NCBI RefSeq assembly: GCF_009467825.1
Contig: NZ_WIOK01000001.1
Coordinates: 124,001-188,000, forward strand
Direction: 5' to 3'
Length of the DNA stretch: 64,000 nucleotides
Source of the DNA: Cyclobacterium xiamenense
GTDB taxonomy: Bacteria; Bacteroidota; Bacteroidia; Cytophagales; Cyclobacteriaceae
Both the position numbers and the translations under genes were made by a program. How positions within the stretch are numbered: the stretch's first letter is position 1; each line of letters begins with the position of its first letter. Of the stretch, positions 1-64,000 are shown piece by piece. The notes beneath the pieces were generated by a model. That model was not told the DNA's origin and made no database searches. It saw only the letters and a list, made by a program, of their open reading frames with translations.

Positions 1-681
1 ATGGAGAAAATCTACCTGGAAAAATTCAACGCACCCTCCAAAATGATTGCCTACGGCGCCAATCCCCGGGCATCTTCCGATAGCACGACAATCGAGACCT
101 GGGGTCTGCAGAAGGAGTCCTATTATTTGATTGTGGGCCGGCTGATACCCGACAACAATGCAGACCTGATCGTGGACGGTTTTGTGCGGTCCAACTCCAA
201 GCGCAAGCTGGTCATCGTCGGCGATGTGCCGTACCACGATCGATTTGCGCAGAAAATGAAAAGCATTCCGGACAAGCGGCTGGTATTTACCGGTTACGTA
301 CGGGATCAGGAACAACTGGCTGCCTTGTACCACAACTGCTACGCCTATTTCCACGGGCACGAGTATGGGGGCACCAACCCGGCCATGCTCAAAGCGCTGG
401 GATACGGCTGCGCAATCCTGGCGATGGACACCCGGTTTAACCAGGAGATGCTGCAAAAAGGAAAATACGGATGGTATTTTGACAAAAATACCCAATCGGT
501 GGTTCAGATTATTGATAGGGCCGAGGCTTCTCCGGAAAAAATGGAGTCTTTGCGCAACCACTCCCGGGAAGGGCTGACGCAGAAATACAATTGGGATGCG
601 GTCACCGATGAATACGAAACGGTATTTAAGGTGCTATGTAAACGAAAGCTTAAAGAAAACCTGGTAGAAATTAACTACTGA
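1..681 (+). CDS. Glycosyltransferase family 1 (DUF1972-type), 3' part
   Basis: C-terminal portion of a GT-B glycosyltransferase; the reading frame is open from base 1, so the gene probably begins upstream and the first ATG is an internal Met. The visible part is the donor-binding Rossmann domain: YYLIVGRLIPDNN opens the strand-loop typical of Glycos_transf_1, LVFTGYVRDQEQL follows, and HGHEYGGTNPAMLKALGYG is the nucleotide-sugar-binding region with its conserved Glu/Gly/Asn. The pattern (YGAN, HGHEYGGTNP) resembles rhamnosyltransferases carrying an N-terminal DUF1972. Likely cytoplasmic and acting in surface polysaccharide assembly, consistent with the initiating sugar transferase nearby. Acceptor and donor cannot be told from sequence. 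Confidence 0.85.
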   Translation: MEKIYLEKFNAPSKMIAYGANPRASSDSTTIETWGLQKESYYLIVGRLIPDNNADLIVDGFVRSNSKRKLVIVGDVPYHDRFAQKMKSIPDKRLVFTGYVRDQEQLAALYHNCYAYFHGHEYGGTNPAMLKALGYGCAILAMDTRFNQEMLQKGKYGWYFDKNTQSVVQIIDRAEASPEKMESLRNHSREGLTQKYNWDAVTDEYETVFKVLCKRKLKENLVEINY

Positions 682-1384
682 TAAAACGCCTGGCTATGCC
701 GGGCTTTTTTTTGCCCAATGTGTGGAACACGAAGGACTTATTTAGTCCCAGTACCTTTTCAAAATAGATGCTGGATTCCGGGAAAAGCTTCTTCATTTCT
801 TCCAGGGACAGCAGGCGGATTTCCTCCAGGTAGCCCTTGGCAAATGCAGGGTCCCATTTCTGCATGCGGCTGAATTTGGTACGTGTTAAAATAAAAAAGG
901 CAAGGGAGTTCGGGAAAAATTGAAAAAAGGGAAGCGCGTAGTGCGGTTCCAGGAAAAAATATTTGTTCGGGGTTTGTACAAAATAATTTTTGCCTACCCG
1001 ACGAATTTCCCGGGCCATTTTTTTCTGATTGGTGAAGGTATACAGGTGCTCAATGACCGAGTTTGAAAAGACCAGGTCAAACGATTGGTCCCCGAACTGC
1101 GAGAGATCCGTAGCATTTCCTGCCAAACTTTGTACATGGGGAAGTCGGGTAGTTTCTTTTTCCAGATTCAGTAATGTGATGCTGATCCGCTCGGGTTGAA
1201 TAAACGTATGGTTTGCCCAAAAGCTCTCCGTTCCTCCGACATCCAGAATTTTGATTTTTTCCTGATTCCCGAACGTTTCCCGAAAGCAGGTTTCAAAAAA
1301 GCGAAATCTGCGCTGCCTGAATCTTCCACCGATTGATTTTGGCTCGTCTGAGGGAGCAAAAAGTCGTTTTATTTGTTGTTTCAT
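671..1384 (-). CDS. Class I SAM-dependent methyltransferase
   Basis: 237 residues. The SAM-binding core is recognisable: IKILDVGG is motif I, ISITLLNLEK lies at motif II, and QSFDLVFSNSVIEHLYT is the motif IV region of Methyltransf_11 enzymes. The C-terminal half is hydrophobic and Phe-rich (LPFFQFFPNSLAFFILTR), as seen in methyltransferases of polysaccharide clusters. It is transcribed toward the glycosyltransferase and overlaps its end by 11 bp. Probably modifies a sugar or lipid-linked intermediate; the substrate is not predictable. Confidence 0.8.
   Translation of the reverse strand: MKQQIKRLFAPSDEPKSIGGRFRQRRFRFFETCFRETFGNQEKIKILDVGGTESFWANHTFIQPERISITLLNLEKETTRLPHVQSLAGNATDLSQFGDQSFDLVFSNSVIEHLYTFTNQKKMAREIRRVGKNYFVQTPNKYFFLEPHYALPFFQFFPNSLAFFILTRTKFSRMQKWDPAFAKGYLEEIRLLSLEEMKKLFPESSIYFEKVLGLNKSFVFHTLGKKKPGIARRFISS
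688..712 (+). terminator. Intrinsic terminator after the glycosyltransferase
   Basis: A 7-bp stem (GCCTGGC/GCCGGGC, one G-U) with a TAT loop is followed by eight T. It starts seven bases past the stop codon and lies inside the 3' end of the convergent methyltransferase gene, so the two genes overlap at their tails. Confidence 0.7.
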
Positions 1385-1650
1385 TGATTAAATTTCCAAC
1401 CAGTGTACCTGGAGTCGGTTCAGGCAATGGGGGCGATCAGGTCAATGGCATTTTCCCCGCTATCCATGGCTGAATGGTAATTAATTCCTAATTTTACAAC
1501 AAAGTTGTGTACTTTGAAGTGAATATCAAAAAATTGGTTGCAGATAATTCGATATTGCAGGTAGTGCGTTAAAAGAAACGGGGAATTGTAGCCAGAGATT
1601 GATCAGGTTTTTTGCCTGCTGTGCCCAACCATCGTAGTTGAAATTGATTC

Positions 1651-3021
1651 ATGGCAAAACGTTTTTATAGGTATTTCCCTTTTCTATTTGTAGCGGCGGA
1701 GTTGATCGTTCTCTGGATAACGTTGGGCCTGATCACGTTTTTGCTTGCTGAACGTACGGAATCCACACTGCCCTCGGCCCTCTGGGAGTTCGGTTTGTTT
1801 GGCTTGGTCTGGGTGCTGGTTTTGCTTTTTAGAAAGGACTACAAAATCGGTCGCACGTCCCACTACTGGGACACCCTCAATCAGTTTTTTCGATCCTTCG
1901 CCTGGGGGCTGCTTGTTTTCTTTTTGCTACGCGAGCAGCTAGCGGCTGGTTATGGAAAGGCATTCGGGTTTTATGTGTATCCACTGAGCCTTTCTTTTTT
2001 GGCATTTTTCCGGGTATCGGTACACGCAGCACTTCGGCGGTACCGACGGAGCGGAAGAAATTACCTGAAAGCGGTTATTTTGGGAAGGGATCAATTGAGT
2101 ATCCGGCTGGCCCATACCTTGCAGACCAACAAAGCCTTGGGTATCAAATTCCTGGGGTTTTACGATACCAAGTGGGGGGGAGAGGAAAGTCTGGGGGATG
2201 TAGCGCGTTTTTTTTTACCGGCAGCAACAGAAGCGCTCGATCTGGTGTACTTAAGCCAGGAAATTTCCCCGGAGTTGGTGCGAAAAATCGTGGCACATGC
2301 AGATGAAAACCATATAAAAGTTAAAATCATCCCTGGTCCTCATTTGCAATGGAACAAAGAGATGTCCTTCAGCAGGTACGGGTCATTTTTGGTAGTCAAT
2401 GTCAATGAAATACCACTGGATCGCTTGATGAATCGGGTTTTTAAACGTGTTTTTGACCTTGTTTTTTCCCTGATTGTATTGGTTTCGGTGTTGAGCTGGC
2501 TCATTCCACTGGTGGCAGTGTTGATCAGGTGGGAATCCAAAGGGCCGGTATTTTTTCTTCAAAAACGAACCGGGCTCAACAACCGGGAGTTTTATTGCAT
2601 AAAATTCCGGACCATGTTGGACAATCCATGGGCAGATACCCTTCAGGCGACCAGAAACGATCCCCGTGTAACCCGGGTTGGAAGATTTTTGCGGCGCTTT
2701 TCCCTGGATGAGCTCCCGCAGTTTTTCAATGTAGTAAAAGGCGATATGTCGGTGGTAGGCCCCAGACCCCATACGGTGCCAATGAACCAAGAATTTAAAA
2801 AGCGACTGGACTATTACGACAACCGGCACCGGATAAAGCCGGGAATCACCGGATTGGCGCAGGTGCTGGGGTACCGGGGTGAAATAGCGAACCTTTGGCA
2901 GATACGTTCAAGGGTTCGGCTCGATCATTTTTATATACGCAATTGGTCCTTTTTTCTGGATGTGCGCATTGTTTACAAAACCATGGGCGAATTAATTGCC
3001 CGAAGAGACGAAATCTATTGA
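1651..3021 (+). CDS. Exopolysaccharide-initiating sugar transferase (WcaJ/undecaprenyl-phosphate glycosyl-1-phosphate transferase family)
   Basis: 456 residues. The N-terminal third holds about four membrane segments; a central Rossmann-like CoA_binding_3 domain ([20 protein letters not shown]) follows; residues about 265-456 form the bacterial sugar transferase domain. Diagnostic motifs are [13 protein letters not shown] (reentrant membrane helix), [28 protein letters not shown] and [20 protein letters not shown]. The family transfers a sugar-1-phosphate from UDP-sugar to undecaprenyl phosphate at the inner membrane, the first step of capsule or exopolysaccharide synthesis. The stop overlaps the next start by one base, indicating translational coupling. 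Confidence 0.93.
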
Positions 3022-3944
3022 TGGATGCATACAAATGCCTGATCTGCTTTAGTGCTACGCAAGGTCCGGTTTACCAGGTAAGCGAGATGATGTTTGGTTC
3101 GGGTGAACGCTTTGCGTACACCCAATGCCCCGAGTGCGGAACCATCCAACAGCTTTCTCCCCCTACGAATATGGGGAGCTACTATCCGGCGGCATATTAT
3201 TCCTTTACCGGGTTGTCCCGTTCCACTGTACCCGTGCGCTGGATGAAGAAGATCAGGCTTCTCTTGTACCGTGCTTCTGGACTTTCCTTGTTCCGACCGG
3301 TTTACGGAAACTGGCTGCACCACCTGGCTGCCCGGGAAAGCGATCAAATTGCAGACATAGGCTGTGGAAATGGTCAGCTGTTGTACGAGATGCATGCCAG
3401 TGGATACAAGCACTTGTCGGGGTTTGACCCCTTTTTGGCGGAGCCCCTGCGCGTTGCCAGCGGCTTGGAATTGTTTAAACTAGAGCTGCACCAGATTCTG
3501 GGAACCTTTCAGGTGATCATGTTGCATCATGCGTTTGAACACATGCGGGACCCCAATGCCTCCTTTGCCAAACTTGCCAGCTTGCTACAACCTGGAGGAA
3601 GGCTGCTGATTCGTGTACCCGTTTCGGACGGAGAAGCCTGGTCTACCTTTCGTGAACACTGGGTGCAGCTAGATGCCCCGAGGCATTATTTCATACCCAG
3701 CGTCACCGGCATGGAACGGCTCGCCCGGCGATACGGTTTGGAACTTTTTCGTACCGAATTCGACAGCACCTCCTTTCAATTTTGGGGAAGTCAGCGGTAC
3801 CGGGACGGCGCTTCGCTATCCGACAGGAATCCTTCGAAAATTCCTTCTGCCGAACAGATGCGGGACTACGAACAAAGAGCGAAACTTTTGAACCAAACGC
3901 AAAAGGGAGATCAGGCTGCTTTTTATTTTCGGAAACCCATCTAG
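3021..3944 (+). CDS. SAM-dependent methyltransferase with N-terminal zinc-ribbon-like motif
   Basis: 307 residues from the ATG that overlaps the sugar transferase stop by one base; a longer upstream reading exists but is inside that gene. The N-terminus carries paired cysteines (CLIC about 15 residues in, CPECG about 40), like the putative zinc-binding segment of C-methyltransferases acting on NDP-sugars. The core is a Methyltransf_23 fold: IADIGCGNGQLLYEM (motif I), VIMLHHAFEHMRDPN (motif IV) and LLQPGGRLLIRVPVSDG. Position in the cluster suggests modification of a nucleotide- or lipid-linked sugar. Confidence 0.87.
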   Translation: MDAYKCLICFSATQGPVYQVSEMMFGSGERFAYTQCPECGTIQQLSPPTNMGSYYPAAYYSFTGLSRSTVPVRWMKKIRLLLYRASGLSLFRPVYGNWLHHLAARESDQIADIGCGNGQLLYEMHASGYKHLSGFDPFLAEPLRVASGLELFKLELHQILGTFQVIMLHHAFEHMRDPNASFAKLASLLQPGGRLLIRVPVSDGEAWSTFREHWVQLDAPRHYFIPSVTGMERLARRYGLELFRTEFDSTSFQFWGSQRYRDGASLSDRNPSKIPSAEQMRDYEQRAKLLNQTQKGDQAAFYFRKPI

Positions 3945-3956
3945 CAACCGCTTCCG

Positions 3957-4868
3957 TCACAAGCGAAACAATGCTTCGAAAAAGCTCATGTTTTCACCCG
4001 GTTCTTTCATGACCAGCATGGGTATTTCGTGGTTGGTGTTGACCAGTTTTTCGGCTACACTACCCAGCAATACCGCGGCTGATTTGGTTCTTCCCCGGCT
4101 ACCAATGATCAAAAGATCCACGCCGACCTCCCGGGCATGCTGCATGATGTTATCGGCTTCGTCTTTGGCATGACGCAGGATAAATTCACAAGGAAAATCA
4201 GGCAAGTTGTTTTCCGCTAGAAACTTTTTGTAGTCTTTTTTAGCGTTTTCCAACATGATCGCAGAAAATTCCTCAAACGATTTCCCGGTCTTGCTGTAAC
4301 CACGGGGCACCTCGTATAAATGGCAACATTGGATTTCGGCTCCTGTTTTCCCCGCAATACCGGTAGCCAGGGAAATACTAACCACGGAGTGCCGTGAAAA
4401 GTCGATAGGCAAGAGGATCTTTTGAAAACTGCCTCGGCTGTATGCGGCAGGAAGCAACAGTACCGGGTGCGGATACTTTTGGGATAGATTGTTTACCAGC
4501 GAATCGGAAGGGGATTTCCCTTTTTTTCTTCCCATCACCAGCAAGTCAATGTCCTTGATTTTTCCCCATCGCAACATGGTTTCCTGGGCATTTCCTTCTT
4601 TGACAATGATTTCATACGGAATCTCAAGGGCAGGTTGCACCTTTTCCAATTCGTGTTCGATTTCCGAAGCAATGGTCTCGTCCACCGGAGCGATCAGATC
4701 TGGATAGGACTGGCTTACTTCCTCGGGCAAAATCAGATTTTTTGCGACATGAACAAAATACACTTTTTCCATGCGAAAAATCGGTGCTAGCGATTTGATC
4801 TGATTGATCAGGGTCTCATCCATCGGTGACAGGTCCAAGCCTACCATTGCTTTTTTGAATTGACTCAT
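3957..4868 (-). CDS. Universal stress protein, tandem UspA domains
   Basis: 303 residues with two Usp domains. Domain 1 (about 1-145) begins FKKAMVGLDLSPMDETL and contains DLLVMGRKKG. Domain 2 (about 150-280) begins FQKILLPIDFSRHSVV and ends in DLLIIGSRGRTKSAAVLLGSVAEKLV, matching the G-2x-G-9x-G-S/T ATP-binding motif, so domain 2 is likely the nucleotide-binding one. Cytoplasmic stress or energy-status protein. It is monocistronic and divergent from the 2H-phosphoesterase gene. Confidence 0.92.
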   Translation of the reverse strand: MSQFKKAMVGLDLSPMDETLINQIKSLAPIFRMEKVYFVHVAKNLILPEEVSQSYPDLIAPVDETIASEIEHELEKVQPALEIPYEIIVKEGNAQETMLRWGKIKDIDLLVMGRKKGKSPSDSLVNNLSQKYPHPVLLLPAAYSRGSFQKILLPIDFSRHSVVSISLATGIAGKTGAEIQCCHLYEVPRGYSKTGKSFEEFSAIMLENAKKDYKKFLAENNLPDFPCEFILRHAKDEADNIMQHAREVGVDLLIIGSRGRTKSAAVLLGSVAEKLVNTNHEIPMLVMKEPGENMSFFEALFRL

Positions 4869-5033
4869 TGGTATTTCCCTTTATAGGTCGTTTTTATGAC
4901 GTGTGAATAGGTCTTAAAATTAGGAATTTAACCTTTTGAGTACTTCTTTTCACGTTTTTTTTATTCAAATTTCGAAAAATAAGAGAGCACCGGTCGCAGA
5001 CAGGGCCGTTTCTTTGTGCAGAATAGTCAGCCA

Positions 5034-5585
5034 ATGCCAAAACCAATTCGGAAATATTTTATTGCCATCGTTCCCGAAGATCCGCTGCGGGAGGAAATTT
5101 CGGCCTTGAAACAAGCGATTAACGATCGGTTTGGTTTCAAATTTGCTCTGAAGTCACCTCCGCATATTACCCTTAAAATGCCGTTTTCTCACAACGAGAA
5201 CAAAGAGCAGCACCTCGCCAACCGGTTGAGGCGGTTTTTTGAAGCGGAAAAGCCTTTCTCGTTGGGGTTGTCAGGCGTCGGGCATTTCGGCATGCGAGTA
5301 GCCTACCTGCGTGTAGATGGGCCACCGGATTTACCAGACCTGCAAGCGCGCCTGGTCCGGTTCGGAAAGCGGCAACTGGGCCAACAGATTGAGTTGAGCG
5401 ATTTGAATTACCAACCCCATCTTACCGTTGCGTTTCGGGATATAAAAAAGGAGCGGTTTGACGCCTTGATGAATTTTCTTCGGCAGCGATTTGAAACGCG
5501 GCAAATGGACGTGCAGCGAGTAGCTTTATTAAAAAAAGCAGGATCCGTGTGGGAAGTGCTGGACTGGTTTGAATTAAAGGGCTAG
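5034..5585 (+). CDS. 2'-5' RNA ligase / 2H phosphoesterase superfamily protein
   Basis: 183 residues from ATG 5034; a GTG six codons upstream is possible, but TTTCTTTG at 5009-5016 looks like a -7 element and would overlap that start. Two H-x-T motifs, PHITLKMPF near residue 44 and PHLTVAF near residue 129, are the paired catalytic signatures of the 2H family (ThpR/LigT and cyclic phosphodiesterases). Length matches the family. The physiological substrate (2',3'-cyclic phosphate RNA ends or small nucleotides) is unknown. Confidence 0.87.
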   Translation: MPKPIRKYFIAIVPEDPLREEISALKQAINDRFGFKFALKSPPHITLKMPFSHNENKEQHLANRLRRFFEAEKPFSLGLSGVGHFGMRVAYLRVDGPPDLPDLQARLVRFGKRQLGQQIELSDLNYQPHLTVAFRDIKKERFDALMNFLRQRFETRQMDVQRVALLKKAGSVWEVLDWFELKG

Positions 5586-6108
5586 GGTTTGGTTTATTAG
5601 GAGGCACACCGGGCCGAAACCGGCAGCTACCGGATTGGATTTATAGAAATTATACTTTTTTTAAAAATTATGATTATTCTGTAAAAAGGACCACTACCTA
5701 TATTAAGTTTGGTTTTTCATGGTTTTATCGGGAAGATACTGGTAACATACTGCTAAGTAAATTCGCGTTGTAGGCATATTTAACAAATTTTCGCTGGTAA
5801 AATGGTGACCAATCAAATAAAATCAATCAGGGAGTATCGTCTATGGTTCGAAAAAATCATTTAAAAGACACATAAAATCATCAAATAAAATAATATTTTT
5901 TAAAAAATAGAAATAATAATCAATTTATCTATAATTATTCAAGTCAAACGAAAATTCTTCAACATCCCCATTTTATTTTTCTTCTAGAATACAAAATATT
6001 TTTGATTGAGGTTTGCACTATGATTTAGCAATCATTTTGTGTTTATAAATAAATTAATGGAATATTGCACTTTAATTATTGTTAAAAAACCTTAATCTAT
6101 TTATTCAA
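5586..6108. other. AT-rich intergenic region upstream of the first SusC gene
   Basis: 523 bp without a credible gene. The first 50 bases contain short GC-rich inverted pieces (CCGG repeats) but no clear terminator. The rest is very AT-rich. TATTTTTG near 5996-6003 fits the Bacteroidota -7 consensus but has no matching TTG at the usual spacing, so the susC promoter is not settled. Confidence 0.5.
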
Positions 6109-9084
6109 ATGAAGCGAGTTTTACTTAGCCTGGCATTCGTGCTAGTGGCGGTAATCTCCCTGAAGGCTCAAAGTAGGACGGTGACCGGTACGGTCACTTC
6201 CGAAGAAGAGCCACAGGGGATACCCGGTGTGAATGTGAGCGTAAAAGGTACCATGGTAGGGACAATCACAGATATTGATGGTTCCTATTCATTGACGGTA
6301 CCCGAAGGGTCCGATGTGTTGGTATACAGTTTTGTGGGTTTTTTAACCCAGGAGAAAACCATTGGGAATCAAAATCAGCTGGATGTGTTTCTGGAGCCAG
6401 ATGTGAAGACCTTGGGAGAAGTGGTCGTTGTGGGCTATGGTACGCAGTCGAGCAAATTATCCCTGCAAAGCATTTCTACCCTCGACAATTCGCAGATCGA
6501 GCGTATGCCCGTGTTTACTGCACAGGAAGCCTTGCAAGGCCAGGCAGCCGGCGTGCAGCTTACCGGTACTTCCGGAGTGGGCGGTTCGCAGCAAAACATC
6601 CGAATTCGTGGCGTGGCCTCGCTCACAGCGGGTGGTTCGCCGTTGTTCGTGGTAGACGGCGTGCCCCTGAATGACGGAAGTAGCGACGACTATTCCAATA
6701 CGTCCGGAGCGGTGGCTTTGAATCCACTGATGGAATTGAATCCAAACGAAATCGAGTCCATCTCGGTGTTGAAGGATGCATCGGCAGTTGCCATTTACGG
6801 TTCCCGGGGTGCAAACGGTGTCATCTTGATTGAAACAAAGAAGGGAAAAAGCGGGCAGTCCAAAATCAACGTGGATTACTACCAGGGGATCCAAAATCCC
6901 ACGACCGTACGTCCCTATATGTCCTTGCAACAATACAACGAATACCGCTCTCTTCGTACGGGCACGCCGATCACGGACCTGCCGCAGCAGGGATTCGATT
7001 GGCCAGATGCGGTAATACAGCAGGGAGCCATCTCAAACCTGAACCTGAGTGCGTCGGGCGGTAGCGATCGGACTACGTATTTCATTTCCGGAACCTATTT
7101 CAAACAGGATACGTATGCGCTCGGAAACGAGCTCGACCGATTTAACGGTCGTCTGAACATGACCCACGAGTTTTCCGACAAGGCCCGTTTTGGTGCCAAC
7201 ATCGGGTTGGCCAAAACCTATAACGACAGGATCAATTCGGATAACAGTACGTACGCGCCACTTACCTCAGCGTTTCTGCACTTGCCCTACAATCGTCCCT
7301 ACGACGAGAATGGAAATTATACCCGTCTTGGATTTGTCCCCAACTTGTTGGCCATTGAAGATCTGGCTATCACGGATTACATCACGCGGCGGACCACTGC
7401 CAATACGTTTTTTGAGGTAGACGTACTCCCCGATCTGACATTTCGGACCGACTGGGGGATTGATCAGATTCAGACCGAGGAGACGTTTCGCTATCCGGAT
7501 ATCGTAGAACCCACCGGAAGTGGCTACAAACGCATCATACAGGACTATAAGTGGTTGTCTACCAATACCCTGAATTACCAGAAATATTTTGGAGACCATT
7601 ATGTGGGAGGACTCTTGGGTTATTCGTACGAACAGTCCGATTTTTCCAGCATCACGGTAGAGGGCTCTGGTTTTGTCAGCGATAGACTGCCCAACGTTGC
7701 CTCTGCAGCCACGCCTACCATTACCAGTGCCACGGGTACCAATTGGCGGTTGGCTTCCTATTTTACCCGTTTGAATTACCGGTACGACGACAAATTTTTA
7801 TTCGAAGGAAGTGCTAGAAGAGATGGATCTTCCCGGTTTGGCGCAAATAATCGGTACGGTACCTTTTGGGCATTGTCGGGCGGATGGATCCTTTCTGAAG
7901 AGGGTTTTTTGCAAAACAGCAGCTGGCTGGATTTCCTTAAATTAAACGTTAGTTATGGTACCTCCGGTAACGACCGGATCAGCAACTTTGAATCGCTGGG
8001 ACTCTACCAGGCAGGTACGCTGGGAGATTATGCCGGCAGCCCGGGTATTTATCCCAGCCAGCCAGCAAACCCACTATTGGGTTGGGAGGAGTCGGCACAG
8101 TTTGACCTAACCGTCAACGCCAGCCTGTTATCCAACCGATTGGACATTGAAGCATCGGTTTGGAACAAAGACACAGAGGGCCTTTTGCTGGATGTGCCCA
8201 TTCCCTACACCACGGGTTATGCCAGCCTGACGCAAAATGCAGGATCCATGCGAAACAGGGGGGTCGATCTGATGATCCAGTCCACCAATATCCAAACGCC
8301 CTCGTTTGAATGGAGAACGATCCTAAACGCAGGGTTCCTGCAAAACGAAGTTTTGGACCTGCCAGGCGCTTCCAAAGACAACGAAGACCGCCGTTTTGTG
8401 GAAGGGTCTTCCAGTCAGCGTGCCATCGAGGGACACCCGGTGAATACGTTTTACCTGGTGCGATACCAAGGGATTAATCCGGAAACGGGTGAAGCGGAAT
8501 GGTTGACCAAGGACGGAGAAACCACGAATACATACAGCGCCAACGATCGGGTGATTGTGGGTTCGGCGATCCCCAGGCTTTCCGGCGGTTTGACAAATAC
8601 CTTTACCTACAAAGGCCTGGTATTGTCAGCACTGATCACCTTCGTCGAGGGAAATCATATCATGTACGATGATTTGAGATTCCTAAACAATCCAAACAAC
8701 CTGAATTCGTTTAACCTGGATCCGCAATTGCTGAATTATTGGACAGACGATAACAGGAACAGTTTTGCTCCCAAACTTAACGGGGATACCCAGTCTTCCT
8801 TTGCGCAGCGATCCACCCAGCAAATGAGAAAGGGGGATCATATCCGATTGCGGAATTTATCGCTAACGTACACCATTCCAACCGGGATTATAGAACGTAC
8901 CAAGATCATCCGAAGCGCCCGGGTATATGGGATGCTCCAAAATTTCTTCACCTTGTCTAACCTCGAAGCGGGTTTGGAACCTGAAGTGAACGATGGTGGA
9001 GGAAACAATCAACGGCAGGGAGAGTCCTTCTTTACTCCCGCCCAGGCGAAATCCATTACCCTGGGTGTGTCTTTGGAATTTTAA
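6109..9084 (+). CDS. SusC/RagA family TonB-linked outer-membrane protein
   Basis: 991 residues from ATG 6109; an upstream TTG is less likely because the Met at 6109 begins a clean signal peptide (MKRVLLSLAFVLVAVISLKA). Domains in order: signal peptide, CarboxypepD_reg-like beta-sandwich (VTGTVTSEEEPQGIPGVNVS to about residue 95), the SusC signature VVVVGYGTQ, TonB plug (LFVVDGVPLND, SVLKDASAVAIYGSRGANG), then the 22-strand barrel ending in SLEF. It forms the outer-membrane channel that works with the SusD lipoprotein lid encoded 13 bp downstream. No polysaccharide-degrading enzyme is linked, so the ligand is unknown. Confidence 0.95.
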   Translation: MKRVLLSLAFVLVAVISLKAQSRTVTGTVTSEEEPQGIPGVNVSVKGTMVGTITDIDGSYSLTVPEGSDVLVYSFVGFLTQEKTIGNQNQLDVFLEPDVKTLGEVVVVGYGTQSSKLSLQSISTLDNSQIERMPVFTAQEALQGQAAGVQLTGTSGVGGSQQNIRIRGVASLTAGGSPLFVVDGVPLNDGSSDDYSNTSGAVALNPLMELNPNEIESISVLKDASAVAIYGSRGANGVILIETKKGKSGQSKINVDYYQGIQNPTTVRPYMSLQQYNEYRSLRTGTPITDLPQQGFDWPDAVIQQGAISNLNLSASGGSDRTTYFISGTYFKQDTYALGNELDRFNGRLNMTHEFSDKARFGANIGLAKTYNDRINSDNSTYAPLTSAFLHLPYNRPYDENGNYTRLGFVPNLLAIEDLAITDYITRRTTANTFFEVDVLPDLTFRTDWGIDQIQTEETFRYPDIVEPTGSGYKRIIQDYKWLSTNTLNYQKYFGDHYVGGLLGYSYEQSDFSSITVEGSGFVSDRLPNVASAATPTITSATGTNWRLASYFTRLNYRYDDKFLFEGSARRDGSSRFGANNRYGTFWALSGGWILSEEGFLQNSSWLDFLKLNVSYGTSGNDRISNFESLGLYQAGTLGDYAGSPGIYPSQPANPLLGWEESAQFDLTVNASLLSNRLDIEASVWNKDTEGLLLDVPIPYTTGYASLTQNAGSMRNRGVDLMIQSTNIQTPSFEWRTILNAGFLQNEVLDLPGASKDNEDRRFVEGSSSQRAIEGHPVNTFYLVRYQGINPETGEAEWLTKDGETTNTYSANDRVIVGSAIPRLSGGLTNTFTYKGLVLSALITFVEGNHIMYDDLRFLNNPNNLNSFNLDPQLLNYWTDDNRNSFAPKLNGDTQSSFAQRSTQQMRKGDHIRLRNLSLTYTIPTGIIERTKIIRSARVYGMLQNFFTLSNLEAGLEPEVNDGGGNNQRQGESFFTPAQAKSITLGVSLEF

Positions 9085-9097
9085 AACAAGTATCGCC

Positions 9098-10516
9098 ATG
9101 AAAAATTTAAAAACAATCGTTTATACAGGCTTGCTCGGAGGAAGTTTGTTTTCCTGTGAAGACTTAGACATCGATCCGCAGCAATCTCTTTCAACTGAAT
9201 TGGCCTTTGCCGACAAACAAGCCGTCGAAGGCTCGCTATTGGGTGTGTACTCGCTTAGTCAGGAATTTGAAGTTTTCGGATCCCTGCCCCACGTGATTGC
9301 TGATTTCCAATCCGATAACGTGGATTTTATCGGGTCCTTTCCGACCTTACAGGACATTCGCCTGTACGCCACGCAATCGGATAATGCCACGATCCGGGAT
9401 CTTTGGAGAAGGCACTACCGCGCTATCCTGGCAGCGAATGCCGTCATTCAATTCACCCCGGAATCTCCGGATGAATCCCTGACAGCGGAAGAAAGGGCGC
9501 AGTTTGTGGCCGAAGCGAGGTTTATGCGGGCCTTGTTGATGTTCCAAATGGTCAATCTTTTCGCGCAACCTGTGCAGGTTGGCGGTGAAGGTGCCGCAGG
9601 CATTCCCATCGTTTCAGAGGCATTCACTGGCGAAATCATCGGATATCCCCGAAGTACTGTAGGGGAAGTACACGCATTCATTCTAAGTGATTTAACGAAT
9701 TCCCTGGATGATTTGCCAGTATCCTACGAGTCGTCGAGCTTCACACGGGGAAGGGCCACGCAGGGAGCCGCCAATGCGCTGCTTTCCCGCGTTCACCTGT
9801 ACCGCGAGGACTGGCAATTGGCCGCCGATCGTGCGGAAGATGTTTTGGAAAACGAAGCGCTCTATGGGTTGGCTTCCAATTACGATTTCTGGGGTGAAAA
9901 CAATGCAGAATACGTGTTCTCCATCCAGAATTCGGAGATTGACAATGGACGGACCGGTTCCGGCGGATGGGCTTCGTATTACAACCCAGCAGAAGATGGC
10001 GCGAGAGGGGATGCGCCCTTTTCGGAATACTTGCTGGAGTCATACGATCCCACCGATCGACGCTTGACCGAACTCTCCAAAGAAGGGGAAAATGAACGAA
10101 TGTATACGACAAAATTTCCAGATCCGGTAAACCATTCGGATAATTCGCCCATCATCCGAACCACCGAAGTCGTGCTGAACCGAGCAGAAGCATTGGCTCA
10201 ACTTGACGGGGTGAATCAGGAATCACTGGATTTGATCAATTTACTCAGGGAAAGGGCCGGACTGTCTGCGGTAGCCGCGGCTGATTTTTCCGGAAAAACG
10301 GATTTCGTTGATTTCATCCTCGAAGAACGACGCAAAGAGCTTGCGTTTGAGGGGCACCGGAGAATGGATTTGCTACGCTATGGCAGGGCGTTGCGTCCAG
10401 TCGGTGACGAGCAATTTGAAGCCTCTCAGGCAGGCCAGAATAAAACCATTTTGCCCATTCCACAACGCGAGTTGGACATAAACCCGGAATTGGTTCAGAA
10501 TGACGGGTACAATTAA
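9098..10516 (+). CDS. SusD/RagB family nutrient-binding outer-membrane lipoprotein
   Basis: 472 residues from ATG 9098, which begins a lipoprotein signal with lipobox LFSC; the longer in-frame reading runs inside susC. The alpha-helical SusD fold shows as RHYRAILAANAVI, AQFVAEARFMRALLMFQMVNLF (TPR-like helix), and the C-terminal signatures NRAEALAQL, LINLLRERAGL and LPIPQRELDINPELVQN. Surface-exposed partner of the SusC channel just upstream; the pair is followed by a terminator. Confidence 0.95.
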   Translation: MKNLKTIVYTGLLGGSLFSCEDLDIDPQQSLSTELAFADKQAVEGSLLGVYSLSQEFEVFGSLPHVIADFQSDNVDFIGSFPTLQDIRLYATQSDNATIRDLWRRHYRAILAANAVIQFTPESPDESLTAEERAQFVAEARFMRALLMFQMVNLFAQPVQVGGEGAAGIPIVSEAFTGEIIGYPRSTVGEVHAFILSDLTNSLDDLPVSYESSSFTRGRATQGAANALLSRVHLYREDWQLAADRAEDVLENEALYGLASNYDFWGENNAEYVFSIQNSEIDNGRTGSGGWASYYNPAEDGARGDAPFSEYLLESYDPTDRRLTELSKEGENERMYTTKFPDPVNHSDNSPIIRTTEVVLNRAEALAQLDGVNQESLDLINLLRERAGLSAVAAADFSGKTDFVDFILEERRKELAFEGHRRMDLLRYGRALRPVGDEQFEASQAGQNKTILPIPQRELDINPELVQNDGYN

Positions 10517-10538
10517 AACAACGTCTCGCTAAACATGC

Positions 10539-10573
10539 AAAGCCACCCTGGAAAAAACCGGGGTGGCTTTTTC
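10539..10573 (+). terminator. Intrinsic terminator of the first susCD operon
   Basis: A 10-bp GC-rich stem AAAGCCACCC/GGGTGGCTTT is followed by a T-run. An A-run on the other side makes it usable in both directions; the convergent DUF6702 gene ends 21 bp beyond. Confidence 0.85.
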
Positions 10574-10593
10574 GATACAACCCATGGGGTGGA

Positions 10594-11088
10594 TTAGTCT
10601 TCCAGGATCAACAGGCCTTCTAACTTGTCTTTTCGGGTAAGCAGGCTTTTTGGCTTTCGGTTTTTGTAAAAATTGACAATGTTTTGTTGTTCCGGAAAAT
10701 CATCGATCAGCAGGGAATTGTAAATGGTTACCTGCGTTGGTGGTGAAATTCGTTCCGATTCCAGGTAAAACCAGGCGGCGTCGGCCTCCACTTCATGTCC
10801 CAGGTAATGAAGCCGAATGGTATCTCCATCGATCAGTATGCGGTTGTGTGCGAGCAGGTAGCTGGCAACCATACTGTCCAGTGCTGCCGGGTCGGCTGGA
10901 GCAAGAAAGTCTACCGGCGCCTGGTTTGCGTGGGAAAGGGCTACTTCCAAATCGTCCCAAAATATTTTTTGGGCGATTTCAATCGTCTGATTCCCTTCGT
11001 TGTACACCATGTCTGTCAGGCTTATGTAAAACGGATGTAGCAGGGACCAAAAAATGAGGAAGGCAGGTAGGGGGTTGATTCCAGGCAT
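10594..11088 (-). CDS. DUF6702 family protein
   Basis: 164 residues. A hydrophobic N-terminus (LPAFLIFWSLLHPFYISLTDM) is followed by a beta-rich body with IEIAQKIFWDDLEVAL and a tail with NIVNFYKNRKPKSLLTRKD, the pattern I associate with DUF6702 of Bacteroidota. Probably an exported or membrane-anchored protein of unknown function. It is divergent from hupE and close to the M1 peptidase; this three-gene neighbourhood is, to my knowledge, common in the phylum. Confidence 0.75.
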   Translation of the reverse strand: MPGINPLPAFLIFWSLLHPFYISLTDMVYNEGNQTIEIAQKIFWDDLEVALSHANQAPVDFLAPADPAALDSMVASYLLAHNRILIDGDTIRLHYLGHEVEADAAWFYLESERISPPTQVTIYNSLLIDDFPEQQNIVNFYKNRKPKSLLTRKDKLEGLLILED

Positions 11089-11176
11089 TTATAGAAAGGA
11101 TTTTTGTTTTATCTGTGAAATATGCATTAATATTACGACAAAATTTTCGTATCAAAAGTAATAAATCACCCGTTGT

Positions 11177-11758
11177 ATGAGCCAATTTCAGTTATATTTT
11201 AATCTGGGAATCCAGCACATTCTTGATCTGAAGGGTTTTGATCACATTCTTTTTGTCATTGCACTGGCGGTCGTTTACCTCATGCGGGATTGGGGGAGAA
11301 TTGTGATTTTGGTGACTGCATTTACGATCGGGCATTCCCTTACCCTGGCATTGGCCACCTTGCAAGTCGTCCGCATCGATACCGATCTGGTGGAGTTTTT
11401 GATTCCGGTGACCATCGCGATCACTGCCTTTGCCAACCTGCTCAAACCCCGTCCTTCCAGTGGAAGGGGGGTACAAATCAACTATATATTTGCCCTGTTT
11501 TTTGGATTGATTCATGGCCTGGGTTTTTCCAACTACCTGCGCTCTTTACTCGGAAGGGAACAATCCATCTTTCAGCCCCTGCTTGCATTTAATCTCGGAC
11601 TGGAAGTGGGACAGTTAGTCATCGTGATCGTCTTTTTGGTTGTTTCTTCCCTGGCAGTAGGAATATTTGGTGTAAACCGTAAGGAATGGGTTTTGGTGGT
11701 TTCCTCCGTTGTCCTTGGAATGGCGATCATGATGTTGTTGGAAAGCAAGTATTGGTAA
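11177..11758 (+). CDS. HupE/UreJ family membrane protein
   Basis: 193 residues with about six membrane helices. Conserved family features: GFDHILFVIALAVVYL near the N-terminus (His-containing first helix), AFTIGHSLTLALA, and LIHGLGFSNYL. HupE/UreJ proteins are nickel permeases in hydrogenase or urease operons, but no such genes are nearby; Bacteroidota homologues beside M1 peptidases may have another role. It starts 88 bp from the divergent DUF6702 gene. Confidence 0.85.
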   Translation: MSQFQLYFNLGIQHILDLKGFDHILFVIALAVVYLMRDWGRIVILVTAFTIGHSLTLALATLQVVRIDTDLVEFLIPVTIAITAFANLLKPRPSSGRGVQINYIFALFFGLIHGLGFSNYLRSLLGREQSIFQPLLAFNLGLEVGQLVIVIVFLVVSSLAVGIFGVNRKEWVLVVSSVVLGMAIMMLLESKYW

Positions 11759-11803
11759 AAAAGATGCACTTTTGCTTACCATAAGAAAAATAAATGGGGT
11801 TAA

Positions 11804-11835
11804 TTGCGTAAATTCCGACCATAGTTTAACTTTTG
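11804..11835 (+). promoter_or_regulatory. Candidate promoter of the M1 peptidase gene
   Basis: TTG at 11804-11806 and TAACTTTTG at 11827-11835, 20-21 nt apart, resemble the Bacteroidota -33/-7 pair. The predicted transcript start is about 30 nt before the ATG. Confidence 0.4.
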
Positions 11836-11872
11836 GGTTCCATTTATCCCCATCTAAAAATTAATCGTATTT

Positions 11873-14194
11873 ATGAAACGTATCTTCTCCTCATTTCTGG
11901 TAGGAATGGCCATTCAAGTGGCCGCCTTTGCTCAGGTGGATGAACAGCGACACGGCAACCGCTTCGAGCAATTGGGTACAATGCTTCGTTCTCCCAATGT
12001 TTACCGGACAGCCTCTGGTGCTCCCGGCCACGCGTATTGGCAACAAAAAGCCGATTACGAAATCGAGGTCGAATTGAATGATGCGAATCAATCCATTCGA
12101 GGCAAGGAAAAGGTGACCTATTACAACCAATCTCCCGATCCACTCGATTACCTATGGGTGCAGTTAGATCAGAACCAACGGGCCAGCGATTCGGAAACCC
12201 CTAAAATGAGCAGCAGCAGCATCCAACCCAAAATGGGTCTGCGGCAGCTACAAGGTATCCTTTGGCACGATCAGGACCTGGGGTTGAAGATTTATTCGGT
12301 TACCGATGCAGCGGGAAATGAAATCCCTGCCACGGTCAACCATACCATGATGCGTTTGGACCTGTCTTCGCCCTTATTGCCCGGAGAAAGCGTTTCCTTT
12401 CACATCGACTGGAGTTTTTCCATTCATGATCGGATGAGTTTTATTGGCGGCAGACCAGGTTATGAGTATTTTGAAGGCGATGGTAATTACCTGTATACCA
12501 TGGCAGAATGGTTTCCACGCATGGCGGTGTATTCCGACTTTGAAGGGTGGCAAAACAAGCAATTTGCCGGAAGAGGTGAATTTGCGCTGGTCTTTGGGGA
12601 TTATAAGGTAGCCATTACCGTACCGGCTGACCACATGGTAGGCGCTACCGGGGTATTGCAAAATCCGGAGGAAGTGCTGAGCGCAACAGAAATGGAGCGC
12701 TGGGAACTAGCCAAAAAGACCTTTGATGCCCCGGTCATTATCCGAACCCAGGCCGAAGCAGAAAAGTTGGAGAAAGGGAAAGCCGAAGGAACCAAAACAT
12801 GGATTTATCAGGCCGAGAATGTGAGGGACTTTGCCTGGACTTCCTCCCGAAAATTTATTTGGGATGCCATGGCCGTATCCTTGGGAGGCAAAGAGGTCAT
12901 GGCCATGTCGTATTACGCCAAAGAAGCGAATCCACTCTGGGAACAGTACTCTACCCGGGTCGTCGCGCATACGCTGAAGTCCTACTCTGCCCGCACCTTT
13001 GACTATCCCTATCCAGTGGCCATTTCCGTAGAAGCGACCAATGGTATGGAATACCCCATGATTTGCTTTAATTACGGCAGGCCCGATACCGATGGCACCT
13101 ATTCGGAGGCCATTAAGTACGGCATGATTTCGGTAATCATCCACGAAGTTGGTCATAATTTTTTCCCGATGATCGTCAATTCCGATGAGCGACAGTGGAC
13201 TTGGATGGACGAAGGACTAAATACCTTTCTGCAATTTTTGGCGGAGCAGGAGTGGGAGCGCGAATACCCTTCTCGAAGGGGACCCGCTCATAAAATAGCT
13301 CCCTACATGCGCAGCGAAAAGCACCTGCTCGAACCAATCATGACCAATTCCGAGAACATTATTCAGTTTGGACCAAATGCCTATGCCAAACCTGCAACTG
13401 CCCTAAACATCCTGCGGGAGACCGTTATGGGAAGAGAATTGTTCGATTTTGCGTTTAAAACCTATGCGCAGCGCTGGATGTTCAAACACCCGACTCCGGA
13501 CGATTTGTTTCGAACCCTGGAAGATGCTTCCGCCGTGGATTTGGATTGGTTTTGGAGGGGCTGGTTTTTTGGCACCGATCCGGTCGATATTGCCATACAG
13601 GACGTCACTTGGTATAAAATTGATAGCAAAAAACCTGCGGAGGTGAAAGCCGACGAGCGGGAAGTATACGAGCGGGAAGAAACGTACATCTCCCGGTTAC
13701 GGAATGCGAAGGATATTCCGGAAACGGTGGTAGAAAGGGACCCGAAAGCAGCCGACTTTTACAACAGTTACAACCGCTTCAGTGTGGGGCCGGATGATGA
13801 AAAAGCGTATCGAGATTTTCTTGCCAGCCTTAGTTCGGAAGAGCGTGCCATGTTGGAGAGTGGGCTAAACTTTTATGAAATCAAATTCGAAAATATCGGT
13901 GGATTGGTGATGCCGATCATTCTGGAGTTTCAATACGAGGACGGTACTTCTGAAATAGAGCATGTCCCCGCACAGATCTGGCGAATGGATGAATACCAGG
14001 TAAGCAAGGTGTTTGCAAAAGAGAAAGTGGTGAAACAAATTGTACTTGACCCCTATCGGGAAACGGCCGATATTGACGAATCCAATAACTACTGGCCAAG
14101 GCAATTTTTGCCGTCAAAGTTTGAATTATTCAAACAACAGCAGCCAGCCCGGGGAACTTCCACAGGCCCCAATCCCATGAAAAAGAAAAAATAG
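11873..14194 (+). CDS. M1 family metallopeptidase (aminopeptidase N-like)
   Basis: 773 residues with a signal peptide (MKRIFSSFLVGMAIQVAAFA). The N-terminal beta-sandwich domain covers about 60-290. The catalytic domain has NGMEYPMI in place of the GAMEN exopeptidase loop and the zinc motif HEVGHN (about 424-429) with downstream Glu in WMDEGLNTF, so H-E-x-x-H-x18-E is intact. The C-terminal region is Glu/Lys-rich and ends in a run of lysines. Likely a periplasmic or secreted zinc aminopeptidase. Its altered exopeptidase loop resembles a distinct Bacteroidota M1 subfamily. Confidence 0.93.
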   Translation: MKRIFSSFLVGMAIQVAAFAQVDEQRHGNRFEQLGTMLRSPNVYRTASGAPGHAYWQQKADYEIEVELNDANQSIRGKEKVTYYNQSPDPLDYLWVQLDQNQRASDSETPKMSSSSIQPKMGLRQLQGILWHDQDLGLKIYSVTDAAGNEIPATVNHTMMRLDLSSPLLPGESVSFHIDWSFSIHDRMSFIGGRPGYEYFEGDGNYLYTMAEWFPRMAVYSDFEGWQNKQFAGRGEFALVFGDYKVAITVPADHMVGATGVLQNPEEVLSATEMERWELAKKTFDAPVIIRTQAEAEKLEKGKAEGTKTWIYQAENVRDFAWTSSRKFIWDAMAVSLGGKEVMAMSYYAKEANPLWEQYSTRVVAHTLKSYSARTFDYPYPVAISVEATNGMEYPMICFNYGRPDTDGTYSEAIKYGMISVIIHEVGHNFFPMIVNSDERQWTWMDEGLNTFLQFLAEQEWEREYPSRRGPAHKIAPYMRSEKHLLEPIMTNSENIIQFGPNAYAKPATALNILRETVMGRELFDFAFKTYAQRWMFKHPTPDDLFRTLEDASAVDLDWFWRGWFFGTDPVDIAIQDVTWYKIDSKKPAEVKADEREVYEREETYISRLRNAKDIPETVVERDPKAADFYNSYNRFSVGPDDEKAYRDFLASLSSEERAMLESGLNFYEIKFENIGGLVMPIILEFQYEDGTSEIEHVPAQIWRMDEYQVSKVFAKEKVVKQIVLDPYRETADIDESNNYWPRQFLPSKFELFKQQQPARGTSTGPNPMKKKK

Positions 14195-14224
14195 CCGAGA
14201 ATTGACTTCGGCTTTGATCCATAC

Positions 14225-14265
14225 GGTACGTTCTCTCCGCCAGGTAGGGAACGTACCTTTTTTTT
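14225..14265 (+). terminator. Terminator downstream of the M1 peptidase
   Basis: Stem GGTACGTTC/GAACGTACC, extendable by about three more pairs, followed by eight T. A smaller hairpin (AGCCGA/TCGGCT) at 14193-14213 overlaps the stop codon just upstream. Confidence 0.75.
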
Positions 14266-14366
14266 GCACATTCACTGAATCTTCCAATCCCCTACTTCCG
14301 AAGACTGCCTGCTGTGCTAACGCTGCGGTTCCCCGTTCTTTATGTATCCTGACCCCACGCATACCG

Positions 14367-14584
14367 TATATTTGTAGCCCCCTTCAGTAAATTCATGTGT
14401 AGGGAGATGGGGTGGGTATGGCGCTGCCCGGTATTCAGCAAGGAATTTGTGTCTACGGTGGAGCAGCACGGTACTTGACCTGCGCGTTTCAACAATATTA
14501 CAAAATGGTGAAGTGTCCATTGAGTTGGGAGGAATACCCATCATCGCGCGGTCAAAAAAAGAGGCAGGATTCCCTGCCTCTTTT
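14367..14584 (+). other. Gene-less interval; possible small RNA
   Basis: No convincing protein is encoded between 14266 and 14553. On the plus strand TATATTTG (14367-14374) matches the Bacteroidota -7 element exactly, though no TTG sits at the right distance. The G-rich 180 bases that follow end at a hairpin (14561-14580) with a short T-run. This could be an independent transcript, but nothing identifies a known RNA family. Confidence 0.2.
14554..14580 (-). terminator. Terminator of the glnK-amt operon
   Basis: Stem GAGGCAGG/CCTGCCTC with an ATTC loop; on the minus strand it is followed by seven T. It lies 34 bp past the amt stop codon. Confidence 0.8.
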
Positions 14585-14613
14585 AAACCAAAAATATAGC
14601 TGTAGTCAAAAAC

Positions 14614-15846
14614 CTATTCTTTTGTAGCGAAATCCGGATAGGCATGCATGCCGTGTTCGTTGATATCGAGTCCTTCCACTTCTTCCTGCTCGTCCACGCG
14701 GATGCCGGTAGTCTTTTTCAGGATAAAAAATACAAGGAAACTGAAAAGTACACAGAATGCACCGATGGCGCCAATACCGATCAGCTGCGATAAAATCTGT
14801 GCTCCGCTGGCAAGGTCCCCAAAAATACCAACGGCCAATGTACCCCATATACCGCAAACCAAGTGCACGGAGATGGCACCAACAGGATCATCAATTTTGA
14901 TTTTGTCGAAGAATACCACGCCGAATACGACCAGTGTCCCGCCGATAAATCCAATAATAACCGCTTCTGTGGGAGACATAAGGTCTGCACCTGCAGTGAT
15001 ACTAACCAATCCAGCCAAAATGCCATTGAGAACCATGGTGATATCGTACGCTTTGAATTTTAGGTAGGAAGCGAGCAATGCTCCAAATGCTCCAGCTGCG
15101 GCCGCCAGTGCAGTGGTGACAAATACCAGGGAGACGGCACCTGGATCGGCGGAGAGTACCGAGCCTCCATTGAATCCAAACCAGCCAAACCAAAGCAAAA
15201 ACACACCAAATGTTGCGAGGGGAATGTTGTGGCCTGGGATCGCATTCATTTTTCCATCCTTATACTTGCCGATTCGTGGTCCGAGCAAATAGGCGCCGAT
15301 CACCGCACCCCAGCCGCCGACGGAGTGGACGATGGTGGACCCGGCAAAATCGTAAAACGGAGTAGCCATGGCATCCAAAAATCCGCCTCCCCATTTCCAC
15401 ATACCGACGATGGGGTAACAAATGCCTACGTAAAGCAACGAAAAGAAAATAAACGGGCCCAACTTGATTCGCTCGGCGACTGCTCCTGAGACGATGGTCG
15501 CTGCCGTAGCGGCAAACATGGCCTGGAAAATAAAATCCGTAAAAAAGGTGTATCCTTCGTTGTAAGCAGCGCTATCCCAACCCTCGGGAAGGCTCAATCC
15601 CAGGCCGGAAATCCCAAAGAACCCACCCGAAAAGGCCTCCCCGGGATACATCAGGTTGAACCCAATAAACGCGTAGGTGATCAATCCCAGGGCAGGGATG
15701 ATCGTATTTTTAAAAAGAATATTGACGGTATTTTTTGCCCGCGTAAGTCCGGCTTCCAGGGCAGCAAATCCCAGGTGCATGATAAACACCAATATGGTGG
15801 CCACCATGATCCAAAGGTTGTTAACGGTAAATAATTCCTGATTCAT
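14614..15846 (-). CDS. amt: Ammonium transporter, Amt family
   Basis: 410 residues with eleven expected membrane helices. Typical Amt features: [20 protein letters not shown] in the first helices, [20 protein letters not shown] with a pore histidine, [13 protein letters not shown], and the C-terminal tail beginning [20 protein letters not shown], the segment that binds PII proteins. Imports ammonium across the inner membrane. It lies 58 bp downstream of the PII gene on the same strand, the standard glnK-amt pairing that allows membrane sequestration of the regulator. Confidence 0.97.
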
Positions 15847-15904
15847 TTTTCGATTTTTTTATAAGTTGGAATAAAATATGGTTAGCAATAGGGGCAGCTG
15901 CTGC

Positions 15905-16243
15905 TTACAGCGCAGCTTCTCCGGCGTCGTCATTTCGGATTCGAAATGCTTTCCCCACATCATAGACGAAGATTTTTCCATCTCCTACTTCGCCCGTTCT
16001 TCCTTCTCTAAGAATACAGCTGATAACATCTTCTTCCAACTCATCGGGAACAACGATTTCCAGTTTCGTTCTGGGAATAAAGGTAGGTTCATAGGCCACC
16101 CCCCGGTACGTTTGGGTGCGGGCATGTTGCAGGCCCATTCCTTTGACCTCGTAGAAGGTCAGAAATTTCACACCAAGTCCAGACAGGCATTGGTGAATTT
16201 CATCAAATTTCGAAGTCCTAATTAATGCTTCAATTTTTTTCAT
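15905..16243 (-). CDS. glnK: P-II family nitrogen regulator
   Basis: 112 residues, the usual length. It starts MKKIEALIRTSKFDEI; the T-loop region TYRGVAYEPTFIPRTKLE keeps the Tyr that is uridylylated in proteobacterial homologues, and REGRTGEVGDGKIFVYDV is the B-loop that binds ATP and 2-oxoglutarate. Trimeric cytoplasmic sensor that gates the adjacent ammonium channel. First gene of the glnK-amt operon behind a near-consensus promoter. Confidence 0.95.
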   Translation of the reverse strand: MKKIEALIRTSKFDEIHQCLSGLGVKFLTFYEVKGMGLQHARTQTYRGVAYEPTFIPRTKLEIVVPDELEEDVISCILREGRTGEVGDGKIFVYDVGKAFRIRNDDAGEAAL

Positions 16244-16301
16244 TTTTTCAACAGGGTTAATGTTTCGTTGCTAAATCTATGATTAAAAATTTTGTTTTTT
16301 A

Positions 16302-16331
16302 CAAAATTAAAAATCAAAACCGATTTCGCAA
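16302..16331 (-). promoter_or_regulatory. Promoter of glnK-amt
   Basis: Reading the minus strand, TTG (16331-16329), 19 nt, then TAATTTTG (16309-16302): a full match to the Bacteroidota -33/-7 consensus. The predicted leader is about 50 nt. The rest of the 381-bp gap to 16624 is AT-rich with no gene and no sigma-54 (TGGCAC-N5-TTGC) site that I can see. Confidence 0.65.
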
Positions 16332-16624
16332 TTAAATCTAGCTAAAAAATGTAAAAAAAGTAGAAAATGGGACCAAATAACACGTAAACTAGAAAAAAAA
16401 GCAAGATTATAAATAACAGCACCTTTTAAAAGACCCTATGTGGGTGAAAAAAATGTTAATCGATAGATTATTAGTTTATAAAAATATCCCCTCTTCCTTC
16501 ATTTTATTGGGTCTATGGGGATAAAAAAAACAAGGGATAAATCTGGGGAAAAGCCCAAAAAAAGTACCTTTGGAAAATTAAATTTTTCCTGTTTCAGGAA
16601 TTCATCAGCTATTTAGAGTCACGT

Positions 16625-17524
16625 ATGCATGCACCAACACTTTTAATATTAGCAGCCGGTATGGGTAGCCGGTACGGGGGGGACAAACAGATCGATGGGT
16701 TTGGTCCGAATCAGGAGACGATTCTGGAGTACTCCGTTTACGACGCCATCCGGTCCGGTTTCGGTAAAGTCGTATTTATTGTCAGAAAGGAAATATTGGA
16801 TGAGGCGAAGGCGATTTTTGTGCCGAAATTTGGCAGTAAAGTCGCGGTAGAGTTTGTCATTCAATCGTTGGATAGCATGGTGCCGGATCGTTACGTTGAT
16901 CCCGAGCGGAAAAAGCCCTATGGGACGGCGCATGCGCTATTATGTGCGAAGGACGTCATCAACGAACCCTTTGCGGTTATCAACGCGGATGATTTTTACG
17001 GAGAAGAGGCGTTTCAAATGCTTTCCGCGTTTTTGCGCAACGAAGTCGGTCCTCAGTTACACTGCATGGTAGGCTATGCGATCAAAAATGTGCTGTCGGA
17101 CTACGGAACGGTAAGTCGGGGCGTTTGCGAGTCTACGCCCGAAGGGTTTTTGACTGGCATGGTCGAACGCACGGCAATTGCACGTACTGCCGATGGAATT
17201 TTTCATAAGGACGGGGCAGAAAAACTCGAAATTGCTCCGGACAACCCGGTTTCCATGAATTGCTGGGGATTTCATCCGGCAGTTTTTGCACAAACGGAAA
17301 AATTGTGGACTTCTTTTCTGGCAGAAAATCAGGGAAACCTCAAGTCCGAATTCTATATCCCAAAAGTGGTCAATTCCCTGATTCAAGAAGGAATTGCCCG
17401 AATAAAAATACTGGAGGGGGGCAAAACATGGTTCGGCGTGACCTACGGGCAGGACCGGGAGTATGTGGTGAATGCGCTTCAGAAGCTCCACGCAGCGGGA
17501 GTTTATCCCGAAAAGCTCTGGTAG
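16625..17524 (+). CDS. Sugar-phosphate nucleotidyltransferase
   Basis: 299 residues. LLILAAGMGSRYGGDKQ is the nucleotide-binding signature of NTP_transferase enzymes (G-x-G-x-R with a downstream Lys), and FAVINADDFYGEEAF holds the metal-binding Asp pair. AHALLCAKDVI and SMNCWGFHP are also typical. Transfers NMP to a sugar phosphate; the exact sugar is unclear. Monocistronic, facing away from glnK. Confidence 0.85.
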   Translation: MHAPTLLILAAGMGSRYGGDKQIDGFGPNQETILEYSVYDAIRSGFGKVVFIVRKEILDEAKAIFVPKFGSKVAVEFVIQSLDSMVPDRYVDPERKKPYGTAHALLCAKDVINEPFAVINADDFYGEEAFQMLSAFLRNEVGPQLHCMVGYAIKNVLSDYGTVSRGVCESTPEGFLTGMVERTAIARTADGIFHKDGAEKLEIAPDNPVSMNCWGFHPAVFAQTEKLWTSFLAENQGNLKSEFYIPKVVNSLIQEGIARIKILEGGKTWFGVTYGQDREYVVNALQKLHAAGVYPEKLW

Positions 17525-17685
17525 GATCTTCCCGGGCAGGGGCGGCATTGTCGCGTTTTTCGTAGACAAAGCCCCTTTTGCAGCAGGAGAAAACAATTGA
17601 GAAAATTTTGTTGAGGGGAAAGAATTTTGCGTAACTTTATTTCGGTAAAGCGTTATAAATAACCTATCTCCCAATGAAATCGATG

Positions 17686-17789
17686 CTGCCTGTAGGCGAC
17701 AGGATGCAAGCGGCATACAGAGGAATGCCATTCAACCATGCGACCCGCCTTCCGGTAGGCAGGAATCTCGCAATTCTGATTGGGGCGGG
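17686..17789. repeat. Palindromic, REP-like structured element upstream of doxX
   Basis: Three nested or adjacent dyads: CCTGT/ACAGG (17689-17703), GGCAT/ATGCC (17712-17729) and CCCGCC/GGCGGG (17744-17789). Two stretches share a GCCT...GTAGGC...CAGG core (17688-17703 and 17748-17763), suggesting an imperfect repeat. It may be a mobile intergenic palindrome or a folded 5' leader for doxX; I cannot match it to a known riboswitch. Confidence 0.4.
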
Positions 17790-17821
17790 CTAAGTGGCCA
17801 TAAAAAACAACTTAAAGACAG

Positions 17822-18238
17822 ATGAAGCGAATTGTTTTTTTTCATACACCAATAGGCGCAGACCTTGCATTATTGTTATTGCGGGTAGGTACTTCCGTGA
17901 TGCTACTGACCCACGGATGGTCCAAGATAACCAACTTCAGCGATCGGCTAAACAGTTTTGCCGATCCGATTGGGTTGGGTTCGGCGGTATCCTTGCAACT
18001 GGTCATCTTTGCCGAATTTTTTTGTGCCATCTTTCTGGTACTGGGATTTATGAGCCGGATTTTTCTTGTCCCCATGATTATTAACATGGCCGTTATCGCT
18101 TTCGTGGTACACGGAAGCGACCCGTTTGGTCAGCAGGAAAAGGCCTTGATGTATTTGCTGGTATTTTTGGTGCTGATGCTAACCGGCCCAGGTAAGTTTT
18201 CCCTGGACGGGCAGATTTTGAAGCGACGCCGGTATTAG
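17822..18238 (+). CDS. DoxX family membrane protein
   Basis: 138 residues, four membrane helices. LLLRVGTSVMLLTHGWSKI is the family N-terminal signature (Arg in helix 1, HG motif), followed by ADPIGLGSAVSLQLVIFAEF and the last helices KALMYLLVFLVLMLTGPG. Inner-membrane oxidoreductase-related family of uncertain reaction. Its end overlaps the convergent recF gene by 4 bp. Confidence 0.9.
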   Translation: MKRIVFFHTPIGADLALLLLRVGTSVMLLTHGWSKITNFSDRLNSFADPIGLGSAVSLQLVIFAEFFCAIFLVLGFMSRIFLVPMIINMAVIAFVVHGSDPFGQQEKALMYLLVFLVLMLTGPGKFSLDGQILKRRRY

Positions 18239-19347
18239 CCCATTTCCCGATTCGCTATGGTCCCCGACTTGATGGTAAAAAATGTGGCGGCTGCCTGAAT
18301 CGTCTGAAGGATTTCTTTGGATCGTTCCGGCCGTGCGTCGGTAATAAAAAGCTGTCCGAATTCTTTTTTTGCAACCCTTGCCATAAGATGGAAAATCCGC
18401 TGATCGTCGAGTTTATCGAAGATATCATCCAGTAGCAAAATAGGCTTGGTCCCTTTAAGGTCCTTAAAGATAAAGAATTGCGCCAGTTTGAGACTGATCA
18501 AAAACGACTTTTTTTGCCCTTGTGAGCCGTATTTTTTGATGGGATAGTTGTTCAGCTGAAAGACAAAGTCATCCTTATGAATGCCCATGCTTGTTCGCTT
18601 AAGGGTCAGGTCCTGATTAATGGAGGCCTCGAACCTTGTGTCAAAATCCGGTTCACCGACCTGACTTTTGTAGCCAATTCCCACCGTTTCCCGGGCTCCG
18701 GATATCGCCGCGTAGTGATCCAGAAAGTAGGGATTGAACGCTTCGAGAAAGCGTTGGCGTAGGGCGTGGATTTCGGAGGATAGTTGAATCAACCGGTGAT
18801 TATAGGGGCTCAGCTGCAACCGGTCGGGCTGTTTTTCTTCGGCCAATCGCTTCAACAAAGCGTTTCGTTGTTTTAAGTAGTGTTGGTACCGGATTAGCAG
18901 CTGCAGGTAATGGCTGTCGGTTTGGCAAATCATGCCGTCAAAAAATTTTCTTCGTTCTTCGCTGCCTCCGGTGATGATCTGTGTATCGTCCGGCGCGATC
19001 ATGACCAATGGGAGCAAGCCGATGTGTTCGCTCAGGCGATCGTGGGGTTTTCCGTTTACCTCTAGTCGTTTTTTTTTATTGCTTTCAAAAGCACAGGTCA
19101 CCGACAGGGTTTTATTTTCCCGCTCGAAGACTGCTTTTAGCGTAAAGAAACTCCCTTGGTGCCGGATATGGTGGCTATCCAGGGGTAAAAAGGCACTTTT
19201 GGTTAGGCAAAGGTAGTGGATGGCATCAAGCAGATTGGTTTTTCCAGCGCCGTTTTCCCCAAAAAAGCAATTGACTTCCGCATTGAATTCCAATTGTTCC
19301 CGTTCGTAATTCTTAAATTGGATCAGTTCTAAGTTTTTCAGGTGCAT
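18235..19347 (-). CDS. recF: DNA replication and repair protein RecF
   Basis: 370 residues, full length. Walker A is GENGAGKTN near residue 30, the ABC-type signature is GSQGQKKSFLISLKLAQF, and Walker B is PILLLDDIFDKLD. MHLKNLELIQFKNYE is the usual N-terminus. RecF binds gapped DNA and helps load RecA with RecO/RecR. It is divergent from pdhA and not linked to dnaA/dnaN/gyrB here, as is usual in Bacteroidota. Confidence 0.97.
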   Translation of the reverse strand: MHLKNLELIQFKNYEREQLEFNAEVNCFFGENGAGKTNLLDAIHYLCLTKSAFLPLDSHHIRHQGSFFTLKAVFERENKTLSVTCAFESNKKKRLEVNGKPHDRLSEHIGLLPLVMIAPDDTQIITGGSEERRKFFDGMICQTDSHYLQLLIRYQHYLKQRNALLKRLAEEKQPDRLQLSPYNHRLIQLSSEIHALRQRFLEAFNPYFLDHYAAISGARETVGIGYKSQVGEPDFDTRFEASINQDLTLKRTSMGIHKDDFVFQLNNYPIKKYGSQGQKKSFLISLKLAQFFIFKDLKGTKPILLLDDIFDKLDDQRIFHLMARVAKKEFGQLFITDARPERSKEILQTIQAAATFFTIKSGTIANREMG

Positions 19348-19410
19348 GAGGGATTCAACGGATGTTTTTTACTATTTTCGCAAACGGGCGCAAAATTGCG
19401 TTGATTTCAT

Positions 19411-19418
19411 TATATTTG
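19411..19418 (+). promoter_or_regulatory. Candidate -7 element of pdhA
   Basis: TATATTTG matches TAnnTTTG and sits 33 bp before the chosen ATG at 19452, which supports that start over one 90 bp upstream. No good -33 TTG is seen. Confidence 0.35.
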
Positions 19419-19451
19419 AGGCCAAAGTTAGCATATTTTATAGAATACGGT

Positions 19452-20474
19452 ATGGCAAAGAAGAGTTCAACTACGAGTAAATCTAAAGCAAAATATTCCA
19501 AGGAAACCTACACTTATTGGTTCGAAAGCATGTTGCTCATGAGGCGTTTTGAAGAGAAAGCCGGGCAATTGTATGGACAGCAGAAAATCCGCGGATTTTG
19601 TCACCTTTACATAGGCCAGGAAGCCTGCGCCGCAGGAGCCATCACGGCTCTTGAGAAAGACGATAAATGGATCACGGCCTACCGCTGTCACGCGCAGCCG
19701 TTGGGGCTGGGAACGGATCCCGGTGCGGTAATGGCTGAGCTTTTTGGAAAGGAAACCGGCACCACCAAAGGCAAAGGTGGATCCATGCACATATTCGATA
19801 AATCGAAGAATTTTGCCGGAGGGCACGCCATCGTTGGTGCGCAGATTCCCATGGGATTGGGTATCGCATTTGCCGAAAAGTACAAGGGTACAAAAAATGT
19901 TTGCATTTGCTATATGGGGGACGGTGCGGTGCGTCAGGGAGCCTTTCACGAGGCATTGAATCTGGCCATGCTGTTTAAATCTCCGGTGATATTCGCAATC
20001 GAAAACAACGGGTATGCCATGGGTACCTCGGTAAAACGCTCCTCCAATGTGGACGAGTTATACACCCTGGGTGAATCGTATGATATCCCCTCCTTTCCGG
20101 TAGACGCCATGAATGTGGAGGAAGTGCACGAAGCGGTGAAAGAAGCAGCCGATCGCGCCAGAAAAGGAGATGGCCCAACCTTGTTGGAATTCCGTACCTA
20201 CCGCTACAAAGGACACTCCATGTCCGATCCGCAAAAATACCGGACCAAAGAAGAGGTGGAGGAGTACAAGCAGCGCGACCCGGTGGAGCAGGTGAAAGCC
20301 ACCATCCTCGACAACAAAATTCTATCGGAAGACGAGATCAAAGAAATAGAAGCCAAGGTGAAGAAGCAGGTAGCCGATGCGGTGAAATTTGCCGAAGAAT
20401 CCCCCTGGCCGAAAGGAGAGGACGCCTTCAAAGACGTGTACGTCGAAGACGACTATCCATTTGTTCGAGATTAG
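19452..20474 (+). CDS. pdhA: Pyruvate dehydrogenase E1 component, alpha subunit
   Basis: 340 residues from ATG 19452, giving a Lys/Ser-rich N-terminus and then YWFESMLLMRRFEEKAGQLY. The thiamine diphosphate motif is GDGAVRQGAF...ENNGYAMGTS; GGSMHIFDKSKNFAGGHAIVG and YKGHSMSDPQKYRTKEEVEE (phosphorylation-loop equivalent) are also typical. With the beta subunit it decarboxylates pyruvate in the PDH complex. No pdhB follows: a terminator and a globin gene do, so the partner must be elsewhere. Confidence 0.95.
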   Translation: MAKKSSTTSKSKAKYSKETYTYWFESMLLMRRFEEKAGQLYGQQKIRGFCHLYIGQEACAAGAITALEKDDKWITAYRCHAQPLGLGTDPGAVMAELFGKETGTTKGKGGSMHIFDKSKNFAGGHAIVGAQIPMGLGIAFAEKYKGTKNVCICYMGDGAVRQGAFHEALNLAMLFKSPVIFAIENNGYAMGTSVKRSSNVDELYTLGESYDIPSFPVDAMNVEEVHEAVKEAADRARKGDGPTLLEFRTYRYKGHSMSDPQKYRTKEEVEEYKQRDPVEQVKATILDNKILSEDEIKEIEAKVKKQVADAVKFAEESPWPKGEDAFKDVYVEDDYPFVRD

Positions 20475-20501
20475 ACGTCTTGCATTCCACCGATTACCAA
20501 G

Positions 20502-20528
20502 GCCACTCGTATACGCGGGTGGCTTTTT
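20502..20528 (+). terminator. Terminator of pdhA
   Basis: Eight-bp stem GCCACTCG/CGGGTGGC (one wobble) followed by five T, 28 bp after the stop. Confidence 0.75.
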
Positions 20529-20598
20529 GTTTACCTGGGTGCAGACCAGTTCAATCCCTGCTCGAAGTACTTTTCTTCGGTAGTAGCGCCGTTTTCTC

Positions 20599-20606
20599 TA
20601 TCTTTG
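20599..20606 (+). promoter_or_regulatory. -7 element abutting the hemoglobin start codon
   Basis: TATCTTTG is a perfect Bacteroidota -7 element and ends only four bases before the ATG at 20611. If used, transcription would start at or very near the start codon, giving a leaderless mRNA. Confidence 0.4.
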
Positions 20607-20610
20607 CCCC

Positions 20611-21000
20611 ATGTCAGCCCCGCTTTCCGTCTATACCCTACTGGGTGAAGAAAAAATTCACCAACTCGTGGACCATTTTTACGAGGAGGTGGAGCGTACA
20701 CCCGACCTGAGAAAATTGTATCCAAAAGACCTGGAACCTGCCCGGCAGCGCTTGTATTGGTTTTTGCTTCATGTCTTTGGAGGGCCGGCTACCTATTTGG
20801 AAAAAAGGGGGCACCCCATGTTGCGTAGAAGGCATTTTCAATGGGCCATTGACCCGGAAATGCGTGATCGATGGCTAGGCTGCATGGGGAAGGCTTTGGA
20901 TCAGATCCCAATGGAAGCGGAAGCACGAGAAGCCATTACTACTTATTTCTTTCGGGCCGCACAACATATGGTAAACCGGCATCCGCCGGAAGGTGGCTAA
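20611..21000 (+). CDS. Group II truncated hemoglobin
   Basis: 129 residues. LLGEEKIHQLVDHFYEEV is helices A/B with the B10 Tyr, FLLHVFGGPATYLEKRGHP covers helices E/EF, RRRHFQWAID contains the proximal His, and RWLGCMGKALDQ carries the group II Trp(G8). A small heme protein that binds oxygen or NO. It stands alone between a terminator and the convergent glycosidase gene. Confidence 0.92.
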   Translation: MSAPLSVYTLLGEEKIHQLVDHFYEEVERTPDLRKLYPKDLEPARQRLYWFLLHVFGGPATYLEKRGHPMLRRRHFQWAIDPEMRDRWLGCMGKALDQIPMEAEAREAITTYFFRAAQHMVNRHPPEGG

Positions 21001-21021
21001 GCGGTGCCCTGCCCAGCCTGC

Positions 21022-23373
21022 TTAAAAATCCGGGCCATACACCGCAAAACGTTCCAACGCTAAATTAGGGCTGTCACCCGATACACGGAGCCGCAGCCGG
21101 TCGGTGGTGACCGGAGCGAAATACTGGATACGCTTTCGTCCAATGGTCTCTCCGCTGGCAACAGGCTGCCAATGCCCATCGAGCCAGGCTTCCAGTGTAT
21201 ATTGCCGGATATGCTGTCCTTTTTCCAACACTTCTTCCAGTTCCAGCAGGTCAACCGCTGTGCGTTGGGTCAAGGATAAGGTTATCTCGGAGGTGGGGTG
21301 CATTTTGGAAGAAGTCACCGCAAGCGGATTGGCGAACGTGCTTAGGATGGACGTACCAAATTTTTCCAGAAGTTTTACCTCTGCCTCAGGGATGCGGCCG
21401 CTGTCGTCCGGGGTCATGTTTACGAGCAGATTGGCCCCTCTGCCGATTGACTCCAGATAGGCCTTCATCAGGTAGGAGGAATCTTTTAGGGTATGGTCCG
21501 AATTGGCTCTCCAAAACCAGGTAGAGCGGGTGTGCAGGTTGGCTTCTGCTGGAATGTAGCCGGCATTTTGCGGCCCTACCCATTTTGCCAGCCCTTCTCC
21601 CGGTTTTACAACATTATCCAAGGGGTAGGGTGCCCAGCCTTGTTCGCTTCCGGACCAGCGCACATCCGGTTTGGTACCTCCCATGATGACGGCCTTGGGT
21701 TGCAGATGCCGGACCATTGCCTGAATGGCATCGCCATAGGAAGTGCCCAGTGGAATCCCGGTAACCGGGTTCGTTACATCCCACCCGAACGGATCGTAGG
21801 CACCATCAAACCAGAGGTAAGAAATTTCCCCGTACCCAGTCAACAGTTCGCGCAATTGCTCCAGGAAAACCGGGAAATAGCGGTGAACATCCCCCCGGAT
21901 CACTCGTTCACCCTGGGGATCCGGGCTACTGGTGCAACCGAAATGGGTGTCCCCTCCTGAGAGGTACAGTCCGACTTTCATACCGTATTTTCTGCAAGCA
22001 TTCACGAATTCTGCGACCACATCGCCGCTACCCCCTTTCCAGGGGCTGTTTTTCACCGAATAGTCCGTGGTTTTAGTTGGCCAAAGGCAAAAGCCATTGT
22101 GGTGTTTGGCGGTAAGTACGATATGTTTGGCACCAAAGGATTGGGCTGTTTTTACCCATTGTTCGGCGTTCAGTTGTGCCGGATTGAAGCGCACGGCCTC
22201 CGGTACGATCATCATGTCTGCTTCCGCATAGGTGGCGAGACCGAAATGAATAAAGGCGCCCAATTGCCTTTCCTGATAGCCCAATTGCTGGGGAGTGGGT
22301 AGGACTTGAAGGTTCTCGGAAGAGGAATCGATGCCTTTCGCTGGTTTTTTCGGTGCCAGTAAGACAGGCAGCCAGTTGCCCTGCGGTTTCGGGGGCTCTG
22401 CGTCGATTGTGCCGGCCTCATCAAAAAAATGAACAAATAGTTCTTCGGGTGTGCCGGGAAAGGTGGCCCACTGCAAATCGCCCGCGGTGGTCTGGTCGCT
22501 ACCCGTGAAATACAGAACAGTCTGCCCCTTGAAATAGCACAATTCCACATCAGAGGCATTGCTTTCTGCTATTGAGGGATCGATTAAGGGAATGTTTTTA
22601 TGGCCAGGATCAAAGGTAACAAAGGGCCGGTCTTCCGGTGCATCTTCCCAATGAATCAGGTCCTGGGAGCGGGAAATGTGCGTTTCGTAGCCAGGTTTCA
22701 GGGATTTCAGGTATAGCGTATAGTACCAGCCCTTTTCGTAGTACAGGGCGGGCCCACCGACGTACTTGCCTTTACCATAGACTGCATTCGGGATATCCCG
22801 CCAGTTTTTCAGGTCATTGGACCGCAGGTAACGAAAGGTGAAGGGGGTCCATCGGGGGTCATTGGTTTCGTAGAGGAGGATGAAGTCGTTCTTGCCCCGG
22901 CAGACGGCCGTATTGAAAAAATATTCCTCCGGATTTGCCCGAAGGATGGTTTCGGGTTTGGTCCATTCGTTCAGGTCGGCTGAACTGGTGACGACGATTT
23001 CCGTGATTTTCCGCCAGGGTTTGCCTTCTCCATAGTAGCCGGCAAACACGTACACCCGGTCCTCCCAGGTCAGCACGGTCCCGAAGGCATGGTTTTTCAG
23101 AGGCACGGAAACGATTTCGTTGGTGGCAAGATCCCGGATGCGTACCTCGTCTTCCTGAAAGTGGTCTCCCGGTTTGGCCCCGGGGATGTCCCAAAAGCGT
23201 TGGTAGTTTTCCAGCAGGTACAGCTTTTCCTTAAATACGAAGGGCGAGGTTTCCACCAGTGGAGATCCCAGCCGTTCTTGCTTTTGGATAGGGTTTTGCC
23301 AGGTGGTTTGGGCCATTGGTTGGTGGCAATAAAGAAAAAAGACGATGCAGGCAATGCGTTGAAAAGAAGACAT
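21022..23373 (-). CDS. Two-domain glycosidase: beta-propeller (GH43-like) fused to GH29 alpha-L-fucosidase
   Basis: 783 residues with a signal peptide ending near PMAQ. Residues about 30-330 are a five-bladed-propeller-like region with repeated blades (GKYVGGPALYYEKGWYYTLY, SRSQDLIHWEDAP, TSSADLNEWTKPE) as in GH43/GH32-type folds. Residues about 360-680 are GH29: GAFIHFGLATY, AKHHNGFCLWPTKTTDYSV, GMKVGLYLS, and ISYLWFDGAYD with the expected nucleophile Asp near residue 523. The last 90 residues form a discoidin-like sandwich (TLEAWLDGHWQPVASG). Likely periplasmic or outer-membrane attack on fucosylated glycans; the propeller's activity or binding role is unknown. The acid/base residue is not assignable by eye. 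Confidence 0.85.
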   Translation of the reverse strand: MSSFQRIACIVFFLYCHQPMAQTTWQNPIQKQERLGSPLVETSPFVFKEKLYLLENYQRFWDIPGAKPGDHFQEDEVRIRDLATNEIVSVPLKNHAFGTVLTWEDRVYVFAGYYGEGKPWRKITEIVVTSSADLNEWTKPETILRANPEEYFFNTAVCRGKNDFILLYETNDPRWTPFTFRYLRSNDLKNWRDIPNAVYGKGKYVGGPALYYEKGWYYTLYLKSLKPGYETHISRSQDLIHWEDAPEDRPFVTFDPGHKNIPLIDPSIAESNASDVELCYFKGQTVLYFTGSDQTTAGDLQWATFPGTPEELFVHFFDEAGTIDAEPPKPQGNWLPVLLAPKKPAKGIDSSSENLQVLPTPQQLGYQERQLGAFIHFGLATYAEADMMIVPEAVRFNPAQLNAEQWVKTAQSFGAKHIVLTAKHHNGFCLWPTKTTDYSVKNSPWKGGSGDVVAEFVNACRKYGMKVGLYLSGGDTHFGCTSSPDPQGERVIRGDVHRYFPVFLEQLRELLTGYGEISYLWFDGAYDPFGWDVTNPVTGIPLGTSYGDAIQAMVRHLQPKAVIMGGTKPDVRWSGSEQGWAPYPLDNVVKPGEGLAKWVGPQNAGYIPAEANLHTRSTWFWRANSDHTLKDSSYLMKAYLESIGRGANLLVNMTPDDSGRIPEAEVKLLEKFGTSILSTFANPLAVTSSKMHPTSEITLSLTQRTAVDLLELEEVLEKGQHIRQYTLEAWLDGHWQPVASGETIGRKRIQYFAPVTTDRLRLRVSGDSPNLALERFAVYGPDF

Positions 23374-23578
23374 GGTATGGATGATGCAATTTTAGGTCAA
23401 CGGTAACCAGGGATCAATATACAACATTTACTGTTTTTATCGGAAAATTTAAACTTCCCGGCGTTGAACTGGCGCGCAAAGCCCGGTCTTCGGTTTACTT
23501 TCCAGTGGGAGAACGTTACTTTACAAAAAGACAAAACCCCGGTCACAATAACGTTACATGAGCGAAGTATCTTGTAAG

Positions 23579-25204
23579 ATGGTTCGTTTTGTGAAAGTAT
23601 GCTGTCTCATTGCTTGCTTCATCCCACTGGGAAGCGTGTTTGGACAAAATCCGGCCGATGGTTTGGATCGGTTACAACGGCTTTTCGAGACCAATCCCAG
23701 GAAAGCCTATCAGGAGCTTTCGGATTTCCTGGGGCAAAATCCGCCCCTTAGCTTAGCCGAACAAGCCGAAGCCACTTTTTTGGAGGGGCAACTCTTGATG
23801 GAATTTGGCTTGTACAACGAAGCAACGACGAAGTTTTACGAAGCGGAAAGGCTTTTTAAAATGATGGCTTGCACCGCTTGTCTGGCGAACGTCTACAACC
23901 AAATTGGGAAGCTGTATTACAAAACGAAAAGCCTTCCAGCAGCGCTACAGCGGCACAAAGCCGCGCTTCACTTGTACGAGGAGGAGCAGGATATACAGGG
24001 AATGGCCCGGTCCAAAGGGCTGATCGGATCGATGTATGAGAAGTCGGGCGACTACACGCAGGCACTGATTTATCAAAACGATGCCATCAAGCTGATTCGA
24101 GGTAGCGGTGATTCGACTGACTTGAGCATTCTGTTCGAAAACGTTGGGAGCATCTACGAGGATCTGGAAAAATTCGATTCAGCAGAGCGTTATTTCCAGT
24201 TGGCCTATGCGCTAAACATCGGCATGGGAAACAAGTTGAACATGCCGGGGAATATCAATAACCTGGGGGATACGCGGAGAAAAACCAATCGGGCCGGGGA
24301 ATCACTTTCGTATTACGAGGAGGCTATCCGGATAAGTCAGGAGTTTGGAAACAACTATTTGGAACGAAGTGCTACGGTGGACCTGGGTAAGGCGTATGCG
24401 GCATTGGGGGATTTTGAGAAGGCTTATGAACAGTTGGCCAAAGCCCGCAAATTGAGTGAAACGATTTTTTCTGAAGAAGCTGCACGGCAGCTGGCCACAC
24501 AGGAGTTTCACTATGAAATCAAAGAAAAACAGCAGAAAATTGCCCATTTGGAAGGTATTCATGTTTTCGAAACCCGAATCCGTTGGCTTTTGTTGATGCT
24601 AATCTTGACGCTATTGGGACTTGGATGGGGCCTGATCTCCCGGCAGCGGCTGAAAATACGCGCCACAAAGAGTACCCTGCGAAAGCAAGAGGAACTCCTG
24701 GAAGTCAACGAACGCTTGATTCAGACCGAGAAGGAAAATATCAATCTCCTGGAAGCAAGAATGGCTGCCGAAGTGGGAGCCCAGCAGAAGGCGCTGTCTG
24801 CTCAAACCCTTCACGTGATCGAGAAAAATGAAATACTCAAAGAAATCCAATCGAAATTGAAGGTTGCCCTGGAGCAAGATCCCAAGGACCAACGAAAGAA
24901 ACTTCGAAACCTCATGAAACAAATCGACGCGAACCTGGGACAGGACAGGGACTGGGAAAGCTTCAAACATACCTTCGAAAACGTGCATCAGGATTTCTTG
25001 AAAAACCTCAACAGCCGGAACCCAGCGCTCACCACGGGAGATGTCAAACTTGCCTGCCTGATGAAGATGAACTTGAGCAGCAGGGAAATCGCCGCAACAC
25101 TGGGGATCTCCATGGAAAGCCTGCGGATTTCCAGGTACAGACTCCGAAAGCGTTTGCAGCTTTCGGAGGGCAGGGACCTGCAGCATTACCTTCGCTGTTT
25201 ATGA
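23579..25204 (+). CDS. Membrane-anchored TPR regulator with C-terminal LuxR-type HTH
   Basis: 541 residues from ATG 23579, which begins a signal peptide (VRFVKVCCLIACFIPLGSVFG); an ATG seven codons upstream is possible. Six or so TPRs span residues about 45-290 (e.g. ANVYNQIGKLYYKTKSLPAA). One membrane helix follows (WLLLMLILTLLGLGWGLI, about 336-354), then a coiled coil and a helix-turn-helix (LSSREIAATLGISMESLRIS, about 495-520). The architecture implies periplasmic sensing joined to cytoplasmic DNA binding. It is directly upstream of the phytase and TonB receptor genes, which it may control. Confidence 0.85.
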   Translation: MVRFVKVCCLIACFIPLGSVFGQNPADGLDRLQRLFETNPRKAYQELSDFLGQNPPLSLAEQAEATFLEGQLLMEFGLYNEATTKFYEAERLFKMMACTACLANVYNQIGKLYYKTKSLPAALQRHKAALHLYEEEQDIQGMARSKGLIGSMYEKSGDYTQALIYQNDAIKLIRGSGDSTDLSILFENVGSIYEDLEKFDSAERYFQLAYALNIGMGNKLNMPGNINNLGDTRRKTNRAGESLSYYEEAIRISQEFGNNYLERSATVDLGKAYAALGDFEKAYEQLAKARKLSETIFSEEAARQLATQEFHYEIKEKQQKIAHLEGIHVFETRIRWLLLMLILTLLGLGWGLISRQRLKIRATKSTLRKQEELLEVNERLIQTEKENINLLEARMAAEVGAQQKALSAQTLHVIEKNEILKEIQSKLKVALEQDPKDQRKKLRNLMKQIDANLGQDRDWESFKHTFENVHQDFLKNLNSRNPALTTGDVKLACLMKMNLSSREIAATLGISMESLRISRYRLRKRLQLSEGRDLQHYLRCL

Positions 25205-25294
25205 TTCAAGATTTCTTAATCTTAGGGTAATACTTTTTAACAGTCTAAAAATCAATACATTGCACTACTTTTTTTTAAAACTGTTTCGGTTTTG

Positions 25295-25339
25295 TTAACG
25301 GTTTTCATTGGGTAGCGGCGCTGCATTCTTAACCGTTAA
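25295..25339. promoter_or_regulatory. Inverted repeat upstream of the phytase operon
   Basis: TTAACGGTT (25295-25303) and AACCGTTAA (25331-25339) are exact inverted copies 27 bp apart, and the second lies in the perfect dyad TTAAC-C-GTTAA (25329-25339). They end 57 bp before the phytase ATG. A likely regulator-binding site, by inference only. Confidence 0.45.
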
Positions 25340-25396
25340 TTTCCTTTTTTATTCGCCGCTTTTCCGAATCTTGTAGGGTCAAAAAAAAGGTGAATC

Positions 25397-26485
25397 ATGC
25401 TTAAAAAACGTACGTACTATTTCTCATTTTTTATTCTGTCGGGACTCGTTGCTTGCGAAGGGACTACCCAAAAAGGCGATGAATCAGCGGAAACTACTAC
25501 CGAAATCATCCAACCGCTTTACGTGAGTGACCCGGTCATCCACGATACCGACGATCCCGCTATATGGATCAATTCATCAAATCCGGATCAAAGTCTCATC
25601 ATCGGGACCGACAAAGATTCCATCGGTGCCTTATACGTGTTTGATCTAAGGGGAAAAGTCATCGACAGTCTGGTCAGGCGGGGTATTCAACGCCCCAACA
25701 ATGTGGATGTGGGTTACGGGTTGCCCCTGGGTAGGGATACTGTGGATTTTGCCATCACGGGCGAACGCTTGACCTCACGTATTCGCTTTTACTCGCTTCC
25801 CGACATGCAGGAAATCAACCCCGGAGGATTGGAGGTCTATGCGGGAGAAACTGGCGAAGAATACCGTGACCTGATGGGGATTGCTGTGTACCAAAGCCCC
25901 AAATCCGGCAAAACCTATATCATCGCAGGCCGAAAAAACGGACCGACAGATGGGACGTACCTCTGGCAATACGAAGTGCAGGGAGCTGAGGGCGAGGTAT
26001 CGCTTGAGCTGGTGCGAAAATTCGGGAATTTTTCCGGAAAGAAAGAAATCGAAGCCATTGCCGTGGATCAGGAGCTGGGCTACATCTATTATTCCGATGA
26101 GGGTGCAGGAGTAAGAAAGTACCATGCGGAGCCACAGATGGGAAACGAGGAGTTGGCCCTTTTTGCTACCGAAGGATTTACGGATGATCACGAGGGAATC
26201 TCCATTTACAAATCCTCCGCTACGGAAGGCTACCTGTTGGTATCCGACCAGGGAGCCAATCTCTTTCACGCATTCCCACGAGAAGGAAGCGATAAGGGGC
26301 CGCACGATCATCCCCTCCTGGTTAAAATCCCGTTGAGTACCCTTTCCAGTGATGGCAACGAAGTCACGGCGGTAAACCTGGGAGGAGATTTTTCAAAAGG
26401 ACTGTTTGTCGCCATGTCGGATGACAAGACCTTCCAGATTTATTCTTGGGAACAGCTCGAAAAGTTTATCAACCAACAACAATAA
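25397..26485 (+). CDS. 3-phytase, beta-propeller phytase family
   Basis: 362 residues, lipoprotein signal with lipobox ending at Cys20 (GLVAC). HDTDDPAIW near residues 49-57 is the family hallmark near the first calcium site; RPNNVDVGYG, DFAITGERLTSRIRFY, IAGRKNGPTDGTYLWQYEV, GKKEIEAIAVDQELGYIYYSDEGAGVRKYHAEP and DDHEGISIY are also characteristic. Such enzymes hydrolyse calcium-phytate to lower inositol phosphates and phosphate. It is six bases upstream of a TonB receptor gene, so product release and uptake are probably coupled at the outer membrane. Confidence 0.93.
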   Translation: MLKKRTYYFSFFILSGLVACEGTTQKGDESAETTTEIIQPLYVSDPVIHDTDDPAIWINSSNPDQSLIIGTDKDSIGALYVFDLRGKVIDSLVRRGIQRPNNVDVGYGLPLGRDTVDFAITGERLTSRIRFYSLPDMQEINPGGLEVYAGETGEEYRDLMGIAVYQSPKSGKTYIIAGRKNGPTDGTYLWQYEVQGAEGEVSLELVRKFGNFSGKKEIEAIAVDQELGYIYYSDEGAGVRKYHAEPQMGNEELALFATEGFTDDHEGISIYKSSATEGYLLVSDQGANLFHAFPREGSDKGPHDHPLLVKIPLSTLSSDGNEVTAVNLGGDFSKGLFVAMSDDKTFQIYSWEQLEKFINQQQ

Positions 26486-26491
26486 GCAATC

Positions 26492-29260
26492 ATGAAAAAA
26501 CACCTACGTTTATTTTCTTCCCTGTTGCTCTTTTTCCTGCTGGCAGGAAATGCATGGGCACAAGGAGTCTTGAAAGGACGAGTGATCGATGCGGAGAATC
26601 TTTCGCTGCCAGGAGCCAATGTGGTATTGACCGGCACCAATTACGGGACCATTTCGGATCAGAAAGGGGACTTTTCCATCTCCAACCTGCCGGAAGGGTC
26701 GTATGAAGTCAGTGTATCCTACCTGGGGTACGGACAGCTTTCCCAACCTGTGGAAATTCAAACAGGGCGTACAACCACGCTGAATTTCAGAATGGATCAG
26801 ACGGCGCTGGATGCAGCAGAATTTATTGTATTTGGTGACCGGCTGAAGGGGCAGGCCAAGGCACTGAATCAGCAAAAAAACAATGCCAATATCACCAATA
26901 TCGTCTCTTCTGACCAGATCGGGCGCTTTCCCGATGCCAACGTCGGCGATGCACTGAAGCGTATTCCGGGGATTACCATGCAAAATGATCAGGGAGAGGC
27001 GCGCGATATCATCATTCGTGGAATGGCTCCGCAGTTAAACTCCGTGACGCTAAACGGGGAGCGAATCCCGTCCGCGGAAGGTGACAACCGAAATATTCAA
27101 ATGGACCTGATTCCTTCGGATATGATCCAAACGATCGAAGTCAATAAGGCGGTATTGCCGAGCATGGATGCCGATGCCATCGGAGGTTCGGTCAATTTGG
27201 TAACCCGTCAAGCACCAAATAATTTGAGAATATCTGGTACCGCTGCAAGCGGAATTAACTTGCTTTCCAATAAGCCCATTTGGACCGGGGGATTGGTTTT
27301 GGGAGACCGCTTCCTGGATGACAAATTGGGCCTGATCCTTTCTGGTTCCTACAACAACCACAACTTTGGCTCAGACAATGTCGAGGCTGTTTGGTACAAT
27401 TCAGATAACGGCGTGGCACTGGAAGAATTTGACATCCGAAAATACCTGGTGCAGCGTGTCCGAAGATCCATAAACCTCGCAACCGATTTTAGAATCAATG
27501 ACAACAACCAACTGTTTCTATCCGGGATGTATAACCACCGGGATGATTGGGAAAACCGATTCAGAATGCGAGTAGGCAACCTGGATGATTCCTTTGATGA
27601 CGGGGATTTTACCGAGAGTACTCCCAATGTATTCCAGACCAAAGGGAGGGTGCAATACCAGACCAAAGGAGGCATAGACGGTGGGAGAGTCGGTAACCGA
27701 AGACTTGAAGATCAGCGGGTTTATAACATGAGCCTGGGAGGAAATCATTTATTTAACAGACTTAAAATGGACTGGAGCGCCACCTATGCCCGCGCATCCG
27801 AAGAGCGTCCGAATGAGCGTTACATCTCCTACAGGTCCTCCAACCAGGACGTATTCGTAGATTTAACCAATCCCGAATTCCCGAACGTTAATTTATCCAA
27901 TCCTCAGGATAATTTAGGTATAGGATTTCAAGAGATTTCGGAGGAAAACCAGTTTACCTTTGACCGGGATTTGAATGCCAGATTGGACTTTAAATTGCCC
28001 TACACCGACAAAGGAATCTTACAATTCGGCTTGCGCTATAGGGGCAAACGAAAGGAGCGTCAGAATGACTTCTTTGAATTTGAGCCAGTGGATGAAGACA
28101 GCTTTCGAGCAAGCATCGGATCCGTCCCAAACAGAGACTACACGGATCCCAACTACCTGGCTGGATCCCAATATCAGGCAGGATACTTTGCGACACCTGA
28201 ATTTCTTGGTGGATTAAATCTGGGGAATTCCAGCCTTTTTGATGGCACCGACTTGCCAGAGGAGTATGCACCCGGAAACTACACCGCTAATGAAAACATC
28301 ACGGCGGCCTATGCGATGGCTGACCATCAGTTTTCGGAAAGGTTTTCGGCTATTGCAGGTCTTCGGGTAGAAAATACGGCCATTGACTACCGGGGAAATA
28401 GCTTTAATATCGATGAAGAAACCATCAGCCCCACCGCTGGCGAACAGAACTACACCAACGTGTTGCCAGGCCTTCATTTGAAATACGATGCCGATGCCAA
28501 TACCGTTCTCCGGTTTGCCTGGACCAATACAATTGCCCGGCCTAATTATTTTGACCTGGTGCCCTACGCAGAGTTTAGCCCGGATGACGAGGAATTGGCC
28601 CGGGGAAACCCAAACCTACGGGCAACCACGTCTATGAATTTTGATTTTATGGCGGAGCGGTATTATTCCAGTGTCGGTATCCTATCTGCGGGTGCCTTTT
28701 ATAAGGACATTGATGATTTTGTTTACACGATTACTACCCAAGGATACAATGATCCTGTTTTTGGCTCAAATCTAGAATACTCCAGACCAGAAAACGGCGG
28801 TACGGCCAGTGTATACGGACTTGAAGCATCCTTTCAGCGCCAAATATGGAGAGGCCTGGGGATTTACCTGAACTATACGTATACCCGGTCGTCCACCACA
28901 GGAATAGAGGGAAGAGACAACGATGAGCTGGTGTTGCCAGGTACGGCTGAGAACATGTTCAACGCTTCGCTATCCTACGAAACGGACAAATTGGTACTGC
29001 GACTGGCGCTTAACTACGCCTCCGATTACCTGGATGAATTGGGAGGGGAAGGCTTTGAAGACCGGTATTACGATCGACAGGTTTTTCTGGATGCGAACGC
29101 TTCCTATGCCATCACACCAAAATGGCGACTCTTTGCCGAGGGGAACAACCTCACCAACCAGCCTTTACGCTACTACCAGGGAATCCGATCACGCACGATG
29201 CAAATGGAATACTACAACGCCCGGTTTAATTTCGGTCTGAAGTTCGATCTATTTGATTGA
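26492..29260 (+). CDS. TonB-dependent receptor paired with phytase
   Basis: 922 residues: signal peptide (LFSSLLLFFLLAGNAWA), CarboxypepD_reg-like domain (VLKGRVIDAENLSLPGANVV to about 110), TonB plug (VGDALKRIPGITMQND, IIIRGMAPQLNSVTLNGERI, IEVNKAVLPSMDADAIGGSV), and a 22-strand barrel ending ARFNFGLKFDLFD. No SusD partner follows; a terminator does. It differs from SusC proteins in lacking the VVVGYG signature. Probably imports inositol phosphates or a metal-phosphate product released by the phytase; substrate is inferred from linkage. Confidence 0.93.
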   Translation: MKKHLRLFSSLLLFFLLAGNAWAQGVLKGRVIDAENLSLPGANVVLTGTNYGTISDQKGDFSISNLPEGSYEVSVSYLGYGQLSQPVEIQTGRTTTLNFRMDQTALDAAEFIVFGDRLKGQAKALNQQKNNANITNIVSSDQIGRFPDANVGDALKRIPGITMQNDQGEARDIIIRGMAPQLNSVTLNGERIPSAEGDNRNIQMDLIPSDMIQTIEVNKAVLPSMDADAIGGSVNLVTRQAPNNLRISGTAASGINLLSNKPIWTGGLVLGDRFLDDKLGLILSGSYNNHNFGSDNVEAVWYNSDNGVALEEFDIRKYLVQRVRRSINLATDFRINDNNQLFLSGMYNHRDDWENRFRMRVGNLDDSFDDGDFTESTPNVFQTKGRVQYQTKGGIDGGRVGNRRLEDQRVYNMSLGGNHLFNRLKMDWSATYARASEERPNERYISYRSSNQDVFVDLTNPEFPNVNLSNPQDNLGIGFQEISEENQFTFDRDLNARLDFKLPYTDKGILQFGLRYRGKRKERQNDFFEFEPVDEDSFRASIGSVPNRDYTDPNYLAGSQYQAGYFATPEFLGGLNLGNSSLFDGTDLPEEYAPGNYTANENITAAYAMADHQFSERFSAIAGLRVENTAIDYRGNSFNIDEETISPTAGEQNYTNVLPGLHLKYDADANTVLRFAWTNTIARPNYFDLVPYAEFSPDDEELARGNPNLRATTSMNFDFMAERYYSSVGILSAGAFYKDIDDFVYTITTQGYNDPVFGSNLEYSRPENGGTASVYGLEASFQRQIWRGLGIYLNYTYTRSSTTGIEGRDNDELVLPGTAENMFNASLSYETDKLVLRLALNYASDYLDELGGEGFEDRYYDRQVFLDANASYAITPKWRLFAEGNNLTNQPLRYYQGIRSRTMQMEYYNARFNFGLKFDLFD

Positions 29261-29280
29261 GAAAACGAACCTTAGCAACC

Positions 29281-29317
29281 AAAAAGGGCTGTCCACTTAA
29301 CCTGGGCAGCCCTTTTT
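29281..29317 (+). terminator. Terminator of the phytase operon
   Basis: Stem AAAAAGGGCTG/CAGCCCTTTTT, with further imperfect pairs inside, followed by a T-run; 20 bp after the receptor stop codon. Confidence 0.85.
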
Positions 29318-29414
29318 CGTTTCGGTAGTCGCCTTTTGGTATCTACTGAATCCTATAAATTTTACAATTCCTTCATTTTTTCGTTACCTTCAGGGAACCT
29401 GAGTTAGCCAGGAT

Positions 29415-29794
29415 GTGGTAAACAATAAAGCCGATAAAAAACGCTTCTATTTAGCGTTCATTTTGCTCATTTGTCCAAATGCAACGGCTCAGGAAAGTAC
29501 CTGGGAAAGCTGGTTTTGGCCAAACAAGGGGTTGTCTCGAAATGCCAGCAGCCAGCTATTTCAAGATTTCCTGAGCCTGCGACCTTTTCGGCTTTTCCGG
29601 GAACCGAAGATTTTTCGCTGGTGAACCAACCGGCTAGTGCTCTGTATAAAATTGATTTAGACGATATTCCGGTTCGGAAAGCCTACACAGTTAGATGGAT
29701 CGAGGGTTTACCGCATAGCCCAACGGGTCAACTATCCGACCGCAGCACAGATCCCTTAGCGTTGCCAACTTCCTTCAACTACGGCTATCCGTAA
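29415..29794 (+). pseudogene. Possible frameshifted small secreted-protein gene
   Basis: A frame opening at GTG 29415 gives a good signal peptide (KKRFYLAFILLICPNATAQ) and about 20 further residues before losing sense. A second frame, open to 29794, then reads plausibly (ALYKIDLDDIPVRKAYTVRW). One indel near 29520-29600 would join them. I recognise no family, and chance cannot be excluded. Confidence 0.25.
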
Positions 29795-29942
29795 GTAGAA
29801 AGCCTTTTATAATACGATCTTAGTATAAAGGTAAATTGATCGATTTTTTACGTTTCGATTATGCTTTTTAGCCGACTATTAAGTTTTTTTTAATTCGTAA
29901 TTCTGGAAGCTAACCCATGCCACACCGCATCATTGTTTGGCC

Positions 29943-29950
29943 TACTTTTG
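29943..29950 (+). promoter_or_regulatory. Candidate -7 element of the second susCD operon
   Basis: TACTTTTG fits TAnnTTTG, 85 bp before the ATG at 30035. It argues against the longer reading that would begin at 29933. No clear -33 TTG. Confidence 0.35.
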
Positions 29951-30034
29951 TCGCTGGGTTTCAAAAGTACTTGTGCCCATTACCTTTTAAATCAGCCAGG
30001 TAACAGTCTATTAATCAACCAACACCAACGTTTT

Positions 30035-33000
30035 ATGGATCGACGATTACACGTATCAAAACTCCGCTTTGCCGCCGCATGTTCTATCCTCTGGGCGGGT
30101 CTAGCTACCAGCCCTGTCCCACTCAGAGCAGCAGCTTTAGGGACTGAAATAGAAGCAAAGAGTTCCAAAGTTGACCAGGAAATCCTGCTCCAGTTAATTA
30201 GCGGAACAGTCACCGACGAAACCGGTATGCCACTACCGGGAGCCACCATTTTGGTAAAAGGCGCCAACACCGGAACCGTCACGGATCTGGATGGTAAATT
30301 TTCCCTGGATGTACCCGAAAATGCCATCCTTCAGGTTTCCTACGTGGGCTACCTGCAAAAGGAAGTTGCCATCGATGGGCAATCCATCCTGGAAATTCAA
30401 TTGGAACCGGACGCTACTCAGCTGGAAGAACTGGTCGTTGTAGGCTATGGTACGCAAAAGCGTTCGGATGTGACCGGTGCCATTGGTTCCGTGAAAAGTG
30501 AGGACTTTAACCGGGGCGTGATCACCAATCCGGTGGATTTGCTACAAGGGAAGATCGCAGGGGTAAACATCACCTCAACCAGTGGGGAGCCGGGTGCCAA
30601 CCAAAACGTGATCATCCGGGGGATCGGGAGTTTGCGGTCCGGCACGCAACCGCTGTATGTGTTGGATGGATTTCTTCTCGATAATTCCGATACCGGCATC
30701 GCTTCCAATCCGCTTAATTTCCTAAATCCAAACGATATTGAAAGCATCGATGTCTTGAAGGATGCAAGTGCCACGGCAATGTACGGCTCTCGGGCTTCAA
30801 ATGGGGTAGTGGTCATCACCACCAAAAAAGGCAAGTCCGGATCGTCTCAGGTAAACCTGTCTGCCTCAACCGCCTGGTCGTCTATGGCCAGGCAAATCGA
30901 TGTTTTCGGTGCGGATGAATTTCGTCGACAAGTGCAGGCCGTTGGGGGCGCCTTGGAGGATTTTGGAGGAAATACCAACTGGCAGGATGAACTGACTCAG
31001 GTGGGCCTTTCGCAGGACTATAACCTGTCCATGAGTGGGGCCAATACCGAGCGATTCTCTTATTTTGCCTCATTAGGCTACCAGAAACAGGAAGGTATAT
31101 TAAAGAACAGTGAGCTTACGCGTTATTCGGGGAAGCTGAACATGAATCAAAAGGCTTTTGAGGGACGGTTGATCGTAGACTACAACCTGACGGCCTCCTT
31201 TACCGAAAACCTACGGCCGGCTATTGGCTCCATTTCCAGCGATATGCTGTATTTGAATCCCACCATCCCTGCCTACACGAATGGGGAACCCACACTGCTG
31301 AATACCAATGCCCTCAACCCCCTGAAGCGAAACGAGCTCTATAGTGATGACGCGGCAAACAACCGAATTTTGGGTACAATAGCTCCCTCTTTCGAAATCT
31401 TTGACGGACTTACCTACAAGATGAATCTGGGGGTGGATTATTCCAATACGGCCCGGTACATCCAATACCGGCCCTTCACAGAGGTGGTAAACGAATCCAA
31501 TGTCTCGGATGGTACTCTGGACGAACTGATTACCGCCAACACCAACAGCCTTATAGAGAATACGCTGACCTACAACTGGAACGATTACCAGCACAATTTC
31601 ACGGTACTGGCCGGACATTCCTACCAGATTTTTTTAGATGAATTCAGGAGAACTTCCTCCAGGGGCTTTGCTGCCAACAACATTGACCCGCGCTATCAGG
31701 ACCACAACAGTACCAGCGAATTTCCGACGACAATCAACGCTTCGGCTACAGAAAATGAATTGCAATCCTTTTTTGGCCGGGTGAATTATACCTTCGCTGA
31801 AAAGTACCTCTTTACAGCTACCTTCCGTGCGGATGGCTCGTCCAAATTCGGGGATAACAACAAATACGGCTACTTCCCTTCGTTCGCCCTGGGATGGAAT
31901 TTGAGTCGGGAGGATTTTATGGCCAACTCGGGTTTTGACAACTTGAAACTCCGCACGAGCTGGGGTCAAACAGGTAACCAGGAGATTCCTTCCAAGATCA
32001 CCAAAGCTAGTTTTTCCGAAGACCGACTGGCTACTGGCGCAGGTAGTCTCAATACCTACCCCATCGATACCGATGGTACTACCCTGGATAGCTATCCGTA
32101 TGGGATTGTCTTCACCCGATTGGCCAACCCAAACCTACAGTGGGAAGTATCCACCCAGTTTGATATCGGATTTGATTTTGCACTTCTCGACAATCGCCTG
32201 AGCGGTACGGTGGATTATTTCAACAAGGTGTCCTCCAACATTCTGCTGGAAGTCGTTCCTGCTGACCCCGTACAGCCTACGTCCACGTTTTGGGACAATA
32301 TCGACAACATGAAAATCGCCAACAGCGGCGTAGAATTGGCCTTAAATTACAGCAGCGGGGCGGGACAGGGCTTTTCTTACGACATCGGAGGCAACGTTAC
32401 CTTTATCCAAAACGAAGTCCGGGACTCTCCGTATTCGGTCTTGACCACAGGAGCCGCTCAAGGCGCCGGACAAACAGGCGCGACCATCAACGGCTACATC
32501 AACAATCAGCCTATTGGTGCATTTTACATGCTGCAGTTTGACGGGATCGGGGAAGACGGGCTAAACCGGTTTGTGGATGCCAACGGAGACGGAGAAATCC
32601 TGGACAACGACCGAGTGGTAGTAGGAAGTGCGATTCCAAGGATCATCTATGGATTCAACACCAATCTCCGATACCGAAACTTTGATCTTGGTTTGAACTT
32701 CAACGGAGCAGCTGGAAACAAGATCTACAATCACACGACCATGTCCCTTTTCACCAAGGCCCAGCTTTCCCGCTCCAATAACACAACCGATTTTGCGGTA
32801 CAGTTTCCGGAAGAGTCCTTCAATAACTCGAATACGGTATCGACCCGTTTTCTGGAAAACGGTGCCTTTTTCAGGCTAAACAACGCCTCGTTAGGGTACA
32901 CGGTGAACCCAACCCGACTGGGAATAGGCAATGCTTTCCAGGCCATCCGGCTTTCCCTGACTGGCCAAAACCTCTTTGTTATTACGGATTACACTGGATT

Positions 33001-33115
33001 TGACCCGGAGGTCAATACAGGTGCGACCACCGCCGGAATTCAAACCTTCGGGATCGACCGATTTACCTATCCCAGGGCGCGAACGTTTATGGTTAACCTC
33101 AACCTAACCTTTTAA
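30035..33115 (+). CDS. SusC/RagA family TonB-linked outer-membrane protein
   Basis: 1026 residues from ATG 30035. The N-terminus is a long signal region (FAAACSILWAGLATSPVPLRA); then CarboxypepD_reg-like domain (ISGTVTDETGMPLPGATILV), VVVGYGTQKRSDVTGAIGSV, TonB plug (GKIAGVNITSTSGEPGANQN, YVLDGFLLDN, VLKDASATAMYGSRASNGVV), and a barrel ending ARTFMVNLNLTF. Forms the channel of a SusCD complex with the lipoprotein encoded 44 bp downstream. Its phosphorus-related neighbours hint at a phosphorylated ligand, but this is inference. Confidence 0.95.
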   Translation: MDRRLHVSKLRFAAACSILWAGLATSPVPLRAAALGTEIEAKSSKVDQEILLQLISGTVTDETGMPLPGATILVKGANTGTVTDLDGKFSLDVPENAILQVSYVGYLQKEVAIDGQSILEIQLEPDATQLEELVVVGYGTQKRSDVTGAIGSVKSEDFNRGVITNPVDLLQGKIAGVNITSTSGEPGANQNVIIRGIGSLRSGTQPLYVLDGFLLDNSDTGIASNPLNFLNPNDIESIDVLKDASATAMYGSRASNGVVVITTKKGKSGSSQVNLSASTAWSSMARQIDVFGADEFRRQVQAVGGALEDFGGNTNWQDELTQVGLSQDYNLSMSGANTERFSYFASLGYQKQEGILKNSELTRYSGKLNMNQKAFEGRLIVDYNLTASFTENLRPAIGSISSDMLYLNPTIPAYTNGEPTLLNTNALNPLKRNELYSDDAANNRILGTIAPSFEIFDGLTYKMNLGVDYSNTARYIQYRPFTEVVNESNVSDGTLDELITANTNSLIENTLTYNWNDYQHNFTVLAGHSYQIFLDEFRRTSSRGFAANNIDPRYQDHNSTSEFPTTINASATENELQSFFGRVNYTFAEKYLFTATFRADGSSKFGDNNKYGYFPSFALGWNLSREDFMANSGFDNLKLRTSWGQTGNQEIPSKITKASFSEDRLATGAGSLNTYPIDTDGTTLDSYPYGIVFTRLANPNLQWEVSTQFDIGFDFALLDNRLSGTVDYFNKVSSNILLEVVPADPVQPTSTFWDNIDNMKIANSGVELALNYSSGAGQGFSYDIGGNVTFIQNEVRDSPYSVLTTGAAQGAGQTGATINGYINNQPIGAFYMLQFDGIGEDGLNRFVDANGDGEILDNDRVVVGSAIPRIIYGFNTNLRYRNFDLGLNFNGAAGNKIYNHTTMSLFTKAQLSRSNNTTDFAVQFPEESFNNSNTVSTRFLENGAFFRLNNASLGYTVNPTRLGIGNAFQAIRLSLTGQNLFVITDYTGFDPEVNTGATTAGIQTFGIDRFTYPRARTFMVNLNLTF

Positions 33116-33159
33116 AACACCTGGAAACAGGTAGTTAAATCTCAAAAATTAAGCATCAG

Positions 33160-34905
33160 ATGAAGACGATACGTTTAAGAATTTTAGTACCAACCGCAGC
33201 TTTTTTGCTAGCATTCCTAAGCTGCACCAACCTGGATGAACAAATCCTCGATGAATCCCTGACCGGCACCGGACAGGCGGAGATTGTCAGCGGTTCCATC
33301 GCTCCGGTATACGGCATGCTGCGTCAGGTTTGGCTGCATACAGTCAATTTTGGACTTCAGGAGGTCGCTTCCGACGAGGGGATTCTTCCCTACCGGGGCG
33401 GGACAGACTGGTTCGACGGTGGCAAATTCATTGCCGTCCACCAGCACCTGATGACACCGAGCAATAGCCTGGTGGGGGATGCCTGGAGGTTTATTACCCT
33501 TACCTTGTCCAGGGCAGTAGCCGCAGAAGAGCAATTGCGCCTGGAAGTGGAAAATGGCAACAACAACGCTCAAAATCCCTTGTACGAAATGATCGCCATG
33601 AAAGCCTATCTGAACATGCTGGCGATGGACAATTGGGGTCTTGTGTTCCGAAAGGATGCCTCTGATCAACAGTCGATAATTCTTAGAAGACAAGAGGCAT
33701 TTGACTACCTGGAGTCCGAACTCCTCTCCGTAGTCAATGTGATCGGTAACAGCAGTGGGCCCGGTCGGATGAATACCTTTGCCGTGGAGGCCTTGTTGGC
33801 TCGCTTGTACCTGAATGCGGCGGTGTACCGCGATCCGTACGGTACGCCGGATTTTAGATCGGAGGATATGGACAAAGTTATCCAGTACACCACCAATATC
33901 ATCAACGGGCCTTACTCCCTCTCACCGGAGTATTTTGCCTTGTTTAACGACGATAACAATACCAATCCGGAGATTATATTTTCTCTGGACCAGCGGGGAG
34001 TACTTCAAACAGAACATAGCAGATGGCAGTATTGGTCGATCTCAGGAGACCTTACTCCCCGACCGGAATTCCCAAATACCCGGGGTACCGACGCCGTCGC
34101 AGCCACTCCCGATTTTATTCAAACGTGGGTGGATGCTTATGGGGACGTAGACCCCGCAGAAGCGGATGCTCGGTTTTTCCAGGAAAACACGCTTATCCCA
34201 GAAAACCTAAGGGATTTGACCGGCGTAAACCCAACGAATGATGCTGACCACTACTATTGTGTGGACGCAGAAGAATTTGAAATTAATCGCGGGTTTCTTA
34301 GAGGGGTCATTTGGGGCCCCAGAAAAGATGAAAGTGGAAACATCCTGACCTGTGAAGACGGAAAGATACGGGTTTACCCGGTAATCAACCGAAGAAGCAG
34401 CGGAGCAAACATCCGGTATGTGGACCATACCTTCCAGGTAGATTTTACCAACGAAGGCAGCCTTCACAATACTGGTCACCGCTTCTCCAAATACCAATTC
34501 AGCCGAACCGCACCCAATTGCTGTACCAACAGTAGCGTGGACATTGTGTTGATCCGATTGGGAGAAATCTACCTGATGCGAGCCGAGGCCAAATTGCGCA
34601 AGGGAGACAACGCCGGCGCACTCGCCGATGTGAATACCCTGCGAACCTCTAGAAATGCCCGCCCTGCCCAGACACCTCCCCCGCTGAATGCCATTGATTT
34701 GGATATTCTTTTCCGGGAGACGGGTTTCGAACTCTATTGGGAAGGTCTACGAAGGGTGTATCAGATCCGGTACGGAAAATACGAGGACAGCTGGACGGAA
34801 AAAACCGACAGCGACCCAAACAAACGACTGTTTCCCATCCCGCAACGAGCCATCGACGGAGCCTCCAATGAAGAAGGTTTTCTGGTACAGAACCCGGGGT
34901 ATTGA
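33160..34905 (+). CDS. SusD/RagB family nutrient-binding lipoprotein
   Basis: 581 residues with lipobox FLSC near residue 28. SusD features: MIAMKAYLNMLAMDNWGLVF (helix with the conserved aromatic stretch), AVEALLARLYLNAAVY, IRLGEIYLMRAEAKLRKGD, FELYWEGLRRVYQIRYGKY and LFPIPQRAIDGA near the C-terminus. It is about 100 residues longer than the first SusD in this window, with an inserted loop region around 260-420 containing paired cysteines. Second gene of the operon, closed by a terminator. Confidence 0.94.
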   Translation: MKTIRLRILVPTAAFLLAFLSCTNLDEQILDESLTGTGQAEIVSGSIAPVYGMLRQVWLHTVNFGLQEVASDEGILPYRGGTDWFDGGKFIAVHQHLMTPSNSLVGDAWRFITLTLSRAVAAEEQLRLEVENGNNNAQNPLYEMIAMKAYLNMLAMDNWGLVFRKDASDQQSIILRRQEAFDYLESELLSVVNVIGNSSGPGRMNTFAVEALLARLYLNAAVYRDPYGTPDFRSEDMDKVIQYTTNIINGPYSLSPEYFALFNDDNNTNPEIIFSLDQRGVLQTEHSRWQYWSISGDLTPRPEFPNTRGTDAVAATPDFIQTWVDAYGDVDPAEADARFFQENTLIPENLRDLTGVNPTNDADHYYCVDAEEFEINRGFLRGVIWGPRKDESGNILTCEDGKIRVYPVINRRSSGANIRYVDHTFQVDFTNEGSLHNTGHRFSKYQFSRTAPNCCTNSSVDIVLIRLGEIYLMRAEAKLRKGDNAGALADVNTLRTSRNARPAQTPPPLNAIDLDILFRETGFELYWEGLRRVYQIRYGKYEDSWTEKTDSDPNKRLFPIPQRAIDGASNEEGFLVQNPGY

Positions 34906-34929
34906 TCGCATTTCGGTTTGATAGCTAGC

Positions 34930-34962
34930 AAAAGCCGGTGGGGATTCCTTACCGGCTTTTTT
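34930..34962 (+). terminator. Terminator of the second susCD operon
   Basis: Ten-bp stem AAAAGCCGGT/ACCGGCTTTT with an 11-base loop and T-run, 25 bp after the susD stop. Confidence 0.85.
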
Positions 34963-35194
34963 CTATTTTGCTCAAAGTCAGTATGTTTTTACTTTACCTA
35001 TACGATGCCTGTAAGTTTAGCCGTGACATCAATAAGGGTAGAATAAAACATGAATTTTAGGTTATGTCGAACGTAGGTTCCAGGATTTTTTTCTCCGATG
35101 TATAAGTTGGCATCTACTCATTTGAGCTGATCAGTGAATTTTAATGGCTCATGACCTACAAGTGACAAATGGTTTAAAGCCAAAAACTGTAGTG

Positions 35195-35229
35195 AACCGG
35201 TCAGACGATTCTAAACCGTCAGACCGGTT
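35195..35229. repeat. REP-like palindrome 1
   Basis: Arms AACCGGTCAGACG and CGTCAGACCGGTT pair at 12 of 13 positions around a short loop. It shares the core GGTCwGACrrTTCyAAACCG with the palindrome at 35411-35443. The 290 bp before it (34963-35194) hold no gene I can support. Confidence 0.75.
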
Positions 35230-35257
35230 TCCACAGACCGATTAAACACGAAAATCC

Positions 35258-35410
35258 ATGAGCCTACAACCTGACAAACTGTATCATTTTTACAATCAAG
35301 GCACCAATCGGGAAACTTTTTTCTTCTCAAGGGAAAACCTCTACTTTGAAAACTTCTATGAAGAATCTAATCAGGTTAATTTACCGGATAAGGTTATGCG
35401 GTTGTTTTAA
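35258..35410 (+). pseudogene. Truncated REP-associated tyrosine transposase (RAYT) remnant
   Basis: A 50-codon frame begins MSLQPDKLYHFYNQGTNRET, matching the conserved N-terminus of Bacteroidota RAYT/TnpA_REP proteins (YHVYN-x-G-x-NR-x-x-x-F-F). Intact proteins are about 180-200 residues and contain an H-x-H-L-L motif and catalytic Tyr; neither is present, so most of the gene has been deleted and the tail (VNLPDKVMRLF) meets a stop. It lies exactly between two related palindromes, the arrangement expected for a RAYT with its REPs. Confidence 0.7.
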
Positions 35411-35443
35411 ATCGGTCTGACAGTTCCAAACCGTCTGACCGAT
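35411..35443. repeat. REP-like palindrome 2
   Basis: Arms ATCGGTCTGAC and GTCTGACCGAT pair at 10 of 11 positions. It starts directly after the RAYT-remnant stop codon and belongs to the same family as palindrome 1. A separate 8-bp inverted pair, CCAGGGCC/GGCCCTGG, flanks 35451-35502. Confidence 0.75.
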
Positions 35444-35557
35444 GCACTACCAGGGCCTAAATTCGATTTAGTTTTTGGAGGTTGGTCAAATTTTCGGCCC
35501 TGGAAAACGGACGCCTTCCCGCTCCTGCGCCCGACGCTCGATAAGCACGGGCATTCC

Positions 35558-37402
35558 TTACGAATCTGCTACCGCACCGACCCGTTTGACCTTCCCTTTC
35601 TGAAGGTCGATAAAAAAGTGGTCGGAGGGCAAGCTGTGAAAAAGCTTTTCGAAAATGTAAAAAAACCGGACCAACTGGGCATCCAATGCCTGCTCTTCCG
35701 ATAAAGGTCTTTCTGCCAATTCTGAAAAAAGGCCCTCATAAAAACGCAGCCTTACCGGGGGAATCAGGTTTTTTCCGAGCTCATCTCCGTTCTTTACCAG
35801 GTAAAAATCATCGATAAGCTCGGGAGAAAAACCATCCCTTCGCTTCGGACCGTTAAGTTTCTGTAGTTTTTCCCTCAAGAACACCTCTCCTGTTTCCGGG
35901 CGCATGCTGGTCCAGCGATCCAATTCCTCAAGGCGAAGGCCTCGCAACAATACCGCAAGATTTTCCGGCCAATCCGAGGGGATAAATCGGGATTTGGTCA
36001 GTTGGAGCAGGTGGTTGCGGGTATAATCCAGGTAGTCGTTGGCATGCAAAATACGCGGATCCCAGCGTTTGGGATCGTTGGTCTGTAGCAGCCATTGCTG
36101 TTCCCTGCGATACAGGTCAAAGAACTCATCCATACGATCCACTGCTTCAAGCTGTATGGTAGCAATTTCTGCAATACCGGGTTCTGGAAACGTCAGTGTT
36201 TTATACGCCGGGGGAAAGGCGGCCAGGGAAGGGACCTGTACATTGACGAGTGTTTTTCCGCTAGCGGCATCGGTAAAAACTCCCGTATCGTTGATGTGCA
36301 TGTGTCCGGCAAAATGAATGCGAATGCCCGCGTTGGTATATTCCCTGCTGGTCTCCCGGGAGGGCACTCTTGCCAGCTGGAATTTTTGTTCGCCAAATAG
36401 TGATTTCATGGCATCCGAAGCGGTATCGTGGAAATCCACCAAGGGGTAGTGACTAAAGGAAATCAGGGTTTTTCCCCGTTTCTCGGCTTCCATGGCCACT
36501 TTTTTGATCCAGTCCAACTGGTGACGCTTCGCCGTTACCGCCTGATTAAACCCCACGGAAGAACCGCTCCAATTCGCTCCAGAAAGAGTATACACGTTAC
36601 CATCCAGCGCCAAAAGCCAAACCCCGGCAACCGGTTCGACCACATAGCTGGCATCCGGCACTAGCTTTTCCGAATTTTCGGTCTTGTACAGGCGCTGATC
36701 CAGGCGGGAATTTTCCATTGCCCGGCGATAGTCATATCCGTCCACATCCAATTCCTGAAAGGGATGCGCCCAAAATAGGTCTTGGGCGGCGGGAAAAAAG
36801 CCAAAATCGGAAAGTGCATGGGTAATCTCTTCGTACCCCCAATAATTGATCTGACTTGAAACGGCCACTTTTTCGGATGGAAAGAAATCAGCATCTCCGG
36901 CAATGGCTTGTTCGGAGCCATCCGCTGCCAGGAAATCTTTCTTTCCCCCGATTCCTCCAAAAGGCTTCACCGGATCGTGGTTTCCGGTAGTCAAAAAAAA
37001 CCGCATCCCGCAGGCTTCCGCGTATTGATCCAAAATCCCTTGTAAAGCCAGTACATTCATTGGCTGTCCGTCATCGGTAAAGTCTCCGGGTAGGACCACC
37101 AGTCGTATGCCTTTGTGCTTCAGGTCCTCTAAGGCCTGGATAAAGGCAAAATAGTTTTCATTGAAGAGCCGCGTGGAATTCAATTGGCTTTTCATGCTGC
37201 GAATGGTCGCATACTTACCCGTTTTGGGATGGAATACCCCCTTGAAATCCGCTGAATGTAATGTAGCATAGATATCCTGTAAATGGATGTCGGAAAGAAA
37301 TGCAACCTCGATCTCCTGTGATTGTGCAAGCGAGCTCGAAGGGGCGAGCATCCGCAGCGATGCGGCAGTCAACACGAGCAGGAGAAAGTATTTTGTTGTC
37401 AA
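35558..37402 (-). CDS. Calcineurin-like metallophosphoesterase, exported
   Basis: 614 residues with a signal peptide (YFLLLVLTAASLRML...SSLAQ). All metallophosphatase motifs are present: FLSDIHLQD (D-x-H), VVLPGDFTDDG (G-D), FLTTGNHDP (GNHD), ISFSHYPLVD and HFAGHMHIND (G-H-x-H). A further 200-residue helical C-terminal region is of unknown role. Acts outside the cytoplasm on phosphate esters. It is 12 bp downstream of the PLC-like gene on the same strand, suggesting it dephosphorylates inositol phosphate released by that enzyme. Confidence 0.9.
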   Translation of the reverse strand: MTTKYFLLLVLTAASLRMLAPSSSLAQSQEIEVAFLSDIHLQDIYATLHSADFKGVFHPKTGKYATIRSMKSQLNSTRLFNENYFAFIQALEDLKHKGIRLVVLPGDFTDDGQPMNVLALQGILDQYAEACGMRFFLTTGNHDPVKPFGGIGGKKDFLAADGSEQAIAGDADFFPSEKVAVSSQINYWGYEEITHALSDFGFFPAAQDLFWAHPFQELDVDGYDYRRAMENSRLDQRLYKTENSEKLVPDASYVVEPVAGVWLLALDGNVYTLSGANWSGSSVGFNQAVTAKRHQLDWIKKVAMEAEKRGKTLISFSHYPLVDFHDTASDAMKSLFGEQKFQLARVPSRETSREYTNAGIRIHFAGHMHINDTGVFTDAASGKTLVNVQVPSLAAFPPAYKTLTFPEPGIAEIATIQLEAVDRMDEFFDLYRREQQWLLQTNDPKRWDPRILHANDYLDYTRNHLLQLTKSRFIPSDWPENLAVLLRGLRLEELDRWTSMRPETGEVFLREKLQKLNGPKRRDGFSPELIDDFYLVKNGDELGKNLIPPVRLRFYEGLFSELAERPLSEEQALDAQLVRFFYIFEKLFHSLPSDHFFIDLQKGKVKRVGAVADS

Positions 37403-37414
37403 TTTAGGTGAGAA

Positions 37415-38497
37415 TTAAGGAGTTGGAATAAGAAGGGGGTTTGGCCTTTCGAAGAGCTCTCCTTCGAAACGGACGCGATAGCTGGAGGGGAAGTAGGTGG
37501 ATGGTCGGTAGTAATCCGTGGACAGCACCTGTGCCCCCGAAGCCTTGGCATGGTCAAATTTGGTGTAATCTTCCGTGCGCGCTTCGCGGGTATCCGAATC
37601 CGCACGGGTTCGGATCATGTAGCCCTTTCGGACCAATTCCTGAATATACGCTTCGTTTTTGATGGGGTCGTTGATGATTCGAAAACCGGCGGTGGGATTT
37701 CCTTCTTTTTTATTCACAAAGAATACGGCTCCTTTCAATTCAGGCTTGACACTCAGGTAGCGATCAATTTTCTCTTCATTTTCATCCAAAACAAAAAGAA
37801 ACCGCCCCCTGACATCTTCCAGCAAGGGCCAGTTGCCCGCCAAGACTGCCGCTTCCAGATGGGCAAACTCCCCGCGGACCAAATCCGGAGTGATGAGGTG
37901 GTCCATACCCAAATGGGTACGGATTTCTAAATCGATGCTATCCAGCGCAGCGGCAGTAAACGGCAACGTTGGCTGCGTGCCGGGAATAGTGCCGTCTTTT
38001 GCATTGATTAAAACGAAGACGGGCGAATGCTCGGGATGCGCTTCGCTCCAGGTTTTCAACGCCTTCAGGGCATCCGCAAATAGCAGGTAATGGGACTGAA
38101 TATCCAAATCCTGCACGTGAAAAAGTTTTAATCCGGGTTTAAGCAAGGATTTTGCGGAATCAAAGTCCGAAAGGCTCCCTCCTTTGGCCTTACTAATTTC
38201 CAAGCCCCGGGGATTGGCATACCGTCCGCCCAGGGGATCGTGAAATACGTCCAGCTCGAGATTTCTCAACCCCAGGTCCAACTGGGCCTCTAAGGGAATA
38301 TGGGAATACTCCAGGCTTTTGGAGGAAGCAGGGTTGATGCCCGCCAGGTATTCCAAAATTTCCGGCGCCATGGCGCTTTTGTAGCTATTGTGACTGCCGA
38401 TGACCTGTATCTCATTTAGTTTGAGACCCTGTGCGGGAAGGAGTAGGGGAACGAGAAGGGATAAAGTGGTCAGGAAGATAGAATATGCGTGTTTCAT
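37415..38497 (-). CDS. Phosphatidylinositol-specific phospholipase C-like protein (PI-PLC-C1/calcium-dependent type)
   Basis: 360 residues with a signal peptide (FLTTLSLLVPLLLPAQG). IQVIGSHNSYKSAM near the N-terminus carries the first catalytic-type His; LEAQLDLGLRNLELDVFHDP is the conserved TIM-barrel segment with metal-binding acidic residues; FHVQDLDIQSHYLLFADALK and PVFVLINAKDG follow. It lies first in a two-gene operon with the metallophosphoesterase. Predicted to cleave phosphoinositides or related phospholipids outside the cell. Fine specificity is unknown. Confidence 0.85.
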   Translation of the reverse strand: MKHAYSIFLTTLSLLVPLLLPAQGLKLNEIQVIGSHNSYKSAMAPEILEYLAGINPASSKSLEYSHIPLEAQLDLGLRNLELDVFHDPLGGRYANPRGLEISKAKGGSLSDFDSAKSLLKPGLKLFHVQDLDIQSHYLLFADALKALKTWSEAHPEHSPVFVLINAKDGTIPGTQPTLPFTAAALDSIDLEIRTHLGMDHLITPDLVRGEFAHLEAAVLAGNWPLLEDVRGRFLFVLDENEEKIDRYLSVKPELKGAVFFVNKKEGNPTAGFRIINDPIKNEAYIQELVRKGYMIRTRADSDTREARTEDYTKFDHAKASGAQVLSTDYYRPSTYFPSSYRVRFEGELFERPNPLLIPTP

Positions 38498-39093
38498 TGG
38501 ATTGTTTTAGCTAGCAATTTGCCATTTTTTCGCTGTAACTCTTGAAGCATAAGATCACTATTTTGTTACGTTTTCATTAGGCATCACCGGCTAGCGTACC
38601 AGCGGAACGGCTTCAGATAGGTCGCATTCTATTCGAGCGCATCGCCTTTTCTGGGTACAATCTTGCCGCGTTTGATTGGGAAAGGCATCGGGTAATTGAA
38701 TCCTGGCAGCACTAAAAAATGGCCGGATATCCAGAAACGGAGCTGGTAAGTGTAACGGGATTTGTCCAGAGATGGAAAGCTGGATGCTTTTGATTTACTA
38801 TATCCAACGCTGTTTCCCGTACAACAGCGCTTTTTCACCAATGGCAAGTTAGGAAATGGGAAGAGGTCTTTGGTTCAATTTTAGGGAGGCGGTTGTAAAA
38901 ATGCCCATTTCCTATTTCCAGAATCTGGTGAAGATCGCCACCGCTGGTACTGGTTTGCCATCTGTGAAGTAACTTACTGAGTAAAATCAATCATAGGCCT
39001 GATGTAAATCATTGTTGTTCTGCAGCTTAAGGTGCTACCTTCATTTTCATTGGACAGTAGGTTGTATTAGATCTTTCATTAAAACAATCGTGT
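38498..39093. other. 596-bp interval without a supported gene
   Basis: Several short stretches look faintly coding (for example GEDRHRWYWFAICEVTY at 38929-38979 on the plus strand) but are broken by stops and match nothing I know. TTG (39012-39024 area) plus TACCTTCA may be the promoter of the cytochrome gene. Confidence 0.4.
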
Positions 39094-39564
39094 ATGTTTT
39101 GTATAAAGAAAAAGAAAAGCTTCGTACCAAGTAGTTTATTGTTGTTTATCGCAATATGCGGGGGACTATTGGCGAGTAGTTGTAACACGCAGGAGCGTGG
39201 TTTTGCATTACCTGAGGGCGATAGTGAATTAGGAAAAGCGACCTATACGCGATTGGCCTGTAATGCATGCCATAGTATTTCAGGGATTGCCTGGGAGGGA
39301 GCAGATGATGGTCTCAGAATACCGCTCGGTGGTGAAGTAAGCCGTCAGAAAACCTATGGAGAATTGGTCACTTCGGTCATCAACCCTTCCCATAAAATTG
39401 CGTGGATATACAAAGAAAACGCCCGTACCACAGAAGGTCTTTCCAAGATGAAGAATTACAACGAGGTCATGACGGTTCAGGAACTCATTGATTTGGTCGC
39501 CTTTCTTCAATCGGAGTACAAGGTGACTGCACCGGCAACAGATTACCACCCGTATCTGTATTGA
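39094..39564 (+). CDS. Class I cytochrome c lipoprotein
   Basis: 156 residues. A lipobox ends at the Cys in LLASSC; the single heme-attachment motif is CNACH about residue 61, and MKNYNEVMTVQELIDLVAFLQ supplies the distal Met and C-terminal helix of small mono-heme cytochromes. Probably an outer- or inner-membrane-anchored periplasmic electron carrier. No oxidoreductase is adjacent. Confidence 0.88.
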   Translation: MFCIKKKKSFVPSSLLLFIAICGGLLASSCNTQERGFALPEGDSELGKATYTRLACNACHSISGIAWEGADDGLRIPLGGEVSRQKTYGELVTSVINPSHKIAWIYKENARTTEGLSKMKNYNEVMTVQELIDLVAFLQSEYKVTAPATDYHPYLY

Positions 39565-39906
39565 TGGGAAGCATAGGATATGAAATAAAGGCCTGGGGTG
39601 GTCATGTAGTTTTAGAAATGATTTTCCGAGTAAATTTTTACTGTAGAAGATCACTCGCAAACATTCTTTTGAAAGCGGGCACGTGTGGTCAGTCTTAGGT
39701 AGGACATATTTTTTATCGCAAAAAAATAAGTTGGGATAGTGGTTGTTCTATCATTTCTTCGGTTGTCATGCGGGGGAATACGATACTCCAAAGGAATCAT
39801 CCATGGGAAAGAAGGCGCAAAAGGCTTGAAGGAACTGGTGGAGGAAAACCGAAAGCACTTGGGTTAATGTTAAAGAAATGAAAAAATCTTAACAATGCGT
39901 ACTTAC
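39565..39906. other. Intergenic region upstream of fic
   Basis: 342 bp. No gene; a 35-codon open stretch ending at 39867 (KEGAKGLKELVEENRKHLG) has coding character and may be the tail of a lost gene. Confidence 0.35.
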
Positions 39907-39937
39907 AATGTAAAAGAATCGCATTTTTTTTTACATT
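39907..39937. promoter_or_regulatory. Inverted repeat upstream of fic
   Basis: AATGTAAAA (39907-39915) and TTTTACATT (39929-39937) are perfect inverted copies with a 13-bp spacer, 45 bp before the fic start. Size and place suit an operator, perhaps for the Fic protein's own winged-helix domain. Confidence 0.45.
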
Positions 39938-39982
39938 AGTGGTTTGCAATATAAAGAAAATCAAAAAATCTTTACACTGAAA

Positions 39983-41050
39983 ATGTCCTGGACACCCACA
40001 CCGCTTCCTTACCATGCAGAGCTTGAGACGAAGCCTGTACTCAGAGCCCTCAATCAGGCACACCGTGCACTGGCTGAGCTCAAAGGTGTTGCACGCAGCA
40101 TTCCACGTCAGGATATCCTAATTAATTCACTGGCCATTCAGGAGGCAAAAGATAGTTCGGAAGTGGAAAATATTGTCACCACGCATGATGAACTCTACCG
40201 CTCCACTCTTGGCCTCGATTTTGATGTTTCCCCGCAGGCCAAAGAAGTAAAAAATTATGTGGCGGCCCTCAAGCGCGGATACGACATTGTCACACGGCAT
40301 CACCTACTCACTTCCAATCACATACTAGAGATACAGGCCGTGTTGGAAGCAAATGATGCTGGTTTCCGCAGACTGCCCGGCACAGCACTCAAGCACCAGC
40401 AAACTGGGGAGGTGGTGTACACCCCACCACAAGCGTACGATGATATTCTAAAGCTGATGCAGAACCTGGAGCAGTTTATCAACGATCCGGAGATGAGTGA
40501 ACTCGATCCCATCGTCAAGATGGCTGTTATCCACTTTCAATTTGAGAGCATCCATCCCTTTTACGATGGCAATGGCCGCACCGGTCGTATCATTAATATC
40601 CTTTACCTGGTGCTTCAAGGACTTCTTGACCTGCCCATTCTGTACCTCAGCCGCTTCATTATTGAGAACAAAAGCGAATACTACCAACACTTGCAAACAG
40701 TGAGGACAACAGATGAGTGGGAAGCCTGGCTGCTGTACATGGTGCGTGGAGTAGAGCAGACCGCCCTTAGTACCATGACCAAAGTGGAACAAATAAAAGT
40801 AGCCATGCTAGCACTAAAAAATGTACTCCGTGACCGCTATAAATTTTACAGTCAAGACCTGCTCAACCACCTCTTCCGGCAGCCTTATACCAAAATAGAA
40901 TATGTACAGGAAGCCCTTCGCATCAGCCGCCCCACCGCTGCCGGTTACCTCAACCAACTGGCCAAAGATGGCGTGATCATTAAAAAAGTGAGCAAACCCA
41001 ATTATTATATCAATCCTTACTTGATCAATGCCCTGACCTATAATAATTAG
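39983..41050 (+). CDS. Fic family protein (putative AMP transferase) with winged-helix C-terminus
   Basis: 355 residues from ATG 39983, the first ATG of the frame. The N-terminal Fic_N helix contains SSEVEN (58-63), matching the S/T-x-x-x-E-G/N inhibitory motif whose Glu blocks ATP binding. The Fic core has HPFYDGNGRTGR (about 191-202) with all catalytic residues. The C-terminus has a winged helix (RISRPTAAGYLNQLAKDGVI). Autoinhibited AMPylation of an unknown target is expected. Its tail overlaps the convergent membrane-protein gene by 4 bp. Confidence 0.93.
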   Translation: MSWTPTPLPYHAELETKPVLRALNQAHRALAELKGVARSIPRQDILINSLAIQEAKDSSEVENIVTTHDELYRSTLGLDFDVSPQAKEVKNYVAALKRGYDIVTRHHLLTSNHILEIQAVLEANDAGFRRLPGTALKHQQTGEVVYTPPQAYDDILKLMQNLEQFINDPEMSELDPIVKMAVIHFQFESIHPFYDGNGRTGRIINILYLVLQGLLDLPILYLSRFIIENKSEYYQHLQTVRTTDEWEAWLLYMVRGVEQTALSTMTKVEQIKVAMLALKNVLRDRYKFYSQDLLNHLFRQPYTKIEYVQEALRISRPTAAGYLNQLAKDGVIIKKVSKPNYYINPYLINALTYNN

Positions 41051-41436
41051 AAGAAATGACATTTTGGAAAATCAAAAGGATCTGAGCCATTACTTTCGTT
41101 TTGAATGCTCCATTTTAGCCAGGGCATAAGAAAATCGAGTAGGCTTTTTAACAATCCAAAACCTAAGCTCTCCAGACCTGAAAAGGCAAAAAAGACAAAC
41201 AATCCAACTATCAAAGTGCTTCCTTTTTTCCCAAATTGTTTCTTTTCTCCGGTCCAATTCCCGGTTAAGATCGCCAAAAACAACCAGGAGATGAAAAATG
41301 CACCATCAATAAGGCTAGACCATTCCCCAACAAAAGCTACCAAATCCCAGATAGAAGCAATACGTACAAAACGTATAAGGTCTGAAAAAAGCGACTTTAC
41401 TAAGATGAAGAGGGAAGAAATTCTTGTCCAATCCAA
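41047..41436 (-). CDS. Putative small membrane protein
   Basis: About 129 residues, read from TTG; no good ATG is available, so the start is uncertain. Hydrophobic segments LIDGAFFISWLFLAILTG and STLIVGLFVFFAFSGL suggest two or three membrane helices, and an amphipathic N-terminus precedes them. It lies 53 bp downstream of the ParE-like toxin gene on the same strand and could be the third gene of that operon. No family recognised. Confidence 0.45.
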   Translation of the reverse strand: MDWTRISSLFILVKSLFSDLIRFVRIASIWDLVAFVGEWSSLIDGAFFISWLFLAILTGNWTGEKKQFGKKGSTLIVGLFVFFAFSGLESLGFGLLKSLLDFLMPWLKWSIQNESNGSDPFDFPKCHFF

Positions 41437-41489
41437 GAAAGAGATTAATTCAAGAAAATAATGAAATTAAGCGACCGATAATGTGTGAG

Positions 41490-41780
41490 TTATAGGTGCT
41501 TTTGGTAATCCATGGGCTGCCCTAATACGCGTACAATAAACACCCCTGTATCCATTGGCTGGTAAAAAATCGTATGGGATTCAAAAACAAAACGTCTTAA
41601 GCCCTCCGAGAACTCCGAAGCGTCACGGCCTATGCTGGGATTTTCCGCCATAGTTAAAAAATGCTTATGAAGTTGCGTTAAATAAAGCTGGTCTTGATTA
41701 TAGCCGAAAGTCTCAATGCCAAATGCATAAATGCTGGCAAGATCATTTTTTGCGGCCTTTGATAATTTATAAACGGCCAT
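41490..41780 (-). CDS. RelE/ParE family toxin
   Basis: 96 residues. YKLSKAAKNDLASIYAFGIETFG is the N-terminal helix pair of ParE toxins; LRRFVFESHTIFYQPMD and FIVRVLGQPMDYQKHL form the C-terminal strands. It overlaps the antitoxin gene by 14 bp, giving the antitoxin-first order. ParE members poison gyrase; whether this one does is not known. Confidence 0.9.
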   Translation of the reverse strand: MAVYKLSKAAKNDLASIYAFGIETFGYNQDQLYLTQLHKHFLTMAENPSIGRDASEFSEGLRRFVFESHTIFYQPMDTGVFIVRVLGQPMDYQKHL

Positions 41781-42027
41781 CCTTGCGCATCCTATCTTCC
41801 ACCTCTTTCATGATATCAGGAACGTTCATATCACTGATCCCACTTTTAAATCCGTATTCGATAGCGGCTTTGGTCGCCAAAAATTCTGCGTTCTGGCTTT
41901 GATCCCGCCTCACAAGATCGCGGATATATTCGCTTTCATTGGTAAAACCGCCATTTTTAATTTGAGTTTTAATCCAATCATCTTGCTTGTCTGTAAGTGT
42001 AATTGTTTTCCTGATCGTTGCCATCAT
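41767..42027 (-). CDS. ParD-like ribbon-helix-helix antitoxin
   Basis: 86 residues; Met codons at 42027 and 42024 are both possible. TIRKTITLTDKQDDWIKTQI is the RHH strand and helix, GGFTNESEYIRDLVRRDQ the second helix, and the acidic C-terminal tail is the toxin-binding part. It probably represses its own operon. Confidence 0.9.
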   Translation of the reverse strand: MMATIRKTITLTDKQDDWIKTQIKNGGFTNESEYIRDLVRRDQSQNAEFLATKAAIEYGFKSGISDMNVPDIMKEVEDRMRKDGRL

Positions 42028-42086
42028 CCAGATCCTTTAAGTGTTGCAATATTCATACTATTGATGCAAATATACCAGTAATGTGA

Positions 42087-42290
42087 GGCAATTTCAAATT
42101 TATAAACCCAAAACGCAGTGATCTGATGGTGAAAGCTTTAAAAAAGACCGGGCAGCTCAAAAAAAGCAAACGCCATGATCTGGGTTATGACAACCAGGTC
42201 CAGCCCACTGAAAAATACGATGCCGAAAAAACCTACAAAAAGACTTACGGCTATCAGCCCGGGATCGCCAGGATCGCCAATCCCGAGTAA
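42087..42290 (+). pseudogene. IS1380-family transposase fragment
   Basis: After a stop at 42084 the frame reads through to 42290. The segment YDNQVQPTEKYDAEKTYKKT followed by YGYQPGIARI matches the conserved DYDN-x-x-x-PTEKYD-x-x-x-TYK region of IS1380 DDE transposases. Only about 65 codons of a 400-plus-codon gene remain, with no terminal repeats visible. It interrupts or abuts the GIY-YIG remnant on the other strand. Confidence 0.7.
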
Positions 42291-42345
42291 AGCCGATATA
42301 GATTTTATCGAATTTTTCGCTGTAAAGGGCATATAAGGTAAAAAT
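42286..42345 (-). pseudogene. GIY-YIG endonuclease N-terminal remnant
   Basis: The minus strand reads IFTLYALYSEKFDKIYIGFT, matching the start of the small GIY-YIG (UvrC-N) nucleases that in Bacteroidota often sit just downstream of tRNA genes. Sense is lost after about 20 residues at the IS1380 fragment, so catalytic Arg and Glu are absent. Confidence 0.65.
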
Positions 42346-42360
42346 GGTACTAAAAATAAC

Positions 42361-42388
42361 AAAAAAAAGGCACTGTTTCCAGTGCCTT
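42361..42388 (-). terminator. Terminator of the initiator tRNA gene
   Basis: Stem GGCACTG/CAGTGCC with a four-base loop; on the minus strand it is followed by eight or more T. It begins seven bases past the tRNA. Confidence 0.85.
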
Positions 42389-42394
42389 CGAAAG

Positions 42395-42467
<73 letters not shown>

Positions 42468-42552
42468 ATATATCTTTTAAATACTTATAATCGCTTTTTG
42501 GTATTTTATACGGCAACAAACGTTTTTTGTTGCCCTGTCCGTTATTGTGATA

Positions 42553-42582
42553 CAAAGGTAAGGACATATTCTCAAAAATCAA
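42553..42582 (-). promoter_or_regulatory. Promoter of the initiator tRNA
   Basis: On the minus strand, TTG (42582-42580), 19 nt, then TACCTTTG (42560-42553): a complete Bacteroidota promoter about 85 bp before the tRNA. Confidence 0.6.
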
Positions 42583-42583
42583 G

Positions 42584-42591
42584 TACCTTTG
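42584..42591 (+). promoter_or_regulatory. Candidate -7 element of era
   Basis: TACCTTTG, the same octamer as in the divergent tRNA promoter, sits 16 bp before the era ATG. No TTG at the usual spacing, since that space holds the opposing promoter. Confidence 0.45.
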
Positions 42592-42607
42592 TAAAAAAAT
42601 TGAGCAC

Positions 42608-43498
42608 ATGTCCGAAAGCAACCACAAAGCAGGCTTTGTCAATATCATAGGAAAACCCAACGTGGGAAAGTCCACCCTGATGAATGCCCTCTTGGGTGAA
42701 AAGCTCTCCATCATTTCCTCAAAAGCGCAGACCACTCGCCATCGGATTTTGGGAATCATGAACGAACCCGAGTACCAAATCGTCTTTTCGGATACACCCG
42801 GCATGCTCAAACCCAAGTACGAGCTGCACAAAAGCATGATGAGCTTTGTGAACCTCTCCCTGGAGGATGCGGATGTGATTGTGTTTGTGACGGATTTGTT
42901 TGAAGACGATGCGGATATTGAGGAAATCATTCAGAAAATCAATGCCGCCGGTGTGCCGGTGCTGTTGCTTATCAATAAAATAGACCTGAATAAGGACGAG
43001 AAGCTACAGGAAGTGACCCAATACTGGCAGGAACGCATTCAGGCGGTGGAAACCATCCCGGTTTCTGCTCTGGAAAACTTTAACCTGCAGAAGGTGCTGC
43101 AGGAAATCCTGGACCGAATGCCGGTACATCCACCCTTTTACGACAAGGATGAACTAAGCGATCGTCCGGAACGTTTTTTTGCTTCCGAAATCATCCGGGA
43201 AAAAATCTTCACCCAATACAAAAAAGAAATACCCTACAGCACCGAGGTGCGGGTGGAGGAATTTGAGGAAACGGACCAACTCATCCGCATGCGGGCCATT
43301 ATTTACGTGGAGCGACAGAGCCAAAAAGGCATCATCATCGGGGACAAGGGAAATGCACTGAAAAAGGTGGGAACAAAAGCCCGGCACGAAATGGAGCAAT
43401 TTTTCGGCAAAAAAGTTTTCCTGGAAACCTATGTAAAGGTGGAGGAAAACTGGCGGAAAAATAAAAACAAACTTAGAAAATTTGGTTACGACCAATAA
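42608..43498 (+). CDS. era: GTPase Era
   Basis: 296 residues. G1 [10 protein letters not shown]3 SDTPGM, G4 NKID and G5 VSALEN are intact; the C-terminal KH domain contains [20 protein letters not shown] and [15 protein letters not shown]. Binds the 3' end of 16S rRNA and assists 30S assembly. It is 11 bp upstream of der, a natural pair of ribosome-assembly GTPases. Confidence 0.98.
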
Positions 43499-43509
43499 AA
43501 CAGCACATT

Positions 43510-44823
43510 ATGGCTAATATAGTAGCAATTGTAGGGAGACCTAACGTGGGGAAGTCCACGCTTTTTAACCGGCTCATTGAAGAGCGAAAAGCCATCGAAG
43601 ATAACCTTAGTGGAGTGACCCGTGACCGGCATTACGGCCATGCACAGTGGGGAGGCAAGTTCTTTTCCGTGATCGATACTGGGGGGTACGTGACCGGATC
43701 GGACGATATTTTTGAAAAGGAAATCAGAAAACAAGTACGATTGGCCATTGAAGAAGCCTCGGTGATTTTGTTTGTGGTAGACTGTTTGGATGGATTGACC
43801 GACCTGGACACCGAATTTGCCAAAGAACTCCGGGGCACGGACAAGCCCTTGTTTATGGTGGCCAACAAGGCGGATAACCTGGATAAAATGCTGATGGCCA
43901 ATGAATTTTACTCCCTGGGCCTGGGGGAAGAAAAGATCTTCCCCATCTCTTCGGCCAGTGGAAGCGGAATCGGCGACTTGTTGGACGACGTAATCCAAAA
44001 GTTTCCGGACGAAGGGGAAGAAGACCCCGATGAAGGCGTTCCCAAACTGTCCATTCTGGGCAGGCCCAACGTGGGAAAATCTTCCTTTCTTAACGCCCTG
44101 ATTGGAAAAGAACGGTCCATTGTTACGGACGAAGCGGGTACTACCCGGGATGCCATCCACACCCGGTATCAACTCTATGGAAAGGATTACATCCTGACCG
44201 ATACGGCCGGTATACGTAAGAAAGCGAAGGTAAAGGAAGACATTGAGTTTTATTCCGTCATGCGGTCCTTGCGTACGCTGGAAGACTCGGACGTGGTCAT
44301 TGTCATGGTGGATGCCACCCGGGGACTAGAATCCCAGGATGTCAACCTGATCTCCCTGGCGATCAAAAACAACAAGGGAATCATGATCATGGTAAACAAA
44401 TGGGATTTGATCGAAAAAGATCACAAGACCATGCAAACATTTAAAGACGACATGACCCAAAAACTGGGGGAAAATAAGTGGATTCCGATCATCTTTATCT
44501 CGGCATTGACCAAGCAACGGATCTTTCAGGCCATGGAACTGGCCATGAAGGTGTACGAAAACAAGCACCGGAAAGTACCGACCTCCAAGTTAAACGAACT
44601 GCTGCTGCCTGAAATCGAAAAATACCCGCCCCCTGCGAACAAGGGAAAATACATCAAAATCAAGTACATTACCCAGTTGCCGACCAAGAATCCGGTGTTT
44701 GCCTTTTTCTGCAATTTGCCCCAATACATTAAATCTCCCTATACGCGGTTTTTGGAAAACAGGCTGCGGGAAAATTTTGATTTTGAAGGCGTTCCGGTCA
44801 AAATTACTTACAAAAAGAAATAG
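43510..44823 (+). CDS. der: GTPase Der (EngA)
   Basis: 437 residues with two tandem G domains: [11 protein letters not shown] and DTGGY in the first, [19 protein letters not shown] and NKWDLIEKD in the second, then a KH-like domain ([19 protein letters not shown]). Required for 50S subunit maturation. The downstream lipoprotein gene begins 3 bp after the stop, so it is co-transcribed. Confidence 0.98.
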
Positions 44824-44826
44824 CGT

Positions 44827-45360
44827 ATGAAAAGACTGCTTCCGTTATCGATTTTCAGTTTGATGGTGTTGTTTGGTTGTGATCCAGCGGAAGAAACGCC
44901 GGAGCAGCCCAAACTGTCGGGCGGCGTTTGGAACCTGGAAGCGGCCAGCGTACAGGCTTCGGGCAGTGCCATGCTGCCGGGCTCCCCGGTAGCGATCCCC
45001 GTATCCCTTACCGGTACCGGCGAACAGTACCAGATGAGCGTGACATTCGGTGAAGACCCCAAATCGGTAGTAGCAGAAGGGGGCTTCGTTTTTTTGGTAG
45101 AAGCAAGCGCTGCAGGCATTCCCGTACGTAGCGAGCGGTTTCCCATACAAGGAAACGAGCGTTTTACCGGAAATTGGGAGCTAAAGGATGGACAGCTACT
45201 GATGGAAGATTTGGACGACTCGTTTGTCATGGATGTGCTTGAATTCACGCCAAACCGGCTTCGCGTAGCCACTGTGCCGGATGCTTCCGATTTTGAGGAG
45301 TTCGATTTCGAAGGGGTGACGGTAGGTGAAGCTCGTGCAGAATTTCTGTTGATCCGCTAG
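44827..45360 (+). CDS. Hypothetical lipoprotein
   Basis: 177 residues. Lipobox LFGC near residue 18 is followed by DPAEETPEQ, an acidic stretch typical of surface-directed Bacteroidota lipoproteins. The body is beta-rich (GGVWNLEAASVQASG, YQMSVTFGEDPKSV, FTGNWELKDGQLLMEDL) in the manner of lipocalin-like stress or copper-type domains, but I recognise no family. It is tightly linked to der. Confidence 0.75.
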   Translation: MKRLLPLSIFSLMVLFGCDPAEETPEQPKLSGGVWNLEAASVQASGSAMLPGSPVAIPVSLTGTGEQYQMSVTFGEDPKSVVAEGGFVFLVEASAAGIPVRSERFPIQGNERFTGNWELKDGQLLMEDLDDSFVMDVLEFTPNRLRVATVPDASDFEEFDFEGVTVGEARAEFLLIR

Positions 45361-45449
45361 AAAACCCGATCGCACTGCATTGGAAACGGTCGTTTTTATT
45401 TGGAAAACACATCGGCTGTTGTTAGCGGCGGGTTGCGCATGGATTGCCC

Positions 45450-46097
45450 TTACCGTTTTCCTTCGTAGGGAATGTAAACAACCTTCTTTGTAGAAAAATA
45501 GGGTTCGGTGAAATAATCTTCCAGAAAGAAGGACACATAACTCAGCTGCAAGGCTTCCAATTCTTCGTCTACCTCGCCTCCTTTAAGGTAAAAAACGCCG
45601 TTTTGGAAATCCTTGTGCAGGTCTTCCTTTCGGAATTTACGCTGAACCCAGGGGTAAAATTTTTCCATTTGGGTAACTGCCCTGCTGACGATAAAGTGAT
45701 AGGTACGGTTTAAGTTTTCCGCCCGTGCTTGCTGCGCTTCCACGTTTTTTAATCCCAATTGCCGGACCACGTCCTTGACCACGGCTATTTTTTTTCCGAT
45801 GGAATCCACCAGGTGGAAGTGCACTTCGGGAAACAAGATGGCCAGGGGAATCCCGGGAAATCCTCCTCCCGTGCCAATATCCAGTACCTTGCTGCCGCCA
45901 GGAAAATCAATTACCCGGGCAATTCCCAGGGAATGCAACACGTGGTGAACGTAAAAATGCTCCATGTCCTTTCTGCTGATCACATTGATCTTGCTGTTCC
46001 AGTCCTGGTAAAGGTCCCCCAGGCGTGCAAACTGCTCGATCTGAAGGGGACTAAGGTTTGGGAAATAGGATTGAATCAGGGTATGGTCGGGGTTCAT
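45450..46097 (-). CDS. rsmG: 16S rRNA (guanine-N7) methyltransferase RsmG
   Basis: 215 residues. VLDIGTGGGFPGIPLAILFP is the SAM motif, and RAENLNRTYHFIVSRAVTQM the region around the catalytic site. Methylates G527 (E. coli numbering) in 16S rRNA. Last gene of a three-gene run: glycosyltransferase, sigma factor, rsmG. Confidence 0.96.
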   Translation of the reverse strand: MNPDHTLIQSYFPNLSPLQIEQFARLGDLYQDWNSKINVISRKDMEHFYVHHVLHSLGIARVIDFPGGSKVLDIGTGGGFPGIPLAILFPEVHFHLVDSIGKKIAVVKDVVRQLGLKNVEAQQARAENLNRTYHFIVSRAVTQMEKFYPWVQRKFRKEDLHKDFQNGVFYLKGGEVDEELEALQLSYVSFFLEDYFTEPYFSTKKVVYIPYEGKR

Positions 46098-46100
46098 GGC

Positions 46101-46712
46101 TTAGATATGCTCGTTTTTGCCTTGAGCGATTTCAAAAAGCAACTCCCGGGACCGGTGCAGCTGGGCTTTTACAGTGCCCAAAGGTTTCCCCAATTCCGCC
46201 GCAATCTCATCGTACGAAAGTTCATCGAAATAACGTAGTTTTACCAATTTGCGGTATTTGGCGGGCAGTTTGGAAACAAAAATCCGCACCATTTCTTTTC
46301 GTTGACTTTTGATGTATTCGTCTTGGGGATTGTTTTCGTCGTCTTCGATATCAATGGTGACCGAGTTGCCGCCATCGTCGGTCATGGTATTGTTCAGGCT
46401 CATGGTTTTGAGCTTCTTTTTCCGGATAAAATCAATGGTATTGTTGGTAGCGATTCGAAATAGCCAGGTACTGAAGGTGTAGTCTTTTTTGAATTTATGC
46501 AGGTTTCGGAATGCCTTGGCAAAAGCTTCCATGGTGAGGTCTTCTGCATCATCCGCATCCCGAATCATTTTCAGAATCATGAAATAAACGGCTTTTTTGT
46601 AGCGTTTCATCAGCGTGGCATAGGCCTGCTGGTCCTTCTCCCTGACGGCCTTGTCGATCAGTTCAAAATCCTCTAGCGCTTTGTCTGAAAATCCTCGTTC
46701 GTTTATTTCCAT
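46101..46712 (-). CDS. RNA polymerase sigma factor, ECF-like sigma-70 family
   Basis: 203 residues. Region 2 reads DAEDLTMEAFAKAFRNLHKF and FSTWLFRIATNNTIDFIRKK; region 4 reads LPAKYRKLVKLRYFDELSYD followed by EIAAELGKPLGTVKAQLHRS. No anti-sigma gene is adjacent, and it overlaps the upstream glycosyltransferase gene by 10 bp and precedes rsmG by 3 bp. This arrangement suggests a generally used sigma factor instead of a TonB-transducer-coupled one. Confidence 0.93.
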   Translation of the reverse strand: MEINERGFSDKALEDFELIDKAVREKDQQAYATLMKRYKKAVYFMILKMIRDADDAEDLTMEAFAKAFRNLHKFKKDYTFSTWLFRIATNNTIDFIRKKKLKTMSLNNTMTDDGGNSVTIDIEDDENNPQDEYIKSQRKEMVRIFVSKLPAKYRKLVKLRYFDELSYDEIAAELGKPLGTVKAQLHRSRELLFEIAQGKNEHI

Positions 46713-47830
46713 TTAACCGTTTTTGACAGGTATCCTTGCATACCCAATACCCAAAAATAAGCCATATACATGACATCGAAAAACAGGGTCCAAACCACTT
46801 TTCCCCTACCTTCCAATTTTTTTCTGGCTTCACCGATGATCACGTATTGTACCATGGCTCTTGCCAAAACAAACCCCAATACCAAGGCAATTGGTTCCCA
46901 GTTACTAGCAACAATAACCAGGCCTGCCCCTGCGGTCCAAAATACCAAATGACTTAACGTATACAGCCCCAGTTTTAGTTTGTCCCTGGTCTGGTAATAT
47001 TTCCCTGCGTGGAAATGCCGCTTTTTTTGGATGAAGTATTCCCGGAAACTGGTCTTTGGTTCGGACACGGTAATGCTCTCCGGGTGGGCCACCACGGCGG
47101 TGTTGGCCGAGGTGGCGTGGCGGTTTACAAATAGGTCGTCGTCTCCTCCTTCGATATGCCAGAGGGATTTAAATGCTTTCTGTTGCATAAAAAAATCTTT
47201 CCGGTAGCAAAGGTTCCTCCCTACCCCCATGAACGGAGACTTCCACTGCCCAAACGAAAAATAATAGATAGCGGTCATCAGGGTTTCAAACTGAATAACT
47301 TTGTTCAGCAAGCCAGGCAAGGCCAGGTAGGAGCCGTGGCCTAAGGCAAACGTTTTGCCCTGGTTACGTATCGGTGCCGACATGCGTTTGATCCAGTTGG
47401 TCGATACAGGCCGGCAATCCGCATCGGTGAGTAAAACGGTATCGTATCGGGATACCTTTATGCCCAGGGTGAGTGCGTATTTTTTGGAAGTCAGGTGGGC
47501 GGGGGTGTAGCGAATGTGTACAGCTCGAAGCCGGGCAAATTGGGCAGAATAAGCGTTTAATAATTCTTCGGACCCGTCCGTGGAACAGTCATTCACCACC
47601 ACGATTTCAAATTCCGGGTAATTTTGCTGCATGAGCAGCGGGATCAGGTCTTTGAGATGGGCGGCTTCGTTTCGGGCGGCAATGACGATGGATACGCCAC
47701 TGCTGTTCAGGTCCAGGTTTTGCTTGTTGCCATCGGTGTAGAAAAAAGCAAACCTCCCAAAGACGATTAGCAAATAGGTAAATTGAAGTCCTGCAGCTAA
47801 AAAAAACAGTCCCCATAAAATCATTTCCAT
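46703..47830 (-). CDS. Membrane glycosyltransferase family 2
   Basis: 375 residues: an N-terminal membrane helix (LWGLFFLAAGLQFTYLLIVF), GT-A domain with VSIVIAARNEAAHL, VVVNDCSTDGSEE, TDADCRP (DxD-type metal site) and GGDDDLFVNR, then two or three C-terminal helices. Polymerises or attaches sugars at the inner membrane. Substrate unknown. Confidence 0.9.
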   Translation of the reverse strand: MEMILWGLFFLAAGLQFTYLLIVFGRFAFFYTDGNKQNLDLNSSGVSIVIAARNEAAHLKDLIPLLMQQNYPEFEIVVVNDCSTDGSEELLNAYSAQFARLRAVHIRYTPAHLTSKKYALTLGIKVSRYDTVLLTDADCRPVSTNWIKRMSAPIRNQGKTFALGHGSYLALPGLLNKVIQFETLMTAIYYFSFGQWKSPFMGVGRNLCYRKDFFMQQKAFKSLWHIEGGDDDLFVNRHATSANTAVVAHPESITVSEPKTSFREYFIQKKRHFHAGKYYQTRDKLKLGLYTLSHLVFWTAGAGLVIVASNWEPIALVLGFVLARAMVQYVIIGEARKKLEGRGKVVWTLFFDVMYMAYFWVLGMQGYLSKTVKWK

Positions 47831-47896
47831 AGTGTTCCGCTTTGAAGGCAGCGTAAGATTAAATCAAAAATTTCGTTTCTTTTGTAGAAATGCACC

Positions 47897-47904
47897 TATT
47901 TTTG
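47897..47904 (+). promoter_or_regulatory. Candidate -7 element of tgt
   Basis: TATTTTTG fits TAnnTTTG, about 40-49 bp before the likely starts at 47944/47953, and makes the longer reading from 47890 unlikely. Confidence 0.4.
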
Positions 47905-47952
47905 TGCCTAAATATACGGAGTAAATGGGGGATTTTTCAACGAATGCCAGGA

Positions 47953-49083
47953 ATGAAATTTAAACTTCTAGAGAAGGATCAGGACAGCAAAGCCAGGGCA
48001 GGCGTTCTACATACAGACCATGGGGAGATCGAAACCCCGATCTTTATGCCGGTGGGTACCGCCGGGACGGTAAAAGCCGTGCATCAGCGGGAGCTTACCT
48101 ACGACGTGAAAGCGCAGATTATACTTGGCAATACGTACCACTTGTACCTGCGGCCTGGCCTCGAGGTGCTGGAGGCCGCGGGAGGATTGCATAAATTTAT
48201 GGGCTGGTCGGCCCCCATTCTGACCGATAGTGGCGGCTACCAGGTATTTTCCCTGGCCGAAAGCCGGAAAATATCTGAAGAGGGAGTGGTGTTTCAATCC
48301 CATATCGATGGTTCCAGGCACCATTTCACTCCCGAATCGGTGATGGACATACAGCGTAGTATCGGTGCAGATATCGTCATGGCATTTGATGAGTGTACGC
48401 CCTATCCCTGTGAGCGGAGCTACGCCAAAACTTCCATGGATCTCACGCATCGATGGCTGGGACGCTGCATGCAGCGCTTCGATGCCACCGAAGGAAAGTA
48501 CGGGTACCAGCAGGCGCTGTTTCCCATTGTGCAGGGAAGTACCTATAAAGACTTGCGCCAGGATGCAGCCCGGTTCGTAGCCGATCAGGATAGGGAGGGA
48601 AATGCCATCGGTGGTTTGTCGGTTGGCGAGCCGGCCGAATTGATGTACGAAATGACCGACCTGGTCACGGACCTATTGCCGGCAGACAAACCGAGGTACC
48701 TGATGGGTGTCGGTACGCCGGCCAATATTTTGGAGGCGATTGCACTGGGGATTGATATGTTCGATTGCGTGATGCCCACCCGGAATGCGAGAAACGGCAT
48801 GTTGTTTACCTCGGAAGGCATTGTCAATATTCGGAACGAAAAATGGAAAATGGATTTTTCCCCGCTGGATTCGGGGTTTCAGTCCTACGTGAGTAATTTC
48901 TACACCAAAAGCTACCTGCGCCACCTGACCCTCAGCAAAGAAATGCTGGCGGCTCAGATTGCAAGCATTCACAATTTATCCTTTTACCTTTGGCTGACCG
49001 GTCAGGCGAGAGAACGGATCCTTGCCGGAGACTTTTCGTCCTGGAAAACAGAAATGGTGGAAAAAGTAAGCCGGCGCTTGTAA
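47953..49083 (+). CDS. tgt: tRNA-guanine transglycosylase
   Basis: 376 residues from ATG 47953 (47944 also possible). DSGGYQVFSLAESRKISEEG contains the nucleophile region, GGLSVGEP the substrate pocket, and GVGTPANILEAIALGIDMFDCVMPTRNARNG the second catalytic Asp. The usual C-terminal zinc site C-x-C-x2-C...H is not evident as such, although NFYTKSYLRHL corresponds to it; the cysteines are replaced. Exchanges preQ1 for G34 in queuosine tRNAs. Confidence 0.94.
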   Translation: MKFKLLEKDQDSKARAGVLHTDHGEIETPIFMPVGTAGTVKAVHQRELTYDVKAQIILGNTYHLYLRPGLEVLEAAGGLHKFMGWSAPILTDSGGYQVFSLAESRKISEEGVVFQSHIDGSRHHFTPESVMDIQRSIGADIVMAFDECTPYPCERSYAKTSMDLTHRWLGRCMQRFDATEGKYGYQQALFPIVQGSTYKDLRQDAARFVADQDREGNAIGGLSVGEPAELMYEMTDLVTDLLPADKPRYLMGVGTPANILEAIALGIDMFDCVMPTRNARNGMLFTSEGIVNIRNEKWKMDFSPLDSGFQSYVSNFYTKSYLRHLTLSKEMLAAQIASIHNLSFYLWLTGQARERILAGDFSSWKTEMVEKVSRRL

Positions 49084-49136
49084 ACCATGACGGAAATTAT
49101 CCGTCTGTATCGGAAAGACATGAAAGACCCTTTGGT

Positions 49137-50210
49137 ATGAAATTACTGGACAAGCTGATCATCCGGGATTTTCTCAAAACCTACCTATTTGTGGTTTTGA
49201 TGTTGATTCTGATCGTTTTAGTGCTGGACTTTACAGAAAAAAACGACACCTACATCCGGAATAACGTTCCTACCAAAGAGGTACTTCAGTACATGTTGAA
49301 TTACGGTTTGTACCTCAATAACCTGCTCACACCCATTACGGTCTTTATCTCGGTCATTTTTATCACTTCGAAAATGGCCGGAAGAACCGAGATTATTGCG
49401 ATTTTGAGTAGTGGGGTTAGTTTTATTCGGATGTTGGTTCCGTTTTTGTTATCTGCCTGCCTCATCGCGGTGGTTAGTTTTTTTCTTAATGGCTGGGTTC
49501 TTCCGGTAGCCACGGCTGGGGTTTCCGAATTCAAGGTGGAATACCTGGACAAGCAATACCAATCCAACCAACAAAACATTCATATCAAAGTGGCACCCGA
49601 CGTGTACGCGTACATTTCCCGGTACTATACTTCGGTCAATACCGGCCACGATTTTACGCTGGAGCAGATCGATTCGGGAAAGCTGGTATCCAAGTTTTCG
49701 GCGGACCGTATTGTGTGGGATACGACGAAGAACGCCTGGAGCGCAAAAAACTGGAAGCTGCGCGAGTTGCGTGAGATGAAGGAAGAGTGGTCGACAGGCG
49801 AGGAAATGGACACTACCCTGTCCGTCACGCCAAAGGATTTTGACCTACCGCTCAACCATCACGAGACACTTACGCTTCCCGAACTTACCGAACAGATACA
49901 AATCCTGGAAGAACGCGGCGCGGACAACATCAGTTTCTACCGGATCGAAAAATATGTACGCTTCATGTCCCCTTTTGCGGCGATCCTGCTCACGTTCATC
50001 GGGGTGATCGTTTCGGCGAAAAAGACCCGGGGAGGATCCGGGTTTAAAATCGCCCTGGGTTTTCTTTTGGCCTTTGTCTACATCATTCTTTTCCTACTTT
50101 CCCGAACCTTTGCCGAGGCAGGAACGGCCTATCCGGTCTTAGCGGTTTGGATACCAAACATTGTTTTTGGGCTCACGGGACTGGTGCTGTATAAAACTGT
50201 TCCCCGTTAA
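49137..50210 (+). CDS. LptF/LptG family permease
   Basis: 357 residues from ATG 49137, giving MKLLDKLIIRDFLKTYLFVV. Six membrane helices in two groups flank a periplasmic beta-jellyroll (FKVEYLDKQYQSNQ onward). YjgP/YjgQ family, the inner-membrane part of the LPS transporter driven by LptB. Encoded between tgt and an EamA transporter on the same strand. Confidence 0.93.
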   Translation: MKLLDKLIIRDFLKTYLFVVLMLILIVLVLDFTEKNDTYIRNNVPTKEVLQYMLNYGLYLNNLLTPITVFISVIFITSKMAGRTEIIAILSSGVSFIRMLVPFLLSACLIAVVSFFLNGWVLPVATAGVSEFKVEYLDKQYQSNQQNIHIKVAPDVYAYISRYYTSVNTGHDFTLEQIDSGKLVSKFSADRIVWDTTKNAWSAKNWKLRELREMKEEWSTGEEMDTTLSVTPKDFDLPLNHHETLTLPELTEQIQILEERGADNISFYRIEKYVRFMSPFAAILLTFIGVIVSAKKTRGGSGFKIALGFLLAFVYIILFLLSRTFAEAGTAYPVLAVWIPNIVFGLTGLVLYKTVPR

Positions 50211-50211
50211 G

Positions 50212-51129
50212 ATGGATCAGCAGCTGGTAAAAGATTATCTCTGGCTTCACCTCGTCGTTTTCCTGTGGGGCTTCACGGCGGTTCTGGGTGTGCTTATCAG
50301 CCTTCCTCCGGTAGAAATGGTTGCCTATCGGACGCTGTTGGCCGGGCTGGGGCTGGCGATAGTGATTCGATTAAAAGGAAGGGGATTGCGGGTGTCTTTG
50401 CAGGATTTTGTTCGGTTTCTCGGAACCGGCGCGTTGATTGCTATTCATTGGATACTTTTCTTTTGGGCGGCACAGGTGTCTACCATCTCGGTTTGTTTGG
50501 CCGGCATGGCTACCTGCTCCCTTTGGACCGCCTTGATTGAGCCGCTGGCAAACAAGCAACCGGTAAAATGGTACGAAGTGGCCCTGGGATTACTGGTCGT
50601 TGTCGGTTTGCTCATCATATTTAAATTCGAAGGAGGCTATTGGCTGGGCTTGAGCCTGGCGGTGATTTCTGCGGTGGTTGGCGCCGTATTTACGGTGATT
50701 AACGCAAAACTTACCCGTACCCGCAGTTCGTTTATCATCACGTTTTACGAAATGTGCGGGGCCTTTTTGGCTTCCGTTTGCTTTTTGCCGGTATATGCCC
50801 GGTTTATTTCGGATACGGGGATCGCCTGGCTGCCTACTGCATGGGACTGGTTTTGGTTACTGGTGCTTTCTCAGGTGTGTACCGTGGCGGCATTTACCCT
50901 ATCGGTTGCGCTGATGAAACGTCTTTCGGCTTTTTCGATCAATCTGACCATCAATATGGAGCCAGTGTATGGCATCCTGCTCGCCGTTTTGGTGTTTGGG
51001 GAACAGGAAAAAATGACCCCGGAATTTTACCTCGGGACATGCATCATACTGGCCTCAGTGGGCATGTATCCCCTTATTCACTACGCCCTGAAGAAAAAAC
51101 GTGTGCGGCAATTGCGGCGCATACAGTAG
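50212..51129 (+). CDS. EamA/DMT family transporter
   Basis: 305 residues from ATG 50212, one base after the permease stop; a longer reading begins inside that gene. Ten membrane helices in two EamA repeats (LWLHLVVFLWGFTAVLG, ... LTINMEPVYGILLAVLVFGE). Exports or imports an unknown small metabolite. It ends one base from the convergent ispE. Confidence 0.9.
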   Translation: MDQQLVKDYLWLHLVVFLWGFTAVLGVLISLPPVEMVAYRTLLAGLGLAIVIRLKGRGLRVSLQDFVRFLGTGALIAIHWILFFWAAQVSTISVCLAGMATCSLWTALIEPLANKQPVKWYEVALGLLVVVGLLIIFKFEGGYWLGLSLAVISAVVGAVFTVINAKLTRTRSSFIITFYEMCGAFLASVCFLPVYARFISDTGIAWLPTAWDWFWLLVLSQVCTVAAFTLSVALMKRLSAFSINLTINMEPVYGILLAVLVFGEQEKMTPEFYLGTCIILASVGMYPLIHYALKKKRVRQLRRIQ

Positions 51130-51130
51130 C

Positions 51131-51940
51131 TTAGGACAGCTGCTGGGAAAAGCAGAAATAGTCCGAAGGAAAGTTCAGGTTTTTGGGTTCCCCGGCAAAA
51201 AGGCCGACTACTGCCGAGCCCGAGCCGGACATGGCTGCGTACCAGGCACCAGCCAGGTACAGCCGCTCTTTGATGCGGGCAATTTCCGGATGATTGGCGA
51301 AAATACTTTTTTCAAAATCATTGACCAGCTCCTGTTTCCAGGAAGCCGGGTTGGCCAAAACGTCCGCTAGTTTTTTTGTGGCCGGCCCTGGACGGACACC
51401 CGCATAGGCTTCTGCCGTACTGACATGAATGCCCGGATGGACCAAAAACAACCAATTACCTGCCAGGCTTACTGCCACTTCTTCGAGCATTTCTCCTCTT
51501 CCACGCGCCAGTTGGGGGTTGTTCCGAATAAAAAAAGGGCAATCGCTGCCCAATTTCCCGGCATATTCCGCTAGTTTTTGATCGCTCAATGCCAAATCGA
51601 ACATATGGTTGAGTGTCTGCAATGCAAAGGCAGCATCGGATGAGCCACCACCGAGTCCGGCACCTATAGGAATGTGTTTGTGCAAATGAACGGCGACGGG
51701 AGAAACTTCGGGAAAATCGTTGGCAAGCAGTTGGTATGCCCGTAAAATCAGGTTGTCTGCCTCCGCTCCGGGGATTGCATTGCCGCTGCTGGAATAGGTA
51801 AGCGCAGGGGATGGGATAATTTCCAGGGCATCGGTGAGAGGTATGGGGTAGAGACAACTCTCGATCTCGTGAAACCCGTCGCTCCGTTTTCCGAGGATGT
51901 GAAGGCCCAGATTGATTTTTGCATTTGGAAAAGTGATCAT
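51131..51940 (-). CDS. ispE: 4-(cytidine 5'-diphospho)-2-C-methyl-D-erythritol kinase
   Basis: 269 residues from the ATG at 51940; a longer in-frame reading lacks family similarity in its first 50 residues. FPNAKINLGLHILGKRSDGFHEIES is the N-terminus with catalytic Lys, PIGAGLGGGSSDAAF the GHMP ATP loop with catalytic Asp region, and AAMSGSGSAVVGLF the C-terminal GHMP motif. Fourth step of the MEP isoprenoid pathway. Confidence 0.96.
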   Translation of the reverse strand: MITFPNAKINLGLHILGKRSDGFHEIESCLYPIPLTDALEIIPSPALTYSSSGNAIPGAEADNLILRAYQLLANDFPEVSPVAVHLHKHIPIGAGLGGGSSDAAFALQTLNHMFDLALSDQKLAEYAGKLGSDCPFFIRNNPQLARGRGEMLEEVAVSLAGNWLFLVHPGIHVSTAEAYAGVRPGPATKKLADVLANPASWKQELVNDFEKSIFANHPEIARIKERLYLAGAWYAAMSGSGSAVVGLFAGEPKNLNFPSDYFCFSQQLS

Positions 51941-52245
51941 GTTAGGATGGCTTTTGTTTTCAAAAGTAAAAGAAAGCGCGGGAATAGCACCCATGCGTCG
52001 GCGAATTAACGAAACTGAAAATCCGTAATCGAAGGCAGAATGCCAGACCGGGGCGATAAGGAAGGGGGTTTTCGACAAAAAAATTAACAATAATTTGCAT
52101 CAGAATAATATTTTGAAATTTTTTCCAATGTTAAAATTTAAAAAATAAAATTTCTCATTTAATATAATAATAAACTATAATTTCTAGTTTTATTTCAATT
52201 GCATAATTTTCTTGTTTTGTTCAAATTAAAAAAAGAAATAAAATA
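51941..52245. other. AT-rich intergenic region before the ilv-leu operon
   Basis: 305 bp, very AT-rich after about 52080. It must contain the ispE promoter on the minus strand; no gene or clear hairpin is seen. Confidence 0.5.
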
Positions 52246-52276
52246 TTGTAAGTATGGAATAAGGGTTTTAATATTG
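52246..52276 (+). promoter_or_regulatory. Candidate promoter of the ilv-leu operon
   Basis: TTG (52246-52248), 20 nt, then TAATATTG (52269-52276), one mismatch from TAnnTTTG. Transcription would begin near 52283, about 45 nt before the leader peptide start. Confidence 0.5.
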
Positions 52277-52328
52277 CATTATAAATACATGTCAAAAAGA
52301 AAACAAACCCATTTCGGGTGATAAAAAT

Positions 52329-52376
52329 ATGTTTCTACTAGTCAGCGTGGTCGTCCTTATCGTCATTATCATCTAG
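52329..52376 (+). CDS. Branched-chain amino-acid leader peptide
   Basis: A 15-residue ORF ending in TAG encodes MFLLVSVVVLIVIII: three Leu, five Val and four Ile codons out of fifteen. This is the composition of ilv attenuator leader peptides such as IlvL/IvbL of enterobacteria, though there is no need for sequence homology. An A-rich tract precedes the ATG, as usual for start sites in this phylum. Ribosome stalling at these codons when charged tRNAs are scarce would expose the downstream antiterminator. It is 113 bp upstream of ilvD and far too short to be a structural protein of the operon. Confidence 0.82.
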   Translation: MFLLVSVVVLIVIII

Positions 52377-52433
52377 TACAGGATGAAGCGCTGATCTATT
52401 TACACGATAGAAAAATTCAATAAAGTGCTTCAT
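52341..52433 (+). promoter_or_regulatory. Attenuator alternative helices (regions 1, 2, 3)
   Basis: Region 1, GTCAGCGT (52341-52348), lies inside the leader ORF and can pair with region 2, GCGCTGAT (52388-52395). Region 2, ATGAAGCGCT (52383-52392), can instead pair over 10 bases, one G-U, with region 3, AGTGCTTCAT (52424-52433). Region 3 is also the left arm of the terminator, so 2:3 and 3:4 exclude each other. Region 2 starts six bases after the leader stop codon, where a terminating ribosome would mask it. This is the geometry of leader-peptide attenuation. Confidence 0.75.
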
Positions 52434-52454
52434 TTGAGTGAAGCACTTTTTTTT
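52422..52454 (+). terminator. Attenuator terminator hairpin (3:4)
   Basis: Perfect 11-bp stem AAAGTGCTTCA (52422-52432) / TGAAGCACTTT (52439-52449), loop TTTGAG, with eight T at 52447-52454. It lies between the leader peptide and ilvD, so it would stop transcription of the whole operon unless the antiterminator forms. Confidence 0.88.
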
Positions 52455-52489
52455 ATAAGCCAGTCCTTAAAAAAAACCGATAGAAACTA

Positions 52490-54172
52490 ATGAGTAATTC
52501 GAAGAAACACAGTTGGGAGGTAAGTGATAATCAGGAAAATCCTGCTTCCATGGCCATGTTGTATGCCACAGGTCTTTCAGACGAGAAAATGAAGCAACCG
52601 TTTGTGGGAGTGGCTAGCTGTGGGTACGAAAGCAATCCCTGCAACATGCACCTCAACGACTTTGCCAGAGCCATCAAGGCCTCTACTGTGGAAGCGAATC
52701 TTACGGGAATGGTTTTCAATACCATCGGGATTAGTGACGGGATTTCGATGGGTACTGCGGGCATGCGCTATAGCTTACCCTCGCGGGAAATCATCGCGGA
52801 CTCCATCGAATCTTTCATTTTGGGGCATGCATTCGACGGAGTGATTGCCGTTGCCGGTTGCGACAAAAACATGCCCGGAGCGGTTATGGGGATGTTGCGG
52901 GTCAACCGCCCCAGCATCATGGTATATGGCGGGACGATCCGTTCCGGCAAATACAAGGGGGAGAAGCTGAACATTGTATCGGCCTTTGAGGCCTATGGAA
53001 AGCGTATCAAAAACGAAATTAATGACGAGGATTACATGGGCGTGATCAAAAACGCCTGTCCGGGTGCCGGTGCCTGCGGAGGGATGTATACCGCAAATAC
53101 CATGTCTTCGGCAATCGAGGCAATGGGTTTGTCTCTTCCTTACAGCGCTTCCAACCCGGCTACCTCTCCGGAAAAGGCGGCAGAATGTGAAGCTGCCGGA
53201 ACCTTTATTGCAAACCTACTGGCCATGGACCTCAAGCCGAAGGATATCCTTACAAGAAAAAGTATGGAAAATGCGGTAAGGGTGGTCGTTGCTTTGGCTG
53301 GGAGTACCAATGCGGTACTTCATTTATTGGCCATCGCCCGTACGGCTGGCATCGATTTTGGACTGGAGGATTTAAAACAAATCAATGCAACCACGCCGGT
53401 GCTGGGGGATTTCAAACCTAGTGGCAAGTACCTGATGGAAGACCTGCACGAACAGGGAGGGCTTCCGGCATTTATGAAATACATGCTAGACAACGGTATG
53501 CTCCATGGCGATTGCATGACGGTTACGGGAAAGACCGTTGCCGAAAACCTTGCCAATGTTACCCCAGTGAAAGCGGAACGCGGAAACGTCATACACCCGC
53601 TGGAGGATCCAATCAAAGCGACGGGGCATTTGTGTGTATTGAAAGGGAACCTGGCACCGGAAGGATCCGTTGCTAAAATCTCTGGAAAGGAAGGGATTTC
53701 GTTTACCGGCCCTGCGAAGGTATTTAATTCCGAGCAGGAGGCCAACGACGCTATGAAAAATCAGGAGATTCAGAAGGGGGACGTGGTAGTAATCCGGTAC
53801 GTAGGTCCCAAAGGAGGACCGGGTATGCCGGAGATGTTAAAACCCACCTCCATTATTATCGGTTCGGGTATGGGAGCGGATGTGGCTTTGATTACGGATG
53901 GCCGCTTTTCCGGAGGTACGCACGGTTTTGTCGTCGGCCACGTCACGCCTGAGGCCTATTTGGGTGGCCCCATCGGTCTGTTGCAAAATGGGGACGTGGT
54001 CACTATCAATGCCGAAACGCTGGAAATCAGCTGCAACGTCTCGGAAGAGACCTTTGCAGAGCGAAAGAAAACCTGGGTAAACAAAGACTTGAGCCATCTA
54101 AATGGTACCTTGAAAAAATATTCACAGTTAGTTTCCACTGCATCTGAAGGATGCGTGACAGATAAAAGTTAA
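52490..54172 (+). CDS. ilvD: Dihydroxy-acid dehydratase
   Basis: 560 residues. Iron-sulfur cysteines occur in [13 protein letters not shown] and [21 protein letters not shown]-terminal signatures include [17 protein letters not shown] and [18 protein letters not shown]. Converts dihydroxy-isovalerate and -methylvalerate to the 2-oxo acids. First structural gene of the operon, 36 bp after the attenuator U-tract. Confidence 0.98.
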
Positions 54173-54177
54173 CCACT

Positions 54178-55872
54178 ATGAATGATTCACAGATAAGAGG
54201 AGCTGAAATTGTCATCAAGTCCTTGGTGGCAGAGAATGCCAGATATATTTTTGGCTACCCCGGAGGCGCCATCATGCCTGTATACGATGCCCTCTACGAT
54301 TACATGGATCGCATACTGCACATTCTGACCCGACACGAACAGGGCGCAATTCATGCGGCCCAGGGCTATGCCCGGGTTTCTGGTCAGGTTGGTGTCTGCA
54401 TGGCTACCTCCGGACCGGGTGCGACCAATTTGATCACCGGCCTGGCCGATGCGCTGATCGACAGTACACCCCTGGTGTGCATCACCGGACAGGTGGCTTC
54501 GCATCTGTTGGGTACAGATGCCTTTCAGGAAACCGACGTGGTGGGGATTTCCATGCCGGGTACCAAGTGGAACATTCAGGTTAGACGGGTGGAAGATATC
54601 GCTCCGGCGATTGCCAAAGGTTTTCACATCGCCCGGTCGGGAAGGCCGGGACCGGTGTTGATAGACATTACCAAAGACGCCCAGACTAGCCTTGGGGATT
54701 TCAATTACGTGCCTTGTTTAAACATCCGCTCGTACCGACCCTATCCCAAAGTAGAGGATCATATCATTGAAAAGGCGGCGAGTCTGATCAATCAGGCCCG
54801 GAAGCCCTATGTTTTGTTTGGGCAGGGAGTCATTTTGGGTAAGGCTGAAAAAGCCTTGCAGGCATTCCTCGATAAATCCGGCATACCAGCGGCATGTACC
54901 CTTCTGGGTACTGGAGCCATTTCGGAGGAGCACCCAAATTTTGTGGGTAAATTAGGCATGCACGGGAATTACGGACCCAACCTACTTACGAATCAATGTG
55001 ATGTATTGATCGCAGTAGGGATGCGTTTTGACGACCGGGTTACCGGAGATGTAAAGCGCTATGCCAAGCAGGCAAAGGTAATTCACCTGGAATTGGATCC
55101 GGCGGAAGTCGACAAGACGGTGAAGAGCGAGGTAGCGGTTGTAGGCGACTGCAGGATTAGCCTGGAGAAGCTTACCGAAAAGGTGGAGAAGAAAACCCAC
55201 CCCGACTGGATCAAGGAGTTTAGGGAGTTGGAAGCCGAGGAAAAGCGTGTGGTCGTAGGGAACGATCTTTCGCCGACCAAGGTAGGGTTGACCATGGGAG
55301 AGGTAATTCGGCATATCAATGAATTCAAGGCGGATGATGCCATTCTGGTAACCGATGTAGGACAGCACCAAATGGTGGCCTGGAGGTATTTTGAATACAA
55401 GACCAGCCGTACCCAGGTCACATCCGGTGGACTTGGTACGATGGGATTTGCACTTCCTGCTGCTCTCGGAGCCCAACTCCACGATTACAACCGGCAGGTT
55501 ATTTGCGTGGTGGGCGATGGAGGTATTCAGATGACCTTTCAGGAACTGGGTACGATCATGCAAACCAAAGCACCGGTAAAAGTGGTATTGCTGAACAACA
55601 ATTTTCTGGGAATGGTACGGCAATGGCAGCAATTGTTTTTTGACAAACGCTATTCCTTTACCGAGTTGGACAACCCGGACTTTATTAAAATCGCGGAGGC
55701 GTACAACTTCAAAGTACAAAAAGTGGACGAGCGTGCCGATTTGAGGCAGGCCGTGGCAGAAATGTTTGTACACGACGGCCCCTATTTCCTGGAGGTAGTC
55801 GTAGAAAAAGAAGACAACGTTTTCCCGATGATTGCTTCGGGAAGCTCAGTAGAGGAAGTTAGACTTAGTTGA
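54178..55872 (+). CDS. ilvB: Acetolactate synthase large subunit
   Basis: 564 residues. YPGGAIMPVYDALYD and RHEQGAIHAAQGYARVSG (with the catalytic Glu) open the PYR domain; VGDGGIQMTFQELGTI...NNNFLGMVRQWQQLFFD is the thiamine diphosphate GDG-NN motif. Condenses pyruvate with pyruvate or 2-oxobutyrate, so it serves both valine/leucine and isoleucine. Five bases after ilvD. Confidence 0.98.
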   Translation: MNDSQIRGAEIVIKSLVAENARYIFGYPGGAIMPVYDALYDYMDRILHILTRHEQGAIHAAQGYARVSGQVGVCMATSGPGATNLITGLADALIDSTPLVCITGQVASHLLGTDAFQETDVVGISMPGTKWNIQVRRVEDIAPAIAKGFHIARSGRPGPVLIDITKDAQTSLGDFNYVPCLNIRSYRPYPKVEDHIIEKAASLINQARKPYVLFGQGVILGKAEKALQAFLDKSGIPAACTLLGTGAISEEHPNFVGKLGMHGNYGPNLLTNQCDVLIAVGMRFDDRVTGDVKRYAKQAKVIHLELDPAEVDKTVKSEVAVVGDCRISLEKLTEKVEKKTHPDWIKEFRELEAEEKRVVVGNDLSPTKVGLTMGEVIRHINEFKADDAILVTDVGQHQMVAWRYFEYKTSRTQVTSGGLGTMGFALPAALGAQLHDYNRQVICVVGDGGIQMTFQELGTIMQTKAPVKVVLLNNNFLGMVRQWQQLFFDKRYSFTELDNPDFIKIAEAYNFKVQKVDERADLRQAVAEMFVHDGPYFLEVVVEKEDNVFPMIASGSSVEEVRLS

Positions 55873-55877
55873 TTCAG

Positions 55878-56378
55878 ATGAATAAAAAATATACGATTTC
55901 TGTTTTTACAGAAAATTTTATTGGGATTCTTAGCCGGATCACCTTGATATTTACCCGTAGGGGGATCAATATTGATGGGTTTACGGCTTCAGAGAGCCGG
56001 GAAGAAGGGATCTATCGAATTACCATCGTGGTGACTACAAGTGAAGCACAAATCATCCAGCTCACCAAACAGATCGAAAAGATCATTGACGTGATCAAGG
56101 CATTTTACTACCTGGATGAGGAAATGGTTTTTCAGGAAATCGCCTTGTACAAAATCCCCATCGATAGCATCGATGCCGGCCTGGAAAAAGTGATCCGGCA
56201 GCACAATGCCCGAATAATTTCCGCCGAGAAGGATTTTGTGGTCATCGAAATGACGGGACACAAAGAGGAGACCCAGGAATTGCTGGAGGTTTTGAAAGAT
56301 TTTAATGTATTGGAATTTGTACGTTCCGGGAGAGTAGCCGTCGCGAAACCCATGGAAACAATTGACAAGTATTTGTAA
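55878..56378 (+). CDS. ilvN: Acetolactate synthase small regulatory subunit
   Basis: 166 residues from ATG 55878, five bases after the large subunit. N-terminal ACT domain YTISVFTENFIGILSRITLI, then GINIDGFTASESREEGIYRI, and a C-terminal domain with FVVIEMTGHKEETQELLEVL. Activates the large subunit and usually binds valine for feedback inhibition. Confidence 0.96.
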   Translation: MNKKYTISVFTENFIGILSRITLIFTRRGINIDGFTASESREEGIYRITIVVTTSEAQIIQLTKQIEKIIDVIKAFYYLDEEMVFQEIALYKIPIDSIDAGLEKVIRQHNARIISAEKDFVVIEMTGHKEETQELLEVLKDFNVLEFVRSGRVAVAKPMETIDKYL

Positions 56379-56408
56379 CTAATTTAAAATAAATTTTACT
56401 CGATAATT

Positions 56409-57452
56409 ATGAAACTGAAGTTCGGTACCGTTGAAGAAAATGTCGTAACAAGAGAAGAATTTCCTCTTGAAAAAGCCAAAGAAGTACTAAAAGACGAAGT
56501 AATAGCCGTGCTTGGATACGGTGTGCAGGGACCAGGCCAAGCCTTAAACCTCAAGGACAATGGTTTCAATGTGATTGTTGGCCAGCGAAAAGGTTCCAAA
56601 ACCTGGGACAAAGCCATAGCGGATGGCTGGGTGCCGGGAGAAACCTTGTTTGAGCTGGAGGAAGCCTGCGAAAAGGGTACCATTCTTCAGTTTTTGCTTT
56701 CGGATGCAGGTCAAATTGCCTTGTGGCCAACCGTAAAGAAACACCTGACTCCGGGCAAAGCGCTGTATTTCTCCCACGGTTTTGGGATCACCTATAAGGA
56801 CCAAACGGGAATTATCCCTCCAAAAGATGTGGACGTAATATTGGTGGCGCCTAAGGGCTCCGGAACTTCATTGCGAAGAATGTTTGTTGAAGGCAGGGGG
56901 TTGAACTCTTCCTTTGCCATTTACCAGGACGCAACCGGCAATGCCCGGGATCGTGTAGTGGCATTGGGTATTGGCGTAGGGTCCGGCTATTTGTTTGAGA
57001 CGGATTTTTACAAAGAAGTTACTTCCGACCTTACCGGAGAGCGGGGTACGCTAATGGGGGCCATTCAGGGAATCTTCGCTGCTCAATACGAGGTGTTGCG
57101 TGCCAACGGGCATTCTCCCTCCGAGGCATTTAACGAAACCGTAGAAGAGCTCACCCAAAGTCTGATGCCTCTGGTAGCAGAAAACGGCATGGATTGGATG
57201 TATGCCAATTGTTCGACCACAGCCCAGCGAGGTGCCCTGGATTGGTGGAAACCCTTTCGGGATGCCACCAAGCCTGTTTTTGAGGAACTTTACAACAGTG
57301 TAAAAACAGGTAAAGAGGCCGCCAAATCGATCGAATCCAATAGCAAGTCCGATTACCGCGTTAAGCTGGAAGAGGAGTTAAAAGAACTTAGAGAATCAGA
57401 AATGTGGCAGGCGGGTGCTACGGTACGTAAATTGCGCCCGGAAAATAATTAA
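56409..57452 (+). CDS. ilvC: Ketol-acid reductoisomerase
   Basis: 347 residues. VLGYGVQGPGQALNLKDNG is the nucleotide-binding loop; GQRKGSKTWD has the Arg and Ser expected for NADPH use; APKGSGTSLRRMF and SDLTGERGTLMG carry metal and substrate residues. Reduces and isomerises acetolactate and acetohydroxybutyrate. Confidence 0.97.
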   Translation: MKLKFGTVEENVVTREEFPLEKAKEVLKDEVIAVLGYGVQGPGQALNLKDNGFNVIVGQRKGSKTWDKAIADGWVPGETLFELEEACEKGTILQFLLSDAGQIALWPTVKKHLTPGKALYFSHGFGITYKDQTGIIPPKDVDVILVAPKGSGTSLRRMFVEGRGLNSSFAIYQDATGNARDRVVALGIGVGSGYLFETDFYKEVTSDLTGERGTLMGAIQGIFAAQYEVLRANGHSPSEAFNETVEELTQSLMPLVAENGMDWMYANCSTTAQRGALDWWKPFRDATKPVFEELYNSVKTGKEAAKSIESNSKSDYRVKLEEELKELRESEMWQAGATVRKLRPENN

Positions 57453-57460
57453 ATTGACCT

Positions 57461-58960
57461 ATGTCAGAAAAGCTTTGGATATTTGATACCACTCTACGAG
57501 ATGGGGAACAGGTGCCGGGATGTCAGCTCGATACCAGGGAAAAAATTGTAGTAGCCAAGGCTTTGGAGGCATTGGGTGTTGATATTCTTGAGGCTGGATT
57601 TCCAATATCCAGCCCCGGGGATTTCAATTCCGTTGTAGAAATATCCAAGGCGGTATCGGAACCCACCATTTGCGCCCTTTCCAGGGCGGTTGAAAAAGAC
57701 ATCGAGGTAGCCGCTGAGGCACTTCGGTATGCAAAAAAAAGCCGTATTCACACGGGTATCGGTGTGTCCGGGTACCATATCCAACACAAGCTCCGCAGTA
57801 CTCCGGAAGCCGTGTTGGAGAAAGCCGTTAAGGCAGTAAAATTTGCCCGGAACCTGGTGGAGGAAGTGGAGTTTTACGCAGAAGATGCGGGTAGGGCATC
57901 GCCGGAATTTCTGGTACGTGTGCTGGAAGCAGTGATCAAAGCCGGAGCGCGGGTAGTAAACATCCCGGATACGACGGGGTACTGCCTTCCCGAGCAGTAC
58001 GGCAACATCATTCGCCACCTGAAAGAAAATGTTTCCAACATCGATCAGGCCATCATTGCGACTCACTGCCACAACGACCTGGGTCTGGCTACCGCCAATA
58101 GTCTTTCCGGTGTCTTGAATGGTGCCCGGCAGGTGGAGGTAACCATGAACGGGATCGGAGAGCGCGCCGGAAATACCTCCCTGGAAGAGGTGGTGATGGC
58201 GATCAAAAGTCACCAGGAAATACCCGTCTACACGGATATCAACACGAAAAAAATCTACGAAACCAGCCGGATTATTTCCAAGCTGATGAACATGCCGATA
58301 CAGCCAAACAAGGCCATTGTCGGTAGAAATGCCTTTGCGCATTCCAGCGGGATACACCAGGATGGGGTACTCAAAAACCGGGAGAATTACGAAATCATCG
58401 ACCCCAAAGATGTGGGCGTGGAAGAGTCGTCGATTGTGCTGACGGCCCGGAGCGGTAGAGCCGCGCTGAAACATCACCTGAAATTGCTCGGTTACGAATT
58501 CGATAAGGAGAAGTTGGATGAGATCTACGAAGATTTTCTGGTCCTTGCCGATTCCAAACGAGACATCGGCAGAAAAGACCTGCTTTCTTTGTTGGGTGAG
58601 CACCTGGAGCATTCCCCTTTTATCGCGCTGGAAGAGATTTCCTACCAGGGAAAGGAGGGAGAAGAGGCACAAGCCGAGGTCATTCTGAATATCGGCGATG
58701 AGCTTAAGAAAGGCGCATCAAAAGGCAACGGCCCGGTGGACGCGGTCATCAAGTCCATCAAGCAATTGATCCCGCAGGAAGTGATTTTGGATGAATTCCT
58801 GATTCAGGCGATTACCAAGGGTAGCGATGATATTTGCAAAGTACACATGCGTCTGATGCACGAAGGCAAGCCCTACCACGGTTTTGGCTCTGAAACGGAC
58901 ATCGTATTGGCGTCTGCAAAGGCCTTTCTAGATGCATTAAACAAATTACCTGTCAAGTGA
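57461..58960 (+). CDS. leuA: 2-isopropylmalate synthase
   Basis: 499 residues. [20 protein letters not shown] opens the TIM barrel; [14 protein letters not shown] and [15 protein letters not shown] contribute substrate and zinc ligands; [20 protein letters not shown] is the second signature. A leucine-binding LeuA_dimer domain occupies about 390-499. Committed step of leucine synthesis. Eight bases after ilvC. Confidence 0.96.
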
Positions 58961-58982
58961 TACTGACAAAAATGTAACCATA

Positions 58983-60404
58983 ATGGAGAAGAAAACATTA
59001 TTTGATAAGATTTGGGACGCACATGTGATCAAATCTATCCCAGATGGTCCGGACGTATTTTTCATCGATAAGCATTTTATCCATGAAGTCACCAGTCCGG
59101 TCGCATTTCTAAACCTCGAGAAACGAGGGGTTAAGGTCATGTTTCCGGAACGAACGGTGGCAACGCCGGACCACAACGTGCCCACCATCGATCAGGACAA
59201 GACCATCAAGGATCAGCTTTCCCGGATGCAGGTGGAAAAGCTCCGGCAAAATTGCAAGAAGCATGGAATAGAACTGCATGACCTGGGCTCCGATCATCAC
59301 GGTATTGTCCACGTAATTGGGCCCGAACTGGGCATCACCCAGCCAGGAATGACCATCGTTTGTGGCGATAGTCATACGTCAACCCATGGTGCCTTCGGCA
59401 CGATTGCTTTTGGTATCGGTACATCCGAGGTGGAAATGGTCCTGGCTACCCAGTGTATCATGCAGGCAAAGCCGAAGAAGATGCGCATCACCGTGGATGG
59501 AGAACTAGGCCCGGGTGTTTCCTCCAAGGACATTATTTTGTACATCATTGCCCAGATTTCCGCCAGTGGCGGTACCGGATATTTTATCGAATATGCGGGA
59601 AGTGCGATTCGCTCCCTAAGTATGGAAGCCCGCATGACGATTTGCAACATGAGCATCGAAATGGGAGCCCGGGGGGGATTGATTGCTCCCGACGAGACCA
59701 CCTTTGCGTACCTCAAAGGGAAAGACTTTGCACCCAAAGGGGAGGCCTGGGACCAGGCAGTAGCACATTGGAAAACCCTCCAAACCGATGATGGAGCAGA
59801 ATTTGATCTGGAGTACCAATACAATGCGGTGGATATCGAACCGATGATTACCTACGGGACCAACCCCGGTATGGGCGTAAAGGTGAGGGACAGCATTCCT
59901 ACCACCGACGGCATGAAGGAAAGCGTGAAGAAGTCTTACCTCAAGTCGCTTGAGTACATGGGATTTAAGCCTGGCGAGCCGATGAAGGGGAAAAAAATTG
60001 ACTACGTTTTTGTGGGTAGTTGTACGAATGGCCGGATTGAAGACCTTCGTACCGTTGCCAACTTTGTTAAAGGTAAAAAGAAGGCAGATGGAATCACGGC
60101 CTGGATTGTACCTGGTTCCAGGGAGGTCGAGAAGAAGGCCATCGAAGAGGGACTGGTGCAAATATTGGAGGAAGCAGGCTTTAAGCTCCGGCAGCCGGGC
60201 TGTTCCGCCTGTTTGGCGATGAACGACGACAAGATCCCTTCCGGCAAGTACGCGGTGTCTACCTCCAACCGTAATTTTGAAGGCAGGCAGGGACCGGGTA
60301 GCCGGACGCTATTGGCTTCCCCACTGACAGTGGCTGCAGTAGCGATTACTGGAGAAATTACCGACCCACGGGATTTGATTGAGGAATTAGCATTAGAAAA
60401 ATAA
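58983..60404 (+). CDS. leuC: 3-isopropylmalate dehydratase large subunit
   Basis: 473 residues. Iron-sulfur ligands are in [16 protein letters not shown] and [33 protein letters not shown] is the aconitase-family signature. With LeuD it isomerises 2- to 3-isopropylmalate; it may also act on citramalate. Confidence 0.98.
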
Positions 60405-60407
60405 GAC

Positions 60408-60998
60408 ATGGCATACGATAAATTTGATATACTGACGAGCAGGGTGGTTCCCCTTTCGTCCGAAAATGTGGATACGGATCAGATCATCCCGGCCAGGTTT
60501 TTGAAAGCAACCGAACGGAAAGGGTTCGGGGACAACCTGTTTCGCGATTGGCGTTACGATAGCGAAGGAAATCCGAAACCCGATTTCGTGCTGAATGACC
60601 CCACCTATGAAGGTAAAATTCTGCTTGCGGGTAGAAATTTTGGTTCGGGGTCTAGCCGGGAACACGCGGTGTGGGCCATTTACGATTACGGATTCCGCTG
60701 TGTGGTTTCCAGTTTTTTTGCCGACATCTTTAAAAACAACTGCCTGAATATCGGGGTGTTGCCCGTGACCATATCATCGGAGTTTGCCGACGAGCTGTTT
60801 GCAGCGGTTGAGGCAGACCCCAGCACCGAAGTGGAGGTGGATATCAACACGCAGACAATTACGCTTTTGGCAACCGGGAAGTCGGAAAATTTTGACATCA
60901 ATTCGTACAAAAAGCAAAATATGAAAAACGGATTTGATGACATCGATTATTTGTTGAACCTGCAGGAGGAGATACAGGTATTTGAGGCCGAAAGGTAA
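60408..60998 (+). CDS. leuD: 3-isopropylmalate dehydratase small subunit
   Basis: 196 residues, three bases after leuC. ENVDTDQIIPARFLKATE and NFGSGSSREHAVWAIYDYG are the swivel-domain signatures that complete the LeuC active site. Confidence 0.97.
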   Translation: MAYDKFDILTSRVVPLSSENVDTDQIIPARFLKATERKGFGDNLFRDWRYDSEGNPKPDFVLNDPTYEGKILLAGRNFGSGSSREHAVWAIYDYGFRCVVSSFFADIFKNNCLNIGVLPVTISSEFADELFAAVEADPSTEVEVDINTQTITLLATGKSENFDINSYKKQNMKNGFDDIDYLLNLQEEIQVFEAER

Positions 60999-61031
60999 CG
61001 AGCCAAAAGCTTTTGGGAAACCAACGAAGGA

Positions 61032-62639
61032 ATGATTAACGGACTGGGTATGAGTAGAGAAATGAATATTGAAATCATGGACACCACCCTTCGGGATGGT
61101 GAGCAAACTTCTGGTGTGTCCTTCCTCCCTTCAGAAAAGTTGCAGATTGCCAAACTTTTACTGGAAGAGTTGCGGGTGGACCGCATCGAAGTGGCCTCTG
61201 CCCGGGTTTCGGAAGGGGAGTTGGAGGGAGTAAAAAAGATTACACATTGGGCTTCCGAAAAAGGGTATTTGGACAAAGTAGAGGTGTTGGGCTTTGTGGA
61301 CACACCCAAGTCCGTGGATTGGATGGTGGATGCCGGAGCCAAGGTGTTGAATCTGCTCACAAAAGGCTCACTCAACCACCTCACCCATCAATTGAAGAAG
61401 ACCCCGGAAGTTCATTTCGAGGAGATTGCCGATTGTATTCAGTACGCGGAAGAAAAGGGGATCGAAGTAAACGTGTACCTGGAAGATTGGAGCAATGGTA
61501 TGCGGAACTCCCGGGAATACGCGATGTCCATGATCCGGTTTCTTTCCGAATTACCAGTAAGGCGCATCATGCTGCCGGACACCCTGGGGCTGTTGTGTCC
61601 CGAAGAGGTAAAGGAGTTTTTGGGATTGATTTGTACCGAGTTTCCAGACATGCACTTTGACTTTCATGCGCACAACGACTACGATTTGTCCGTGGCCAAT
61701 GTGCTAACTGCAGTGAATTCAGGGGCCAAAGGCATTCATACTACTGTGAACGGACTGGGGGAACGCGCCGGAAATGCACCTCTGGAGTCGATCGTAGCCG
61801 TTATTCAGGATTTTACCAATTTCGGTTTAAACATACAGGAAACCAAAATATACCGTATTAGTAAATTGATCGAACAATTTTCCGGCTTACGAATTCCAGC
61901 AAATAAGCCGGTGGTAGGTGAGAATGTGTTTACCCAAACGGCAGGCGTTCATGCGGATGGAGACCACAAAAAGAACCTGTATTTCAGTGATTTGCTACCC
62001 GAGCGGTTTGGCAGAACGAGGAAGTATGCACTAGGAAAGACCTCGGGCAAGGCCAATATCTTAAAAAACCTGGTGGAGTTGGGAATCTCGCTGGAGCCGG
62101 ATGAATTGGCCAAGGTGACCCAAAAGATCATCGAACTGGGTGACAAAAAAGAGCGGGTGACTACGGAGGATTTGCCGTACATCATATCAGATGTGTTGCA
62201 AAACAACTCCATACACCGGGACATTGTCATCGACGGGTACCACATGGTTCATTCCAAGGGCCTGAAACCTTCGGTTCAGTTGCGGGTAAAAATATTCCAC
62301 GAGTTTTACGAGCAGAATGCTTCCGGGGACGGGCAATACGATTCCTTTATGAAGGCCCTGAAGAAGATTTACAAATCTTTAAACAAAGAACTCCCCAAGC
62401 TGACGGATTTCCAAATCAGTATTCCTCCCGGAGGAAAGACGGATGCCTTTGTCGAATGCGTGATTACCTGGGACCTTGATGGACGAATCTTTAAGACGAA
62501 AGGTCTGGATAGCGACCAAACGATCGCCGCGATGAAAGCCACCGAGAAAATGCTAAACATCATCGAACAAATAAAAAACAGTAACAAAACAGAAAAAAAG
62601 AATCCCTATGGAAATGAATATAGCCCTATTGCCTGGTGA
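61032..62639 (+). CDS. Citramalate synthase-like / alpha-isopropylmalate synthase paralogue
   Basis: 535 residues (starts at 61050 or 61062 also possible). It is a second HMGL-like TIM barrel: [37 protein letters not shown] and NGLGERAGNAPLESIVAVI keep all catalytic residues and metal ligands, and a LeuA_dimer regulatory domain covers about 390-510. Where LeuA has YAEDAGRAS this protein has YLEDWSNGMRNS, so the substrate pocket differs. Between leuD and leuB it most likely makes citramalate from pyruvate and acetyl-CoA, feeding isoleucine synthesis via LeuCDB. A simple second isopropylmalate synthase is the alternative. Confidence 0.8.
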   Translation: MINGLGMSREMNIEIMDTTLRDGEQTSGVSFLPSEKLQIAKLLLEELRVDRIEVASARVSEGELEGVKKITHWASEKGYLDKVEVLGFVDTPKSVDWMVDAGAKVLNLLTKGSLNHLTHQLKKTPEVHFEEIADCIQYAEEKGIEVNVYLEDWSNGMRNSREYAMSMIRFLSELPVRRIMLPDTLGLLCPEEVKEFLGLICTEFPDMHFDFHAHNDYDLSVANVLTAVNSGAKGIHTTVNGLGERAGNAPLESIVAVIQDFTNFGLNIQETKIYRISKLIEQFSGLRIPANKPVVGENVFTQTAGVHADGDHKKNLYFSDLLPERFGRTRKYALGKTSGKANILKNLVELGISLEPDELAKVTQKIIELGDKKERVTTEDLPYIISDVLQNNSIHRDIVIDGYHMVHSKGLKPSVQLRVKIFHEFYEQNASGDGQYDSFMKALKKIYKSLNKELPKLTDFQISIPPGGKTDAFVECVITWDLDGRIFKTKGLDSDQTIAAMKATEKMLNIIEQIKNSNKTEKKNPYGNEYSPIAW

Positions 62640-63678
62640 CGGTATTGGACCGGAAGTAATCGCACAGGCGGTAAAAGTAGTACAGGCAATCGGGAAAAAA
62701 TTTGGACATACCATCACTTTTAAAGAGGCAATTACTGGAGCTGCGGCCATTGATGCCGTCGGCCATCCGTATCCGGAAGAGACGCATCAGGTCTGTCTGC
62801 AGGCAGATGCAGTACTCTTTGGAGCCATAGGTGATCCTCGGTTTGACAATGACCCCAGTGCGAAGGTTCGTCCGGAGCAGGGCTTGTTGGAGATGAGAAA
62901 ACGACTGGGATTGTTTTCGAACGTACGCCCCACGTTTACTTTTCCGTCCCTGGTTCATAAATCGCCCCTCAAGCGTGACCGCATTGAGGGAACGGATTTG
63001 GTTTTTCTTCGGGAGCTTACCGGAGGTATCTATTTTGGAGAGCCAAGAGGTCGAAACGAGCAGGGGACCAAGGCATTTGATACTTGCGTGTATTCGGTAG
63101 AAGAGATCGAGCGACTTGCCCGAATGGGATTTGAATTTGCCCAAAAGCGTAGAAAACATCTCACCTGTGTGGATAAGGCCAATGTGTTGGCTACTTCCAG
63201 GTTGTGGAGGGAAACGGTCCAGCGATTGGCTCCCGAATATCCGGATGTGACCGTGGAATACGAATTTGTAGATGCCGTGGCCATGCGGCTGATTCAATGG
63301 CCCAAGGCCTATGATGTGCTGATTACGGAAAATCTTTTTGGAGATATTCTGACAGATGAAGCTTCGGTAATTAGTGGGTCCATGGGGCTGATGCCGTCGG
63401 CCTCCCTGGGAGTCAATACGAAGTTATTTGAGCCGATCCACGGCTCCTATCCCCAGGCAGCAGGCAAAGACATCGCCAATCCCCTGGCAACCGTACTTTC
63501 GGCGGCCATGATGTTTGAGTATGCGTTTGAACTAATGGATGAAGCAAAAGCCATATCCGATGCGGTGAACCTTTCTCTGGAAAAGGGAATAGTTACGGAA
63601 GACCTGGCCGAGGGTGAGGTTGCTTACAAGACCTCGGAGGTAGGGGACTGGCTGGCCGAACAAATCGAAAAATCATAA
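62608..63678 (+). CDS. leuB: 3-isopropylmalate dehydrogenase
   Basis: 356 residues. LLPGDGIGPEVIAQAVKVV opens the fold; RLGLFSNVRPTFTFPSL, LTGGIYFGEPRG, VDKANVLATSRLWRE and NLFGDILTDEASVISGSMGL are the substrate and metal segments. Oxidises 3-isopropylmalate, and probably 3-methylmalate from the citramalate route. Its start overlaps the upstream gene's end by 32 bp (26 bp if the second Met is used), so translation is coupled. Confidence 0.97.
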   Translation: MEMNIALLPGDGIGPEVIAQAVKVVQAIGKKFGHTITFKEAITGAAAIDAVGHPYPEETHQVCLQADAVLFGAIGDPRFDNDPSAKVRPEQGLLEMRKRLGLFSNVRPTFTFPSLVHKSPLKRDRIEGTDLVFLRELTGGIYFGEPRGRNEQGTKAFDTCVYSVEEIERLARMGFEFAQKRRKHLTCVDKANVLATSRLWRETVQRLAPEYPDVTVEYEFVDAVAMRLIQWPKAYDVLITENLFGDILTDEASVISGSMGLMPSASLGVNTKLFEPIHGSYPQAAGKDIANPLATVLSAAMMFEYAFELMDEAKAISDAVNLSLEKGIVTEDLAEGEVAYKTSEVGDWLAEQIEKS

Positions 63679-63698
63679 GACCCAAATCTCGTTAAATA

Positions 63699-63736
63699 AA
63701 AAAGCCACCCTTCGATTGGTCGTAGGGCGGCTTTTT
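63699..63736 (+). terminator. Terminator of the ilv-leu operon
   Basis: Stem AAAAAGCC-A-CCCT / AGGG-C-GGCTTTTT with one mismatch, followed by T. A-tract on the left makes it bidirectional with the convergent fabI. Confidence 0.85.
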
Positions 63737-63744
63737 ACTTTGGA

Positions 63745-64000
63745 CTATTTTTTTTCCATGAAAACATCGATTAACTCCTGGGTAATGCCACTGGAGGAAT
63801 AGCCTCCGTCGTGGAAGAGGTTTTGCATGGTGACCATCCGTGTGAAGTCAGAAAACAGGGTCACGATGTATTCAGCGCAGGATGCGGCCGAGGCATTTCC
63901 CAGAGGGGAAGCAATGTCCGCAAAATCGTAAAAATCGTTGAATCCTCCGATTCCGGATCCAGCCGTTGTTTTGGTCGGCGATTGGGAAATGGTATTGACG
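63745..64000 (-). CDS. fabI: Enoyl-[acyl-carrier-protein] reductase, 3' part
   Basis: The last 85 codons, read from the window edge, give VNTISQSPTKTTAGSGIGGF, then DFADIASPLGNAS and VTMQNLFHDGGYSSSG before TAG. These match the C-terminal third of FabI, including the SPT..TAGSG substrate-loop region and the final beta-strand with its Gly-Gly. Catalyses the last reduction in fatty-acid elongation. The 5' part lies beyond the window. Confidence 0.93.
   Translation of the reverse strand, partial: VNTISQSPTKTTAGSGIGGFNDFYDFADIASPLGNASAASCAEYIVTLFSDFTRMVTMQNLFHDGGYSSSGITQELIDVFMEKK

Follow-up and report, generated by a model that had tools for sequence, protein, structure and literature searches.

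The 64,000-nucleotide stretch of Cyclobacterium xiamenense DNA analysed here (the window, from a genome of 5.78 Mb) contains, directly upstream of a nine-gene ilv-leu operon, an element that is in all likelihood a ribosome-mediated transcription attenuator. A short open reading frame (ORF) rich in Leu, Val and Ile codons is followed by a conserved RNA switch, and the two most likely shut the operon off when these amino acids are plentiful. The first-pass annotation had already read this region as a leader-peptide transcription attenuator, and the ORF, the helices, their conservation and covariation, and the position before the operon all support this reading. Sequence comparison shows the element to be real and conserved, and it very probably functions as a leader-peptide attenuator. 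The earlier reading is upheld apart from a conserved role for helix 1:2, and sensing of all three amino acids stays putative.

Leader ORF, promoter and operon

The putative sensor is the leader ORF at 52329..52376 (all features described here lie on the forward strand), which encodes MFLLVSVVVLIVIII and is kept in relatives. Its codons are ATG TTT CTA CTA GTC AGC GTG GTC GTC CTT ATC GTC ATT ATC ATC TAG, and 12 of the 15 sense codons specify Leu (three), Val (five) or Ile (four). Re-reading of the sequence reproduced the annotated 15-codon ORF, with its 12 Leu/Val/Ile codons, exactly to the base; the spacing claimed for it was likewise reproduced, region 2 of the RNA starting six bases past the leader stop codon. 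From these codons it can be inferred that one leader may sense all three branched-chain aminoacyl-tRNAs.

The promoter-like elements noted earlier upstream of the ORF are present: a -33-like TTG (52246..52248) and a -7-like TAATATTG (52269..52276), separated by a gap of 20 nt. In the alignment of 26 sequences, the key bases are invariant throughout (TTG in the first box; the first T, the A and the final TTG, i.e. TA...TTG, in the second). Bacteroidota promoters have the form TTG / TAnnTTTG, and we take the two boxes to be such a promoter, which would place the transcription start near 52281-52284 (approximately 52283). Of 171 pooled leader units, 45 have the pattern TTG-N17-22-TAnn[AT]TTG no more than 130 nt away, compared with 5 of 171 reversed controls; the pool skips the second units of tandems and contains a few duplicates and a few ORFs away from the operon.

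The operon has the order ilvD-ilvB-ilvN-ilvC-leuA-leuC-leuD-cimA-like-leuB, and the nine genes of the first-pass annotation, including the citramalate synthase-like gene, were all recovered. Eight exceed the cut-off of an NCBIfam model: ilvD for dihydroxy-acid dehydratase (52490..54172; TIGR00110, 718 bits), ilvB for the large subunit of acetolactate synthase (54178..55872; TIGR00118, 708 bits), ilvN/ilvH for its small subunit (55881..56378, with an ATG start chosen; TIGR00119 and NF008864), ilvC for ketol-acid reductoisomerase (56409..57452; TIGR00465, 313 bits), leuA for 2-isopropylmalate synthase (57461..58960; TIGR00973, 662 bits), leuC and leuD for the large and small subunits of 3-isopropylmalate dehydratase (58983..60404, TIGR00170; 60408..60998, TIGR00171), and leuB for 3-isopropylmalate dehydrogenase (62614..63678; TIGR00169, 459 bits). 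The citramalate synthase-like gene (61032..62639) has NF042433 as its best match, with 691 bits against a cut-off of 950.

Mutually exclusive RNA helices

The leader RNA contains four pairing regions. Region 1 (52341..52348) lies inside codons 5-7 and pairs with 52388-52395. Region 2 (52381..52395) pairs through 52381-52392 with region 3 to form the antiterminator and through 52388-52395 with region 1. Region 3 (52422..52435) is common to antiterminator and terminator, and region 4 (52438..52449) is the 3' arm of the terminator. Helix 1:2 (GUCAGCGU, 52341-52348, with GCGCUGAU, 52388-52395) has eight pairs, the two outermost being G.U. Helix 2:3 (AUGAAGCGCU, 52383-52392, with AGUGCUUCAU, 52424-52433) has ten pairs including one G.U and extends to 12 pairs between 52381-52392 and 52424-52435. 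Helix 3:4 (AAAGUGCUUCAU, 52422-52433, with GUGAAGCACUUU, 52438-52449) consists of 11 Watson-Crick pairs and one U.G pair closed by a UUGA loop. Antiterminator and terminator are mutually exclusive through their common region 3. The 171 nt from 52290 to 52460 fold with a z-score of -3.91, equalled by none of 200 dinucleotide shuffles, and the 2:3 match of the window is equalled by none of 300.

The three helices proposed earlier fared differently when the 26 leaders were aligned. Helix 2:3 is confirmed both in the sequence (52383-52392 with 52424-52433) and in the alignment, where 87.4% of cells are paired compared with 34.6-47.1% in slid versions. For the 3:4 terminator, the corresponding values are 93.2% and 31.9-59.2%; its 11-bp stem and its run of eight T (52447..52454) stand, but the first three T lie within the stem and only five are unpaired. 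Helix 1:2 is present in the window with its eight pairs, but it is not kept column by column in relatives: 59.4% of cells are paired across the 26 sequences, a value reached by 340 of 500 shuffles, and consensus folding for 1:2 gave no common structure for all 26 sequences or the last 19, and one for the first seven. When folded singly, many relatives do form a leader hairpin in which part of the ORF pairs with sequence at or near region 2, with a mean z of -2.3 (range +0.12 to -5.02) and with alternative partners such as GTTCAGC with GCTGAAC in L084-L087 and TAGTC with GACTA in many others.

Compensatory changes in both 2:3 and 3:4, predicted for relatives by the first-pass annotation, were found in the form of one triple change. 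Region 3 has a U facing A in both regions 2 and 4 in six sequences and a C facing G in both in the other twenty, the covarying pair columns being 192-242 (2:3) and 242-255 (3:4). The triple change is one evolutionary event inherited by six sequences and not six events. In the clade of the window (L082-L087), region 3 reads AGTGCTTCA, region 2 TGAAGCGCT (TGGAGCGCT in L084) and region 4 TGAAGCACT. A further observation is that 20 of the 26 sequences have a G.U pair in 2:3 where 3:4 has A-U, which would leave the antiterminator a little less stable than the terminator.

In equilibrium folding, at least six pairs of 2:3 form in 25 of the 26 RNAs when region 1 is masked and region 4 is missing. With region 1 free and region 4 absent, 2:3 still forms in 21 of 26, the window included; a block of 2:3 by helix 1:2 is thus not seen in these calculations, 1:2 losing in those 21. 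Since 2:3 forms in the models even when region 1 is free, a role of region 1 as protector stays hypothetical. The best-supported part of the switch is whether region 2 is free or covered by the ribosome. In 26/26 sequences, 3:4 is favoured in the full-length RNA, and it also forms in 26/26 with a ribosome at the stop codon. Because the complete RNA favours the terminator throughout, readthrough must be kinetic.

Conservation in close relatives

Among 98 genomes of the family, ilvD was found in 88 (89 matches), 30 of which were taken first as loci. Close relatives were defined as the 26 loci, including the window, with an ilvD at least 73% identical; the other four (L108-L111) are more distant, and one of them has a leader. 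By ilvD, the nearest named relatives are Aquiflexum and Algoriphagus with 75-77% identity, although very near records may be absent; this fits a place for the window in the Cyclobacteriaceae. The short Leu/Val/Ile-rich ORF expected upstream of ilvD in relatives is present in 26 of 26, as an ATG-started ORF of 15-23 codons that begins 134-161 nt ahead of ilvD and is followed by a terminator. The sibling species has the leader MFILVSLVVLIVIII, and other relatives have MFSIVSIISLVVILIQKR or MFELVTPLSFIILICNK.

The composition of these ORFs is well above that of shuffled sequence. In all 26, the best ten residues contain between five and nine Leu, Val or Ile, L106 being the weakest with five and a large group having six. 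Under the same rule, an ATG-started ORF with at least five of ten such residues occurs in 709 of 5200 dinucleotide-shuffled leaders, and the observed richness is reached in 170 of 5200 shuffled-leader trials. The ATG occupies the same alignment columns and opens a frame of at least 15 codons in 24 of the 26, L096 and L106 being the exceptions. Within 15 codons, stops are found in 0/26 leaders in the true frame and in 19/26 in each shifted frame, and the share of Leu, Val and Ile in frames 0, 1 and 2 is 56%, 28% and 16% over the 26 leaders, a contrast to which the choice of an ORF in itself contributes. Codon differences among the leaders (454 synonymous, 1012 among Leu, Val and Ile codons and 1796 other) indicate that the peptide is kept in kind and not letter by letter. 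The first-pass annotation had named a loss of ORF composition or of antiterminator pairing in relatives as evidence against an attenuator; the relatives keep both, the ORF in 26/26 and the 2:3 pairs in 87.4% of cells.

A covariance model was built from 24 of the 26 leaders, leaving out L096 and L106, and was run over the 98 family genomes. The genome of the window has one match at E <= 0.01, at this leader, and the two relatives left out were recovered before their ilvD genes with E values of 4.6e-7 and 4.2e-6. At E < 1e-5, there are 26 full-length matches in the 98 genomes, one in each close relative only and all just before ilvD. At E <= 0.01, the search returned 36 matches in 31 genomes. 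The ten weaker matches include one in G060 on a leader that was also found independently (L172) and one in G059 approximately 0.9 kb before ilvD, and several of them span just the terminator end of the model.

Proposed mechanism and alternative explanations

Promoter use, leader translation, coupling and termination are all inferred in the following scheme. While regions 2, 3 and 4 are being transcribed, a ribosome would begin to translate the 15-codon leader. A shortage of Leu-, Val- or Ile-tRNA would stall it within codons 3-15; region 2, left free, would then pair with region 3 ahead of the synthesis of region 4, and the polymerase would continue into ilvD...leuB. With enough charged tRNA, the ribosome would instead reach the stop codon and cover region 2, so that 3:4 could form and transcription would terminate at approximately 52454.

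The short ORF could instead be incidental and the hairpin a simple terminator, or a terminator under the control of a protein or of a ligand-binding RNA. In favour of this, few parts of the leader are as conserved in the 26-sequence alignment as the terminator arms, and folding alone assigns no strong role to region 1. Against it stand a Leu/Val/Ile-rich leader in 26/26 close relatives, leaders of like composition ahead of ilvE or ilvD in numerous genera, and the conserved second partner of region 3 with its compensating change. A ligand-binding RNA also finds no counterpart in Rfam release 15: in 52090-52600, the leader, T-box and all other families yielded four matches with E values of up to 5; each falls well short of its gathering score, and none is to a leader or T-box family. 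The best of these, GibS, was rejected, its 25.8 bits (cut-off 115) deriving for the most part from the terminator. Overall, we regard this explanation as very improbable.

Attenuation at the level of translation, or reinitiation at ilvD by ribosomes that have read the leader, is less probable still. This explanation gains some appeal from the lack of Shine-Dalgarno sequences in members of the phylum (PMC6847099), in which exposure of the start site could be the regulated step. The leader stop codon is 113 nt from the ilvD start, with the intrinsic terminator in between, and in other loci the distance from terminator to next gene varies from approximately 10 to 300 nt, a variability that does not allow masking of the start site. 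Ribosome-mediated transcription attenuation is the reading retained in what follows.

Branched-chain leaders in other Bacteroidota

The survey was extended with a strict detector that asks for a perfect stem of at least seven pairs (six in the scan of 60 Flavobacteriaceae regions behind the antisense count of 1/60 and one of the tandem counts), at least six T among eight, and at least seven Leu, Val or Ile among ten residues. It misses both E. coli controls, ilvL (owing to a mismatch in the terminator stem) and leuL, so that its counts are lower bounds and the lack of a match does not mean that a leader is absent. Rows were picked by list order and spread, before the upstream sequence was known. 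To the family sample, 40 of the 59 remaining ilvD matches were added; the phylum sample (184 of 257 genomes matched) provided 28 loci and 60 more rows spread over families, and in the Flavobacteriaceae sample (120 of 149 genomes matched) 60 + 28 loci were scanned. Some loci occur in both the named and the unnamed sets: 6 of 268 are exact duplicates.

Strict leaders were detected in 34 of 40 further regions of the window's family, 16 of 60 regions from other families, orders and classes of Bacteroidota, 31 of 60 Flavobacteriaceae genera, 19 of 28 loci of the phylum sample, and 6 of 28 Flavobacteriaceae loci that hold just 1.5 kb of upstream sequence. Many sampled regions are without a leader by this detector. 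On the antisense strand, an ILV-rich ORF with a terminator was found in 0/100, 1/60 and 0/28 regions; in the set of 100 further Bacteroidota regions, an ORF of this type adjoins a terminator in 50 regions in sense and in none in antisense orientation. ILV-rich ORFs beside terminators elsewhere were considered as a background set, which was dropped in favour of the antisense strand because many of them looked like real leaders of operons that open with another gene. With a looser rule (at least six of ten Leu, Val or Ile, no more than 700 nt from ilvD), leaders are found in 29 of 80 named loci. In units from beyond the close relatives, a 2:3 match better than that of shuffles (p<0.05) is seen in 29 of 35, 10 of 21 and 14 of 32 cases, and on this measure it is clear within the family and weak elsewhere.

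Examples of these leaders are MQISIIIISVVVVNVIHTSASGML in Flavobacterium (L038) and MFKGINHNVSIINTIIIVVVIIVPALNGGGALI in Sediminibacterium (L048). Where the operon opens with ilvE (L010, L018, L047, L055, L060, L062, L070, L079 and others), leader and terminator precede ilvE and not ilvD, and all five operon-opening ilvE genes tested exceed the TIGR01122 cut-off. Several Chitinophagaceae leaders terminate in IIP..GGG. A distinct group of leaders before ilvD, for example MLSIIISLVIIQVIGIPYQPGKVL, occurs in the GTDB family f23, which belongs to another class of the same phylum (L114-L118, L120, L121, L123-L126, L130, L131, L134). In L055, L081, L207 and L331, just 4 nt separate the leader ATG from the end of a promoter-like TAnn[AT]TTG box, which hints that the leader peptide may be made there from a leaderless transcript.

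Tandem leaders

In 13 of 296 loci, two leader ORFs, each with its own terminator, stand in series before the branched-chain operon (10 of 208 loci, consisting of 80 named and 28 + 100 unnamed ones, 1 of 60 and 2 of 28). They include L055 (8614-8880) and L081, both from Chryseobacterium, L031 (Lutibacter), L064 (Aquimarina) and L152 from the window's own family, as well as L008, L191, L192, L207, L221, L254, L270 and L314. The two units are 7-34 nt apart, a gap so short that any promoter of the second unit would have to overlap the terminator of the first, and one transcript therefore probably carries both. Among the 20 units of ten tandem loci, 14 have a 2:3 match equalled by no more than 14 of 300 shuffles, and the remaining six one equalled by 16 to 107 of 300.

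A division of labour between tandem leaders, with one sensing Ile/Val and the other Leu, was considered and is weakened by the codon counts. With the Chryseobacterium-like loci L055, L081 and L207 counted once, there are 11 lineages to compare. From first to second leader, Leu codons rise in just five of them (L008, L031, Chryseobacterium, L064, L314), are equal in L152, L191, L192, L221 and L254, and fall in L270, which amounts to no firm pattern.

Possible attenuators of other amino acid operons in the same genome

Leader-like elements also precede other amino acid operons of this genome. Ahead of the trpE domain match (L241, contig C29 of G000), at a distance of approximately 190 to 70 nt, lies the leader MKQTNQIWWWLSYFF followed by a strong GC-rich hairpin and seven T; leader and hairpin together likely constitute a tryptophan attenuator. 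Upstream of the hisG match (L240, contig C9 of G000), a His-rich short ORF, MKISGSNCHTYSFFHAATACWHHAGHHSA, is located at 189 to 99 nt, and no clear terminator adjoins it. Bacteroid-trp is a trp attenuator; this motif (RF01692) has no match in the genome of the window, although a WWW leader and terminator precede its trpE, and a control search matched 1 of 14 genomes, that of Bacteroides ihuae. RF01692 is listed as a cis-regulatory RNA of Bacteroidetes in a table of PMC2864571.

Relation to known systems and significance

The best parallel in kind is provided by E. coli. Its ilvXGMEDA operon is preceded by the Leu/Val/Ile-rich leader MTALLRVISLVVISVVVIIIPPCGAALGRGKA (ilvL, b3766), a hairpin and a T run, and ilvL works by textbook attenuation. 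The leader of the window is shorter, with 15 codons compared with 32 in ilvL, the hairpins of the two being compared by reading alone, and its operon adds leuACDB and the cimA-like gene. The E. coli leuABCD operon is alike in having a leader ORF with a Leu run (leuL, b0075) and a terminator hairpin before the leu genes, but leuL has one run of four Leu, whereas the window leader mixes Leu, Val and Ile. Homology of Bacteroidota leaders to ilvL through shared IIP..GG ends was considered and dropped, because short hydrophobic peptides compared by eye alone cannot show it. The setting differs from that of E. coli ilvL as well, the phylum of the window being one without Shine-Dalgarno sequences (PMC6847099).

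Amino acid attenuators have been considered in this phylum before, and the mechanism proposed here is the textbook one. Vitreschak et al. (2004, FEMS Microbiol Lett 234:357) reportedly predicted attenuators of amino acid operons that included candidates from Bacteroidetes/Chlorobi. In 2010, Naville and Gautheret stated that they knew of no demonstrated case beyond Proteobacteria and Actinobacteria (PMC2965389). Work on a map of Bacteroides thetaiotaomicron mentions short ORFs within long 5' UTRs that resemble such leaders (PMC7366714), and tandem attenuators are known from the Salmonella mgtCBR operon (PMC3641672). For Flavobacterium psychrophilum, of the same phylum, a transcriptome published in 2021 is reported to give strong clues for leader-peptide attenuation ahead of amino acid operons (PMC9723704); the likeness to the leader of the window lies in this general description, which in the passages concerned names no operon or leader sequence. 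In outline, leader-peptide attenuation is already in print for this phylum. Among the matches listed in text searches that left most subscription papers outside, neither this leader nor a tandem arrangement of branched-chain leader peptides was the subject of any paper.

More tentatively, and with somewhat more doubt than confidence, the leader of the window may belong to a large unnamed set of branched-chain attenuators across many genera of Bacteroidota, which would be indirect evidence that a ribosome initiating without a Shine-Dalgarno sequence is able to stay close to RNA polymerase. Where the set has grown to two complete attenuators in series, as in several lineages, these might constitute a two-stage gate at which both sensors must report a shortage before the operon is expressed. 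The phylum is not the usual example of the textbook mechanism, and classical attenuation requires a ribosome close behind RNA polymerase. A conserved attenuator in a phylum without Shine-Dalgarno sequences would thus make transcription-translation coupling testable with an endogenous reporter. The leaders also suggest a simple annotation rule for small ORFs before ilvD and ilvE, and the tandem leaders would offer a natural two-stage version for testing the logic of the signal.
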